DNA from: a virus
IMG/VR virus record: IMGVR_UViG_3300042924_006202
Coordinates: 1-40,521 of that record
Length of the DNA stretch: 40,521 bases
Direction: 5' to 3' (one strand)
Numbering within the stretch: position 1 is the stretch's first letter; the number at the start of each line of letters is the position of its first letter. Shown here in pieces: positions 1 to 40,521 of the stretch. The notes below the pieces were generated by a model, which was not told the DNA's origin, did no database searches, and was given only the letters and a program-made list of their open reading frames with translations. The position numbers and the translations under genes are program-made.

Positions 1-1
1 G

Positions 2-100
2 GATCGCACCCGGATCGAATGGTCTGTAGGCCTTGCGATTATGAATGGTCGCAGCGCTGCCCGCGTTTACGGCATCACCAATGCCGCAATGACCGCCTGA
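2..100 (+). CDS. C-terminal fragment, probable major capsid protein
   Basis: Only the last 32 codons are in the window, ending in TGA at 98-100. The tail reads RTRIEWSVGLAIMNGRSAAR followed by VYGITNAAMTA. The pattern of Trp-Ser, a Met-Asn pair, Arg-Ser-Ala and a terminal Tyr-Gly-Ile-Thr resembles the C-terminus of phage coat proteins, and the genes that follow are virion-like, so a capsid gene fits the position. The fragment is too short to exclude another structural protein. The start lies upstream of the window. Confidence 0.5.
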   Translation, partial: DRTRIEWSVGLAIMNGRSAARVYGITNAAMTA

Positions 101-142
101 TCATTGCCTTATTTATTCATCCATCCCCTGACTAATTGATTC

Positions 143-826
143 ATGGCACGCGCAACAGGACTGGCCCCCCGAAGGGGCTATCTACTGGATGCAACGACCG
201 TACTGGTCGGCAGCGTCCTAGCCGGCGCCCGTGGCCGTCCCGCCGAAACCCGCAACGGGGCCGCTCGGTTGCTCACTACCAACCTGGCAGCCCAGAATAC
301 CTGGAAGCTTATCGCCTCCGGTGGCTCCAGTAACTCTGCTGGCGGCTACATCCTGCAGGCCGCTCACGTTGCCGAAGGCGCTGCCCTAAGCGCTGCCTCC
401 GCCTACGCCAACATCGGTGTGGTCACCGCCACCGCTGGCGCAATCAATGAGGTCGTTGTCGGCGGCAAACAAATCCGTGCTGCCGTCAAGGTCGCCGGTT
501 CGGTGACTGGTGACGTTCGGGTGGCTGCGGTCCGGGTGCGCCCTGGCACTGGCACGCTGAACATCAGCAACGTGGCGCTTGCTTCCAACGTGGTGACCAT
601 CACCCTGTCGGCCGCCCACACCATGCTGGTCGGCGAGGTTGTGACCGTGGGTTGCTCCAACCCGCTGGTGAATGGCACCTTCACCATTACGGAGGTGACT
701 TCCACCACCTTCAAGTACGCCAGCGTTCAGTCCAACATCACCAGCGCATCGGCGACCGGCACTGTTACCAACGGCGCCGCTGTGCCGGTTGGCACCAACA
801 CCGTAGCCCTAGTTCCCGCCGAGTGA
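143..826 (+). CDS. Putative virion structural protein (227 aa)
   Basis: This protein of 227 residues follows the capsid-like fragment by 42 bp. After a basic N-terminus (residues 1-40) it becomes rich in Ala, Val, Thr and Ser with alternating hydrophobic residues. Residues about 140-215 look like an immunoglobulin-like or other small beta-sandwich, with runs such as NVVTITLSAAHTM and GTFTITEVTSTTFKYA. This suggests a head-surface or tail adhesion role, but no family was recognised. The ATG at 143 has no clear Shine-Dalgarno. A hairpin with a T run follows the gene at 852-872. Confidence 0.7.
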   Translation: MARATGLAPRRGYLLDATTVLVGSVLAGARGRPAETRNGAARLLTTNLAAQNTWKLIASGGSSNSAGGYILQAAHVAEGAALSAASAYANIGVVTATAGAINEVVVGGKQIRAAVKVAGSVTGDVRVAAVRVRPGTGTLNISNVALASNVVTITLSAAHTMLVGEVVTVGCSNPLVNGTFTITEVTSTTFKYASVQSNITSASATGTVTNGAAVPVGTNTVALVPAE

Positions 827-851
827 CCCATTAAGCGGCTTGTGATCACTT

Positions 852-872
852 AGGGCCCTACGGGGCCCTTTC
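852..872 (+). terminator. Rho-independent-type terminator after first structural gene
   Basis: A perfect 7-bp stem AGGGCCC / GGGCCCT with a 4-base loop (tacg) is followed by TTTC. It sits 26 bp after the stop of the 227-aa gene and 15 bp before the next start. The U tract is short, so read-through is likely. Confidence 0.6.
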
Positions 873-886
873 TGCTATCTATCACC

Positions 887-1096
887 ATGAATTTCCCCAT
901 TGGCTACGGCCACGACGTAAAGCCACAACAACCAGCAGCCGACCCCGAGGCACAGGAACTTGCTGCCGAACCCTTGACGGCATCCCAGTCGGGGCTGACC
1001 GGCTCCACCAAGCGCAAGCGAGCACGGGTGTCCGGTGGGCGGTTTGCTGCCGACGATCCGGCCACGGTGGCAGATGAGGCGTGGTTGGAAAGCTAA
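887..1096 (+). CDS. Small head/tail-associated protein (69 aa)
   Basis: A short polar protein of 69 residues. The N-terminal half is rich in Pro, Ala and Glu, and the C-terminal half has KRKRARVSGGRF followed by AADDPATVADEAWLES. A 'GGRF-x-ADDP' block near the C-terminus recurs in small phage proteins encoded beside capsid genes, so a minor head or connector role is plausible by analogy. The gene sits between two structural-type genes. No RBS stands out before the ATG at 887. Confidence 0.55.
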   Translation: MNFPIGYGHDVKPQQPAADPEAQELAAEPLTASQSGLTGSTKRKRARVSGGRFAADDPATVADEAWLES

Positions 1097-1132
1097 GTCA
1101 GCGATCTTTGCCGCTGAACAAAGGAGACCTCC

Positions 1133-1534
1133 ATGGCCTTTCAATTTTCGACAACGGCGCGTAATGCTGCGTTGGACGCAATCGAAACGGCAGCGGGTAC
1201 GGCCCCGACCCTAACGATTCGCACGGGATCTGTCCCGGCCAACTGTGCGGCTACTCGAGCAGGCACGGTACTAGTAACACTGGTCCTCCCGTCCGACTGG
1301 CTGACAGCTGCGTCAAACGGATCAAAGGCTATATCAGGTACCTGGCAGGACTTGACCGCAGATGCCACGGGAACAGCGGCGCACTTCAGTATTGATCAAG
1401 GCGCCACCTGTCATATCCAAGGGACAGTGACTGCTACTGGTGGCGGCGGTGATATGACAATCGACAACACCTCGATTGCTGTAAATCAACAAGTGACCAT
1501 CACAGCATTCACCTTGACTGCTGGCGGTGCCTAA
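1133..1534 (+). CDS. Conserved phage virion-type protein (133 aa)
   Basis: Starts at an ATG preceded by a good Shine-Dalgarno (AAAGGAG about 9 bases upstream). The N-terminus NAALDAIETAAGTAPTLTIR and the C-terminal block GGGGDMTIDNTSIAVNQQV, ending ITAFTLTAGGA, match my recollection of a common small phage structural protein family lying just before tail fibre genes. It is probably a compact beta-rich protein. No enzymatic motif is present. The biochemical role is unknown. Confidence 0.7.
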   Translation: MAFQFSTTARNAALDAIETAAGTAPTLTIRTGSVPANCAATRAGTVLVTLVLPSDWLTAASNGSKAISGTWQDLTADATGTAAHFSIDQGATCHIQGTVTATGGGGDMTIDNTSIAVNQQVTITAFTLTAGGA

Positions 1535-1567
1535 TAGCAATAGCTTTCACGACGAAGAGGCACGCCT

Positions 1568-2875
1568 ATGATCCTACTTAATTCCACATCCGACAAACTC
1601 CGAGTTGTCACCGGGCAGTCGGGAGATATTCGTGTCCATGCGGCTTTTGCTGATCTGGCGAGCGGGACGGTGACGGTGGATCGGTTCAATACCGCTATCT
1701 CTACCGCGACGACGACTGACATAGTAGCAAGCCCCGGCGCTTCGACTTCGCGGGCCGTGCAGTTCGTGAACATCTGGAACAATGGCGCGACGGATGCAAA
1801 CAACATCGTTATCCAGCACACCGATGGCACAACCACGGTTGACCTGTATTCGCTCTCGCTGCCCGCGCAGTCCGGGATCGTCTACGTCGAAGGCGAAGGA
1901 TGGACGGTCACGGGCAATTCGCGGCCCACGAATATCCAGGTCTTTTCCACAAGCGGGACGTGGAACAAGCCGACCAGCTTTAACCCGTCAGTTGCGCTTG
2001 TTCGCGTCTGGGGCGCGGGTGGCGGCGGAGGCGGCGGGTCTTCGCTTGCAACTGCCACAACCACCAAAGGCGGCGGCGGTGGCGGTGGCGGGTGTTTTGT
2101 CGAACGGATTTTCCGCGCGAGCGATCTCGCCAGTAGTGAGAGCGTCACCATTGGCGCGGGCGGTGCCGCTGGGACGGGTGCAGCGGCGGGTGGCTCAGGT
2201 GGTGACGGCGGCGTAGGTGGCAATACGACATTTGGCGCGCTGTTGACTGGCTATGGTGGAGGCGGTGGAAGGGGTGGACAAAACTCTGCGGTTGCGACTG
2301 GCGGGGGCGGTGGCGGGGGCGGTCACTCCGCAGGATCGTCGGCAAGCGGCGTAAGTACCGGTTCGGGCGGTCAGCCAGCAGTGGCGGGGCCGGGCTTTGA
2401 TATTCAGGGCATCAACGGGGTTGCTGGCTCAGGTAGCAACTATTTCGGCCACTACGGCGGCGGGGGCGGGGGCGGGTCTACCAATGCGGCTACTCCGGGA
2501 TCAAACGTTGGCGGCGGCTCGCTATATGGCGGCGGCGGTGGCGGGAGTGGGGGCTGCACGAGCGCCGTTCCGGCAGTGACCAACCCAACTGCGGGCGGCG
2601 GGCCTGCATCGGCTGTTGGAACCGGCGCTGCGGCTGGCCTTTCTGGTCCAGCACCTACGCCCGGTGATGCAGGTGCGCCAAGCAACGGGCTTGTCGGCGG
2701 TGCCGGAGGTGGTGGTGGCGGTTCTACTGTGCAGGCATCTACGGACGGCGCGGCAGGCGGCGCGGGCGGACTTGGTGGTGGTGGTGGTGGTGGTGGTGGC
2801 CGTGGCAGCAATCCGGGCCTTGGCGGCGCGGGCGGCGTCGGTGGTGATGGCTACTGCGTTGTGATTTCTTGGTGA
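1568..2875 (+). CDS. Glycine-rich tail fibre-like protein 1 (435 aa)
   Basis: Residues 1-110 form an ordinary folded domain (ILLNSTSDKLRVVTGQSGDI...). It is followed by a short linker, FSTSGTWNKPT, and then LVRVWGAGGGGGGGS. From about residue 140 to the end the protein is mostly Gly with Ala, Ser, Val and Asn. The motif 'W-x-KP ... v-W-GAGGGGG' marks the phage glycine-rich fibre domain, thought to pack as polyglycine-II-like helices at a receptor-binding tip. The protein ends FCVVISW-like (GYCVVISW). It is a tandem paralogue of the next gene. (GGT)n and GGC-rich runs make it prone to slippage. An SD-like GAAGAGG lies upstream. Confidence 0.8.
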   Translation: MILLNSTSDKLRVVTGQSGDIRVHAAFADLASGTVTVDRFNTAISTATTTDIVASPGASTSRAVQFVNIWNNGATDANNIVIQHTDGTTTVDLYSLSLPAQSGIVYVEGEGWTVTGNSRPTNIQVFSTSGTWNKPTSFNPSVALVRVWGAGGGGGGGSSLATATTTKGGGGGGGGCFVERIFRASDLASSESVTIGAGGAAGTGAAAGGSGGDGGVGGNTTFGALLTGYGGGGGRGGQNSAVATGGGGGGGGHSAGSSASGVSTGSGGQPAVAGPGFDIQGINGVAGSGSNYFGHYGGGGGGGSTNAATPGSNVGGGSLYGGGGGGSGGCTSAVPAVTNPTAGGGPASAVGTGAAAGLSGPAPTPGDAGAPSNGLVGGAGGGGGGSTVQASTDGAAGGAGGLGGGGGGGGGRGSNPGLGGAGGVGGDGYCVVISW

Positions 2876-2879
2876 TGAC

Positions 2880-4178
2880 ATGATCTACCTGGCATCAACC
2901 TCCGACAAATTGCAAGTCGTCACATCCAGCGCAAACGCGGTCCATGTTCACGCGACCTTTACGGACCTGTCCGGCACGACTGTTGCGCCGGGGCGCACCG
3001 ATACCAGCATATCGGCGGCCACCACGACCGATGTTGTCGCTTCACCGGGTGTATCAACCACGCGCAAGATCAAGTTTCTGAGCCTGTTCAACGACCACGC
3101 CACGGCGGCGCAAGACATCGTTATTCGTCACACTGACGGCACGACTGCGGTTGATCTGTGGGCCGGGTCTGTGCCTGCACAGACGGGGCTGACGTTTGCC
3201 GAGAAGGGCGGGTGGCGAGTATCCGTGCCATTTCCTTCGGCAGACATCCAGACTTTTGACGCGCCCGGTGGGACTTGGAGCAAACCCACTGGTCCCCGCA
3301 CGGGTCTGACCTTGATCCGGCTTTGGGGCGCGGGTGGGGGAGGTGGAGGCGGTGCCTCGCTGGCTACAGCCGTTGTCGCAAAGGGCGGGTCAGGTGGCGG
3401 CGGCGGATTGTGCATCAGTCAAATATTCTTTACCGATGAATTACCGGACCAAGTGCGCGTAGGCATCGGTTTTGGCGGTGCTGGTGGTGTGGGCGGCGCT
3501 GCGGGGGCGGCAGGCGGCAGTGCAAACGCAGGCGGGTCGTCTTTTGTCAGATCGCCCGCAATGATTCTCCTGACTGCCCTCGGCGGTTCTAGTGGCGCGG
3601 GCGGAGCGACCAGCGCCGTGAACCTAGCGGGCGGCAACGGGGCTGGCATTCATGGTTCATCTGGGGGTGCAGCCGGCCCGGCAGCATCGGGACAGCCAAA
3701 CTCAGGCAGCACATCATCGACTCTCGGCCCTTCGTGGGAAGGCGGCGGGGGCGGGGGCGGGTCGAACGCCACTACTCCCGTGCCGCTGACAACGCAGGGC
3801 GGCAATGCCCGGTTTGGCGGCGCAGGTGGCGGCTCTGGTGGTTGTCACAGCAGCGTCCCGGACATCGTAAACGCAACAGCGGGCGGCGGCACCGGCAATA
3901 GCGTTGGCGTTACGGCGGGCGGGCTTGGTGGTGCGGCGGGCACGAGCGGCGCATCGCCCACGGCAGGCGCAAACGGCATTGACACTACCGGCATCGTAGG
4001 CGGCACAGGTGGGGGCGGTGGCGGCACAACTGTCACGGCATCGACGGCGGGTGCCAATGGCGGCAATGGTGGCAAGGGCGGCGGCGGTGGTGGTGGTGGT
4101 GGGGTTGGCATGAACCCCGGCGTCGGTGGTAATGGTGGTAATGGCGGCAATGGTTTCGGGTGGATTGCGACATGGTGA
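2880..4178 (+). CDS. Glycine-rich tail fibre-like protein 2 (432 aa)
   Basis: Paralogue of the preceding gene with the same layout. The N-terminal domain begins IYLASTSDKLQVVTSSANAV, the junction is TWSKPTGPRTGLTLIRLWGA, then there is a long Gly-rich body, and the end is GFGWIATW. It starts 4 bp after the stop of its twin. The N-terminal domains align along most of their length while the Gly-rich parts differ strongly, as expected for host-range determinants or for repeat drift. It is most likely a trimeric fibre or tip protein. Which twin is attached to the virion cannot be told from sequence. Confidence 0.8.
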   Translation: MIYLASTSDKLQVVTSSANAVHVHATFTDLSGTTVAPGRTDTSISAATTTDVVASPGVSTTRKIKFLSLFNDHATAAQDIVIRHTDGTTAVDLWAGSVPAQTGLTFAEKGGWRVSVPFPSADIQTFDAPGGTWSKPTGPRTGLTLIRLWGAGGGGGGGASLATAVVAKGGSGGGGGLCISQIFFTDELPDQVRVGIGFGGAGGVGGAAGAAGGSANAGGSSFVRSPAMILLTALGGSSGAGGATSAVNLAGGNGAGIHGSSGGAAGPAASGQPNSGSTSSTLGPSWEGGGGGGGSNATTPVPLTTQGGNARFGGAGGGSGGCHSSVPDIVNATAGGGTGNSVGVTAGGLGGAAGTSGASPTAGANGIDTTGIVGGTGGGGGGTTVTASTAGANGGNGGKGGGGGGGGGVGMNPGVGGNGGNGGNGFGWIATW

Positions 4179-4402
4179 GCGTGAAGAAGTTTGCATTAGT
4201 ACGCGCCGCAGATGGTTGGGTGTGGAATACATGCCGGTGGGACGGCGAAACGCCTTGGAACCACCTGCCGCCCGGGATTGATGAAATCGAGTGTCCTGAA
4301 TGTGTCGGGCCGGGCTGGTTTTATGTCGATGGCGACTGGCAACCACCGCCTCCGCCAGAACCGCAAAACGAGCCGTTGCCCGATCCTCCGCCGGAGGAGT
4401 GA
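4172..4402 (+). CDS. Small tail-region protein (76 aa)
   Basis: The ATG at 4172 overlaps the stop of the fibre gene. The product starts MVSVKKFALVRAADGWVWNT and has two cysteines in IECPECVGPGW, then a proline-rich acidic tail (QPPPPPEPQNEPLPDPPPEE). Its position directly after fibres and its aromatic-rich core resemble small fibre-associated or assembly proteins, but this is positional inference only. A GTG at 4160 is an alternative start. A GGAGGAG near its stop serves as RBS for the next gene. Confidence 0.6.
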   Translation: MVSVKKFALVRAADGWVWNTCRWDGETPWNHLPPGIDEIECPECVGPGWFYVDGDWQPPPPPEPQNEPLPDPPPEE

Positions 4403-4405
4403 CCC

Positions 4406-5299
4406 ATGGCCCGGAAAGGCGCATTTAACGCAACGCTCGAGCCAAGGGCATGGTTTGACGGTAAAGCGCTGCCGGAAGGCTGGTTTGCGGATGATTTGAT
4501 TCCTGCGCCGTCGGGCGGTGTTGGTGGTATCACCGGCACCGCCAGCGGCACGATCGACTTCACCGGGTCTGCGACTGGCACTGTCAGGATCTCTGGTTCC
4601 GCCAGTGGCGTTCTGGATTTCACAGGTGCGGCCGCAGGCACCGTTGCTAATTCCGGTATCGCCAGCGGCACATTGCCGCTCACGGGAACGGCAACGGCAA
4701 CCGCACCAATCACCGGCACAGCTTCGGGCACCTTGCCCCTTGAGGGGGGCGCTACCGGTGCCGTCACCGTATCTGCGGTGGGTAGTGGCACGCTGCCCCT
4801 GTCTGGCACCGCTACGGTCGTCGTCGGCACCGTTCCGATCACTGCCACGGCAGCAGGGACACTGCCGCTTGCTGGTACCGCTACGGGCAAGGTCAACGTC
4901 GATGGCGCCGCCAGCGGGACGCTGCCGCTCGCTGGTGAGGCGACCGCTTCTGTCAACGTATCCGGCTCTGCTGCTGGCATCTTGCCGCTTGGCGGGACTG
5001 GCGTAGCAGCGGCTTTGCTCAGCGCGATTGCCAGCGGCAACTTACCGCTCACTGGTAACGCGACCGGCACGGTAGCTACGGCAATCATATCCGGGGTAGC
5101 GGCGGGAGATTTGCCCCTTGGCGGGTCGGCAACAGGCGCGGTCCGCGTTATCGGCGTTGCGAATGGTGTCCTTGTGATCACCGGCACGGCGACGGCAATC
5201 GGGCCGGTCCAGTTCGCCACCCGCTTTGCATTCCCTGGCGATCCAGCCAATGGCGGCAAACTGGGTATATCACGCCGTGGCGGGCGTATCGTTAGGTGA
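4406..5299 (+). CDS. Repeat-built beta structural protein (297 aa)
   Basis: After an ordinary 35-residue start (MARKGAFNATLEPRAWFDGK...) residues about 38-270 consist of roughly ten degenerate repeats of 20-24 residues. The repeat theme is G-x-ASGTLPL-x-G-x-ATG-x-V, which alternates Gly/Ala/Thr with single hydrophobics. This looks like a beta-solenoid or stacked-hairpin shaft of a fibre or baseplate appendage. The repeats are also visible in DNA as recurrent GGCACNNTGCCGCT blocks. It lies between fibre-type and BppU-type genes and has an RBS GGAGGAG 10 bases upstream. No catalytic motif is present. Confidence 0.75.
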   Translation: MARKGAFNATLEPRAWFDGKALPEGWFADDLIPAPSGGVGGITGTASGTIDFTGSATGTVRISGSASGVLDFTGAAAGTVANSGIASGTLPLTGTATATAPITGTASGTLPLEGGATGAVTVSAVGSGTLPLSGTATVVVGTVPITATAAGTLPLAGTATGKVNVDGAASGTLPLAGEATASVNVSGSAAGILPLGGTGVAAALLSAIASGNLPLTGNATGTVATAIISGVAAGDLPLGGSATGAVRVIGVANGVLVITGTATAIGPVQFATRFAFPGDPANGGKLGISRRGGRIVR

Positions 5300-5306
5300 G
5301 GATTCG

Positions 5307-5633
5307 ATGAGCACTTTTTACATCAAGGCTGGTGATACATCACCCGCCATCCGATTTGCGCTAGATCCGGCATCGGTGGTGTTGACCGGTGCGACGGTGC
5401 GGTTTCAGATGCGGCAGCGACGATCGCGTGGTGGTGCCACCCTGACTGATGCTACGGCTGTGGTTGTGACAGCAACGGGCACGCCAACGGTCGAATATCA
5501 GTGGGATGCAGCCGACACTGCCAACGCTGGCACGTTTGAGGCAGAGTTTCGAGTGACGTATTCCAATGGTAAGATCGAGACATTCCCAAATGACGGATTT
5601 ATTTCTGTAAAAGTTTCGGAAGACATTAGATAG
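5307..5633 (+). CDS. BppU-like baseplate N-terminal domain protein (108 aa)
   Basis: Starts at ATG 5307, preceded by GAGG. The sequence STFYIKAGDTSPAIRFAL is followed by LTGATVRFQMRQRR and EYQWDAADTANAGTFEAEF, ending FPNDGFISVKVSEDIR. This is the typical order of the BppU N-terminal domain (lactococcal phage baseplate upper protein): a small beta domain that attaches receptor-binding modules to a baseplate. Only this domain is present, so it probably acts as an adaptor. Family assignment is from motif recognition and is fairly firm. Confidence 0.8.
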   Translation: MSTFYIKAGDTSPAIRFALDPASVVLTGATVRFQMRQRRSRGGATLTDATAVVVTATGTPTVEYQWDAADTANAGTFEAEFRVTYSNGKIETFPNDGFISVKVSEDIR

Positions 5634-5831
5634 ATGAGCACTTGTATGATCTGGAAAGCTGGAACAAATCGACACAGCTTTCACAGGCTGTTGGGCATGG
5701 ATTTGAAAGATTTTATCGACATGGCGGTGCCGATGACGGCGTTGCACCTGGTCTTGTTCCTGCCGGCGTGGTGGGTACTGACCACGAATCCCACGGTGCG
5801 AGGTTGGATGGCAGGGAGGCTGAAGCCGTGA
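5634..5831 (+). CDS. Small membrane protein, holin candidate A (65 aa)
   Basis: Begins immediately after the stop of the BppU-like gene. Residues about 30-50 (MAVPMTALHLVLFLPAWWVL) form one likely membrane helix, followed by a basic tail (RGWMAGRLKP). Small size, one helix and a tight overlap with two further small membrane-protein genes suggest a lysis or membrane role. There is no family match, so holin is only a hypothesis. Confidence 0.6.
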   Translation: MSTCMIWKAGTNRHSFHRLLGMDLKDFIDMAVPMTALHLVLFLPAWWVLTTNPTVRGWMAGRLKP

Positions 5832-6280
5832 ATGAAGATTTATTTCAGGGACTGCAACCGCCAAGCGCGGAGGGCACTTCTTTACTGGTTGCATTGCTGC
5901 CAAGGCTATGCGAAAAACTTGACGCAGTAGCACAGCAAGGCGATCGCCTTAAGAGAGTAGAAGATAACCAAAATGACATTAAAGATAAAATAGACAAATC
6001 GGCAGACGCACATCAAAAACTACAAGAAAAATATTTAGAGCAATCGCACAAGCACGAACTAGAAATACAAGCCATTCAATTAAAGTTGCAAAATTATGAT
6101 ACTACCGTTGCCAAAGTTGAGGAACTAGATAAAAAAGTATTTGCGTATGCGCTGTTGGCTGCTGCAGCAGGAGCGCTTGCGGGCGCGTTGTTTGCCGGGT
6201 TGCCGGGTTGGTTGGAACGCCATCCATTGCAGAAGGCCAGCTTTATCGCGTCTTCGGCGCTGGTGAGGGGCAGGGGATGA
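5828..6280 (+). CDS. Coiled-coil membrane protein, holin/XhlA-like (150 aa)
   Basis: A GTG start at 5828 overlaps the previous stop (GTGA). Residues about 20-100 are charged and heptad-rich (LKRVEDNQNDIKDKIDKSAD onward), a probable coiled coil. Residues about 108-128 (FAYALLAAAAGALAGALFAG) are a membrane helix. This arrangement, coil then C-terminal helix, is like haemolysin XhlA-type phage proteins that cooperate with holins. The central part is markedly AT-richer than neighbouring genes, suggesting different ancestry. A longer in-frame start at 5642 is unlikely because it overlaps the upstream gene. Confidence 0.65.
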   Translation: MNEDLFQGLQPPSAEGTSLLVALLPRLCEKLDAVAQQGDRLKRVEDNQNDIKDKIDKSADAHQKLQEKYLEQSHKHELEIQAIQLKLQNYDTTVAKVEELDKKVFAYALLAAAAGALAGALFAGLPGWLERHPLQKASFIASSALVRGRG

Positions 6281-6486
6281 CGCGCTATCTCAGCTGGTGC
6301 CTTGGGTTTGCCGGCTTCTGTCTGCTGGCGGGCGCAGGAATTGGCGCGATTGACTGGTGGAATTGCACCAAACACGCTGGCGGCAAAGCCTGCGCTGAAA
6401 GCCGCACCGTTGCAATGGTTGCCCTTGCCGGTGCAGCCACCACAGCGCTAGGCATTGCAGTGCCAAACCGTAACCCTAGCCCTTAA
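6277..6486 (+). CDS. Small two-helix membrane protein, holin candidate B (69 aa)
   Basis: The ATG at 6277 overlaps the previous stop (ATGA). Two hydrophobic segments are visible, about residues 5-25 (LSWCLGFAGFCLLAGAGIGA) and 44-62 (VAMVALAGAATTALGIAV), separated by a polar loop with two cysteines. This is the usual shape of a class II holin. It is the last plus-strand gene of the left block; the neighbouring gene converges on it 10 bp away. No endolysin gene is adjacent. Confidence 0.6.
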   Translation: MTRYLSWCLGFAGFCLLAGAGIGAIDWWNCTKHAGGKACAESRTVAMVALAGAATTALGIAVPNRNPSP

Positions 6487-6495
6487 AACTGACCC

Positions 6496-6786
6496 CTAGG
6501 CGGGCTGAAGCTGGAAGGATTGCAGCAACTCTTGCTGCCATGGCACAAGGTCTTCGGGTGACGTGTTTTCTCTGGTCATAATCACCGGCTCAGAATTGAC
6601 GATCTCGGCCTTTGTAGCGCTGAGCATCTTTACCGTCACCCCAACAACCCCGCGATGAATGCAGGGGGCATTGATCATCGTGCCACCTGGCAGGAGGTCA
6701 AAGGCTCTGCCCATGATGCCAACATCAGACCTCCCTGGCACGGCAAACACCCGCTGAACATCCCAGGAGAAAGCGGCGGTAGGCAC
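6496..6786 (-). CDS. Hypothetical protein (up to 96 aa)
   Basis: Last gene of the leftward block, converging on the membrane-protein genes. The C-terminal 60 residues, from MINAPCIHRGVVGVTVKML to LLQSFQLQPA, look like genuine protein. A well-placed purine-rich RBS (AGGTGG) precedes that internal ATG at about 6675, so the real protein may be only about 59 residues. No family was recognised. A rather isolated gene of low certainty. Confidence 0.35.
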   Translation of the reverse strand: MPTAAFSWDVQRVFAVPGRSDVGIMGRAFDLLPGGTMINAPCIHRGVVGVTVKMLSATKAEIVNSEPVIMTRENTSPEDLVPWQQELLQSFQLQPA

Positions 6787-7017
6787 TACTGCCGTCTGGC
6801 GTCTGATTCAGTTTACCGGGAAAGCTGACTCAGGTGCCAGGTAATGATGACGTGCGGGTTGATCCGCCTAATCTGCGAGGATCCGCAGGATCCCCCGACA
6901 CGAGCGCGATTTGTTGACGTGCCGCCGTGGCGGGCTGGCATTGCGATGGCGCTGCTGCGGATCCGGGGCTGGCGTGTTGTGTCTCGGTGGCCGCTGTGAA
7001 GGCACCTGTTCGGCCGC

Positions 7018-7236
7018 CTATACCCCCGGATCGGGCAGCAGAGGGGGTCCTACGGCTGGCCCGGTAACACCAGTGGTCGCCAGTGTGATCCCGTGCTCTC
7101 GGCATATGCGCCGCATCTTGCGCCAGGCGTCGACTCCAGAGCATGCCTCAACGCAGTGGACACCAGCGCAGATGCGCCAGACCAATCGACCGCCTATTGT
7201 TATGACCTCCTGGACTGGAACCACTGGGGTGATCAT
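7018..7236 (-). CDS. Doubtful hypothetical protein (72 aa)
   Basis: The reading frame starts at an ATG at 7236 with MITPVVPVQEVITIGGRLVW and contains a cysteine/arginine-rich middle (AGVHCVEACSGVDAWRKMRR). Composition is protein-like in the middle but the ends are weak, and there is no RBS. The stretch 6790-7017 downstream has no convincing gene on either strand. The whole 6790-7250 segment may be decayed coding sequence. Confidence 0.25.
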   Translation of the reverse strand: MITPVVPVQEVITIGGRLVWRICAGVHCVEACSGVDAWRKMRRICREHGITLATTGVTGPAVGPPLLPDPGV

Positions 7237-7258
7237 ATGGGAGCATTGCGGCTGCCCC

Positions 7259-7618
7259 CTAGGTTTCCGTTTTTCCATCAACTACGGCAATCATCTGCTC
7301 GATTTTTTCTTTGTCAAAATTCACTTTAAGCCAAGCTTTTGCCTCGGCTTCACTTGAAAATGGTCCTGCGCAACCTCGCTCAGTTAGATACCTGCCACAT
7401 TTAGATAAGCCATGATAACTAGCACGCCAAGTATTTACCCCTCCTATAAATTGACAATCCATATCAATAACCCAGTCAATTTTTGATTTAAGCCATTCAC
7501 TGCGGGCGTGTTGAGCGGCCTCTATAGCTGCATTAAGAGCGTTAAGTTCTGCACGTTCCAGGTCGGTCAGACTGTTTTGATTGAAAATCAACAGTTCCGC
7601 TTTTGAGGTTGAGTCCAT
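7259..7618 (-). CDS. Hypothetical protein (119 aa)
   Basis: A clean frame from ATG 7618. It begins MDSTSKAELLIFNQNSLTDL, has an Ala/Glu-rich helix at about 20-45, and a second half with W, C and K residues (GLSKCGRYLTERGCAGPF). The end, SSEAEAKAWLKVNFDKE, is typical of small phage proteins with a helical C-terminus. The DNA is AT-richer than its neighbours, which hints at recent acquisition. No family recognised. Confidence 0.6.
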   Translation of the reverse strand: MDSTSKAELLIFNQNSLTDLERAELNALNAAIEAAQHARSEWLKSKIDWVIDMDCQFIGGVNTWRASYHGLSKCGRYLTERGCAGPFSSEAEAKAWLKVNFDKEKIEQMIAVVDGKTET

Positions 7619-7670
7619 GACGACTGGCGAGAATTAGGTGGTGGTTGATGGGGTGGTTGGCAATGCGCAG

Positions 7671-7841
7671 TCACGGGTCTAGCTCGTCAGCGATGCGGAA
7701 TAGCCGATCCGGCGCGAGGGGTTCGTCCGACTTGAGCAGCGCTAGGGCCCTGAAGCCCTGAGCAACGGCCTCGTTCAGGGTTGAGCTGTCTCTGAAGGCG
7801 GCCAGGATTGCCAGGGTGTCAAGGCTCTTGGGGGTGCTCAT
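7671..7841 (-). CDS. Small hypothetical protein (56 aa)
   Basis: A 56-codon gene. Its ATG (7841-7839) overlaps the TGA of the upstream gene at 7838-7840 (ATGA), the coupling used throughout this operon. The product begins MSTPKSLDTLAILAAFRDSS and ends LFRIADELDP; it is predicted all-helical. No function is recognised. It is real on grounds of coupling and composition. Confidence 0.6.
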   Translation of the reverse strand: MSTPKSLDTLAILAAFRDSSTLNEAVAQGFRALALLKSDEPLAPDRLFRIADELDP

Positions 7842-8089
7842 GGTTTTTCTTTGATTGGGATACAGAGCCAGAAAAGGCTTTGTTCATTGATGCGGTGGCT
7901 TGGTCTGTCTGGGTCAAGTTCCCACGTAGTCCTAGCCTCTATTAGTGGAAAATCGGCAGCAGGGAATCCATAACTTGTAAACATGTCACCTTCAGATGAT
8001 GCAGTACCAAACGGCACAAGTTCAGGATGACAAGCACGAATAACGGCCCAGACTTCGCGGCTGGTCTTTACGGTTTTGTAATCGCTCAC
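7838..8089 (-). CDS. Hypothetical protein (83 aa)
   Basis: Starts at a GTG (8089-8087) overlapping the TGA of the gene before it. The GTG is preceded by GGGGAGGTGGAGGC, a very strong purine-rich RBS that is also the 3' end of the upstream gene. The product reads VSDYKTVKTSREVWAVIRAC and ends SLFWLCIPIKEKP. It is a compact alpha/beta protein with no recognised family. Confidence 0.6.
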   Translation of the reverse strand: MSDYKTVKTSREVWAVIRACHPELVPFGTASSEGDMFTSYGFPAADFPLIEARTTWELDPDRPSHRINEQSLFWLCIPIKEKP

Positions 8090-8352
8090 GCCTCCACCTC
8101 CCCCCATGCCGGCGCTGACACTCTGTGGCAACACTCAGAGCACAGGTAATGTCCATCTGTTTCGCAATCGGCAAAGTCTTCCAGCTTGCGGGGGCGGGGC
8201 TCAAATGCCGGGCAGGGGCTGTCTGGGTCCCGGTTGCCTGGCACGCCGACCGGCTTTCTATTGCTGGCCACCATTCCCCTTGCGTAACGCCAATAAGCCC
8301 ATTTTGCGATCGAAAAATAAGCGTCGGCCAGTGTTGGAATTTGAACTAACAT
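8086..8352 (-). CDS. Cysteine-containing hypothetical protein (88 aa)
   Basis: The ATG at 8352 overlaps the stop of the large Lar-like gene. The C-terminal half contains DCETDGHYLCSECCHRVSAP, a cysteine/histidine cluster that could bind zinc. It ends GEVEA, encoded by the same 18-base sequence that ends the upstream gene; the shared 3' end doubles as RBS for the following gene. Function unknown. Confidence 0.6.
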   Translation of the reverse strand: MLVQIPTLADAYFSIAKWAYWRYARGMVASNRKPVGVPGNRDPDSPCPAFEPRPRKLEDFADCETDGHYLCSECCHRVSAPAWGEVEA

Positions 8353-9839
8353 CACGCCTCCACCTCCCCAGCCTGGGTCACTGGCACCATCTCGCCTTCA
8401 TAGCCGCAATGTGGGCACTCACTTACCGGCTCCGGCACGGCCACCTCCCCGGCCGGGAGCAAGGGGATCGCCTGGATCGCTTCAATGGCGGCATCGGCAA
8501 TCTCGGCCACGCGGTCGCTGTCTTCGGCCACCGGCACAAAATCATCTGGGCCCATCGTTCCGACGCCCCATGCCTCCCATACGCGCAGACAGTCATAGGC
8601 CCCGCTGCCCAGTGCCTCTGCTACGGCTTGGTGGACCGCCTCGCGGTGTTGGTCGTCAAGCTCGGCCACCGGCACCGGCTCCCCCGCCTCCCCATCCTGG
8701 GGATCTGGGATGGTGGCAATGCCGTCTCTCAGCAGTGCGCGAGCCTCTATGGCGAGGGGATGGGAGGTGATGGGCGGGAAGGCTGGCAGTGGCTGTAAAC
8801 GGTCCAGCTCATCAGCCATGCGGGCGATAAGGCATTGAGGCGCTGGGGGTAGGCCAATGTCATCGAGAGTTTCCTGCGCAATGTCGTCGGCGACTTCATC
8901 GGGATCCCCCCAGCCGCCCTCAACGGTGTGGTGGTGGCCCAGGTTGTAGCCGGCGCGGATGCCAGCCCTCACGATCCGCAGCCGCTCACTCACTGGCACC
9001 GGCACCCCTCGCAGGGCGGCCAGCTCGGCCTCCTGCTGCTGGAGCAGGGTGGCAGAATCGGAAAGTATCTGGGCCAGCTCGTCCGTTGGGTCTGTTCGCT
9101 GGAGAAAAGAAGAGTGACCTTCCAAGAACTCGACCAAATACCACAACGGATGCAGCTCCCCCACCTCCCCCTTCTCCGGCGCTGGGGGGGTGGCGCGTTG
9201 ATTCCACCGATCCACAGCGGATTGCCTGAACGGCTCCCAATAGGCCGATGGCATCTCCTGCTCGGGCTCCGGGGCACGATCACCCAGGACGCAGGCGCCG
9301 CAGCTGGTGCAGCGGGCAACCCATAGCAGGCGATGATCCTCAAGGGTGGCGGCGCTTCCGCAAAACGGGCAGGGTTTTAAATTGTTCATGACCTCCCCCG
9401 CCTCCGGCGCTGACGGGGTGGCCAGGTTTTCCCCAGGCGCTGGAGCCCCCTGCAGCGGGTTGCCCCACAGCTCCAACGCACGGCGCATCGCCGGCACCGG
9501 GTCGCCGTTAAACTCCGCCGCCAGGTCGTAGAGATCCTTTTCGCTTGGCCTTTCCGCTTGTGGCTTAGCCTTCAGGACGGCGCGGGCATAATCAACAAAA
9601 TCAGGCGCTATGTTTTGCAGCAGATCAACTGGCCTCAAATTGTGGTGGGGTGCCGCAATCTGGACCATTGCCAAGAGGTTTTGCTCTAGGCGCTTAGGTA
9701 ATAATTCCCATAACTGAATGTCCGTCAACGCCCCGGTTGCGGAAGTTTCTGGTGAGGGTTGGGACAATGCACAGTCGGCGGAATCAGTGGTCATGGTTCT
9801 GGGTCGATGGGTAATTTGGATTCGATCGGGCGCGGTCAT
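8352..9839 (-). CDS. Mosaic protein with Lar-like restriction-alleviation zinc domain (495 aa)
   Basis: The ATG at 9839 is coupled by ATGA to the gene upstream. Residues about 150-215 (NLKPCPFCGSAATLEDHRLL, then CTSCGACV, ending AVDRWNQRA) match the Lar family, small zinc-ribbon proteins that modulate type I restriction. A second CxxC pair lies near the C-terminus (ECPHCGYEG). Between them are several helical segments joined by Pro/Ala/Glu linkers containing 'AGEV' or 'KGEV'. The family is normally 60-100 residues, so this looks like several small phage proteins fused end to end. An internal ATG directly before NLKPCPFC may give a separate Lar product. Anti-restriction is inferred. Confidence 0.6.
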   Translation of the reverse strand: MTAPDRIQITHRPRTMTTDSADCALSQPSPETSATGALTDIQLWELLPKRLEQNLLAMVQIAAPHHNLRPVDLLQNIAPDFVDYARAVLKAKPQAERPSEKDLYDLAAEFNGDPVPAMRRALELWGNPLQGAPAPGENLATPSAPEAGEVMNNLKPCPFCGSAATLEDHRLLWVARCTSCGACVLGDRAPEPEQEMPSAYWEPFRQSAVDRWNQRATPPAPEKGEVGELHPLWYLVEFLEGHSSFLQRTDPTDELAQILSDSATLLQQQEAELAALRGVPVPVSERLRIVRAGIRAGYNLGHHHTVEGGWGDPDEVADDIAQETLDDIGLPPAPQCLIARMADELDRLQPLPAFPPITSHPLAIEARALLRDGIATIPDPQDGEAGEPVPVAELDDQHREAVHQAVAEALGSGAYDCLRVWEAWGVGTMGPDDFVPVAEDSDRVAEIADAAIEAIQAIPLLPAGEVAVPEPVSECPHCGYEGEMVPVTQAGEVEA

Positions 9840-10480
9840 CTGCACAGCTCGCAGCGCACAGCATTGGCGCCGGATTGGTGCCCCTGCGTGTCGAGCCAGT
9901 CGGCTACCTCACGACTCGCGGCGTAGGCGTTGCCGAAGGGCAGCTCTCCGGCGTCCATGGCTGCCTGGGTAGACGGGCCCATTGCGCTCGCCACCCTTTC
10001 CACCAGCCTCTCGGCAGGGTCGGCAGGCGGCGGTGTTGGCGCCGGTGCTAATTCCGATGTTTGGATCCCGTACCGCCGCATCACCGGGCGGATGGCGGCG
10101 AGGGCTTCGGTGCAGCGCAGCTCGGCCCATGTGACTTTTTCAGTGGCAGAGCACAAACGCCCAATTTCCCCCTCGGCAACGTCTGCCAGCGCGGATTCGG
10201 CCTTGATCAGGACAGCTGCAACCGGGGCGGCATCCACTGGGGCGTCTTCTGCCGGGGTATCCGCAATTGAGCGATCACTAGCCCCACGCTCCAGCGCCTC
10301 CAGCCGGCGGCAGAGCGCGGCAATGGTGCTGGAATAGCTGTCCACGAATACTGCAACATCGTTATCACGCTTATCGGCGCGGGCGCACAGGTGCAGCAAA
10401 ACCTGAGCGTCCCGCTGGCCGCTATCTGCGGCCTGTTTGAGCCAAGTCAGGGTTTGGATGGGAAGTGGAAGTAAACTCAT
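9836..10480 (-). CDS. Hypothetical helical protein (214 aa)
   Basis: Starts at ATG 10480 (MSLLPLPIQTLTWLKQAADS). Largely alpha-helical and Ala/Glu-rich. A central region DTPAEDAPVDAAPVAAV looks like a flexible linker, and the C-terminus HQSGANAVRCELCR ends in a Cys pair. The N-terminal block 'LKQAADSGQRDAQVLLHLC' is reminiscent of a single Sel1/TPR-like helix pair, but one repeat is not enough to name it. It lies downstream of the variable-repeat gene with a 46-bp AT-rich gap. Confidence 0.55.
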   Translation of the reverse strand: MSLLPLPIQTLTWLKQAADSGQRDAQVLLHLCARADKRDNDVAVFVDSYSSTIAALCRRLEALERGASDRSIADTPAEDAPVDAAPVAAVLIKAESALADVAEGEIGRLCSATEKVTWAELRCTEALAAIRPVMRRYGIQTSELAPAPTPPPADPAERLVERVASAMGPSTQAAMDAGELPFGNAYAASREVADWLDTQGHQSGANAVRCELCR

Positions 10481-10491
10481 AACCAACGGCC

Positions 10492-10529
10492 AAGTGTAAA
10501 GAATTAAAGGGTAAAAGTGTAAAGAATTA
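10492..10529. repeat. 15-bp direct repeat flanking the 3' end of the variable gene
   Basis: AAGTGTAAAGAATTA occurs at 10492-10506 and again at 10515-10529, 23 bp apart; the second copy includes the stop codon of the FGE-fold gene. The segment is much more AT-rich than its surroundings. It sits right after the variable repeats, where retroelement homing signals would lie, but no function is shown. Confidence 0.6.
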
Positions 10530-11564
10530 GTCCTGGGGGAGGCAACAGACGCGGAAACCGATGACGTTGCCGCGGTTGTCCGGGTGGTTGCCGTCGCGGT
10601 AGGCCGAACGGCAGTCCGCGGGGTGGGTGTGCCACGACCCGCCGCGCAGCAGGCGGCTGGCATCAGAGGCAACAGACGCGGAAACCGATGCTGCCGCTGC
10701 GGACGTCCGGGCGGTTGCCGTCGCGGTAGGCCAAATGGCAGCTCGCGGGGTGGGAGTGCCACGACCCGCCGCGCAGCAGGCGGCGGCTGACGACTCCCCC
10801 AGGCTGTCGCCCTCTGTCCAGGCACTGCCATCCGTCGGCGCCCCTTCATAACTCTCGTGCCATTCATCGAGGCACCACTCCCAGACATTGCCGTGCATGT
10901 CATGCAGGCCCCAGGCGTTATCAGGGAAGCTGGCTACATCGGTGGTCTGCTCGCGATAGATGCCCTTCGAACCCTGGCCGTACGTGTAATTGCCGTCGTA
11001 ATTTGCCACTTCCGTGCTGATCGTGGGCCCAAAATGAAACGGTGTGGTAGTGCCAGCGCGGCAGACGTACTCCCACTGGGCTTCGCTGGGGAGGGTGTAC
11101 TTCTTGCCGGTGCGTTGGCTGAGGCGATGGCAAAATTCCATTGCATCGTGCCAGCTCACCTGCTCCACTGGGCGATTGTCGCCCTTGAAGTGCGAGGGAT
11201 CGGAGACAAGGTGGCGTTCGACCCGTGGCCAACTTGCAACCTCACGCCACTGTGCCTGGGTGATCGGTGTCTTGGCCATCCAGAAGGCGGCCAGTGTTAC
11301 CTCATGCTGGGGGCCTTCAGTTTTTGATCGGTGAGGCTCGTGCTCGGGGGAACCCATCAAGAAGCTGCCAGCAGGAATAAACGCCAGCGGGATTAGGTCT
11401 GCTGTCGGTTTAGCTGCTGCAGTTGCTGGGAGCTGAGGATCGGCGTCAATCCCTGCCAGCTCGGCTAATACGATTGTGGCACTAGCGAATAGGGCTCGGT
11501 CGTTTTGAGAGCGGACAAACTGCACGGCAAACTCAAAGCCGGCGCGGCTGGAATCAATGGTCAT
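10527..11564 (-). CDS. FGE-sulfatase/C-type-lectin-fold protein, DGR-type variable protein (345 aa)
   Basis: ATG 11564 is coupled to the gene upstream. After an 50-residue leader region the protein follows the formylglycine-generating-enzyme fold: LAFIPAGSFLMGS, then ITQAQWREV, NRPVEQVSWHDAMEFCHRL, LPSEAQWEYVCRAG and GLHDMHGNVWEWCLDEW. It ends LLRGGSW...CRSAYRDGNHPDN, then IGFRV. That C-terminal block is the classical variable region of diversity-generating-retroelement targets. Residues about 260-300 instead read as Ala/Thr/Ser-rich nonsense because a second copy of the variable repeat is crossed out of frame. True catalytic FGE function is unlikely; a ligand-binding scaffold is more likely. 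Confidence 0.85.
   Translation of the reverse strand: MTIDSSRAGFEFAVQFVRSQNDRALFASATIVLAELAGIDADPQLPATAAAKPTADLIPLAFIPAGSFLMGSPEHEPHRSKTEGPQHEVTLAAFWMAKTPITQAQWREVASWPRVERHLVSDPSHFKGDNRPVEQVSWHDAMEFCHRLSQRTGKKYTLPSEAQWEYVCRAGTTTPFHFGPTISTEVANYDGNYTYGQGSKGIYREQTTDVASFPDNAWGLHDMHGNVWEWCLDEWHESYEGAPTDGSAWTEGDSLGESSAAACCAAGRGTPTPRAAIWPTATATARTSAAAASVSASVASDASRLLRGGSWHTHPADCRSAYRDGNHPDNRGNVIGFRVCCLPQD
10540..10658 (-). repeat. Variable repeat copy A (in frame)
   Basis: A 119-bp copy encoding RLLRGGSWHTHPADCRSAYR and ending GFRVCCL in the frame of the long FGE-type gene. Against copy B, 127 bp away, the two are identical at both ends. They differ in nine codons, mostly at first and second positions of NNY-type codons (TCC/ACC, AGC/GAC, CGC/CAC, GTC/AAC, GGC/AAC, AGC/GTC). 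This is the footprint expected from adenine mutagenesis of AAC codons in a template. Confidence 0.8.
10667..10785 (-). repeat. Variable repeat copy B (out of frame, own stop)
   Basis: Second copy of the variable repeat. In its own frame it encodes RLLRGGSWHSHPASCHLAYR and then GNRPDVRSGSIGFRVCCL followed by TGA. The body of the gene enters it one frame off, at a run of five G (minus strand, about 10796-10800). One extra G would join the body to copy B and its stop. The present tract leads through B and into copy A. Confidence 0.8.
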
Positions 11565-12088
11565 GGTTGGTCCTCGGTGGTGAGTTGATCTTCAGTGGTG
11601 GTGGGTTGGCAGTTGACCATGTGATCGGGCAGGGGCGGCAGGGGGCCGGTCATGCCTGAAAGAATCCAATCTGCAGCGTCAAACGCAACCTCTGCGTCCC
11701 AACCCTTGGCAAAGGGCCGGTCGGCCCATTGCGACAACCGCCGCAGCGCCTCCCTGGCCGTCGCCAGTTCCCCTCGCAGTTCCCGCACGCATTCTGGGCA
11801 GCCCCAGGCGTTAGGTGGTTGCTGCCCGTGTGTGCGGCATTTCCGGAGGCGATAGGCTGGGCCAGCTAGGGCTTCAATTTTTAACCGCCTTGATTCCGCC
11901 ATAATCGACAACTCTTGATTGGTCGCGGCCCTTAGAACGGCCTGCTCTCGCAGTTGCTGATTCTCCGCCTCAAGCCTGCGGATCGTCCGCCAGGGGGTCA
12001 GCCAGAGGGTGAGGGTGTGAAAGGTTGGCGCTGGTTGGGACTTGCCTGGCGGTCTGGGTGATCGGGGGAAGTAGCAGGGGCCGGTCAT
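11561..12088 (-). CDS. Hypothetical protein with coiled coil and Cys pair (175 aa)
   Basis: Start taken at ATG 12088 (MTGPCYFPRSPRPPGKSQPA), which overlaps the stop of the ASCH-like gene (ATGA). Residues about 30-65 (RRLEAENQQLREQAVLRAA) are a coiled coil. A CxxxH...CPEC arrangement (CRTHGQQPPNAWGCPECVRE) could bind zinc. The end is Gln/Thr/Glu-rich (TTEDQLTTEDQP). Family not recognised. Confidence 0.6.
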   Translation of the reverse strand: MTGPCYFPRSPRPPGKSQPAPTFHTLTLWLTPWRTIRRLEAENQQLREQAVLRAATNQELSIMAESRRLKIEALAGPAYRLRKCRTHGQQPPNAWGCPECVRELRGELATAREALRRLSQWADRPFAKGWDAEVAFDAADWILSGMTGPLPPLPDHMVNCQPTTTEDQLTTEDQP

Positions 12089-12465
12089 GGTTTGATCAAA
12101 GAAAACAACATTTGATACTGGTGAATTGTTTGGGTAGGCTTTACTAATCGACGGAACCAAGTGTCCATTTTTTCTTGGCTGTCAAACCCCTCGATCACAT
12201 ATAAATCTGTAATCGCATGGCGTAAATCGTCGCCTGCCAAATGATAGCTAATTGCGCCTGTTGCATCGTTGGCTATCGTTATCGGATCCGCACTGCGAGC
12301 AATTACAGCCGGGCCGTTTACATGTTTGCTCCGGTAGGGTTTATCTTCCCAATGAAACAACTGAATCGGGGCACCCAATGGCCATGGGTTTGGCCGGATG
12401 GTGCTGACCTTGATGCCGTCCATCACCTTTTGATGGAACTGCTCAGCCAGGGCGCGTTTGATCAT
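12085..12465 (-). CDS. ASCH/PUA-like domain protein (126 aa)
   Basis: ATG 12465 is coupled by ATGA to the upstream gene. It begins MIKRALAEQFHQKVMDGIKV and continues STIRPNPWPLGAPIQLFHWE. 'F...V..G.K..TIR..P....G..i.l..W' is the typical start of ASCH-fold proteins, small beta-barrels of the PUA superfamily that bind RNA or modified nucleotides. The second half (DLRHAITDLYVIEGFDSQEK) fits as the C-terminal helix. Length is normal for the fold. Target unknown. Confidence 0.6.
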   Translation of the reverse strand: MIKRALAEQFHQKVMDGIKVSTIRPNPWPLGAPIQLFHWEDKPYRSKHVNGPAVIARSADPITIANDATGAISYHLAGDDLRHAITDLYVIEGFDSQEKMDTWFRRLVKPTQTIHQYQMLFSLIKP

Positions 12466-12902
12466 GGCTTCACACCCGCCAGGTGACTGACAGCCCAGGC
12501 CCGAACCCTCTCCCATCGCTGGCGACGGGCGGCTTCATTGTTGCTATCCGACCAACCTTCATTGGCCAAAACAACTTCCCAGGCCAGTGCCGGGGCAACG
12601 TCGAACGGCTCCGCAAAATGCGGGGGATCGAGGTCTTCCTCCATCGGGTCGAACCACAGCGGCACAGCTGCCGCCCCCCGGTAGCGGCGAACCGCCCCAA
12701 ATGCGCAGCAACAGCCGGTCGCTTCATCCTCCAGGGCCCCAGCGGATAGCTCGGGGGTGGGCAAAGCGTCGAGCCCCGCCACCAAATCGCGCAGCAGCCG
12801 CTGACCACGCTGGCCACGGATGGCGGATTGCAAGGCCCCGGCCTGCTGGCCTTCCATCCAGGGCTCGAAGTCGTAGTAGTCGTCTTGGTAGAGGCGGCTC
12901 AT
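12462..12902 (-). CDS. Conserved phage protein of unknown function (146 aa)
   Basis: ATG 12902 (MSRLYQDDYYDFEPWMEGQQ). The sequence AGALQSAIRGQRGQRLLRDL followed by LDALPTPELSAGALEDEATG and CCAFGAVRRYRG resembles a widespread phage protein, recognisable by 'AIRGKRGQ', 'LDALP' and 'CALGAV' blocks. It is usually encoded in early or accessory regions. Its molecular role is not known. It is coupled to its neighbours on both sides. Confidence 0.7.
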   Translation of the reverse strand: MSRLYQDDYYDFEPWMEGQQAGALQSAIRGQRGQRLLRDLVAGLDALPTPELSAGALEDEATGCCCAFGAVRRYRGAAAVPLWFDPMEEDLDPPHFAEPFDVAPALAWEVVLANEGWSDSNNEAARRQRWERVRAWAVSHLAGVKP

Positions 12903-13309
12903 GGCTCCACCCCCAGCGCCCGCAGGATCGCGGTGCGCTCGTCTGCGCGGCCACGGTCGTAAAGGGCGCGGCGTGCGTCATCAGCCCACTCGATGGGATC
13001 CAAAACCTTCAGCAGATCTTCATCCGTCGCCACCGGATCGGCGCCGGGCGGTGGAAGCTTGAGGGATTGGGCCTGCTGCTGCCGGGCCCAGGCCATGGTC
13101 AGCAGGGCAGTCGTACGCCAGGTGGGCTTGGCGTTGGCCCGGTACTCAGCAAACGCGGCCCGCCTACATATCTCCATCAACTCGTCGCTCGGCATCTCAA
13201 CCGGGGCTAAGGGTGCTGCAGCGCCATCCAACATCTCAGTTGTCAACAGCGGCAGGTCAGCCAGGCCATCAGGTAGGCGGGGTGGGATCAACCGTTGCAA
13301 CCAGTTCAC
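12899..13309 (-). CDS. Hypothetical protein (136 aa)
   Basis: ATG 13309 (MNWLQRLIPPRLPDGLADLP) overlaps the stop of the gene upstream. Mostly helical. The middle block ELMEICRRAAFAEYRANAKP is probably an amphipathic helix, and the end is RADERTAILRALGVEP. No motif allows a name. Part of the tightly coupled leftward operon. Confidence 0.6.
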   Translation of the reverse strand: MNWLQRLIPPRLPDGLADLPLLTTEMLDGAAAPLAPVEMPSDELMEICRRAAFAEYRANAKPTWRTTALLTMAWARQQQAQSLKLPPPGADPVATDEDLLKVLDPIEWADDARRALYDRGRADERTAILRALGVEP

Positions 13310-13575
13310 GCTGCCACCCCCAGACCGCGTGTGCGGGCGAAGTGCAGCGTCCAGTCGACGACATCGGCGCCGAGGTTGACGCGCTGCCAGGCGTCATACT
13401 CGGCCTGTAGGACCGTGTGGCTGAGCTGGTCGGCGGTGGGCTGGTCGTCAGGGGCGAGTAGGCGGTCCTCCAAGGCGCTGACGCGGGCCAAGAGGTTGTC
13501 CCATGCCTGGGCGGCGGGAGGCTGCTCTAGGAGCCCCTGCTCAAGGTGTGCGATGCGATCAGCAAGTGCTGTCAT
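13306..13575 (-). CDS. Small helical/coiled-coil protein (89 aa)
   Basis: Begins MTALADRIAHLEQGLLEQPP at ATG 13575, with leucine heptads over residues 4-45, and ends WTLHFARTRGLGVAA. First gene behind a good minus-strand promoter (13628-13657), with a CACCACC-rich leader and no Shine-Dalgarno. Unknown function. Confidence 0.6.
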   Translation of the reverse strand: MTALADRIAHLEQGLLEQPPAAQAWDNLLARVSALEDRLLAPDDQPTADQLSHTVLQAEYDAWQRVNLGADVVDWTLHFARTRGLGVAA

Positions 13576-13627
13576 TTCGATTGAGGTGGTGATTGAGGTG
13601 GTGGTGGTCGGCTGCTGCCGTCTCTAA

Positions 13628-13657
13628 ATCGTAAGCCATTGATGCCGCTTTTGTAAA
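13628..13657 (-). promoter_or_regulatory. Sigma-70-type promoter with dyad over the -35
   Basis: On the minus strand TTTACA and TACGAT are separated by 18 bp, about 50 bases ahead of the gene at 13575. The -35 lies inside the dyad GCTTTACAAAAGC. A nearly identical promoter is found on the plus strand at 24262-24291. Confidence 0.65.
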
Positions 13658-13679
13658 GCCGTGGGGCGGTTGCGCAGGG

Positions 13680-15038
13680 TCAGCGGCTGCCCGATGTCAG
13701 CGTTTCCCATGCAAGTGCCACCACTGCTGGAACCTGCCCGTTTCCAAGCCCTCTAAGTCGGTCCACCCGATTGGCCATTTTGTGCGTTATACGAGGGACG
13801 GCATTCTCCCAGCTACCGTCCTGCCACGCCGCTTTGCCGTAGTGTGCCAAAAGTCGTGACAATGCTTGCAAAGCGTCTGGATGTTCTCTGTTCGGTTGTC
13901 TCGGATGTCCTGATTTATGTGATGCGCCTGGAGCCTGTGCGGGTGTCCACATGCCTCGCACGTCGCTTTCAAGTGCTTCCGCGCACGCCATGAATACCCA
14001 TGCTTGGTCAGGTCGGTTCGCGTGTTCGCACAGGTCAGAGAGCAGAACCGCCGCCTCTCGAAAGCCGACAGGTCTTCCAATCGTCCGTGATACCTCTTCC
14101 GCAGCATGACCGCACCGCAACACTCGCAACACTTCTCGGACTCTTGCTTCTTCATCATTGCAGTTCTCCATAAGCCATTGTAGGTATTTTACATGACTAA
14201 TGGGCTTGGAGCAAGTCCATTCTTCGGGCCAGCCCATCAAAAGTTCCACCCAGGTCGGGTTCAGCGGCCCACCACTGCATCCCTCCTTGCTCACCGCCGT
14301 CGCCAATCCATTCCCGCTCGTTGGACTGGCCCCCTTGCGGTTGTGATTGCCGCAGACCGTTGGCGTTGGCCATTTCACCAAAGCAGCCAGGCACGGAGTC
14401 TTTCTGTCCTTCTCGGATGGGCCCATTGATTTGCTGTCATGGACTATTGGTGTTGGCCACAGCTTGAAATGGCTGTTTTGATTCCCCCGCACCGCCTGAA
14501 TCAAATCCCCTCGACCGCCCTCTCCCCCGTCCGACGCTCTGATGGTCGGAAACTTGGCCGACAATCCAGATCCGCTCCCGCTTGTGAGGTGCGCCGGCAT
14601 GGACTGCGCCCAGCACACCCCATCGCGCATCAAACCCCATCTGGGCCAGGTCCCCGAGAACGATGTTGAGCCCCCTAGCAGTGAGAGCTGGGGAGTTTTC
14701 CACGAGCACGTAGCGGGGTCGAACCTCGCGAATGATCCGAGCAAATTGACGCCAAAGCCCTGATCGCTCGCCGGTAAGCCCTGCTCCCTTTCCGGCAACG
14801 CTGATGTCTTGGCACGGGAAGCCGCCAGAGATGACATCCACAAGGCCAGCCCAGGGCTTGCCGTCAAAGGTGGAAACGTCGTCCCAGATGGGGAATGGTG
14901 GCAGGCTGCCGTCGTCTTGGCGGACCATGAGTCGCTGTCTGGCTGCGGCGTCAATTTCGACGGCGCAGACGGTTCGCCATCCCAACAGAATGCCTCCAAG
15001 AATTCCGCCTCCATGGCCTGCGAAAAGTGCCAGCTCAT
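13680..15038 (-). CDS. Long overlapping frame: methyltransferase C-terminal part plus overprinted N-terminal half (452 aa)
   Basis: Opens with its own ATG 4 bases after the methyltransferase start, one frame off. Residues about 1-200 overlap the methyltransferase, but from about residue 73 they resemble a known phage protein type: RAKTSALPEREQGLPAS, then FARFDPATCSWKTPQLSLLG and FSGTWPRWGLMRDG. The next part has WPTPTVCGN and LNPTWVELLMGWPEEWT. The end RVDRLRGLGNGQVPAVVALA is the classical last motif of C5-methyltransferases. A region about residues 285-400 coincides with the HNH gene in another frame. It may be a separate product or the second half made by +1 frameshifting. Confidence 0.65.
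   Translation of the reverse strand: MSWHFSQAMEAEFLEAFCWDGEPSAPSKLTPQPDSDSWSAKTTAACHHSPSGTTFPPLTASPGLALWMSSLAASRAKTSALPEREQGLPASDQGFGVNLLGSFARFDPATCSWKTPQLSLLGGSTSFSGTWPRWGLMRDGVCWAQSMPAHLTSGSGSGLSAKFPTIRASDGGEGGRGDLIQAVRGNQNSHFKLWPTPIVHDSKSMGPSEKDRKTPCLAALVKWPTPTVCGNHNRKGASPTSGNGLATAVSKEGCSGGPLNPTWVELLMGWPEEWTCSKPISHVKYLQWLMENCNDEEARVREVLRVLRCGHAAEEVSRTIGRPVGFREAAVLLSDLCEHANRPDQAWVFMACAEALESDVRGMWTPAQAPGASHKSGHPRQPNREHPDALQALSRLLAHYGKAAWQDGSWENAVPRITHKMANRVDRLRGLGNGQVPAVVALAWETLTSGSR
13787..14158 (-). CDS. HNH endonuclease nested in methyltransferase gene (123 aa)
   Basis: Free-standing small nuclease. It has a cysteine cluster at the N-terminus (KCCECCGAV), a second pair (CEACGHPH), and the HNH core LQAHHINQDIRDNRTENIQT, then LCKHCHDFWH, with His 79-80, Asn about 92 and His 101. 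Such nucleases cut DNA with a metal ion and are often homing elements. It is inserted between 'LLMGWPEEWT' and the last motif of the methyltransferase and is read in a different frame, while the surrounding frame stays open through it. The start MMKKQESEKC at 14158 is clear. Confidence 0.8.
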   Translation of the reverse strand: MMKKQESEKCCECCGAVMLRKRYHGRLEDLSAFERRRFCSLTCANTRTDLTKHGYSWRARKHLKATCEACGHPHRLQAHHINQDIRDNRTENIQTLCKHCHDFWHTTAKRRGRTVAGRMPSLV

Positions 15039-15042
15039 TCAT
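14437..15042 (-). CDS. DNA (cytosine-5)-methyltransferase, catalytic part (201 aa)
   Basis: ATG 15042 is coupled to the upstream gene. Motif I is LALFAGHGGG (residues 4-13), the catalytic loop is GGFPCQDIS with the nucleophile Cys at about 77, ENS of motif VI is at 115-117, and HKRERIW of motif VIII is at about 153-159. It stops soon after motif VIII, so target recognition and the last motif are missing from this frame; they are found in the overlapping frame 13680-15038. Likely protects phage DNA from host restriction if the two halves cooperate. Split or frameshifted relative to the usual 300-450 residues. Confidence 0.85.
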   Translation of the reverse strand: MNELALFAGHGGGILGGILLGWRTVCAVEIDAAARQRLMVRQDDGSLPPFPIWDDVSTFDGKPWAGLVDVISGGFPCQDISVAGKGAGLTGERSGLWRQFARIIREVRPRYVLVENSPALTARGLNIVLGDLAQMGFDARWGVLGAVHAGAPHKRERIWIVGQVSDHQSVGRGRGRSRGFDSGGAGESKQPFQAVANTNSP

Positions 15043-15806
15043 CTTGCCCCCAGAAACTCGGCCACCACCCGATCGGGCGCCACCGGCTTGAGTTCATCGC
15101 CACGGGCCAGCGCGATCAGATCGTCAGCCCACTTGGGATTGCGCAGCACCCAGGCAGCGGCTTGCTTGTGCGCCTCAAAATCCATGGGCCAGACACCCTG
15201 TAGCGCTTTTTCAAATGACCAGCGGCCAAGCTTAAGCTGGCCTATCACCCACCCGTCACCCATGGACCCGTTGATAAGGGCGGTGTCATCGGTGCCACTG
15301 GCCCGCAGCCTGGCCACTGCATCCGCTACACCCTGCACATGGGCTTGGTACTGGGCCGGTGTCCACTGGTGCCATAGCTCGCCGCTCTGAATGACGCCAG
15401 GGGCAAGCCGGGGAACTTCGGCTGGGGTGTACTCCGGGAGTGTTCTGACCAGTTCGTGAAACTGCTCAGGGTTTGCCATGCGATGGGCAAGGTCATGCCG
15501 CAGGCCCCGTTCGTAGAGCGGCAGAAGAGTAACCACCTCCTGCCCTCGCTCGGTGCGGGTGGACCGTCTCACCGGGTACAGATACCGCATTATTGCTACA
15601 TGCAACTCAATGTCCCTGGGACGGTCAGGGTCAAGTGTGAGTTGTTGAGCCGCGTAAAGCAGCATTTCGCTGTCAAGGTCTAGCTTTGCGCGAGACGGAA
15701 ACAAGCCCCAGGCTGTGACGAGCGCTGACGCGGTGAGCGTCTTTGCCATGGGGTTTAGCTGTTGCATCCCAGACATGAATGCCTGAAATTCTTCAACCTC
15801 GATCAC
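15039..15806 (-). CDS. Hypothetical replication-region protein (255 aa)
   Basis: Start taken at GTG 15806, which overlaps the stop of the initiator gene (GTGA); ATG 15821 is an alternative. Sequence begins IEVEEFQAFMSGMQQLNPMA and includes a basic helical part (AIMRYLYPVRRSTRTERGQE) and FEAHKQAAAWVLRNPKWADD. Its place directly after the initiator would suit a helicase loader or initiator partner, but there is no P-loop and no recognised family, so this is only positional. Confidence 0.6.
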   Translation of the reverse strand: MIEVEEFQAFMSGMQQLNPMAKTLTASALVTAWGLFPSRAKLDLDSEMLLYAAQQLTLDPDRPRDIELHVAIMRYLYPVRRSTRTERGQEVVTLLPLYERGLRHDLAHRMANPEQFHELVRTLPEYTPAEVPRLAPGVIQSGELWHQWTPAQYQAHVQGVADAVARLRASGTDDTALINGSMGDGWVIGQLKLGRWSFEKALQGVWPMDFEAHKQAAAWVLRNPKWADDLIALARGDELKPVAPDRVVAEFLGAR

Positions 15807-16855
15807 CGGATCACCTCGCATAGCACGGTCTCTTGAGATGCAATGTCGGCTGCTGCGGCTGCCTTGCAAGAGTCACGGGCCTTGATGTAGGCCACGGCCT
15901 GCGCAGCGGCTTCATCCTGGTTAAAACGGCGGTTCGCAGCCGGCCAGGCTTTCACCAGCCCGCCGGCTTTGGTTCCAAACTGCTCCCAATTTTTGAACTT
16001 CAACGACTGCCAGCGCTTGCCGTCGATTCCGGCGTCGATGCCCTCCTGCAGTTGACCGCGCAGGATTTCAATGCCCCCTCGCGGGTCTTGCAAGATTTTG
16101 CGGGCCTCGCTCGTCATGCGGTCCCATGCCGCCGGGGTCATCTGGCCTGATCGTGCTGGCCAGAATGCCAAGAGGTCAGCGGTTGCAGGGGCTAGGTCTA
16201 GCGGCACGTCATCGGCCGACGGCGTGAACTTGGGTTTGCGGGGCTTCACGGGCTTGGGTTTGGGCGGTGGTAGTGGCTCGGCAACGATACCGCCTTCCTG
16301 GGCATTGGGAACCGCAGTGATCTGGGCCAAGGGCTCAGCCGGCATCGCTTCCTGGTGGTCCTCCCGTGCGCTCCCCCCGCTGGGGGGTAAGGGGGGTTCT
16401 AATTCTTGTTCAGTTCCTCTTGTTAAATCCCTCTTGTTAGGGTCCCCCTTTTGGGGGAGGGGGGGGATCCCCTTTTTGGGGGAGGGGGGGGGTCCCCCTT
16501 TTGGGGGGTCCCCTTTTTGGGGGAGGGGTCCCCTTTTTGGGGGAGGGGTCTGCTCGTATCTCACATGAAAAAGCGCCGTCTGCCCCACTCGGTCAACACG
16601 ACTGATCCAGCCGTTTTCCACAAGCCACCGCAGGGCCGCTCGAACGTGGTCATCCTTCATGCGGCACTCCATGGCGAGCCGGGCGATCGAGGGGAACGCC
16701 TGGTCGTTCTGGCCGGCGTAGTGCCACAGCCAGGAGTAAACAAAGAGGGTGCCCTTGCGATCTGCGCAGGCTTCGAGCAATGCGATCGGCACCTGGGCAA
16801 AGCGCGGCCGCGTGATCCGTGCTGCCGGCTCAGCAGCGCATGAGGCTTGTGTCAT
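15803..16855 (-). CDS. Replication initiator-like winged-helix protein (350 aa)
   Basis: ATG 16855. Residues about 14-100 (PRFAQVPIALLEACADRKGT, then AFPSIARLAMECRMKDDHV and ALRWLVENGWISRV) form a helix-turn-helix of the type found in phage and plasmid replication proteins. Residues about 105-150 are a Pro/Lys/Gly repeat (LPQKGDPPKG, SPKKGIPPLPQKGD) encoded by tandem GC-rich DNA repeats. The C-terminal domain (about 230-350) includes AAWDRMTSEARKILQDPRGG and FKNWEQFG. As with lambda O, the internal repeats may be the origin bound by the protein. A longer TTG start at 17020 is unlikely because it crosses the control region. Confidence 0.7.
   Translation of the reverse strand: MTQASCAAEPAARITRPRFAQVPIALLEACADRKGTLFVYSWLWHYAGQNDQAFPSIARLAMECRMKDDHVRAALRWLVENGWISRVDRVGQTALFHVRYEQTPPPKRGPLPQKGDPPKGGPPPSPKKGIPPLPQKGDPNKRDLTRGTEQELEPPLPPSGGSAREDHQEAMPAEPLAQITAVPNAQEGGIVAEPLPPPKPKPVKPRKPKFTPSADDVPLDLAPATADLLAFWPARSGQMTPAAWDRMTSEARKILQDPRGGIEILRGQLQEGIDAGIDGKRWQSLKFKNWEQFGTKAGGLVKAWPAANRRFNQDEAAAQAVAYIKARDSCKAAAAADIASQETVLCEVIR
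16441..16550. repeat. Tandem GC-rich repeats inside the initiator gene (candidate origin iterons)
   Basis: About five copies of a unit close to TCCCCTTTTTGGGGGAGGGG lie head to tail, with small length differences. Each unit is itself partly self-complementary (CCCC TTTT GGGG) and G-rich enough for quadruplex formation. They encode the Pro-Lys-Gly linker of the initiator. Iterons inside an initiator gene are known from lambdoid phages; here this is inference. Confidence 0.65.
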
Positions 16856-16856
16856 G

Positions 16857-16927
16857 TAGAATCTTGCCGTTGGGTGTTTCTGTTGACCAAAGCCCTCCGC
16901 GCCTGGATCGCTCGGGGGGCTTTTTGT
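16857..16927 (+). ncRNA. Candidate short antisense RNA opposite the initiator leader
   Basis: On the plus strand TAGAAT at about 16857-16862, directly over the initiator start codon region, could be a -10 box. A terminator hairpin (AAAGCCCTCC / GGGGGGCTTT, 16889-16923, one G-T pair) with a T run follows 30 bp later. A transcript of about 55-60 nt would be antisense to the initiator mRNA leader, like plasmid copy-control RNAs. No convincing -35 is present. Confidence 0.35.
16889..16925 (+). terminator. Hairpin terminator in control region
   Basis: The stem AAAGCCCTCC / GGGGGGCTTT has ten pairs with one wobble, a 15-base loop, and the run TTTTT. It is oriented for plus-strand transcription although no plus-strand gene ends here. 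This is why a short leader or antisense RNA is proposed. Confidence 0.6.
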
Positions 16928-16928
16928 G

Positions 16929-16940
16929 CCTGGCGCCAGG
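16929..16940. promoter_or_regulatory. Perfect palindrome CCTGGCGCCAGG, possible operator
   Basis: A 12-bp perfect palindrome lies between the terminator hairpin and the leftward -10 box. Position in the divergent control region suggests a repressor or activator site; no binding protein is identified. Confidence 0.4.
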
Positions 16941-16961
16941 GCGAACCCAGGCCAGCACCGA

Positions 16962-16972
16962 CCTATCATAGG
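16962..16972 (-). promoter_or_regulatory. Leftward promoter -10 inside palindrome CCTATGATAGG
   Basis: On the minus strand the box TATGAT is the centre of an 11-bp inverted repeat, about 110 bp ahead of the initiator ATG. A -35 is not obvious. The overlap of the -10 with a palindrome fits a negatively controlled early promoter. Confidence 0.5.
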
Positions 16973-17034
16973 ATCACCGCAACGATCCGCTTCCGCATCC
17001 CCAGTCGCCACGGTTCCCAAACGGCTTAGGGAGA

Positions 17035-17043
17035 TGGTAGAAT
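17035..17043 (+). promoter_or_regulatory. Rightward extended -10 promoter (TGGTAGAAT)
   Basis: The extended -10 TGnTAGAAT lies about 60 bp before the first rightward gene at 17104. Only a weak -35 (TTCCCA, 18-bp spacer) is seen. The leader contains the hairpin GGGGAGATCCCC and a CACCACCACC run just before the ATG. Confidence 0.6.
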
Positions 17044-17103
17044 TGCAAAGCCAGGGGAGATCCCCACGGCTGTCACCCTGGCATCACCACCACCGGAGCC
17101 CCT

Positions 17104-17454
17104 ATGGCACACGATGAATTTCCACCGCTGACTTACCAGGCAAAGTGCGTTTTGGGGCAAAGTATTAACGTTTCCATGCCTAACTGGAATCGCCGCTTTG
17201 CCGCTGCGGTGATCCGTGAGGCGATGACGCAAGCTGGCTTCTGGAAGATTAGCGAAGAATTCCCAAAAATCGTAGACGCCAGAGAGCTGGAGGACATCGC
17301 CGATAACCTGCACGCCCTGCCCCCACCCCCGCCGACGTGGGAGGAGGTGAGAGATGCGCTGGCGGCCTTGGTAATGCGGACCGGCCCAGAGCTTGATGAA
17401 TACACAACAACCATCCAACGCGGCATTGCCCACCACTGCAAGGTGCAGCCATGA
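17104..17454 (+). CDS. Hypothetical early protein (116 aa)
   Basis: First gene of the rightward operon, behind the extended -10 promoter. Begins MAHDEFPPLTYQAKCVLGQS, then INVSMPNWNRRFAAAVIREA, with a poly-proline turn LPPPPPTWEEV before the C-terminal helix. Its stop overlaps the Rad52-like gene. Placed ahead of a recombinase it might be a recombination accessory or host-nuclease inhibitor, but no family was recognised. Confidence 0.6.
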   Translation: MAHDEFPPLTYQAKCVLGQSINVSMPNWNRRFAAAVIREAMTQAGFWKISEEFPKIVDARELEDIADNLHALPPPPPTWEEVRDALAALVMRTGPELDEYTTTIQRGIAHHCKVQP

Positions 17455-18356
17455 GCGAAGCAACACCCGCCCACCGTGCTGGTTTTTCGCTAGAGCAGAA
17501 TGCAGCCCTGGCGGCGCCGCTTGATCGCGCCAACGTCAAACAGCGCGAGCAATCTGGCCAGAAACTCAGCTATATTGAAGGCTGGGTTGTAATTGCAGAA
17601 GCTAATCGTATCTTTGGCTTTGACGGCTGGCAGCGTGAAACTGTCAGTCTTAAGTGTGTCTCTCAGTTAGAGCGACCAGTCGGCAAACAACAAAGACCCG
17701 GCTGGGGTGTCACCTACAGCGCCCGCGTGCGCATCACCGTCACTGCTGGCGGGCTGCAGCCAATCATCCGCGAAGGCAGCGGCGCTGGCCATGGCATCGA
17801 CGTGGACCTAGGACAGGCCCATGAATCCGCGCTCAAGGAGGCAGAGACCGACGCGATGAAGCGGGCCCTGATGACTTTCGGCAACCCGTTTGGCCTAGCC
17901 CTTTACGACAAGCTGCAGCGGGAGGTAGAGGGTGATGCCCCGCCTGCGTCAGGTTCCCAACGACCGTCTTCACAGCGAACCCAACATCCAGGATCTTCTG
18001 CCCCCCGCCAGTCCTCGGCAACCGTTGTTCGACGGGGCCCTGCCGCTGGCCAGCTAGCCCCCGCCACCCAGGCACTCAGCAGCGCCGCGCCACCCAGCGC
18101 CACCACCCAGCCCCTTAGCGGCCCTGCTGCCACCACGGCGGCGGCTATCACGGCGTGCCAGGAGGCGGGGCTTACTGCGCTCGGCATCGCTGCCATGTGC
18201 CACGAATTGAGCGCCGGGCAGTGTGGCGCTGTTGCGGGCTTGCCTCTGAAGACGCAAGAGAAGCTGATCACCGCTGGCGTATCTGCCGCATCTGCCGCCA
18301 AGTGGAACGCCGCCGGGGCGAATGCTGCGGATGCCGGCGCTGTCGCCGCTGCCTGA
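17451..18356 (+). CDS. Rad52/Rad22-family single-strand annealing protein (301 aa)
   Basis: ATG 17451 overlaps the previous stop (ATGA). The core lies at residues about 30-165: LSYIEGWVVIAEANRIFGFD, GWQRETVSL, a beta segment YSARVRITV, GSGAGHGIDVDLGQAHESAL, then KEAETDAMKRALMTFGNPFG. This order is that of Rad52 family proteins. They form rings that anneal complementary single strands in phage recombination and replication. Residues about 165-240 are a Pro/Ser/Ala-rich linker and the last 70 an Ala-rich helical tail. SSB and RusA genes downstream support a recombination operon. Confidence 0.85.
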   Translation: MSEATPAHRAGFSLEQNAALAAPLDRANVKQREQSGQKLSYIEGWVVIAEANRIFGFDGWQRETVSLKCVSQLERPVGKQQRPGWGVTYSARVRITVTAGGLQPIIREGSGAGHGIDVDLGQAHESALKEAETDAMKRALMTFGNPFGLALYDKLQREVEGDAPPASGSQRPSSQRTQHPGSSAPRQSSATVVRRGPAAGQLAPATQALSSAAPPSATTQPLSGPAATTAAAITACQEAGLTALGIAAMCHELSAGQCGAVAGLPLKTQEKLITAGVSAASAAKWNAAGANAADAGAVAAA

Positions 18357-18390
18357 ATAGCCAATCCAGTACACCTTTGCAACAAATCAC

Positions 18391-18771
18391 ATGGCAATGA
18401 CCAAAAAAGAACAGGCAGCGATGCAAGCAGCGATTGACCGCGCCGAAACGCTTGCCGCGTTGCGATGGACAAACCCGGTTTTACGCGATGTTGGAATACC
18501 CGAAACTGGCTACAGTCAGGGTTGGGATTACAACGCCTGGACTCGGGAGGCTTTCATGGGTTGGAGCTGTACCGTTTCGCACGGAACTGGCCCCGCGCCT
18601 GAAGCTGGAAAGCACAGAAGCGGATCCCAGCAGCCTCGACGCATGTATTCGACCGAAGCGCTCGCGCTGGCCGCGATGCGCCATGAAATTGAACAAAAGG
18701 CAGCGGCTGATCTGCTCAAGATCGACCGACGGATTGCCGCCCTGCAAAAAAGCAGCACCGAGCCCGCCTAA
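18391..18771 (+). CDS. Conserved phage protein of unknown function (126 aa)
   Basis: Begins MAMTKKEQAAMQAAIDRAET and continues LAALRWTNPV and YSQGWDYNAWTREAFMGWSC, with RRMYSTEALALAAMRHEIEQ in the C-terminal half. This matches my memory of a common small phage protein found in recombination clusters (a 'GWDFN' block, then a 'LYSTKARALAALR' block). It is probably helical and nucleic-acid related, but its role is unknown. The next start at 18397 is also possible. Confidence 0.7.
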   Translation: MAMTKKEQAAMQAAIDRAETLAALRWTNPVLRDVGIPETGYSQGWDYNAWTREAFMGWSCTVSHGTGPAPEAGKHRSGSQQPRRMYSTEALALAAMRHEIEQKAAADLLKIDRRIAALQKSSTEPA

Positions 18772-18782
18772 CCACCGGCCCG

Positions 18783-18797
18783 CCGGGGCCAACCCGG
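18783..18797 (+). promoter_or_regulatory. Leader hairpin CCGGG-GCCAA-CCCGG before SSB
   Basis: A 5-bp perfect stem with a 5-base loop lies 24 bp before the SSB start. A copy with the loop GCGAA is at 24299-24313 before another gene. The shared stretch CCGGGGCSAACCCGGTARCC suggests a common RNA leader element. Confidence 0.45.
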
Positions 18798-18821
18798 TAA
18801 CCTTTATTAACCCCAATCACC

Positions 18822-19214
18822 ATGACATCCCTCAACGTCTGCAGCTTCACCGGTCGCGCTGGTAAAGATCCTGAAGTCCGTTACTTCGAGTCCGGCAAAA
18901 TGGTTGCTGAGTTCAGCATCGCAGTTGACGGCTGGAAGCGCGATCAAAAACCACTTTGGCTTAACCTCAAAATCTGGGGCAGGATCGCCGATGTGGCAGC
19001 CAACTACGTGCGCAAGGGCAGCATGATTGCCGTCTCTGGCCAGCTTGAAAACGAAACTTGGGCCGATAGGGTATCGGGAGAAGAAAGAAGCAAGATTGTC
19101 CTTAACGTCAAGGATCTCACCTTGCTGGATAGCAAGAAAGACTCAGGTGCCAGCGGTTTTGGCGGGTCCGTTGCAGACCGCGTTGACGACTTAGACGACG
19201 ACCTTCCATTTTGA
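18822..19214 (+). CDS. ssb: Single-stranded DNA-binding protein (130 aa)
   Basis: OB-fold SSB: FTGRAGKDPEVRYFESGKMV, WLNLKIWGRIADVAANYVRK and GSMIAVSGQLENETWADR are in the usual order, and the C-terminal acidic tip DDLDDDLPF, used to dock repair and replication partners, is present. Wording of the core ('GRAG.DPEVRYFESG', 'NYVRKGS') is close to cyanobacterial SSBs. It protects single strands during phage replication and cooperates with the annealing protein. The leader has no SD but ends CACCATG. Confidence 0.93.
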   Translation: MTSLNVCSFTGRAGKDPEVRYFESGKMVAEFSIAVDGWKRDQKPLWLNLKIWGRIADVAANYVRKGSMIAVSGQLENETWADRVSGEERSKIVLNVKDLTLLDSKKDSGASGFGGSVADRVDDLDDDLPF

Positions 19215-19867
19215 TGGAGCCCATCACCTTCCTAGTTGAGGACATGGCGCCCGCACCCCAGGGCAGCAAACGTCATGTTGGTAAAGGGGTGATGATCGAA
19301 TCTTGCAAGAACGTCAAGCCATGGCGGTTGTTGGTGGCCAAGACCGCCATAACATTGTGCCAGCCTGTCTGTAGCGACTGGGCAGACTGGCGATGGGTCG
19401 CGTGGTTGGCGTTGCGCCAAGCTCCCGATCTCACGGCGGCCGAACTGCTCAAGGTGGTTGGCCCTCGCCGGTATCAGATCACCCTGGCGGCCGTGAGCGG
19501 GTTTCTGCCAGACCTCAGATCCTGCATGGCCCGACAGGATGCGTACGTGCTCCACGGGCCAGTGCGTATGTCTGTGGTCTTTCGGTTCCAGCGGCCCGCC
19601 AATCACTACCGCAAGGGTGGCACCCTGAAGCCGCTGAACGATGCGTTGAGCAGCGCAACCAGCAACGAGTCGCCGCTGTATCACTGCGTCCAGCCTGACT
19701 GGAGCAAGCTACAGCGCTCTACTGAAGACGCCCTTACCGGCTTGCTGTATCAAGATGACGCCAGGATCGTTGGCGGTAGTTGCGAAAAACGCTGGTGCGT
19801 TGGTGACGAACGGCCAGGGGCGCTGATCACATTGATCCCCCTTAGCCGCCAACAGCGAAGCCCCTAA
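19214..19867 (+). CDS. RusA-like Holliday junction resolvase with insertion (217 aa)
   Basis: ATG 19214 shares its A with the SSB stop. The N-terminal LVEDMAPAPQGSKRHVGKG and the C-terminal half (VFRFQRPANHYRKGG, then PDWSKLQRSTEDALTGLLYQ and DDARI) carry the acidic catalytic pattern 'PDxDKL...DAL....D..I' of RusA nucleases that cut four-way junctions. The usual length is 120-150 residues; about 65 extra residues (roughly 48-112, rich in Trp and Leu) sit between the two halves. The insertion's purpose is unknown. Confidence 0.85.
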   Translation: MEPITFLVEDMAPAPQGSKRHVGKGVMIESCKNVKPWRLLVAKTAITLCQPVCSDWADWRWVAWLALRQAPDLTAAELLKVVGPRRYQITLAAVSGFLPDLRSCMARQDAYVLHGPVRMSVVFRFQRPANHYRKGGTLKPLNDALSSATSNESPLYHCVQPDWSKLQRSTEDALTGLLYQDDARIVGGSCEKRWCVGDERPGALITLIPLSRQQRSP

Positions 19868-20101
19868 CGATCAACGCCAGGGGCCCGCCTACCACCACCG
19901 AGCTGCCTCGGTGCGCAACAGGAACCACCCCGTTGCTCCGCCATTGTAGCAGCAGCAAGGACTACAGATTGTTGCGGCCGCACTCGCAGTCGCGCACCCC
20001 ATGGGGTATGGTTTGGGGGTCGAAGCGATTCGACGCACCATTTTTAACCACCCGGAGAGGACCCTGAGCGGCCCCGGTTGGTGATCCACACCCCAAAAAC
20101 A
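19868..20101. other. Intergenic region with small hairpins
   Basis: These 234 bp hold no convincing gene. Small perfect hairpins are CCGAG-ctgc-CTCGG (about 19898) and TCGAA-gcga-TTCGA (about 20020). The latter is followed by a short T run (ATTTTTAA), which could be a weak terminator for the recombination operon. A TATGGT box at about 20004 could start transcription of the next gene. Confidence 0.4.
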
Positions 20102-20557
20102 ATGAACACCACCATCAAGGCTGCACTTCGGGCTGACTGGGCCCCTGCGATCGAGTCCACCGCTCGCGCTATTGGCGTTGCTGTTGCTGTGCTGATCGTC
20201 GCCGCCGACTGGCTGCGCTTCACCTGGCAGCACCCATGGGCAGGGTTGCGAGCGCTGGAGTTTCCCGGCGCCGCCGCTAGCTCCCCGAATTTGGCGGTTA
20301 GCTCCCCGAATTTGGACGCTGCTATAGCAGCTGCTGAGCGCTATGCGTTGGCATTTGGCGGGAACAGTTCTGAAGTTGTGGATTGGCTGTTGCGGCGCCA
20401 ATCTGAAGTTGCGATGCAGAACGCGATGAGCAAGCTGGCAATGCTCGCCGCCACGCCGGAGCCACTTCTGCTGGCCCCGGCGCCAGAACCGATCGCCCCA
20501 GCCCCAGCACCCCGCAAACGCGGCCGTCGCGCCACCCGGCAACCGAAGGTGGCGTAA
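20102..20557 (+). CDS. Membrane-anchored protein with basic tail (151 aa)
   Basis: Begins MNTTIKAALRADWAPAIEST. Residues about 22-42 (ARAIGVAVAVLIVAADWLRF) form a membrane helix. A short duplication 'SSPNLAVSSPNLD' (18-bp DNA repeat at about 20280) follows, then a helical domain. The tail is Pro-rich and ends in a basic segment, PRKRGRRATRQPKVA, that could bind DNA or phospholipid. Could anchor phage DNA or a protein to the membrane; no family identified. Confidence 0.6.
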   Translation: MNTTIKAALRADWAPAIESTARAIGVAVAVLIVAADWLRFTWQHPWAGLRALEFPGAAASSPNLAVSSPNLDAAIAAAERYALAFGGNSSEVVDWLLRRQSEVAMQNAMSKLAMLAATPEPLLLAPAPEPIAPAPAPRKRGRRATRQPKVA

Positions 20558-20561
20558 GGCC

Positions 20562-20593
20562 AAAAAAAGAGGGGCCCATCCCGCCCCCCCCTC
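20562..20593 (-). terminator. Terminator for the minus-strand gene
   Basis: The hairpin GAGGGG / CCCCTC (20569-20593) is followed on the minus strand by seven T (20562-20568). It ends transcription of the gene at 20610-21167. On the plus strand a second hairpin, TTGGGTA-tttt-TACCCAA (20600-20617), includes that gene's stop codon. Confidence 0.75.
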
Positions 20594-20609
20594 GTCCTCT
20601 TGGGTATTT

Positions 20610-21167
20610 TTACCCAACCTTTTGCGGTTCACGCTCCCATGTGCTTGAGAGCTGACCGTTTGTGAGCGCTTCCCGAGCCTCTTGCAACATCTCAAGCGCA
20701 ACGCCAAGGGCCATCATGCTGCGGCGATCACCCGCCCGCTGGGTTCGCAGCTTCAGTTGCTCAACCTTGCGGCTGGCCTCCACCACTGACCCCACCGCTT
20801 CCTGCACTTCACGGGTCATCGGGTCATAGTGCTCAACGACTGGCGTTATCGCCTGCGTCACCGGCCGCACCGATGCCACCCGCTCTTCCGGTTGAGCGCT
20901 TGGCACCACCCGCACCACCTTGATCAGCGTGCTGGCCTGATGTTCCCGCCATTGCTCGGCCGCCACCGGATCGCGCCATTCAAACGCCGGGTGCAGTGGC
21001 GCATCTTCGGGGCGGGCTTCATCGACTACCGCTGCAGGCTTGATCGTGCCATCACGGCGGCGAATGCGGTCTAGTTCGCTGCCAGCCGTCTGGGCATCAA
21101 TGCCTAGCACCTCATCGCCATCTTCGATCCTGAAAGTGAATTCGGGTTCGGCTTTGGTGAAATTCAT
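20610..21167 (-). CDS. Hypothetical helical protein (185 aa)
   Basis: Start at ATG 21167 (MNFTKAEPEFTFRIEDGDEV). A small N-terminal domain is followed by a helical C-terminal part (MTREVQEAVGSVVEASRKVE, then LGVALEMLQEAREALTNGQL). An opposing gene on minus among plus-strand recombination genes, with its own terminator. The N-terminal 'F.I.G...L.LD..T' pattern recalls phage tail-assembly-type small proteins, but this is weak. Function unknown. Confidence 0.6.
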   Translation of the reverse strand: MNFTKAEPEFTFRIEDGDEVLGIDAQTAGSELDRIRRRDGTIKPAAVVDEARPEDAPLHPAFEWRDPVAAEQWREHQASTLIKVVRVVPSAQPEERVASVRPVTQAITPVVEHYDPMTREVQEAVGSVVEASRKVEQLKLRTQRAGDRRSMMALGVALEMLQEAREALTNGQLSSTWEREPQKVG

Positions 21168-21229
21168 CTGATCAGTGGGTAAAGGGAATGAGGGGGCCCA
21201 TTCAAGCCCCCATTCTGCTGCCATTTGGC

Positions 21230-21870
21230 ATCTGCAACAACGCCGGCAATGCCTTGCGGTGCCTTGCGCCGTCAATCCAGGCCACGCCTGCCCTTCCTTT
21301 CCTTGCCATGCCTTACAAACCAGTCCTAGCCACGCCTGCGATGCCGCACCTCTCCAGTCCACGCCGTGCCTTGTCATGCCTGCCGTGCCAATCCCGGCCT
21401 ACCGTGCCTTGCCTGCCGTGCGCTACCAATCGCTGCCTTGCCTAACCATGCCTGCCGTGCCATGCCGTTCCTCGAACGCACCTGGCCTCGCCACGCCGTG
21501 CCTGCAGTGCCGAGCAGAACCATGCCGGTCCACGCCACGCTTGCCAATCCGATCCTGGCCCATCCATAGCTGCCTCACCTGCCGCGACTGACCTGGCAAC
21601 GCCATACCTCGCCTGCCTCGCCTGTTCGTGGCTCTCCGGGCCTTGCCTTGCCTGCATCGCCGTACCTTGCACTATCCCGACCACACCTAGCCAGCCATGC
21701 CTGCACAGGCCGTGACTTGCGAAGCCATGCCTGCCCTTCCGGGCCAACCTGACCGTTCCACGCCTGCCAGTCCTTGCCGCATCGTGCCGAGCCTTGCAAA
21801 GCCATGCCTGCAAAACCTTGGAACGCCGCGCCTTGCCTAACCAGCCATGCCAAGCCCTGGCAGTCGTAAA
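21230..21870. repeat. Pentanucleotide-periodic low-complexity tract
   Basis: About 640 bp in which TGCC, GCCA and GCCT blocks recur with a period of 5 bp (units close to NTGCC, with phase jumps) on the plus strand. Frames stay open widely on both strands simply because of this composition, and all translate to five-residue periodic nonsense such as QAWLGKARQG-type strings, so I call no gene here. It separates two minus-strand genes. A similar kind of tract occurs in other phages near recombination genes, from memory. Confidence 0.75.
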
Positions 21871-21893
21871 GCAATCGCCAGGGCCATGATCAA

Positions 21894-22541
21894 TCAGACG
21901 ATCTCGAACAGGCCGAAGCCCAGTCCCGCGCTGTTTTTGCTGTCCGGTCGCCCCTCGCCGATACCAACCTGAAGACCCACTCGGCTGATCAGGTTGACCA
22001 GGTCGGCCGAAGTAAACATTCCGGCGTCGTACCGGATTCTTAAGTTTGCCGCCCACTCCCGATACATCGGACGGCAGCGTAGATCAATTACGCCCGTGGC
22101 ATTACGAGTAGGGGCCGTCCATTCCTCTGCTTCCCCCTCCGTCAGCCGGACCAGAGGGGCGCCGTCAACCCGGTCAAAGCCATCGGCGTACACGCTGAAT
22201 GCCAATTTGGCGTGGGTCATTTTGACCCCGACGGTACGACAGGCGGAAATGGCGCCGTTCCTGAATGCAGCGGCATGGATACCCTCCCATCCTTCACCCG
22301 CGACGTGCTTGGCGCTCTCGAAAAGAGCGGTAAAATCCTTCGCCTCGCGCACCTTCTTGCCCCTGGCGGTGCTGCCCGCTTCCTGCGTGGCTTTCATCTG
22401 CTCCATAGCTTTTGCACTGAATCTGTTGATCACCAATGGACTGGTGCCCTTGATTTTGATCTCAATGAGCCTGAAATCGGGTGCCTTGATGGTGATTGCC
22501 TCTTCCGGTGCCTGGGTTTTGGCCTTGGTGGTGATTGCCAT
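21894..22541 (-). CDS. Conserved phage protein, possible RAMP-like fold (215 aa)
   Basis: ATG 22541 (MAITTKAKTQAPEEAITIKA). The sequence FRLIEIKIKGTSPLVINRFS, then KAMEQMKATQEAGSTARGKK and FRNGAISACRTVG, and the end VGLQVGIGEGRPDSKNSAGL, GFGLFEIV, match a protein family common in phage early regions. The C-terminal glycine-rich loop 'GIGEGRPDSKNSAGLGFG' resembles the G-rich loop of RAMP/Cas7-like proteins, hinting at a nucleic-acid-binding RRM-type fold. That link is a suggestion only. Confidence 0.7.
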   Translation of the reverse strand: MAITTKAKTQAPEEAITIKAPDFRLIEIKIKGTSPLVINRFSAKAMEQMKATQEAGSTARGKKVREAKDFTALFESAKHVAGEGWEGIHAAAFRNGAISACRTVGVKMTHAKLAFSVYADGFDRVDGAPLVRLTEGEAEEWTAPTRNATGVIDLRCRPMYREWAANLRIRYDAGMFTSADLVNLISRVGLQVGIGEGRPDSKNSAGLGFGLFEIV

Positions 22542-22653
22542 GGTGGCGTTCTCGATGATGGAGTTTGGGGATTGGTGCCGTGCCTGCCGCTGGCCATAAG
22601 CCGCTGCGGCTTCCACATGGTATCGTACGTAAGGCAATACGAAGCCACCACCG
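22542..22653. promoter_or_regulatory. Divergent promoter region
   Basis: 112 bp between divergent genes. The centre holds TATCGTACGTAAGG with the palindrome TACGTA. TACGAT on the minus strand could be a -10 for the left gene. The plus side ends with GAAGCCACCACCG directly before ATG. Individual boxes are weak. Confidence 0.35.
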
Positions 22654-23244
22654 ATGACCACCACCAGTGCCACGCCTGCTACCGCCACCGACAAGCCCAG
22701 CAACCTGTACGCCCTGACCTGCGACGCCTACCGCCTGGAAGTCGCCATCACCGAAGCCGCCGAAGGGCTGGTCAGCGATGATCCTCAGGTGGTCGCCGCC
22801 GCCGAAGCCGAACTGGAGGCGCTGATAGCCGCTGGCGAAGGCGCCAAAGATGCCTTGCTGGCTAAAGCCGATTCCTGGTGCTGGGTGATCAATCGCCTAG
22901 CCGATCAGGCCGCCACCCGCCGCGCCCATGCTGCCCGCTTGATGGAGCTTGCCAAGTCTGACGACCGCAAGGCTGACGCCATGACCGAGAAGCTGGTTGA
23001 TCGGCTGCTGTTCTTGGAGCCTGCCGCAACCAAGTTCGATCTGCCCACGCACCAACTAAAGAGCACCAAGGTCACAAAGGTTGAAATTGACGACGACATG
23101 GAGCCCGAGGACATGCCCGTGGAGTACCAAAACAGCAAGACCACCATCTCGGTGGACAAAACAGCACTGAAGACGGCTCTCAAGGCCGGAACTGTGGTGA
23201 AGGGAGCAAGCCTTCTGGAGTGCCGCTCCTGGCGCCTGGGTTAA
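22654..23244 (+). CDS. Siphovirus Gp157-family protein (196 aa)
   Basis: Helical N-terminal half (LYALTCDAYRLEVAITEAAE) with a long coiled region, then FDLPTHQLKSTKVTKVEIDD, VEYQNSKTTISVDKTALKTA and ALKAGTVVKGASLLECRSWR. The last block, 'K..LK.G..V.GA.L....S.R.', and the 'LPT....RSTK' block mark the Gp157 family, encoded beside phage recombinases and linked in the literature with phage resistance and DNA metabolism. Length is typical. The start is preceded by CCACCACCG and no SD. Confidence 0.8.
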   Translation: MTTTSATPATATDKPSNLYALTCDAYRLEVAITEAAEGLVSDDPQVVAAAEAELEALIAAGEGAKDALLAKADSWCWVINRLADQAATRRAHAARLMELAKSDDRKADAMTEKLVDRLLFLEPAATKFDLPTHQLKSTKVTKVEIDDDMEPEDMPVEYQNSKTTISVDKTALKTALKAGTVVKGASLLECRSWRLG

Positions 23245-23272
23245 ACCTGCTGCACCACCACCATCGCCCGTC

Positions 23273-23653
23273 ATGCTCACCTGCCCCCACTGCGGCGTCG
23301 CAATCCGCGATCAACCGCCCACCAGTCCCGACGACCAACGACTAGACGGCGAATCCGCCCGCCAGTTGCAGCGCATTGAGGCCGAATTGGCGCGGGTGAG
23401 AGCGGCGATAAACCCGCAGCCCGCCCCGGTGCCAATCGAGGATCTGAAGCTATCAACGCGGGCCTACGGCGCACTGAGACGCAAAGGGATCCACACCCTG
23501 GCCACACTGCTCACCTACAGCAACTTTGACCTTCTGGACATTCGCAACTTCGGCCCCAACTCACTAGGCGAAGTGCAGCTGGCCTTGCATCTGCGAGGCT
23601 TGAGGTTGCGGAAGGAGCGACTGCTGCCACGGACTGGACGGGCTCGCAGTTGA
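23273..23653 (+). CDS. RNA polymerase alpha C-terminal-domain-like protein 1 (126 aa)
   Basis: N-terminus MLTCPHCGVAIRDQPP carries one CxxC pair. Residues about 20-45 form a helix (ARQLQRIEAELARVRAAIN). Residues about 52-115 read VPIEDLKLSTRAYGALRRKG, IHTLATLLTYSNFDLLDIRN and FGPNSLGEVQLAL, which follow the bacterial RNA polymerase alpha CTD (two helix-hairpin-helix motifs; '.L.LS.RAY..L......T...L......L......G..S..E'). The alpha CTD contacts UP-element DNA and activators. A phage copy could recruit or block host polymerase, or simply bind DNA. Paralogue of the next gene. Confidence 0.8.
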   Translation: MLTCPHCGVAIRDQPPTSPDDQRLDGESARQLQRIEAELARVRAAINPQPAPVPIEDLKLSTRAYGALRRKGIHTLATLLTYSNFDLLDIRNFGPNSLGEVQLALHLRGLRLRKERLLPRTGRARS

Positions 23654-23684
23654 TTACTTAACCAGATAGCCACCACCGATTGCC

Positions 23685-24173
23685 ATGTTCCCTTGCCCCA
23701 ACCCCAACTGCAAAGGCTTTGAACGGCGTGTATTGGAGTCTCGCTACGAGCCCAGTTGCGCTGCTATCCGCCGCCGCTGCATCTGCAAAACTTGCAGATT
23801 TACCTTCACGACGGAGGAGAAAGTTCGGATTGCCAAGAAAAAGCAGTCGCCAATTATGGGCGCATCAGATCAGCCGTTGGTGCCTATCACACTGGAAGCC
23901 CGACTGGATGGCATCGAAACTGAGCTGGCAGCAGTCCGGCTGGAAATATCCCAGGCACCACCAGCCACTGTGCCTATCCAGGAGCTGGAGCTTGGCGCGT
24001 ACGCTTACGGCTCGCTGAAGCGGCAAGGGATCACCACCGTTGACGACCTGGTCAAACTCTCAGGCGCGGACCTGTTGAGCTTGCGCAACTTTGGCCATCA
24101 ATCGTTGAACGACGTGCGTGTGGCCTTGGCGTTGCGGGGACTGGCCCTGCGCCGGGAGCGGGCTAGCCCATAG
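23685..24173 (+). CDS. NrdR-like zinc ribbon + RNA polymerase alpha CTD protein 2 (162 aa)
   Basis: Residues 1-50 (MFPCPNPNCKGFERRVLESR, then RRRCICKTCRFTFTTEEKV) form a four-cysteine zinc ribbon close to the N-terminus of NrdR, including the 'R.....C..C...FTT.E' pattern. Residues about 68-90 are helical. Residues about 92-155 (VPIQELELGAYAYGSLKRQG, ITTVDDLVKLSGADLLSLRN, FGHQSLNDVRVAL) are an alpha-CTD-like helix-hairpin-helix domain as in the gene before. The combination suggests a phage transcription regulator that binds DNA by both ends. Confidence 0.8.
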   Translation: MFPCPNPNCKGFERRVLESRYEPSCAAIRRRCICKTCRFTFTTEEKVRIAKKKQSPIMGASDQPLVPITLEARLDGIETELAAVRLEISQAPPATVPIQELELGAYAYGSLKRQGITTVDDLVKLSGADLLSLRNFGHQSLNDVRVALALRGLALRRERASP

Positions 24174-24261
24174 TCAAGTACCCGAACCGACCACGGAGCC
24201 ATAGCGCTTCAAGGGCTTTGCCCCGATTGTGACGGTTCGCTAAGTGCTTTGCCCCTTTGGC

Positions 24262-24291
24262 TTTACGAAAGCGGGGGATGCGGCTTATGAT
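24262..24291 (+). promoter_or_regulatory. Sigma-70-type promoter with dyad over the -35 (plus-strand twin)
   Basis: TTTACG and TATGAT are separated by 18 bp. The -35 is inside the dyad GCTTTACGAAAGC, and the region GGCTTTAC-R-AAAGCGG...GGCTTA-Y-GATTT is shared with the minus-strand promoter at 13628-13657. It drives the repeated small-gene cluster. Confidence 0.65.
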
Positions 24292-24298
24292 TTGTGGA

Positions 24299-24313
24299 CC
24301 GGGGCGAACCCGG
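24299..24313 (+). promoter_or_regulatory. Leader hairpin CCGGG-GCGAA-CCCGG
   Basis: Same stem as the hairpin before SSB, here just after the predicted transcription start and 24 bp before the GTG at 24337. Compensating identity of the stem with a changed loop base suggests selection on the RNA. Confidence 0.45.
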
Positions 24314-24336
24314 TAGCCACCACCGCCAGCCAGCCC

Positions 24337-24624
24337 GTGACCACCGCCTTAGCCGACGCCCTGACCACCATCGGTCGCCATCCCCTCTGCACTGATACGC
24401 AGATTGAGCAAGGTGACACCGACGACCTGCACTTCTTCATTGAAAACGACAAGGTTGGGGACCCCTCGTGGCTCGCTGACCTTGAGGCTGACCTAGCCAG
24501 TTACGACAAGGACGGTCGCCCCTACCGGATCACCGTCTACCTGCCCCAAGAGCAGTACGACAGCGAGCCCGACGATCAGGGCCCCACGGCTGCGGAGCGC
24601 AACCCCAGCATGTTGCGCCGGTGA
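24337..24624 (+). CDS. Repeated-cluster protein Y1 (95 aa)
   Basis: Start taken at GTG 24337 after the CCACCACCG leader. It begins VTTALADALTTIGRHPLCTD, continues IEQGDTDDLHFFIENDKVGD, and has YRITVYLPQEQYDSEPDDQG. Acidic, probably a small alpha/beta protein. From residue about 16 to the end it is nearly identical at DNA level to the second half of the gene at 25267 (1092 bp away), so it was copied recently. No family recognised. Confidence 0.6.
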   Translation: MTTALADALTTIGRHPLCTDTQIEQGDTDDLHFFIENDKVGDPSWLADLEADLASYDKDGRPYRITVYLPQEQYDSEPDDQGPTAAERNPSMLRR

Positions 24625-24671
24625 TTGATCTTGCTGCGCCTTCTAAACCACACCATTCTTCGTTATTTCAA

Positions 24672-25229
24672 ATGAAAACCACTCCATCGACAGTGGAAGA
24701 GCTTCTTGACTACTGGCCTGGCCACATTCCTTTCAAAGGAAGCCTTGTCAATGAAGACGGGTCCTGCATGTGCGCTCAAGGCCAAGTGCTGCATTTTTTG
24801 GATAAAAAAAGCGTAGAAGAATTGCGCGATATTAAACAGAGCGACGCCGACAAACGGGTCGCCGAGATTTTTGGTATTAGTAACGCCCATTCAGCCTTGC
24901 TGGCAATTGTCAACGACAGACAAGATGGTGCGCCGACTAGCGTCATTCGTAATCCCGAACAGGTGTTAGGCGACCAGTCGCATGTAGTGCTGGCGTTTTG
25001 GCGGCATCTTGACCAAATAGACGACAAAAACAGGGCCGCCGCATGGGCCGCCGCATGGGCCGCCGCAGGGGCCGCCGCAGGGGCCGCCGCAAGGGACGCC
25101 GCATGGGCCGCCGCAGGGGCCTCAAACGAAATTCAAGGCGCCGCCGTTATGCGTGCCAAGGGCCAGGCGTTTTACTTCCTGCCGCTTTTTGGGTTTGCGG
25201 ACCCAGAAGCCGTGATGGCAGTTGTCTAA
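24672..25229 (+). CDS. Repeated-cluster protein Z1 with short Ala-rich repeat (185 aa)
   Basis: Starts MKTTPSTVEELLDYWPGHIP at ATG 24672. The N-terminal 110-residue domain contains a Cys pair (GSCMCAQGQVLHFLD) and ends LAFWRHLDQID. Residues about 121-150 are seven AAA[W/G/R] tetrapeptides encoded by a 12-bp repeat. A conserved C-terminus follows (NEIQGAAVMRAKGQAFYFLP, LFGFADPEAVMA). Paralogue of the gene at 25754, which has 23 units. Function unknown. Confidence 0.65.
   Translation: MKTTPSTVEELLDYWPGHIPFKGSLVNEDGSCMCAQGQVLHFLDKKSVEELRDIKQSDADKRVAEIFGISNAHSALLAIVNDRQDGAPTSVIRNPEQVLGDQSHVVLAFWRHLDQIDDKNRAAAWAAAWAAAGAAAGAAARDAAWAAAGASNEIQGAAVMRAKGQAFYFLPLFGFADPEAVMAVV
25033..25116 (+). repeat. 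12-bp tandem repeat array, 7 units
   Basis: Seven perfect or near-perfect units of GGGCCGCCGCAN. In frame the only regularly changing codon is NGG, which is TGG, GGG or AGG and never CGG. Inside gene Z1. Confidence 0.85.
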
Positions 25230-25266
25230 TCACTGCCATTCCCAGCTCACACCGCCACCTCCCCCA

Positions 25267-25716
25267 ATGCCAACTCACACCCCCCGCCAGCAGCCGGTAG
25301 CCGCCGTTATGGCCTTCCTGCTGGAAAAGGCGGAAGCGACAGCCCGCGCCATTGAAATCAACGCCTTCGAAGACGGCGAGCCACTAAGCGACGAAGCGTC
25401 CCGCGCATGGATCAACCGTCTGCACATGATCGCTGGCGTGCTGACCCGCGCCTCCAAAACGCAGCGGCGCCAACCCCTCTGCACTGACACGCAGATCGAG
25501 CAAGGTGACACCGACGACCTGCACTTTTTCATTGAAAACGACAAAGTCGGCGACCCCTCGTGGCCCGCTGGCCTTGAGGCTGACCTAGCCAGCTACGACA
25601 AGGACGGTCGCCCCTACCGGATCACCGTCTACCTGCCCCAAGAGCAGTACGACAGCGAGCCCGACGACCAGGGCCCCACGGCTGCGGAGCGCAATCCCAG
25701 CATGTTGCGCGTTTGA
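25267..25716 (+). CDS. Repeated-cluster fusion protein X1-Y2 (149 aa)
   Basis: ATG 25267 behind CACCTCCCCCA. Residues about 10-65 (VMAFLLEKAEATARAIEINA, FEDGEPLSDEASRAWINRLH, MIAGVLTRASKTQRR) are module X, a small helical domain also present alone at 26547. Residues about 69-148 are module Y, nearly identical to the gene at 24337. The fusion appears to come from a 1.1-kb tandem duplication whose junction joined X and Y. No known domain. Confidence 0.65.
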   Translation: MPTHTPRQQPVAAVMAFLLEKAEATARAIEINAFEDGEPLSDEASRAWINRLHMIAGVLTRASKTQRRQPLCTDTQIEQGDTDDLHFFIENDKVGDPSWPAGLEADLASYDKDGRPYRITVYLPQEQYDSEPDDQGPTAAERNPSMLRV

Positions 25717-25753
25717 TTGCTGCGCTTTCCAATCCACCTTGCCTTTTTGCAAA

Positions 25754-26512
25754 ATGACAACTATTACACCCAAAACTGTTAACGAGCTTCTTGATTATTG
25801 GCCTGGAAACATACCTTTCAAGGGCAGCCTTGTCTCTGAAAATGGGTGCATGTGCGCACAGGGTCAGGCGCTGCATTTCTTGGATGGCGTAACTTCAGCA
25901 GCTTTGCGCGATTACACGCAGGCAGCTGCCGACAAGCGAGTGGCTGAGCTTTTTGGTATCAGTCGCGCTCATTCTGTTTTGCTGCGCATCGTGAACGACC
26001 GCCAAGATGGTGCGCCGACTAGCGTTATTCGCAAACCCCAACAAGTATTGGGTGACCAAGCGCAGTGCGTACTTGCGTTTTGGCGGCACCTTGACCGCAT
26101 GACAGCAGCGGCCAGGGCAGCGGCCGGGGAAGCGGCCAGGGAAGCGGCCAGGGCAGCGGCCTGGGAAGCGGCCGGGGCAGCGGCCTGGGAAGCGGCCGGG
26201 GCAGCGGCCTGGGAAGCGGCCTGGGAAGCGGCCGGGGAAGCGGCCGGGGAAGCGGCCTGGGAAGCGGCCGGGGAAGCGGCCGGGGAAGCGGCCTGGGAAG
26301 CGGCCAGGGAAGCGGCCAGGGAAGCGGCCAGGGCAGCGGCCAGGGCAGCGGCCTGGGAAGCGGCCTGGGCAGTGGCCTGGGCAACCAATGAAATCCAAGG
26401 TGCCGCCGTCATGCGTGCCAAGGGTCTGCCGTTCTTTTTTCTACCGCTTTTTGGGTTTGCGGACCCAGAAGCCGTGATGGCAGCAGACAACAATTTGAGT
26501 CGCACCGCCTAA
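25754..26512 (+). CDS. Repeated-cluster protein Z2 with long Ala-rich repeat (252 aa)
   Basis: ATG 25754 (MTTITPKTVNELLDYWPGNI). Same N-terminal domain (MCAQGQALHFLDGVTSAALR ... VLAFWRHLDRM) and C-terminus (TNEIQGAAVMRAKGLPFFFL) as Z1. Residues about 118-210 are 23 tetrapeptide units AA[W/G/R][E/A], predicted as one long helix of about 90 residues with a regular tryptophan/glutamate face. The size difference from Z1 (67 residues) is almost all repeat number. The repeat may act as a helical spacer. Function unknown. Confidence 0.65.
   Translation: MTTITPKTVNELLDYWPGNIPFKGSLVSENGCMCAQGQALHFLDGVTSAALRDYTQAAADKRVAELFGISRAHSVLLRIVNDRQDGAPTSVIRKPQQVLGDQAQCVLAFWRHLDRMTAAARAAAGEAAREAARAAAWEAAGAAAWEAAGAAAWEAAWEAAGEAAGEAAWEAAGEAAGEAAWEAAREAAREAARAAARAAAWEAAWAVAWATNEIQGAAVMRAKGLPFFFLPLFGFADPEAVMAADNNLSRTA
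26105..26380 (+). repeat. 12-bp tandem repeat array, 23 units
   Basis: Units of the form G[C/A]AGCGGCC[A/T/G]GG. By eye the NGG codon is AGG in 7, GGG in 7, TGG in 9 and CGG in none. The other variable codon is GCA in 8 and GAA in 15. All other positions are constant except one GTG for GCG near the end. Strongly suggests recent expansion with selection or a mutation bias. Confidence 0.9.
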
Positions 26513-26546
26513 CTGTGCTTTCCGATGCACGCTTCCACATCCCCCA

Positions 26547-26810
26547 ATGCCACCCACACCCCACACCCAACGCCAAGCCCCGGTAGTGGCCGTAATGGCC
26601 TTCCTGCTGGACCAGGCGGAAGCGACAGCCCGCGCCATTGAAATCAACGCCTTCGAAGACGGCGAGCCACTAAGCGACGAAGCGTCCCGCGCCTGGATCA
26701 ACCGTCTGGACATGATCGCTGGCGTGCTGACCCGCGCTTCGAAAACGCAGCGGCGCCAACCCTGCTACCTCCCCGCTTACCCGTCGTTCACCCGCAAAGA
26801 GCTGGAATGA
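26547..26810 (+). CDS. Repeated-cluster protein X2 (87 aa)
   Basis: ATG 26547 after CACATCCCCCA, parallel to the X1-Y2 gene. Module X (VMAFLLDQAEATARAIEINA, FEDGEPLSDEASRAWINRLD) is followed by a different short C-terminus (CYLPAYPSFTRKELE) instead of module Y. It is the last unit of the X-Y-Z tandem cluster and probably shows the ancestral separate X protein. Unknown function. Confidence 0.65.
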   Translation: MPPTPHTQRQAPVVAVMAFLLDQAEATARAIEINAFEDGEPLSDEASRAWINRLDMIAGVLTRASKTQRRQPCYLPAYPSFTRKELE

Positions 26811-26813
26811 CCC

Positions 26814-26987
26814 ATGGTCTACCTCATCACTTACCACTCCTGCCGCCATGACCATCTCACCACCAACCAGCCGCCCAGCCAAATGGAATGGATCACCCCA
26901 AAAGGGTGGTCAGCCGAACAATCAAAGACCACCTTCGAGCTGCGGCACCCTGGAGCTACCGTCCTTCGGTGCGACCCGATCCCGTAG
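26814..26987 (+). CDS. Small hypothetical protein (57 aa)
   Basis: A 57-codon gene 3 bp after the stop of X2. The product MVYLITYHSCRHDHLTTNQP and onward to TTFELRHPGATVLRCDPIP has a balanced, protein-like composition; 'WITPKGWSAEQSKTTFE' looks like a small beta protein. An overlapping frame starting at 26848 is a shadow in this part. Unknown function. Confidence 0.6.
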   Translation: MVYLITYHSCRHDHLTTNQPPSQMEWITPKGWSAEQSKTTFELRHPGATVLRCDPIP

Positions 26988-26994
26988 GTTACCG

Positions 26995-27201
26995 ATGCCC
27001 TGCCGGCAGCTTGACAACAACAGGATTGACTCTGCCGTGGTTGCTTTCCTCCTGCTACTGGGCAACCACTTGTTGCTGTGGCTTCTCGTCGCAGGGGGTG
27101 CGCTGCTGTTCTCGCAAGTGCTGCTGATGCGCGATGCCGTGCAGATCCTGCAGTATCAACGGTTAGCGGCCCCTGTCGCCCCGGTGCTGCTCAATGACTG
27201 A
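26995..27201 (+). CDS. Small single-helix membrane protein (68 aa)
   Basis: ATG 26995 (MPCRQLDNNRIDSAVVAFLL). Residues about 14-41 are strongly hydrophobic (VVAFLLLLGNHLLLWLLVAG), one or two membrane passes. The end MRDAVQILQYQRLAAPVAPV is amphipathic. The stop overlaps the following gene by 8 bp. Unknown role; could be a membrane effector or superinfection-type protein. Confidence 0.55.
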   Translation: MPCRQLDNNRIDSAVVAFLLLLGNHLLLWLLVAGGALLFSQVLLMRDAVQILQYQRLAAPVAPVLLND

Positions 27202-27577
27202 AGCCAGCAACATGGAGCCGTGCTGCGGAAACTGCCGCTACAGCGTGGTAAATCAAGTCGAACATCGGCTCACCTGCAACCGCTACGCACCTAAGGCTGA
27301 ATCTTGCTACGGCACGGGCCCAAGAGATACCGTCGGCGACTATTGGGCTTACTGGCCTTCTGTCTCTAGCGCCGATTGGTGCGGGGAATGGGCATCGCCT
27401 ACTGAAGTTGACTTGGCGCCGCCAACCCTGCAAGAAATACAGGCTCTTGCCGACCTTATGGCCATGACCGGCCCCCCGCCCCACGGCGATACCCCGCCGC
27501 TTCCCGCCAGCGACCAGCAGGAAGCCCCCCCAACCACCTACGACCAATTCGACCAATTCGAGGACCCTCTTGCATGA
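27194..27577 (+). CDS. Cysteine-motif hypothetical protein (127 aa)
   Basis: ATG 27194. N-terminal CCGNCRYSVVNQVEHRLTCN supplies a C-x2-C...C set followed by SCYGTG and WCGEWAS, a likely single zinc or iron-sulphur-like knuckle as seen in small phage 'CxxC...CRR' proteins. The C-terminal half is Pro/Asp-rich and probably disordered (FDQFEDPLA). ATGA overlap with the next gene. Function unknown. Confidence 0.6.
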   Translation: MTEASNMEPCCGNCRYSVVNQVEHRLTCNRYAPKAESCYGTGPRDTVGDYWAYWPSVSSADWCGEWASPTEVDLAPPTLQEIQALADLMAMTGPPPHGDTPPLPASDQQEAPPTTYDQFDQFEDPLA

Positions 27578-27753
27578 CCGACCACACCATCTACCAGCTC
27601 GGCTGGTACCTCAAGCGCACGCCAGGTCCCGGCCGCCGCGCTCTCGTTGGCTCCGAAGTGTTTGACAGTATCACCGATGCTTTTGTCAAGGCCGAGACCC
27701 TGTTGGGCGAGGGGTTCGAGGTGCGGATCCTGCCAATCCAGGGGAAGACATGA
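27574..27753 (+). CDS. Small hypothetical protein (59 aa)
   Basis: ATG 27574 overlaps the previous stop and its own stop overlaps the helicase start, so it is firmly embedded in an operon. Product: MTDHTIYQLGWYLKRTPGPG to GEGFEVRILPIQGKT, a compact beta-alpha protein in appearance. No family recognised. Confidence 0.6.
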   Translation: MTDHTIYQLGWYLKRTPGPGRRALVGSEVFDSITDAFVKAETLLGEGFEVRILPIQGKT

Positions 27754-29282
27754 AACATTCTTTGAAGAACGATCCAGTTGATGATTATGCGAGTTTCTTG
27801 GACAAAAAAACTCACAGCGGCGCTAGTCATGGTTTTGAGCCATTGTGGATACCTTCTGAGCTTTTTGATTTTCAGCAAAGTCTCGTAACTTGGGCAATCC
27901 TTAAGGGCAGGGCGGCTATCTTTGCTGACTGCGGACTGGGAAAAACTGCCATGCAACTTACCTGGGCTGAAAATGTGGTCCGTTACACCGAACTGCCGGT
28001 GCTAATCCTGACCCCTCTGGCCGTAGCGGCTCAAACCATCCGCGAGGGTGAAAAGTTCGGCATCGAATGCGCCCGGTCTTCTGATGGCGCAATTAACAGC
28101 CGGATTGTTGTCACCAACTACGAACGACTGGAACACTTTAACCCTGCCGACTTTGCCGGAGTGGTTTGCGATGAGTCCAGCATCCTCAAGAGTTTTGATG
28201 GTGCTCGCCGTGGGCAGATCACCGAGTTCATGCGCAAGGTTCCCTATCGGCTGTTGGCCACCGCCACTGCCGCGCCAAATGACTTCATTGAGCTGGGTAC
28301 CAGCAGTGAAGCCCTTGGCTACATGGGATACATGGACATGCTCGCTCGGTTCTTCAAGAACGACCAGAACAACTGCACTAGCCGGCGTCTGTACGGAGAG
28401 GCCCCTAAGTGGCGATTTAAGGGCCATGCCGAGCAACCCTTTTGGAGATGGGTCACCAGTTGGGCAAGGGCCTGCCGTCAACCTTCAGATCTTGGCTTTG
28501 ATGATGGTCGGTTCATTTTGCCGCCGCTGAACGAGGTTGACCACCTGATCGAGACCATCACCGTCCCTGAAGGGATGTTGTTCGCCATGCCTGCCACCGA
28601 CCTTCGGGAGCAGCGAGCCGAGAAAAAGCGCACCGTTCGGGAACGATGCGAGCAAGTGGCTGCCATGGTTAGCAATACCGGTCAGCCGGCGCTGGTGTGG
28701 TGCCACCTCAACGAAGAGGGTAACCTGCTGCAGCAGTTGATTCCCGATGCTGTTCAGGTATCAGGCTCCGACCGTGACGACGTGAAAGAAGCCCGGTTGA
28801 TCGACTTCGCCGAGGGCCGATCCAGGGTGCTGATCACAAAACCGAAAATCGGTGCATGGGGCCTGAACTTCCAGCAGTGCAGCCACATCACTTACTTCCC
28901 GTCTCACAGCTTTGAGCAGTATTATCAAGCTGTCCGACGCTGCTGGCGGTTTGGACAGAAGAATCCCGTGACCGTTGACATCATCCTTACCGAGGGCGAA
29001 CGTCGAATCATGGAAAACCTGCAACGAAAGCGCGGCCAAGCTGAAAAAATGTTTGCCAGCCTGGTTTCCGAGATGAACAATTCACTGGCCATTGAAAAGG
29101 CCGCCTACCGAACCCAACCCATCATTATTCCATCATGGATGTCATCACCGATCGTTACGCCATCTACAATGGAGACTGTGTCGAAGTCATGCGCGGACTC
29201 CCTAGCGAATCCGTCCATTTCTCGATCTACTCGCCACCGTTTGCCGGCCTTTACGTTTACAGCTCCAACGAGCGAGACATAA
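27750..29282 (+). CDS. SNF2/DEAD-like superfamily 2 helicase (510 aa)
   Basis: Walker A is ADCGLGKT (residues 59-66), motif Ia LILTPL, motif II DESS (141-144, in place of DEAD/DEAH), motif III TATAAP (171-176), and motif VI QAVRRCWRFGQ (393-403, SNF2-type 'Q...R..R.GQ'). It is an ATP-dependent DNA translocase or helicase. Together with the next gene it forms the helicase-methyltransferase pair common in phages and prophages. The last 50 residues lie over the methyltransferase start (148-bp overlap) and look like a non-domain tail. DESS as motif II is unusual but is known for this phage type from memory. Confidence 0.85.
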   Translation: MKHSLKNDPVDDYASFLDKKTHSGASHGFEPLWIPSELFDFQQSLVTWAILKGRAAIFADCGLGKTAMQLTWAENVVRYTELPVLILTPLAVAAQTIREGEKFGIECARSSDGAINSRIVVTNYERLEHFNPADFAGVVCDESSILKSFDGARRGQITEFMRKVPYRLLATATAAPNDFIELGTSSEALGYMGYMDMLARFFKNDQNNCTSRRLYGEAPKWRFKGHAEQPFWRWVTSWARACRQPSDLGFDDGRFILPPLNEVDHLIETITVPEGMLFAMPATDLREQRAEKKRTVRERCEQVAAMVSNTGQPALVWCHLNEEGNLLQQLIPDAVQVSGSDRDDVKEARLIDFAEGRSRVLITKPKIGAWGLNFQQCSHITYFPSHSFEQYYQAVRRCWRFGQKNPVTVDIILTEGERRIMENLQRKRGQAEKMFASLVSEMNNSLAIEKAAYRTQPIIIPSWMSSPIVTPSTMETVSKSCADSLANPSISRSTRHRLPAFTFTAPTSET

Positions 29283-30160
29283 GTAACTGCACTGACTATG
29301 ATCAGTTCTTTGTTCATTATGGCTTTGTGGTTTCCGAGCTACACCGGCTAACCCTGCCGGGTCGGTTGACCGCTGTTCATTGCACTGATATCCCGACCGG
29401 CAACAGTGGCCAGGATGCCTTGATGGATCTGCCTGGAAAAATCATCGCGTTGCATGAAAAGGAAGGATGGCACTATGTCGCTCGCCACACCATATGGAAG
29501 GAGCCACTATGGGTGCGAAATCGCACTATGGTAAAGAACCTTGCCCACAAAACGATTGTTGACGACGCTGCTTTTGCAGGCGTGGCATCTGCTGACTACT
29601 TGCTAATTTTCCGCCGCAGTGGTGAGAATCATATACCGATAGCAAACCCCACGGGACTGGACCACTACGCCGGGGAGTGTCCGATCCCGCAACATCTGCA
29701 CCGCTACAAAGGGTGGAAAGGGAAGCAAACCGAAAACCGCTTCAGTCACTGGATCTGGCGGCGCTATGCGTCTTCTGTTTGGGATGATATCAACATGGGA
29801 CGAGTGCTACCCTTTCGTGACGCCAAGGACCCCGATGACGAAAAACACGTCCACCCGCTGCAGCTAGATGTAATTGACCGCGCTATTTGTTTAAGGTCGA
29901 ACATTGGAGAGACAGTGCTTACTCCATTTATGGGAGTTGGCAGCGAAGTGTATGGGGCTGTGTCGCTAGGTCGCCGTGGTATTGGTATCGAGCTAAAGAA
30001 ACCTTATTTTAACCAAGCTATTAAAAATATGGAAATTGCCGTAGAAGATACCAGAAAACCCGATCAAGGCGATTTGCTTGATGATATCGCCTTGGCAAGC
30101 ATTGAAGATAGCGTTGCTTTTGCAGCGGATGATGCCATGACTCAAGGAGAAAAGCCATGA
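29135..30160 (+). CDS. DNA N4/N6 methyltransferase, beta class (341 aa)
   Basis: ATG 29135 (MDVITDRYAIYNGDCVEVMR). Catalytic motif IV is SPPF (33-36) and the cofactor motif is TPFMGVGSE (263-271), followed by RGIGIELKKPYFNQA. Motif order IV before I puts it in the beta class of amino-methyltransferases (S-adenosylmethionine donor). The middle contains a long target-recognition part (HPLQLDVIDRAICLRSN follows it). Likely modifies phage DNA against restriction. SPP[F/Y] instead of DPP[F/Y] is typical of N4-cytosine enzymes. The start lies well inside the helicase gene. Confidence 0.85.
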   Translation: MDVITDRYAIYNGDCVEVMRGLPSESVHFSIYSPPFAGLYVYSSNERDISNCTDYDQFFVHYGFVVSELHRLTLPGRLTAVHCTDIPTGNSGQDALMDLPGKIIALHEKEGWHYVARHTIWKEPLWVRNRTMVKNLAHKTIVDDAAFAGVASADYLLIFRRSGENHIPIANPTGLDHYAGECPIPQHLHRYKGWKGKQTENRFSHWIWRRYASSVWDDINMGRVLPFRDAKDPDDEKHVHPLQLDVIDRAICLRSNIGETVLTPFMGVGSEVYGAVSLGRRGIGIELKKPYFNQAIKNMEIAVEDTRKPDQGDLLDDIALASIEDSVAFAADDAMTQGEKP

Positions 30161-30225
30161 TTGACCCAGGGCAGGAGGCTGTCGCGCATGCAGTTGGCCG
30201 TGAGCTGCGGAGGCACGATGTCTGA
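30157..30225 (+). CDS. Possible 22-residue leader peptide
   Basis: A tiny frame coupled by ATGA to the methyltransferase stop: MIDPGQEAVAHAVGRELRRH plus two residues. It ends across the start of the next gene at 30218 (ATGTCTGA). May be a coupling leader or a gene remnant. Evidence is only position and composition. Confidence 0.3.
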   Translation: MIDPGQEAVAHAVGRELRRHDV

Positions 30226-30601
30226 TCGCGTGGGTAACGATGAGCTGGACTGGCTGATTTGGAAGTCACTGCGGGAACGCGACGGGCACCCGACAAATGA
30301 CAGCGATCTGGTGGCCGCCGCTGGAGGCAAATGGCGCCGCATCAATTCCAGGAAGCAGGCCATGCGCCAGGCTGGTCGGATCCGTTTCTGGAGACACCCT
30401 CCCGCAGATCCGAGCATTAAGGCCCACGGCTGGGAAGTGCTCGGCTGTCCTGGTGCCGGCATTAGCGAAGATGGGCAATTCGACTGGGCCTATGGCTGCG
30501 CTGACTGCCTGCGCCGCATTAGGCCAGACCCCGCTGATGGGGTGGTCGAGCCACCTGGGATCGTCGCGTTTGAATGTGAGCTGAGGATTGAACCATGCTG
30601 A
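30218..30601 (+). CDS. Hypothetical protein (127 aa)
   Basis: Start at ATG 30218, preceded by GGAGG at a good distance, one of the few clear SD sites in this half. Product begins MSDRVGNDELDWLIWKSLRE and includes CPGAGISEDGQFDWAYGCAD, CLRRIRP, three cysteines that might bind metal. No family recognised. Stop overlaps the next gene. Confidence 0.6.
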   Translation: MSDRVGNDELDWLIWKSLRERDGHPTNDSDLVAAAGGKWRRINSRKQAMRQAGRIRFWRHPPADPSIKAHGWEVLGCPGAGISEDGQFDWAYGCADCLRRIRPDPADGVVEPPGIVAFECELRIEPC

Positions 30602-30840
30602 CCCCTGACTGGCTAATGAACCCCACAACCGAAACCCCACCCCCTGCCGACCGTTTCCGCCTTGGCGACGTTTGGCGATCACCGCGCCTGAAAGAATGGA
30701 AGGTTGACAAGATTGAATCCGGGCTTGCCAGGCTGCGCAGTGTGGCCAATCCCAAGAACACCCAATGGCGTGGCGTGCGTGACACTGGGCAGAACATCAC
30801 AAATGCTTGGTGGCGTGTCAGCCCGACTGATGAACTTTGA
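30595..30840 (+). CDS. Small hypothetical protein (81 aa)
   Basis: ATG 30595 overlaps the previous stop by 7 bp. The body (RFRLGDVWRSPRLKEWKVDK, IESGLARLRSVANPKNTQWR) resembles small phage proteins with an SH3-like beta barrel ('G.vw..P....w.V..i....a.L......'). No function assigned. A sigma-70-like promoter begins over its stop codon. Confidence 0.6.
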   Translation: MLTPDWLMNPTTETPPPADRFRLGDVWRSPRLKEWKVDKIESGLARLRSVANPKNTQWRGVRDTGQNITNAWWRVSPTDEL

Positions 30841-30866
30841 CAGCAGAAAACCCCTGGCGCTACAAG
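30837..30866 (+). promoter_or_regulatory. Consensus -35 promoter TTGACA-N18-TACAAG
   Basis: A perfect TTGACA -35 overlaps the stop of the preceding gene, with TACAAG 18 bp downstream and the start of the next gene at 30875. The gap between these two genes is one of the few in the operon, which supports a real promoter. Confidence 0.5.
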
Positions 30867-30874
30867 CTAGAACC

Positions 30875-31114
30875 ATGACCGATCAATTTCCTGGCGCCAC
30901 GAAAATGGCCAACCTCGCCGACTTTGACCACGCACGACTTTGCGGGCTCACATCCCAGGTTCTATCCAACGGCGCTGCTATGGCCAAAGCATTGACTCCG
31001 GCAGTCAAGCAAGCCGAGCAGTCGATGCGGGATTTTGGGGAAGCAATGAAAAAAACACGCGCAGCGGCAAACCTTGACGCTTTCCTACGTGACCCACCGT
31101 GGAGGCAGCTGTGA
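30875..31114 (+). CDS. Small helical hypothetical protein (79 aa)
   Basis: ATG 30875 (MTDQFPGATKMANLADFDHA). Mostly helical; KQAEQSMRDFGEAMKKTRAA resembles small phage proteins with a 'AMR.FG.A....' helix, such as those beside terminase genes. The end is FLRDPPWRQL. GTGA overlap with the next gene. Function unknown. Confidence 0.6.
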   Translation: MTDQFPGATKMANLADFDHARLCGLTSQVLSNGAAMAKALTPAVKQAEQSMRDFGEAMKKTRAAANLDAFLRDPPWRQL

Positions 31115-31284
31115 CCACACCCAAGCGACCCGGCTGGGGCCTGCGCATCCTCAAGGTGCGCAACACCGCAGGCATTCCCGAGGCGTTGATCCTGCCCCCC
31201 AATCACGAAGCGCCCTACTGGACGGACCTCCGCCAGATCGCCCAGCACCAAGCCCGCGCTATCTACGAACCCATCACCAAATGA
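31111..31284 (+). CDS. Small hypothetical protein (57 aa)
   Basis: GTG 31111 with GGAGG upstream, overlapping the previous stop; a GTG at 31099 is the alternative. Product VTTPKRPGWGLRILKVRNTA, then PNHEAPYWTDLRQIAQHQAR. Overlaps the dCTP deaminase start by 4 bp. No family recognised. Confidence 0.55.
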   Translation: MTTPKRPGWGLRILKVRNTAGIPEALILPPNHEAPYWTDLRQIAQHQARAIYEPITK

Positions 31285-31796
31285 CTGTCCTGGCTGACTT
31301 CCAAATCCGTGCCCTTTGCGAATCGGGCATGGTCGTACCCTTTGACCCCGAACTTCTAAATCCCGCAAGTCTGGACCTTCGGCTGGGATCGAACATCCTG
31401 ATCGAGTCCAGCGAAGGACCAGGCCTTGTGCCTTACTGCATTGCCAACCACACCCCAGCAAATCCCTATCGCGTGGTGCCAGGGCAATTCCTGCTGGCCG
31501 AAGCTGAACCCATTTTCAACCTGCCTAATTGCATCGCCGCGCAGTTCGTGCTGAAGTCATCCCGCGCCCGTGAGGGATTGCAGCATCTGTTTGCTGGATG
31601 GTGCGATCCAGGCTGGAACGGTTCCCGCCTGACCCTTGAACTGAAGAACGTGCGCCAGCTTCACTGGATTGGCATCTACCCAGGGCTCAAGATCGGGCAG
31701 ATGAAGTTTATGAAGATGGATTCGACGCCATTGGCAAGCTACGCAGAAACTGGCCGCTACAACGGGGATCAAACCGTCCGAGCATCGCGCGGTTGA
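31281..31796 (+). CDS. dcd: dCTP deaminase / dUTPase superfamily (171 aa)
   Basis: ATG 31281. NPASLDLRLGSN (27-38), SSRAREGL (93-100), then FAGWCDPGWNGSRLTLELKN (104-123), match dCTP deaminase motifs, with the Ser-Arg-x-x-Arg substrate loop and Glu 120 as the likely general acid/base. It converts dCTP to dUTP (or with dUTPase activity to dUMP), feeding dTMP synthesis. Slightly shorter than the 190-residue bacterial enzyme. The thymidylate kinase gene 540 bp on supports a nucleotide-supply role. Confidence 0.85.
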   Translation: MTVLADFQIRALCESGMVVPFDPELLNPASLDLRLGSNILIESSEGPGLVPYCIANHTPANPYRVVPGQFLLAEAEPIFNLPNCIAAQFVLKSSRAREGLQHLFAGWCDPGWNGSRLTLELKNVRQLHWIGIYPGLKIGQMKFMKMDSTPLASYAETGRYNGDQTVRASRG

Positions 31797-31833
31797 CCGA
31801 TACCCTTCCAAAACCGCAGGAATGGCTTAGACT

Positions 31834-32340
31834 ATGCACGACCGTAACGCCGCGTTATCGCCTGTGTCAGCCGGTGGCCGCCCATCCTTGCTGACAGCCG
31901 CCATGGTCAAAGGGGCTGGAACCATGGCGGAAACAGGAGCGACCGTGACGATGATCGCGGCAAGCCTTGGAATTAGCAGGAAGACCGCCCACTGCTGGAT
32001 CAAAGAGGGGAAAGACCTTCCGGACGATGATTTGCGAGCACAGTTTCGTAACACCATCCATGAAGGATGGATAAATACGGGCAAAAACTACCTTACCAAT
32101 CTTAAGGAACAATCCTCCAACGGCAGCACCACGGCTGCCACCTGGTTCCTGACCCATCATCCATTCTTCCGTGATGACTTCAGCGATGCCGCCGCCGAAC
32201 GTCGCACCGAACGCAAGACCGTCGCCGCCGTGGTTGACGCCATCGCCGCTGCTGGCCTGACGCCGGAGGATGAGCGTCGGGTGATGCTGCAGATCAATGC
32301 CCGTGGACTGGAGACACATGAGGGAGAGGGGGAGGCATGA
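31834..32340 (+). CDS. Small terminase subunit-like HTH protein (168 aa)
   Basis: ATG 31834. GRPSLLTAAMVKGAGTMAET is followed by the helix-turn-helix GATVTMIAASLGISRKTAHC, WIKEG, as in phage small terminase subunits that recognise packaging sites. Next come DDLRAQFRNTIHEGWI and TWFLTHHPFFRDDFS, ending in an acidic helical tail. The large subunit is 940 bp downstream with two genes between. Assignment rests on the HTH type and location. Confidence 0.65.
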   Translation: MHDRNAALSPVSAGGRPSLLTAAMVKGAGTMAETGATVTMIAASLGISRKTAHCWIKEGKDLPDDDLRAQFRNTIHEGWINTGKNYLTNLKEQSSNGSTTAATWFLTHHPFFRDDFSDAAAERRTERKTVAAVVDAIAAAGLTPEDERRVMLQINARGLETHEGEGEA

Positions 32341-32993
32341 CCAACCCAACCCCAGCCCGTGGCCGCTTCATTGTCCTCGAAGGGATCGACAACTGTGGCA
32401 AGACCACGCAACTGGAGGCCTTGCGCCAATGGCTACCCACCAGCGGCCTGATGCCCCCCGGCGCCCGCGTGGTTGTGAGCCGTGAGCCTGGGGGCACCGC
32501 CCTGGGCCAGGCGTTGCGGGAGCTGCTGCTGCACCCTCCTGGGGAAGCGGCCCCGGTGCCCCGTGCAGAGCTGCTGCTGTATGCCGCCGATCGGGCCCAG
32601 CACGTCGAAACCGTCCTGCGGCCAGCGCTTGAAGCTGGGGATTGGGTGCTGTGCGATCGCTTCACCGGATCGACCGCCGCCTATCAGGGCTATGGCAGGG
32701 GCTTGGACTTGGGCCTGATTAGAGCACTGGAGTTTCTGGCCACAGGCGGCCTGATGGCCGATCTCACCCTCTGGCTGGATGTGTCCGTGGCCGAGTCGAT
32801 CCGGCGCCGTGGCGGGCAGTCGTCCGACCGCATTGAGGCGGGAGGGTGGGAATTCCTGTCTCGTGTGAGACGGGGCTTTGCCGCCGTGGCTGGCCAGCAG
32901 AGCTGGACCCTCATCAAGGCGGAGCACGGTGAGGCTGCTGTGACGGAGGCCTGTTGCCGCGCCATGCTCCGCCAGTTTGGGGGGCAGGCGTGA
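32337..32993 (+). CDS. tmk: Thymidylate kinase (218 aa)
   Basis: P-loop EGIDNCGKTT (15-24), SREPGGTALGQALREL (48-63), DRFTGSTAAYQGYGRGLD (107-124) and LTLWLDVSVAESIRRR are the standard dTMP kinase motifs. It phosphorylates dTMP to dTDP with ATP. ATGA overlap with the small terminase gene. Length is normal. A phage copy between terminase genes is unusual in order but plausible, as phages often carry nucleotide kinases. DRFTGS replaces the more common DRYxxS. Confidence 0.9.
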   Translation: MTNPTPARGRFIVLEGIDNCGKTTQLEALRQWLPTSGLMPPGARVVVSREPGGTALGQALRELLLHPPGEAAPVPRAELLLYAADRAQHVETVLRPALEAGDWVLCDRFTGSTAAYQGYGRGLDLGLIRALEFLATGGLMADLTLWLDVSVAESIRRRGGQSSDRIEAGGWEFLSRVRRGFAAVAGQQSWTLIKAEHGEAAVTEACCRAMLRQFGGQA

Positions 32994-33283
32994 CCCCCGA
33001 CCTGGTTCGCACCCTGCTGGCACGCCGCGCTTATGTGCCACCCATCACCCTGCTCGACTGCCTCGATCTGTCGCAATGGCTGGGTATGCGCATCCGGGCA
33101 GGGCTGATCCCGGAGATCACATCACTGGAACTGCAGGCCCGGTGGGCGTGCGATCAAGGCACGGTCCTTCGGCGCATCTCGGCACTGCTGGAACACCAGT
33201 TGCTGGACTGCAGGTTGCAGAGCGGGCCGCAACTGGCGCCCGGCGCCTACTGGGCTGTGCATCGCGTGGGGCCGGTGACATGA
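32990..33283 (+). CDS. HTH-like small protein (97 aa)
   Basis: GTG 32990 overlaps the kinase stop. Residues about 35-80 (LIPEITSLELQARWACDQGT, VLRRISALLEHQLLDCRL) suggest a winged-helix or helix-turn-helix. It lies between kinase and large terminase and overlaps both neighbours by 4 bp. Could be a packaging or transcription regulator; no family match. Confidence 0.6.
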   Translation: MTPDLVRTLLARRAYVPPITLLDCLDLSQWLGMRIRAGLIPEITSLELQARWACDQGTVLRRISALLEHQLLDCRLQSGPQLAPGAYWAVHRVGPVT

Positions 33284-34722
33284 TCGTCCGCGCTCCCACC
33301 GCCGCCGCACGCCTTGCGGTGCTGGAACTGGAGCGCACCGAAGCGGCACACACCCGCCTAGACATTCCCGCGACCCTCGCCCGCATCCGTGACGACCTCC
33401 ATGGTGGGCAGGTTGAGCTGTTCGATGACACCACCACCCGTGAGATCGGCGTGGCCGCTGGCTACGGGGCAGGGAAAACCCTTGGCGCTTGCGCTAAAGC
33501 CTTTCAGCTCGCCGTGCTCAACCAGGGCTTCATTGGCTGCGTGTTGGAGCCCACTGGGCCGATGTTGCGGGACATCTGGATTAGGAAGTTTGACGACTTC
33601 CTGGATCATTACGGCATCCCCTACACCTTCCGCGCCACACCCCTTCCCGAGCACGTCCTCCACCTGCCCGAAGGTGATACGCCTGTAGTTGCCCGAAGCT
33701 TTGAAAACTACAAACGCATCGTCGGTCCTGACTGGGCATGGGCGCTGATTGACGAGGTTGACACCGTGCAGGAGTACATCGCCGCACGGGGCTACGAAAA
33801 AATCCTTGGCCGGATCCGGGTCGGTCATGTCAGCCAGATTGTTTCCCTGTCAACTCCCGAAGGATTTGTCTGGCATTACAAGACGTTTGGCACCGTCGAG
33901 GCCCAGGGCGACCCTGGCAAGCGGCTGATCAGGATGCGCACTCAGGACAACCCGCACTTGCCCGACGCCTATCTCGACAACCTGCGCACCCGCTACACCG
34001 GGCCAATGCTTGTGGCCTACATGGATGGCATCTACGTCAACCTGAAGACCGGTCAGGTGTACGACCGGTTCAGTCGTGATCACCACGTCAAGCCCCTGCC
34101 CGATGGGCTGCGAGACGCCGATCAGATCCTGGTTGGCATTGACTTCAACGTGGGCAATATGTCCGCCGTCCTACTGGTAGTGCGTGGCCGGATTGTTCAT
34201 GCTTTCGCCGAGATCATGGGCGCCCATGACACTGACGACATGTGCCGAAAGATCTGCAAGCGGTTCCCTGAACGTGCGATCTGGGCTTATCCCGATGCCA
34301 GCGGCGCCAACCGCAGCACCAACGCCAGCCTCTCGGACATTGGGATCCTCAAGTCCTACGGCTTCATCAACTACGCACCTGACGCCAATCCCCCGGTGCG
34401 CGATCGGGTCAACGTGGTGCAGGCTCTACTGCTAAATGCCAAAGGCGAGACGCGGTTCTATATCACCGAAGACTGCCCACGGCTGATCGAGGCACTAGAG
34501 CGCCAGGGCTACAACGAACAAGGCGAACCGGACAAGAAGACGGGCTACGACCATCCCAATGATGCCGTCGGCTATCCCCTTCACCGACTCTATGCCGCTG
34601 AGCTGGGCTACGGTCCTGGTGGCCCCATGCGCATCACCACCGCCACCTATGGCCATGGCGCCGCCGCCCCGCCACCACGGGAGCCGGTGCCTAGGCGATC
34701 GCCTATCCCCGGCTTTCGATGA
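33280..34722 (+). CDS. Terminase large subunit (480 aa)
   Basis: ATG 33280 (ATGA overlap). Walker A is GYGAGKT (61-67), Walker B WALIDEVD (about 154-161), the coupling motif region is SLSTPEG (about 189-195), and the C-terminal RNase H-like nuclease has the acidic sites IDFN (286-290), YPDASG (about 337-342) and DHPND (424-428). It is the ATP-driven packaging motor and DNA-cutting subunit, which docks on the portal. Length is normal. GxGAGKT in place of the usual SRQxGKS type is a known variation in this group. Confidence 0.92.
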   Translation: MIVRAPTAAARLAVLELERTEAAHTRLDIPATLARIRDDLHGGQVELFDDTTTREIGVAAGYGAGKTLGACAKAFQLAVLNQGFIGCVLEPTGPMLRDIWIRKFDDFLDHYGIPYTFRATPLPEHVLHLPEGDTPVVARSFENYKRIVGPDWAWALIDEVDTVQEYIAARGYEKILGRIRVGHVSQIVSLSTPEGFVWHYKTFGTVEAQGDPGKRLIRMRTQDNPHLPDAYLDNLRTRYTGPMLVAYMDGIYVNLKTGQVYDRFSRDHHVKPLPDGLRDADQILVGIDFNVGNMSAVLLVVRGRIVHAFAEIMGAHDTDDMCRKICKRFPERAIWAYPDASGANRSTNASLSDIGILKSYGFINYAPDANPPVRDRVNVVQALLLNAKGETRFYITEDCPRLIEALERQGYNEQGEPDKKTGYDHPNDAVGYPLHRLYAAELGYGPGGPMRITTATYGHGAAAPPPREPVPRRSPIPGFR

Positions 34723-35180
34723 CCACCCAACCCACACAGGACACACCCATGGACACCCGCCCTGTTGACTACCTCACCGGAGCCGAACTGCCTGAAGTTG
34801 AGTTTCGTGACCTAATCGTAGGCGACGACGCCAGTTACAATCGCGACCCGCACCTTCCGCCCCCTGCGGTCGTTGATTGGCTACTGGAGCAGAACTGGTC
34901 GGAGATGATCCCGATTACCAGCATTCAATACGAAGGGGTAAGGCCTCACGGTATATCCAAGAGCAAGCTGTGGGAGTACCAGATGGCTGGCCCTGAACTT
35001 GGCGAAGATTATGGGGGTCATATCTTGTTACCCGTCGAAGCGCTGGACGTTTTGCGTAAAGACCGGGACGCTCGCCAATCCGCCTTGGAGCAGAAACGAC
35101 AGGCTTGTGAAGCTGATGAGTTGGCAATCAAGGCAAAGCGATGGTCAATCCGCATCCGTGCATCTGGCCGCCAGTCATGA
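34719..35180 (+). CDS. Hypothetical protein (153 aa)
   Basis: ATG 34719 overlaps the terminase stop; ATG 34749 is a second candidate. After a short N-terminus the protein has EVEFRDLIVGDDASYNRDPH, then VVDWLLEQNWSEMIPITSIQ, and a C-terminal coiled part (DRDARQSALEQKRQACEADE). Unknown function; position between terminase and sigma-like factor. Confidence 0.55.
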   Translation: MTTQPTQDTPMDTRPVDYLTGAELPEVEFRDLIVGDDASYNRDPHLPPPAVVDWLLEQNWSEMIPITSIQYEGVRPHGISKSKLWEYQMAGPELGEDYGGHILLPVEALDVLRKDRDARQSALEQKRQACEADELAIKAKRWSIRIRASGRQS

Positions 35181-36268
35181 CCACCATCCCCAACCCGCAA
35201 CCGCAACCCACCGATGGCAACCCTGAAGCTCCCACCAGCACCCTTGTCCCAACTGGTCGGCAAGCCGGTGGCGGGGACGTGGCGCCTTCGCCAGTCGTCG
35301 CAGGGGAGCCACCTGGAGTTATTCCGGTTCGGGGGGAGCTGGACGCCACCATCGCCGGAGGTGAAGATCCACCTGACCCCCGCCCACGTCGTGCTACTCG
35401 ATCGCGGCGAGCTGTTCGTAAAGGAGAACCCCTAGAGCAGCCAGTCAAACCTGGCAGCCCGCCACGTACCGAGCTGTCAGAGCGATTGATCGTCGAAAAC
35501 CAAGGACTCGCCCGCAAAGCTGCCAACAAATGGTCAAGGCTTTGCGGTCGGCCCTATGACGATTTCATCGGCCCTGCATTGGAGGGGCTGGTGACCGGCT
35601 GCCGGCGTTACGATCCCGAGCGCCTCAACCCTGGCACCGGTCGCCCGTACGCCATCAGTACCTGCGTCTGCCAATACATCGAGGGGCAGATCAAGCACCA
35701 CATTAGGGATCATGGCTACGACGTGAAAATGCCCAGTAAGTGGCGTGAGTACTACCCTAAGGTGCGCAGGTTGCTGGCCGAAGGCTTGACCCTGGCCCAG
35801 ATAGTGGAGGCCATCCCCGCCTTCACCGAGGCTGAGATCACCGAAATGATGGGTGCCATGATCGGCACTGTTCAGTTAGAAGACGAGATCACCCTGATCA
35901 GCGATCACCAGCCCGAGGCCGTGGATGACAGCCTTGTCCCGGCGTTGTTCCTCCTCACCGAACAGGCATTCAGCAACCTACGGCCCGCTGATCGTGGCTT
36001 GCTGGAGCGATGGTCCGCCAATCCGTTCAAGCGACCCTACCCATACGGGCCCATCATCCAATTTGACAACCGCCAGAAGGCCCAGCTGCGCGGCAAGACC
36101 TTGCAGCAGTTCCGCCAGGGGATCCTTGGCATTGACGTGGTGGCCACACCCCCAGCACCCAAGGCCCGCAGCCCACGCCAGCCCAGGCCCGCAGCTTCCC
36201 CAGTCGTTCAGCCGTCGCTGTTCGGCCGCAACCAGCGACGGCCACACCCTAGAGCGGTAAAGCTATAG
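35177..36268 (+). CDS. Phage sigma-70-like RNA polymerase sigma factor (363 aa)
   Basis: The ATG at 35177 is coupled to the previous stop, but residues 1-95 are low-complexity and overlap another gene in a different frame, so a start near 35487 is possible. From about residue 98 it has LIVENQGLARKAANKWSRLC, GRPYDDFIGPALEGLVTGCR, RYDPERLNP, AISTCVCQYIEGQIKHHIRD and HGYDVKMPSKW. This is sigma region 2 ('DDL...G..GL..A..RFDP...FSTYA...I.G.I....RD') closest to group 3 (stress/sporulation) sigma factors. A helical region 3-like part follows. The C-terminus is a Pro/Arg-rich tail and no clear region 4 is seen. Likely redirects host polymerase. Confidence 0.75.
   Translation: MTTIPNPQPQPTDGNPEAPTSTLVPTGRQAGGGDVAPSPVVAGEPPGVIPVRGELDATIAGGEDPPDPRPRRATRSRRAVRKGEPLEQPVKPGSPPRTELSERLIVENQGLARKAANKWSRLCGRPYDDFIGPALEGLVTGCRRYDPERLNPGTGRPYAISTCVCQYIEGQIKHHIRDHGYDVKMPSKWREYYPKVRRLLAEGLTLAQIVEAIPAFTEAEITEMMGAMIGTVQLEDEITLISDHQPEAVDDSLVPALFLLTEQAFSNLRPADRGLLERWSANPFKRPYPYGPIIQFDNRQKAQLRGKTLQQFRQGILGIDVVATPPAPKARSPRQPRPAASPVVQPSLFGRNQRRPHPRAVKL
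35214..35435 (+). CDS. Nested small protein inside the sigma gene (73 aa)
   Basis: A second frame, fully inside 35177-36268: MATLKLPPAPLSQLVGKPVA, GTWRLRQSSQGSHLELFRFG and HLTPAHVVLLDRGELFVKEN. Its composition (aromatics, alternating hydrophobics) looks more like real protein than the overlapping sigma-frame segment, which is Pro/Gly/Arg-rich. It ends at 35433-35435, before the conserved sigma part begins. Probably a true gene with the sigma frame being its shadow here. Confidence 0.55.
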   Translation: MATLKLPPAPLSQLVGKPVAGTWRLRQSSQGSHLELFRFGGSWTPPSPEVKIHLTPAHVVLLDRGELFVKENP

Positions 36269-36310
36269 CCCAGCAGGAAAGCTCCAGTAGCAGGCTAATC
36301 GTAGGCGCTG

Positions 36311-37813
36311 GTGAAGTCGAGTCATCCTGGAACTGACCCCAAGCTGCCGAGCTTTCAGCACCCGGTACTAAAGGAGCATCAGGAAGATCTGGAGCGTGCC
36401 TATGACGCTTGGTATTGCCTCAAGGGTAATGGTGATGATGTCAAGCGCAAATACCTGCCGACTGAGCCAGCCGAACCACCCGAAGCCTATCAAGGCCGGC
36501 TAGGGCGTGCTGTATTTCCCGATTTTTTCAGAGCGGGTCTGGAGGGTTTCGCTGGAGTGTTATCGCGCTCTGAGTTGAAGGATCCGCCGCCAACATTTGA
36601 AGCAGCCAAGGATAACGTAGACCTGGAGGGCAATTCGCTTGAGGCTTTCTGGCTCACCGTGGATCCCCTGTGTCTGCGCGATGGCGCCGTCCCGATCATC
36701 GTGGAGATGCCAGATGGCCAGCCCACCGATGGGGCCAGTGAAGCAGCGGCAAAGCGGCGCCCATACCTAGTCAGCCGCACCCGTGCCACCTGCCTGAACT
36801 GGCGGACCGCCGTAGTGGGTTCGGTTGAGGTGGTGACCCGCTGCACCTTCCTGGAATGGGCGGAAGTTGACAGTGAGGATGGTGATTTTGGGGTGAAATA
36901 TGAAGAGCGCTACCGGGTGATCGAGCCGGGTAAGTGGACGCTCTACCGACTGGTGAAACGTGCCGATGGCTCGATGGAAATCCAGGAGGTAGAAAACGGG
37001 GAGTACCTCGACTCGAACCAAAAGCCGCTGACCATCTGCCCCGTGGTTTGGTACTCGGCCGAGAAGGCTGGCTTCGGCCAAGGTGCTCTACCGCTGCGGC
37101 AGGTGGTGGAGAGGTGCTTCCAGTTTTTCCGCAAGTCAAGCGATTTAGAGGAGAAAACCCACAAGTGCGCCATGCCGGTGCCGGTGGAGGAAGGTGGCCT
37201 ACCGCCTGGCCCTGGCCAGCCTGCCGCCCCGCTGGTGATCGGGCCCAACACTGTAATCAGGCTGCAAACGGGAGGGAAGTTCTACTGGTCTGAGCCTGCG
37301 GCTACCTCACTGGCTGAGCAGCGGGCTCAAGTCGCCGAAGTAAAGGAGCTGATTGATCAGCAGTTGATGGGTTTCCTGACCGGCGAGAGCAAGATCGCCA
37401 AGACCGCCACCCAGTCGCAGATGGAAGGCGGCCGAACCCAGGCGAGTACTAGGGCGATGGGCGAGCGCAAGAAGTCGGTTATGCAGTCCATCCTTGTGAT
37501 CTGGTGCCTCTACACCGGCGAAAAGCTGGCAGTAGGCGCCGGCCTGACCATGGACGAAAACGCCTTCGCCCCCCCGGTGGATGCGCAACGAGCAGACGCA
37601 TTGCAGCGGCTTGCTGGTGGTGTTGAGCTGATCAGCCAGGAGAGCGGCGTTGCGGAGCTGATTCGTGGTGGGTTCAACCGGTCAACAACCAGCGTGGCCG
37701 ATGAGATGGAGCGGATCAACCGGGAGCGGCCGATGCTGGGGGCGCCGACGCCGGAGCGGGACGACACGATCACGCCACTGGATGAGGAGCTACCGGGCGA
37801 GGATGAGGGCTGA
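36311..37813 (+). CDS. Portal protein, DUF4055-type (500 aa)
   Basis: Starts at GTG 36311. HPVLKEHQEDLERAYDAWYC, GRAVFPDFFRAGLEGFAGVL, KRRPYLVSRTRATCLNWRTA, ERYRVIEPGKWTLYRL and PAATSLAEQRAQVAEVKELI, then TATQSQMEGGRTQ, follow the order of the DUF4055 phage proteins that serve as portals. The portal is the dodecameric head vertex ring through which DNA is packaged and to which the tail is joined. A C-terminal acidic tail (ERDDTITPLDEELPGEDEG) is typical. Follows terminase as in most tailed phages. Confidence 0.85.
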   Translation: MKSSHPGTDPKLPSFQHPVLKEHQEDLERAYDAWYCLKGNGDDVKRKYLPTEPAEPPEAYQGRLGRAVFPDFFRAGLEGFAGVLSRSELKDPPPTFEAAKDNVDLEGNSLEAFWLTVDPLCLRDGAVPIIVEMPDGQPTDGASEAAAKRRPYLVSRTRATCLNWRTAVVGSVEVVTRCTFLEWAEVDSEDGDFGVKYEERYRVIEPGKWTLYRLVKRADGSMEIQEVENGEYLDSNQKPLTICPVVWYSAEKAGFGQGALPLRQVVERCFQFFRKSSDLEEKTHKCAMPVPVEEGGLPPGPGQPAAPLVIGPNTVIRLQTGGKFYWSEPAATSLAEQRAQVAEVKELIDQQLMGFLTGESKIAKTATQSQMEGGRTQASTRAMGERKKSVMQSILVIWCLYTGEKLAVGAGLTMDENAFAPPVDAQRADALQRLAGGVELISQESGVAELIRGGFNRSTTSVADEMERINRERPMLGAPTPERDDTITPLDEELPGEDEG

Positions 37814-37816
37814 GGG

Positions 37817-37890
37817 ATTGTGACGGATTGCGAAGTGTGCGGGCTGGTTACTGCTGAGCCGTAACGGACCGGCTACAATATGACGACAGG
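37817..37890 (+). promoter_or_regulatory. Conserved long promoter module, copy 1
   Basis: ATTGTGACGGATTGCGAAGTG lies 44 bp ahead of GTAACGGACCGGC, which is followed directly by TACAAT (37874-37879) and ATGACGAC. Start of gene 37929 is 50 bp downstream. No normal -35 hexamer; the GTAACG-n-ACCGGC block takes its place. Equivalent modules at 38287 and 39030 keep exactly the same spacing. Confidence 0.7.
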
Positions 37891-37928
37891 GGGCGGCCCC
37901 GCTCGGCAGCCCAGAGGCTGCGCTGAAC

Positions 37929-38237
37929 ATGACCACCACCGATACCAAGCTGGTGTATGCCGATGAAGTCGGCGGCAGAATTGCGGGCTTCACGGTTCGC
38001 AGCGCTGCTGGCGTTGAGCTTTGCCGCACGATTGAGCAACTGGAGTCGATCGGCGCCACTGCCTGGGCCAACAGTATTGAGCTGTTGATCTGGCTGAGCC
38101 GCACTCCCGAATTCTGGGGCCACGGCACCACCAGCGCCAAATTCAAGGTCTGGGATCGGCAGTCCGAGCAAGTGCGGGAGGTGACAGTTCCGCGTAAGGG
38201 GTGTGAGGAACCGCTACACCGCGATCAACTGCAGTGA
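37929..38237 (+). CDS. Hypothetical small protein (102 aa)
   Basis: First gene after the portal and the first of three behind the conserved promoter module. Product MTTTDTKLVYADEVGGRIAG, FTVRSAAGVELCRTIEQLES, with the end DRQSEQVREVTVPRKG. It is mostly beta-strand in pattern. Ends just before a strong terminator. No family recognised. Confidence 0.6.
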   Translation: MTTTDTKLVYADEVGGRIAGFTVRSAAGVELCRTIEQLESIGATAWANSIELLIWLSRTPEFWGHGTTSAKFKVWDRQSEQVREVTVPRKGCEEPLHRDQLQ

Positions 38238-38249
38238 TCGGCAAGCACC

Positions 38250-38272
38250 GCCCCGGTCACACGGGGCTTTTT
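38250..38272 (+). terminator. Rho-independent terminator
   Basis: GCCCCG-gtcaca-CGGGGC followed by TTTTT, 12 bp after the stop of the gene at 37929. This is the clearest intrinsic terminator in the right end; the transcription unit from promoter module 1 is therefore monocistronic. Confidence 0.85.
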
Positions 38273-38286
38273 CATGCCCGGCCCAG

Positions 38287-38363
38287 ATTGCGACAATCTG
38301 TGAACTGTCACCCCTTCCCCCGCGTGTTGCGTAACGCACCGGCTACTATATGAAGACCGGGGG
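38287..38363 (+). promoter_or_regulatory. Conserved long promoter module, copy 2
   Basis: ATTGCGACAATCTGTGAACT is 44 bp from GTAACGCACCGGC, then TACTAT (38344-38349), ATGAAGAC. The upstream box contains the short dyad ATTG-cga-CAAT. A 110-bp leader follows, with the hairpin GCCCCC-agtagtcc-GGGGGC (about 38413-38432), before the gene at 38471. Confidence 0.7.
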
Positions 38364-38470
38364 AGAGATCCACCGATCGCCAGCCGGCTACAGGCGTTAA
38401 ACCGAGCCGAACCGCCCCCAGTAGTCCGGGGGCAACCAACCACCACCACCACCGCCACCGACTGCCAGCC

Positions 38471-38776
38471 ATGACCACCACCCTGACCGTTTCCGACTTC
38501 GCCGCCGCCGGCCAGTTCTGGACGCAGTTTCGCGGGGAAGAAATTGATCACATCCTCATCACCCGCGAGGATGGCACCCAGACCGAAGCCCGTGGCCTGC
38601 TGCACATCGCCAATACCTGGTACATCAACGGCCCACTTCGCAACGGCTACACAATCTCAACCCTGAACCTTGGTCCTATCCCCGCAACGGCAGGCACAAC
38701 AATTCAGTTCGAGAAGCCCGCAGGAGCCAAGGCGTTCCGCAAGCCTGCAGACGCTCACAAGAAAATCTGGGGCTAA
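38471..38776 (+). CDS. Hypothetical small protein (101 aa)
   Basis: ATG 38471, leader CA-rich (CCACCACCACCACCGCCACC). Product MTTTLTVSDFAAAGQFWTQF, RGEEIDHILITREDGTQTEA, then FEKPAGAKAFRKPADAHKKI. A beta-rich domain with a basic tail. No family found. Transcribed from promoter module 2. Confidence 0.6.
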   Translation: MTTTLTVSDFAAAGQFWTQFRGEEIDHILITREDGTQTEARGLLHIANTWYINGPLRNGYTISTLNLGPIPATAGTTIQFEKPAGAKAFRKPADAHKKIWG

Positions 38777-38849
38777 CACCAACGCAGGGGTCCACCTTCA
38801 GGCCCCTGTTGTCCGCTCTTCAACCATCCAACAACCCAGCACCCTGGCA

Positions 38850-39026
38850 ATGAATCACCTAGTCATCGTTCCCGCCCACGAAGTAACCAGCTTGGCCCAC
38901 GGCGTCACCGCAGCCGACGACATGGAGGCATCGCAGTACTGGGAGAGGGATGCTGCAAGCCGACGCAGCTACGATCTGGAGCGCTGGCAGCAGGAGTCCG
39001 AAGCGCGGGTCGGGTTCCGCATCTGA
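38850..39026 (+). CDS. Small hypothetical protein (58 aa)
   Basis: ATG 38850. Product MNHLVIVPAHEVTSLAHGVT, AADDMEASQYWERDAASRRS, ending QESEARVGFRI. Charged C-terminal helix. Its stop is 4 bp before promoter module 3. Between 38777 and 38849 there is the inverted repeat CAGGGG / CCCCTG without a T run. Confidence 0.5.
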   Translation: MNHLVIVPAHEVTSLAHGVTAADDMEASQYWERDAASRRSYDLERWQQESEARVGFRI

Positions 39027-39029
39027 CTG

Positions 39030-39106
39030 ATTGCGACAATCTGTGAACCGGTCCACCATCTCCTCGCCATCTCGTAACGGACCGGCTACCATATAAAGAC
39101 AGGCAA
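39030..39106 (+). promoter_or_regulatory. Conserved long promoter module, copy 3
   Basis: ATTGCGACAATCTGTGAACC is 44 bp from GTAACGGACCGGC, then TACCAT (39087-39092), ATAAAGAC. Only the upstream box and the GTAACG...GACAGG block are conserved among the three copies, the 24-bp middle is not, which points to two protein contacts on one module. Confidence 0.7.
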
Positions 39107-39144
39107 GGGGGACCCCGAGCCACCACTACCGCAATCAGCCAGTC

Positions 39145-39411
39145 ATGACAACCGCCACCGCTGCTCCTTTTCAAGTCGGTCAAACCTATTACGGATCGCT
39201 GAGCTGCGCTCACAGCTCCTTTCCTGTTACCTGCGTTAAGCGCACAGAGAAGTGCGTCTGGTTTGAACACGCAACCATGCCGCACGCCTACACTCCGGCC
39301 CGCTCGAAGGCCCGCCCTTGGCGCGACGGCAGCGAATCAGCCAATTTTCACGGCTGGTATATCTCCTCCGCTTCGGTCAAAGACAACGGTTGGGACATGA
39401 TGACCGCTTGA
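39145..39411 (+). CDS. Hypothetical small protein (88 aa)
   Basis: ATG 39145 behind promoter module 3. Product MTTATAAPFQVGQTYYGSLS, with CAHSSFPVTCVKRTEKCVWF; the pattern 'F.VG..Y....C......' and later beta-strands fits a small SH3/OB-like barrel typical of host-takeover proteins. Three cysteines are present. No family name. Confidence 0.6.
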   Translation: MTTATAAPFQVGQTYYGSLSCAHSSFPVTCVKRTEKCVWFEHATMPHAYTPARSKARPWRDGSESANFHGWYISSASVKDNGWDMMTA

Positions 39412-39494
39412 CCCCCAAACCCTGACCCCTGCCCGCTGGCCCTGACCCCTCGGCCAGCCTGCAGCGCTCAGCTGCTATCCACCATCATTCAGCC

Positions 39495-39836
39495 ATGACC
39501 ACTACCACCATGCAAGTGACTACCCTTGGCAAAATCGTTCAAGCTGCCAACGCTGCCGTAGCCCTTCGGGGCAGTGGCCAGCTAGCCACAAAGAAATACG
39601 CAAAAATGATCCACACCCATTGGGCGGCATATATGTTTGCCAGCGGCAACTATGATTCTGTCGATCTTTATTTAGGGTTGAGAGCAATTACATCAGCGCG
39701 ACCATTAGAACATTTTTCGCAGCTTGGGAGCTGCGACTGGCCGGTGCTGGCCGCTTTCATAGGCTTACAGCACCAACCGACAGGCGTCAAGCCGGTCAAA
39801 ATGCGCCGATTAAACCACCTTGCAAGCTCGCCCTAG
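39495..39836 (+). CDS. Hypothetical small protein (113 aa)
   Basis: ATG 39495 (MTTTTMQVTTLGKIVQAANA). A helical domain with basic patches (LATKKYAKMIHTHWAAYMFA) and the end PVKMRRLNHLASSP. Central DNA is AT-richer than the surrounding genes. No family recognised. Leader is CA/CT-rich without SD. Confidence 0.6.
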   Translation: MTTTTMQVTTLGKIVQAANAAVALRGSGQLATKKYAKMIHTHWAAYMFASGNYDSVDLYLGLRAITSARPLEHFSQLGSCDWPVLAAFIGLQHQPTGVKPVKMRRLNHLASSP

Positions 39837-39881
39837 CCCGCCGGGGCTTCCCGGCAACACATCCACCTTCGCTTTCCCGCC

Positions 39882-40178
39882 ATGAACACTTCAACTTCCC
39901 CGGCCATGGATCCTAGTTTTGCTGACGCTCGCCGCATGTACACAGAGATAGTGTATGAGCAGCTTGAGAAAAGGGCTGGCAGCCAAGCTGCGCTTTTGAA
40001 ACACACCAGCGGGAAGCCCCGTGGCGAGGTCGTTTTTATCATTAGCGAATTTCTCCAGGATTTAACGCCCGAAGGAACCGCAGCTTCTGCCATTCGTTGT
40101 GAAGCAGAGCGATTCCTGCTTGACATGGAAGCATTGCTTGAAGCGTTAGAAGCAGCTCCAGAAGGCGGCGACGATTGA
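39882..40178 (+). CDS. Hypothetical small acidic protein (98 aa)
   Basis: ATG 39882 (MNTSTSPAMDPSFADARRMY). Helical. The middle KRAGSQAALLKHTSGKPRGE, VVFIISEFLQDLTPEGTAAS, and the end LEALLEALEAAPEGGDD are amphipathic. Overlaps the next gene by one base. No family. Confidence 0.6.
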   Translation: MNTSTSPAMDPSFADARRMYTEIVYEQLEKRAGSQAALLKHTSGKPRGEVVFIISEFLQDLTPEGTAASAIRCEAERFLLDMEALLEALEAAPEGGDD

Positions 40179-40414
40179 TGCCTGACCCCACCGGAGCCGA
40201 ACGCCAGCGCCGCTACCGCGACCGTCAGGCCGGTCTGCTGCCCCCCGCAGAACTACGCCCCTGCGACTGCTGCCCCCGCCAGCACACCGGCACCCACGGT
40301 GATCACTGCTGGGAATGCTGGCGACTGCACACCGAAGCGGGGCGTGCCGATCGAGCGGACCGGGTTGCTCGATCCAGGAAGCGTAGACGCCGGGAGCAAG
40401 AGCAGGTAAGCTAA
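40178..40414 (+). CDS. Small zinc-knuckle basic protein (78 aa)
   Basis: ATG 40178 (shared A of TGATG). N-terminus MPDPTGAERQRRYRDRQAGL is a basic helix common in phage proteins that start 'GAERQRRYRDR'. It is followed by CDCCPRQHTGTHGDHCWECW, a Cys4/His cluster that probably binds zinc, and a basic tail VARSRKRRRREQEQ. Likely binds nucleic acid; an HNH-like or terminase-helper role is possible but the catalytic pattern is incomplete. Confidence 0.6.
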   Translation: MPDPTGAERQRRYRDRQAGLLPPAELRPCDCCPRQHTGTHGDHCWECWRLHTEAGRADRADRVARSRKRRRREQEQVS

Positions 40415-40440
40415 GCCGTGACCACCCAAGGACCTGCCCC

Positions 40441-40521
40441 ATGTCTGAAATCATCACCCCCGCCGAAACCTTGCATGAAGACATCACCGACCTAGTTGAA
40501 GGCTCTGAGTGCGGCCTGTTT
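40441..40521 (+). CDS. N-terminal fragment of unknown gene
   Basis: Begins MSEIITPAETLHEDITDLVE and runs off the window (27 codons visible, acidic and helical). An acidic N-terminus downstream of a portal would suit a scaffold or head-assembly protein, and the window starts at the end of a capsid-like gene, so the missing piece probably holds the capsid genes. This is inference. Confidence 0.4.
   Translation, partial: MSEIITPAETLHEDITDLVEGSECGLF

Follow-up and report, generated by a model that had tools for sequence, protein, structure and literature searches.

Tandem DGR-type variable repeats in alternate frames and a conserved putative frameshift signal in FGE-fold genes of picocyanobacterial phages

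The FGE-fold gene and its two repeats

The window, that is, the whole stretch of DNA analysed, is the 40,521-base virus record IMGVR_UViG_3300042924_006202. It is a virus of freshwater picocyanobacteria and carries terminase, portal, tail-fibre-assembly, helicase and sigma-factor genes. Within a minus-strand gene group, not adjacent to the tail-fibre-assembly genes, lies a gene whose 345-residue product has an FGE-sulfatase domain in its body (profile match to PF03781, 2.9e-50). The initial annotation had placed two variable repeats at the end of an FGE-fold gene, and this description agrees with the profile match. The gene and its repeats comprise the following features:

10527..11564, minus strand: zero-frame CDS, 345 aa; FGE-sulfatase/C-type-lectin body, copy 1 linker and copy 2
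10666..10784, minus strand: variable repeat copy 1, 119 nt (copy B of the initial annotation)
10669..10689, minus strand: invariant A-poor, IMH-like 3' end of copy 1 (ATCGGTTTCCGCGTCTGTTGC)
10663..10665, minus strand: TGA stop of the -1 (LRGGSW) frame, directly behind copy 1
10539..10657, minus strand: variable repeat copy 2, 119 nt (copy A of the initial annotation)
10542..10562, minus strand: identical invariant 3' end of copy 2; TR-VR identity continues through CTCCCCCAG

The two copies are offset by 127 nt and are 89% identical. Their 13 differences fall in nine codons of the LRGGSW frame, in every case at codon position 1 or 2, which bears out the repeat length, offset and codon count described initially and extends the codon-position bias to all 13 sites. 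The end motifs of the repeats are absent from the rest of the window (0-0.01 expected by chance), and a chance origin of the repeats is excluded. The FGE body enters copy 1 one base out of frame, remaining open throughout, and reaches copy 2 in frame; copy 1 has its own stop (TGA, 10665-10663), exactly as first reported. In the zero-frame CDS, copy 1 is thus read out of frame, giving a Ser/Pro/Thr/Ala-rich linker, and copy 2 provides the C-terminal end, ...SRLLRGGSW...IGFRVCCLPQD followed by a stop. Compared with single-copy homologs, the window protein has an insertion of ~40 aa (alignment A1).

The next minus-strand ORF, which starts near 10480 (MSLLPLPIQTLTWLKQAADSGQRDAQ...), encodes a product similar to the N-terminal portion of the FGE protein from single-copy locus L022, hinting that the two window proteins may work together.

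Adenine-restricted variation and its template

A TR was inferred from related VR-like copies (AAC AAC AAC ... AAC CGC AAC AAC AAC) and then sought in cyanobacterial genomes. One of these, G190, contains a TR that agrees with the inferred one at 116 of 120 bases (97%) and is 94% identical to the TR inferred specifically for the window; an RVT_1 match lies ~250 bases away, on the strand of the TR. With the G190 TR as an outside yardstick, in which 25 of 108 sites are TR adenines, 11 of the 13 differences between copies 1 and 2 of the window fall on TR adenines (p = 8e-7). At 15 other loci adenine restriction against the same TR gave p values from 1e-2 to 4e-16, the strongest relative having 20 of its 21 copy differences at TR adenines (p = 4e-16). 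Loci L012 and L015, whose bodies are 94% identical, differ at 22 sites of copy 2, of which 18 are at TR adenines.

In the pooled VR-like copies from related loci, variable columns alternate with constant ones and contain all four bases, A usually being the commonest, and the A-poor 3' end does not vary. Indeed, GGTTTCCGCGTCTG, the A-poor, IMH-like 3' end of the VR, is invariant in all true copies compared. This pattern is the mark that mutagenic retrohoming would be expected to leave. Both copies of the window fit one common AAC-rich TR. A direct derivation of copy 1 from copy 2 as its TR was considered and rejected, given that at four positions only copy 1 has A and at two neither copy does. 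Judged by their sequences, both repeats are DGR variable repeats. The adenine-restricted differences against an independent TR, together with RT and TR in related cyanobacterial genomes, uphold the retro-diversification half of the double system that had been proposed for this gene.

Besides adenine sites, the window copies differ from the G190 TR at 5-7 non-adenine sites, five of them common to both copies; the true TR of the window therefore differs somewhat from that of G190. An exact TR for the window was not found in 42 genomes of the host genus, the best being 94% identical. Two AAC-rich repeats outside the window deserve mention. On a virus contig without an RVT_1 match (L032, 390-670), an AAC-rich TR-like copy lies 162 nt ahead of a mutated copy and is possibly a phage-borne TR. 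In host genome G093 (L169, reverse strand near 1500), an AAC-rich, nearly unmutated repeat follows an FGE body in another frame and may be either a TR or part of a damaged gene.

Where the reverse transcriptase is encoded

RVT_1 was not found in the window or in 30 related virus records (31 in total, up to 277 kb), and a TR search of 21 virus records revealed VRs only; these records are classed as linear and all may be fragments. By contrast, RT and TR cassettes carrying the same repeat are present in host genomes. Cyanobium sp. Cruz CV13-4-11, for instance, has an RT, a TR and two flanking single-copy target genes. Thus, the RT and TR that had been anticipated in the flanking genome or the host were not found in the window or in the related virus records searched and are present on the picocyanobacterial side. 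The host RT has only sub-threshold matches to NCBIfam RT models, adjoins the TR and carries the motif GLPIGNLTSQ. We take this motif, together with the adjacent TR, to identify it as a DGR RT.

Since RVT_1 was not found in the phage records, the window gene is at most a remote target and not a complete DGR, and the host is the likeliest source of RT and TR, acting in trans. An alternative to this trans-acting part is that the phages encode the DGR RT and TR themselves, in parts that were not assembled. Many phage DGRs do carry their own RT, and the linear records may be incomplete; however, neither the 31 virus records for RVT_1 nor the 21 searched for TRs provided such a cassette, and the cassettes with the same repeat sit in host genomes, which makes a phage-borne DGR doubtful.

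Conserved frame layout in related genes

The arrangement seen in the window recurs in related viruses. In all tandem arrays with an FGE body, the copies are spaced by 124, 127 or 130 nt, each 1 mod 3, and the body is in the +1 frame relative to copy 1. In every case the zero frame is open through copy 1, the canonical frame meets a stop no more than three codons past copy 1, and copy 2 is in frame. Single-copy genes, both phage and host, enter their copy in frame. A mechanical count over 86 distinct genes gave 71 in frame, 14 shifted in the same register and one odd host case (L169). The 14 shifted genes consist of 13 tandem arrays and L006, which has one copy. Further cellular loci comprise at least 32 genes in frame and at least one shifted; numbers for host genomes are minimum values throughout. 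No tandem arrays were found with a strict pattern in 299 cellular genomes of the order; one three-copy array (L285) lies on a contig of a podophage that had been binned with genome G334. A sequencing error in the G run of the window was considered as the source of its frame layout and rejected, the layout being conserved in relatives.

Several individual loci show variations. In L006 (reverse strand near 2987) the body is still in the shifted frame relative to its one copy, GGGAAAG is present and the unshifted frame runs on into the following ORF (MTTPKPLSPAAQKL...); its single-copy state may be real or may reflect a collapsed repeat. One phage (L018, 10735-12086), a representative of the GGGAAAG type, has two adjacent FGE genes, each with a tandem frame-shifted array. 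The gp062 gene of Microcystis phage Ma-LMM01 (L199, 1414-2244), annotated as a 'kinase', is of FGE type and ends in LRGGSW...IGFRVVCVG, a VR-like end present as one copy in frame.

A slippery heptamer ahead of copy 1

Inspection of the region ahead of copy 1 revealed the elements of a putative -1 frameshift site:

10810..10815, minus strand: Shine-Dalgarno-like AGAGGG; begins 15 nt ahead of the heptamer
10794..10800, minus strand: slippery heptamer of the zero frame, G_GGG_GAG; relatives have GGGAAAG or AAAAAAG
10767..10785, minus strand: predicted GC-rich stem-loop downstream of the heptamer; window z = -1.0, weak
10663..11564, minus strand: predicted -1 product, ~300 aa (transframe translation); body and ...SLGE/VVSRRLLRGGSW...IGFRVCCL-stop from copy 1

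A heptamer in the zero frame just ahead of copy 1 is found in 14 of 14 shifted genes and in 3 of 71 in-frame genes (Fisher p = 2e-13 for heptamer versus frame state, with genes counted regardless of relatedness and arrays that are not phylogenetically independent). One of the three heptamer-bearing in-frame genes, L198, is itself a shifted array in which the copy 1 motif has been lost. Elsewhere in these genes, the same heptamers occur 9 times in 7,845 other codons. Three types are represented in the shifted genes, G_GGA_AAG, A_AAA_AAG and G_GGG_GAG; the first two, which are canonical and reportedly highly shift-prone in E. coli (PMC5009743), account for 8 of the 14. The window has G_GGG_GAG, the least canonical type, which is non-canonical in the A site; re-pairing of the A-site tRNA would be poor and the efficiency of shifting may be low. 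Its equivalence to the other types is suggested because sister genes use GGGAAAG at this place.

Shine-Dalgarno sequences that stimulate -1 shifts are located 9-14 nt upstream (PMC5009743), and most relatives have GGAGG at the place corresponding to AGAGGG of the window, with a 10-nt spacer. The predicted downstream hairpins of the window and its relatives are only modestly better than shuffled sequences (z from -0.7 to -3.1) and are located in the repeat itself; as independent evidence for a shift they are weak. Translation across the slip gives the transframe peptides SLGK/VLRGGSW, SAKK/VLRGGSW or SLGE/VVSRRLLRGGSW. A -1 slip thus yields the canonical [K/R][V/L]LRGGSW ending, with a junction as in in-frame homologs such as L022 (SLRKLLRGGSW).

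The three-copy array L285 (G334:C150, 2587-3651) lies on a contig with genes for a phage-type RNA polymerase and Gp2.5-like and RuvC-like proteins. Its FGE gene has two zero-frame GGGAAAG heptamers, each preceding a copy with its own stop, and the third copy is in frame; three protein ends would be possible.

Proposed mechanism and alternatives

Collectively, the frame layout and the heptamers point to programmed -1 ribosomal frameshifting, by which one gene quite probably gives rise to two (or three) proteins, each with its own, independently hypermutated end. The gene product would be a C-type-lectin binding protein of FGE fold, diversified at its two tandem variable repeats. Both would be rewritten by the same kind of DGR, one with a template that matches picocyanobacterial TRs and that the host most likely supplies in trans. 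In unshifted ribosomes copy 1 would serve as a neutral linker and copy 2 would complete the lectin fold. A fraction of ribosomes would slip by -1 at the heptamer, read copy 1 canonically and stop right after it. A single mRNA would thereby be translated into two proteins whose binding ends hypermutate independently, and the frameshift efficiency would fix their ratio. From the arrangement we infer that ribosomes do shift, that each of the two proteins folds and binds, and that rewriting is the work of the host RT. For the broader proposition that picocyanobacterial phages use frameshifting to display two (once three) hypermutated lectin ends, borrowing the host retroelement, and that this state evolved or was exchanged more than once, we consider the balance of evidence to be somewhat favourable.

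It could instead be that translation yields the zero-frame protein alone and that copy 1 acts as a DGR landing pad or donor and as a flexible linker, with an incidental heptamer. All arrays are indeed open in the zero frame, and the code guarantees NCN codons there. However, this explanation accounts neither for zero-frame heptamers of three sequence types in 14 of 14 shifted genes nor for the stop that the -1 frame always meets no more than three codons from copy 1. It also leaves unexplained why CGC/AGG Arg codons are retained ahead of LLRGGSW in the -1 frame, and the second heptamer before the second copy of L285. We therefore regard it as unlikely.

Another alternative is a switch at the level of DNA or RNA, with phase variation or transcriptional slippage lengthening or shortening a run of five G by one base. 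Such a run, at 10796-10800 in the window (CCCCC on the plus strand), is also present in five relatives. The initial annotation had proposed that one extra G in this run would switch the protein to the other terminus. This does not hold for the family at large: many other relatives, close sisters included, have GGGAAAG or AAAAAAG at that place, without a long run, and none of the 86 genes combines six G with copy 1 in frame. Because so many relatives carry these heptamers, the slip is probably -1 ribosomal frameshifting and not a G5/G6 DNA indel, and a G-run switch appears very improbable. Of the idea that slippage chooses between two variable ends, the choice itself is supported by the frame layout and by the heptamer conserved in related tandem arrays, whereas the G5/G6 indel as its cause is not.

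Finally, stacking of two strain variants of one repeat by misassembly, combined with a frameshift error, is hardly credible: the contigs are metagenomic, hypervariable repeats assemble poorly and one array (L197) has two exactly identical copies, but at least 13 distinct arrays from many metagenomes share the same layout with different linkers and with spacings that differ yet remain 1 mod 3. In L197 (2250-2504), the two identical first copies are followed by a third, and the unshifted frame would end in the second; the identical copies are possibly an assembly duplication.

Protein ends and fold

In the canonical frame, the AAC codons of the TR mutate to NNC and never to a stop. Read one base out of register, these bases give NCN codons, which encode Ser, Pro, Thr or Ala and likewise never a stop. 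Since only NCN codons arise, the zero-frame linker (~40 residues, rich in small residues) would be harmless whatever the mutation in copy 1; through this NCN reading, AAC-based repeats can hypermutate and still be translated in a second frame free of stops.

The body and the C-terminal strand align to the Treponema denticola variable protein (2y3c) and PvdO (5hha), and FGE is also matched in PDB. The PvdO alignment covers the body as far as residue 251 and resumes at residues 306-340, two segments that are only seven residues apart in PvdO itself. AlphaFold models of both product types are of low confidence (mean pLDDT 55 and 62) and were given no weight as support for folding. One of the two FGE active-site cysteines, as we understand them, falls at a DGR-variable codon, and the window protein is therefore unlikely to be a formylglycine-generating enzyme.

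Evolution of the shifted state

The tree of bodies requires five changes between the shifted and in-frame states, and well-supported branches force at least three of them. Sister genes can differ in heptamer type: L003 has GGGGGAG and L006 GGGAAAG, and the same pair of sequences distinguishes L019 from L012. L022 lies inside the shifted clade and has CTGAGAAAG together with a single in-frame copy. Horizontal exchange of the 3' module could be an alternative source of this tree pattern.

Comparison with known systems

Earlier reports describe phages with more than one VR, CLec domains that carry VRs in tandem, and diversification in trans inside a single genome (PMC11792537, PMC12629997, PMC10907252, PMC7517822). 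The remote variable proteins of cyanobacterial DGRs (Vallota-Eastman et al. 2020, PMC7517822) are, like the window protein, C-type-lectin targets with an A-restricted 3' VR, and their RT and TR are located elsewhere, as for the window gene. Those targets are, however, cellular, and the text mentions neither alternate-frame tandem VRs nor frameshifting. The system of PMC10907252 likewise has several CLec VRs per target, diversified in trans by a DGR at another site of that genome, but there tandem CLec domains occur in one protein of one cell genome, whereas the window has alternative C-termini and involves phage and host. As far as the available parts of the reports go, Faecalibacterium phages (PMC11792537) and gut prophages (PMC12629997) have two VRs per phage, as does the window, but the RT is phage-encoded, the second VR is distal or in another protein and no alternate-frame arrangement is mentioned. 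Roux et al. (PMC8144416) state that their survey would miss remote targets.

Shifted arrays resemble E. coli dnaX, in which a -1 shift takes place at A_AAA_AAG, a heptamer identical to that of L009, and which shares with them an upstream Shine-Dalgarno sequence, a downstream stem-loop (a predicted one in the arrays) and an early stop in the shifted frame (PMC5009743). The dnaX shift truncates the protein, whereas the window-type shift would swap complete C-terminal modules.

Lambda G-T frameshifting is a -1 shift at a G_GGA_AAG type heptamer. Heptamers of this type, found also in relatives of the window, direct -1 shifts in phage g-t tail assembly genes (haloviruses, PMC5009743). The g-t shift adds a chaperone extension within a tail operon, whereas the window-type shift would be a choice between hypervariable ends. 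Among proteins of FGE-type fold like that of the window, 2y3c and PvdO each have a single in-frame C-terminus and lack the 40-50 aa insertion of the window protein; 2y3c is a DGR target.

By title or abstract, literature naming both DGR and frameshifting does not describe a coupling of the two; each is known alone and, as far as titles and abstracts indicate, their combination appears undescribed. If the proposed mechanism is true, one gene would offer several hypermutable binding ends at once, allowing the phage to try out a new end without giving up one that works. Moreover, a short slip signal would set the ratio of the ends, and the virus would exploit the hypermutation machinery of its host for its own gene.

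A multi-copy layout unlike that of the window is present in L026 (9671-9980) and L027 (6710-7172), where 3-4 CLec/VR ends, spaced by 153-156 nt and in a single frame, lie upstream of the FGE body.
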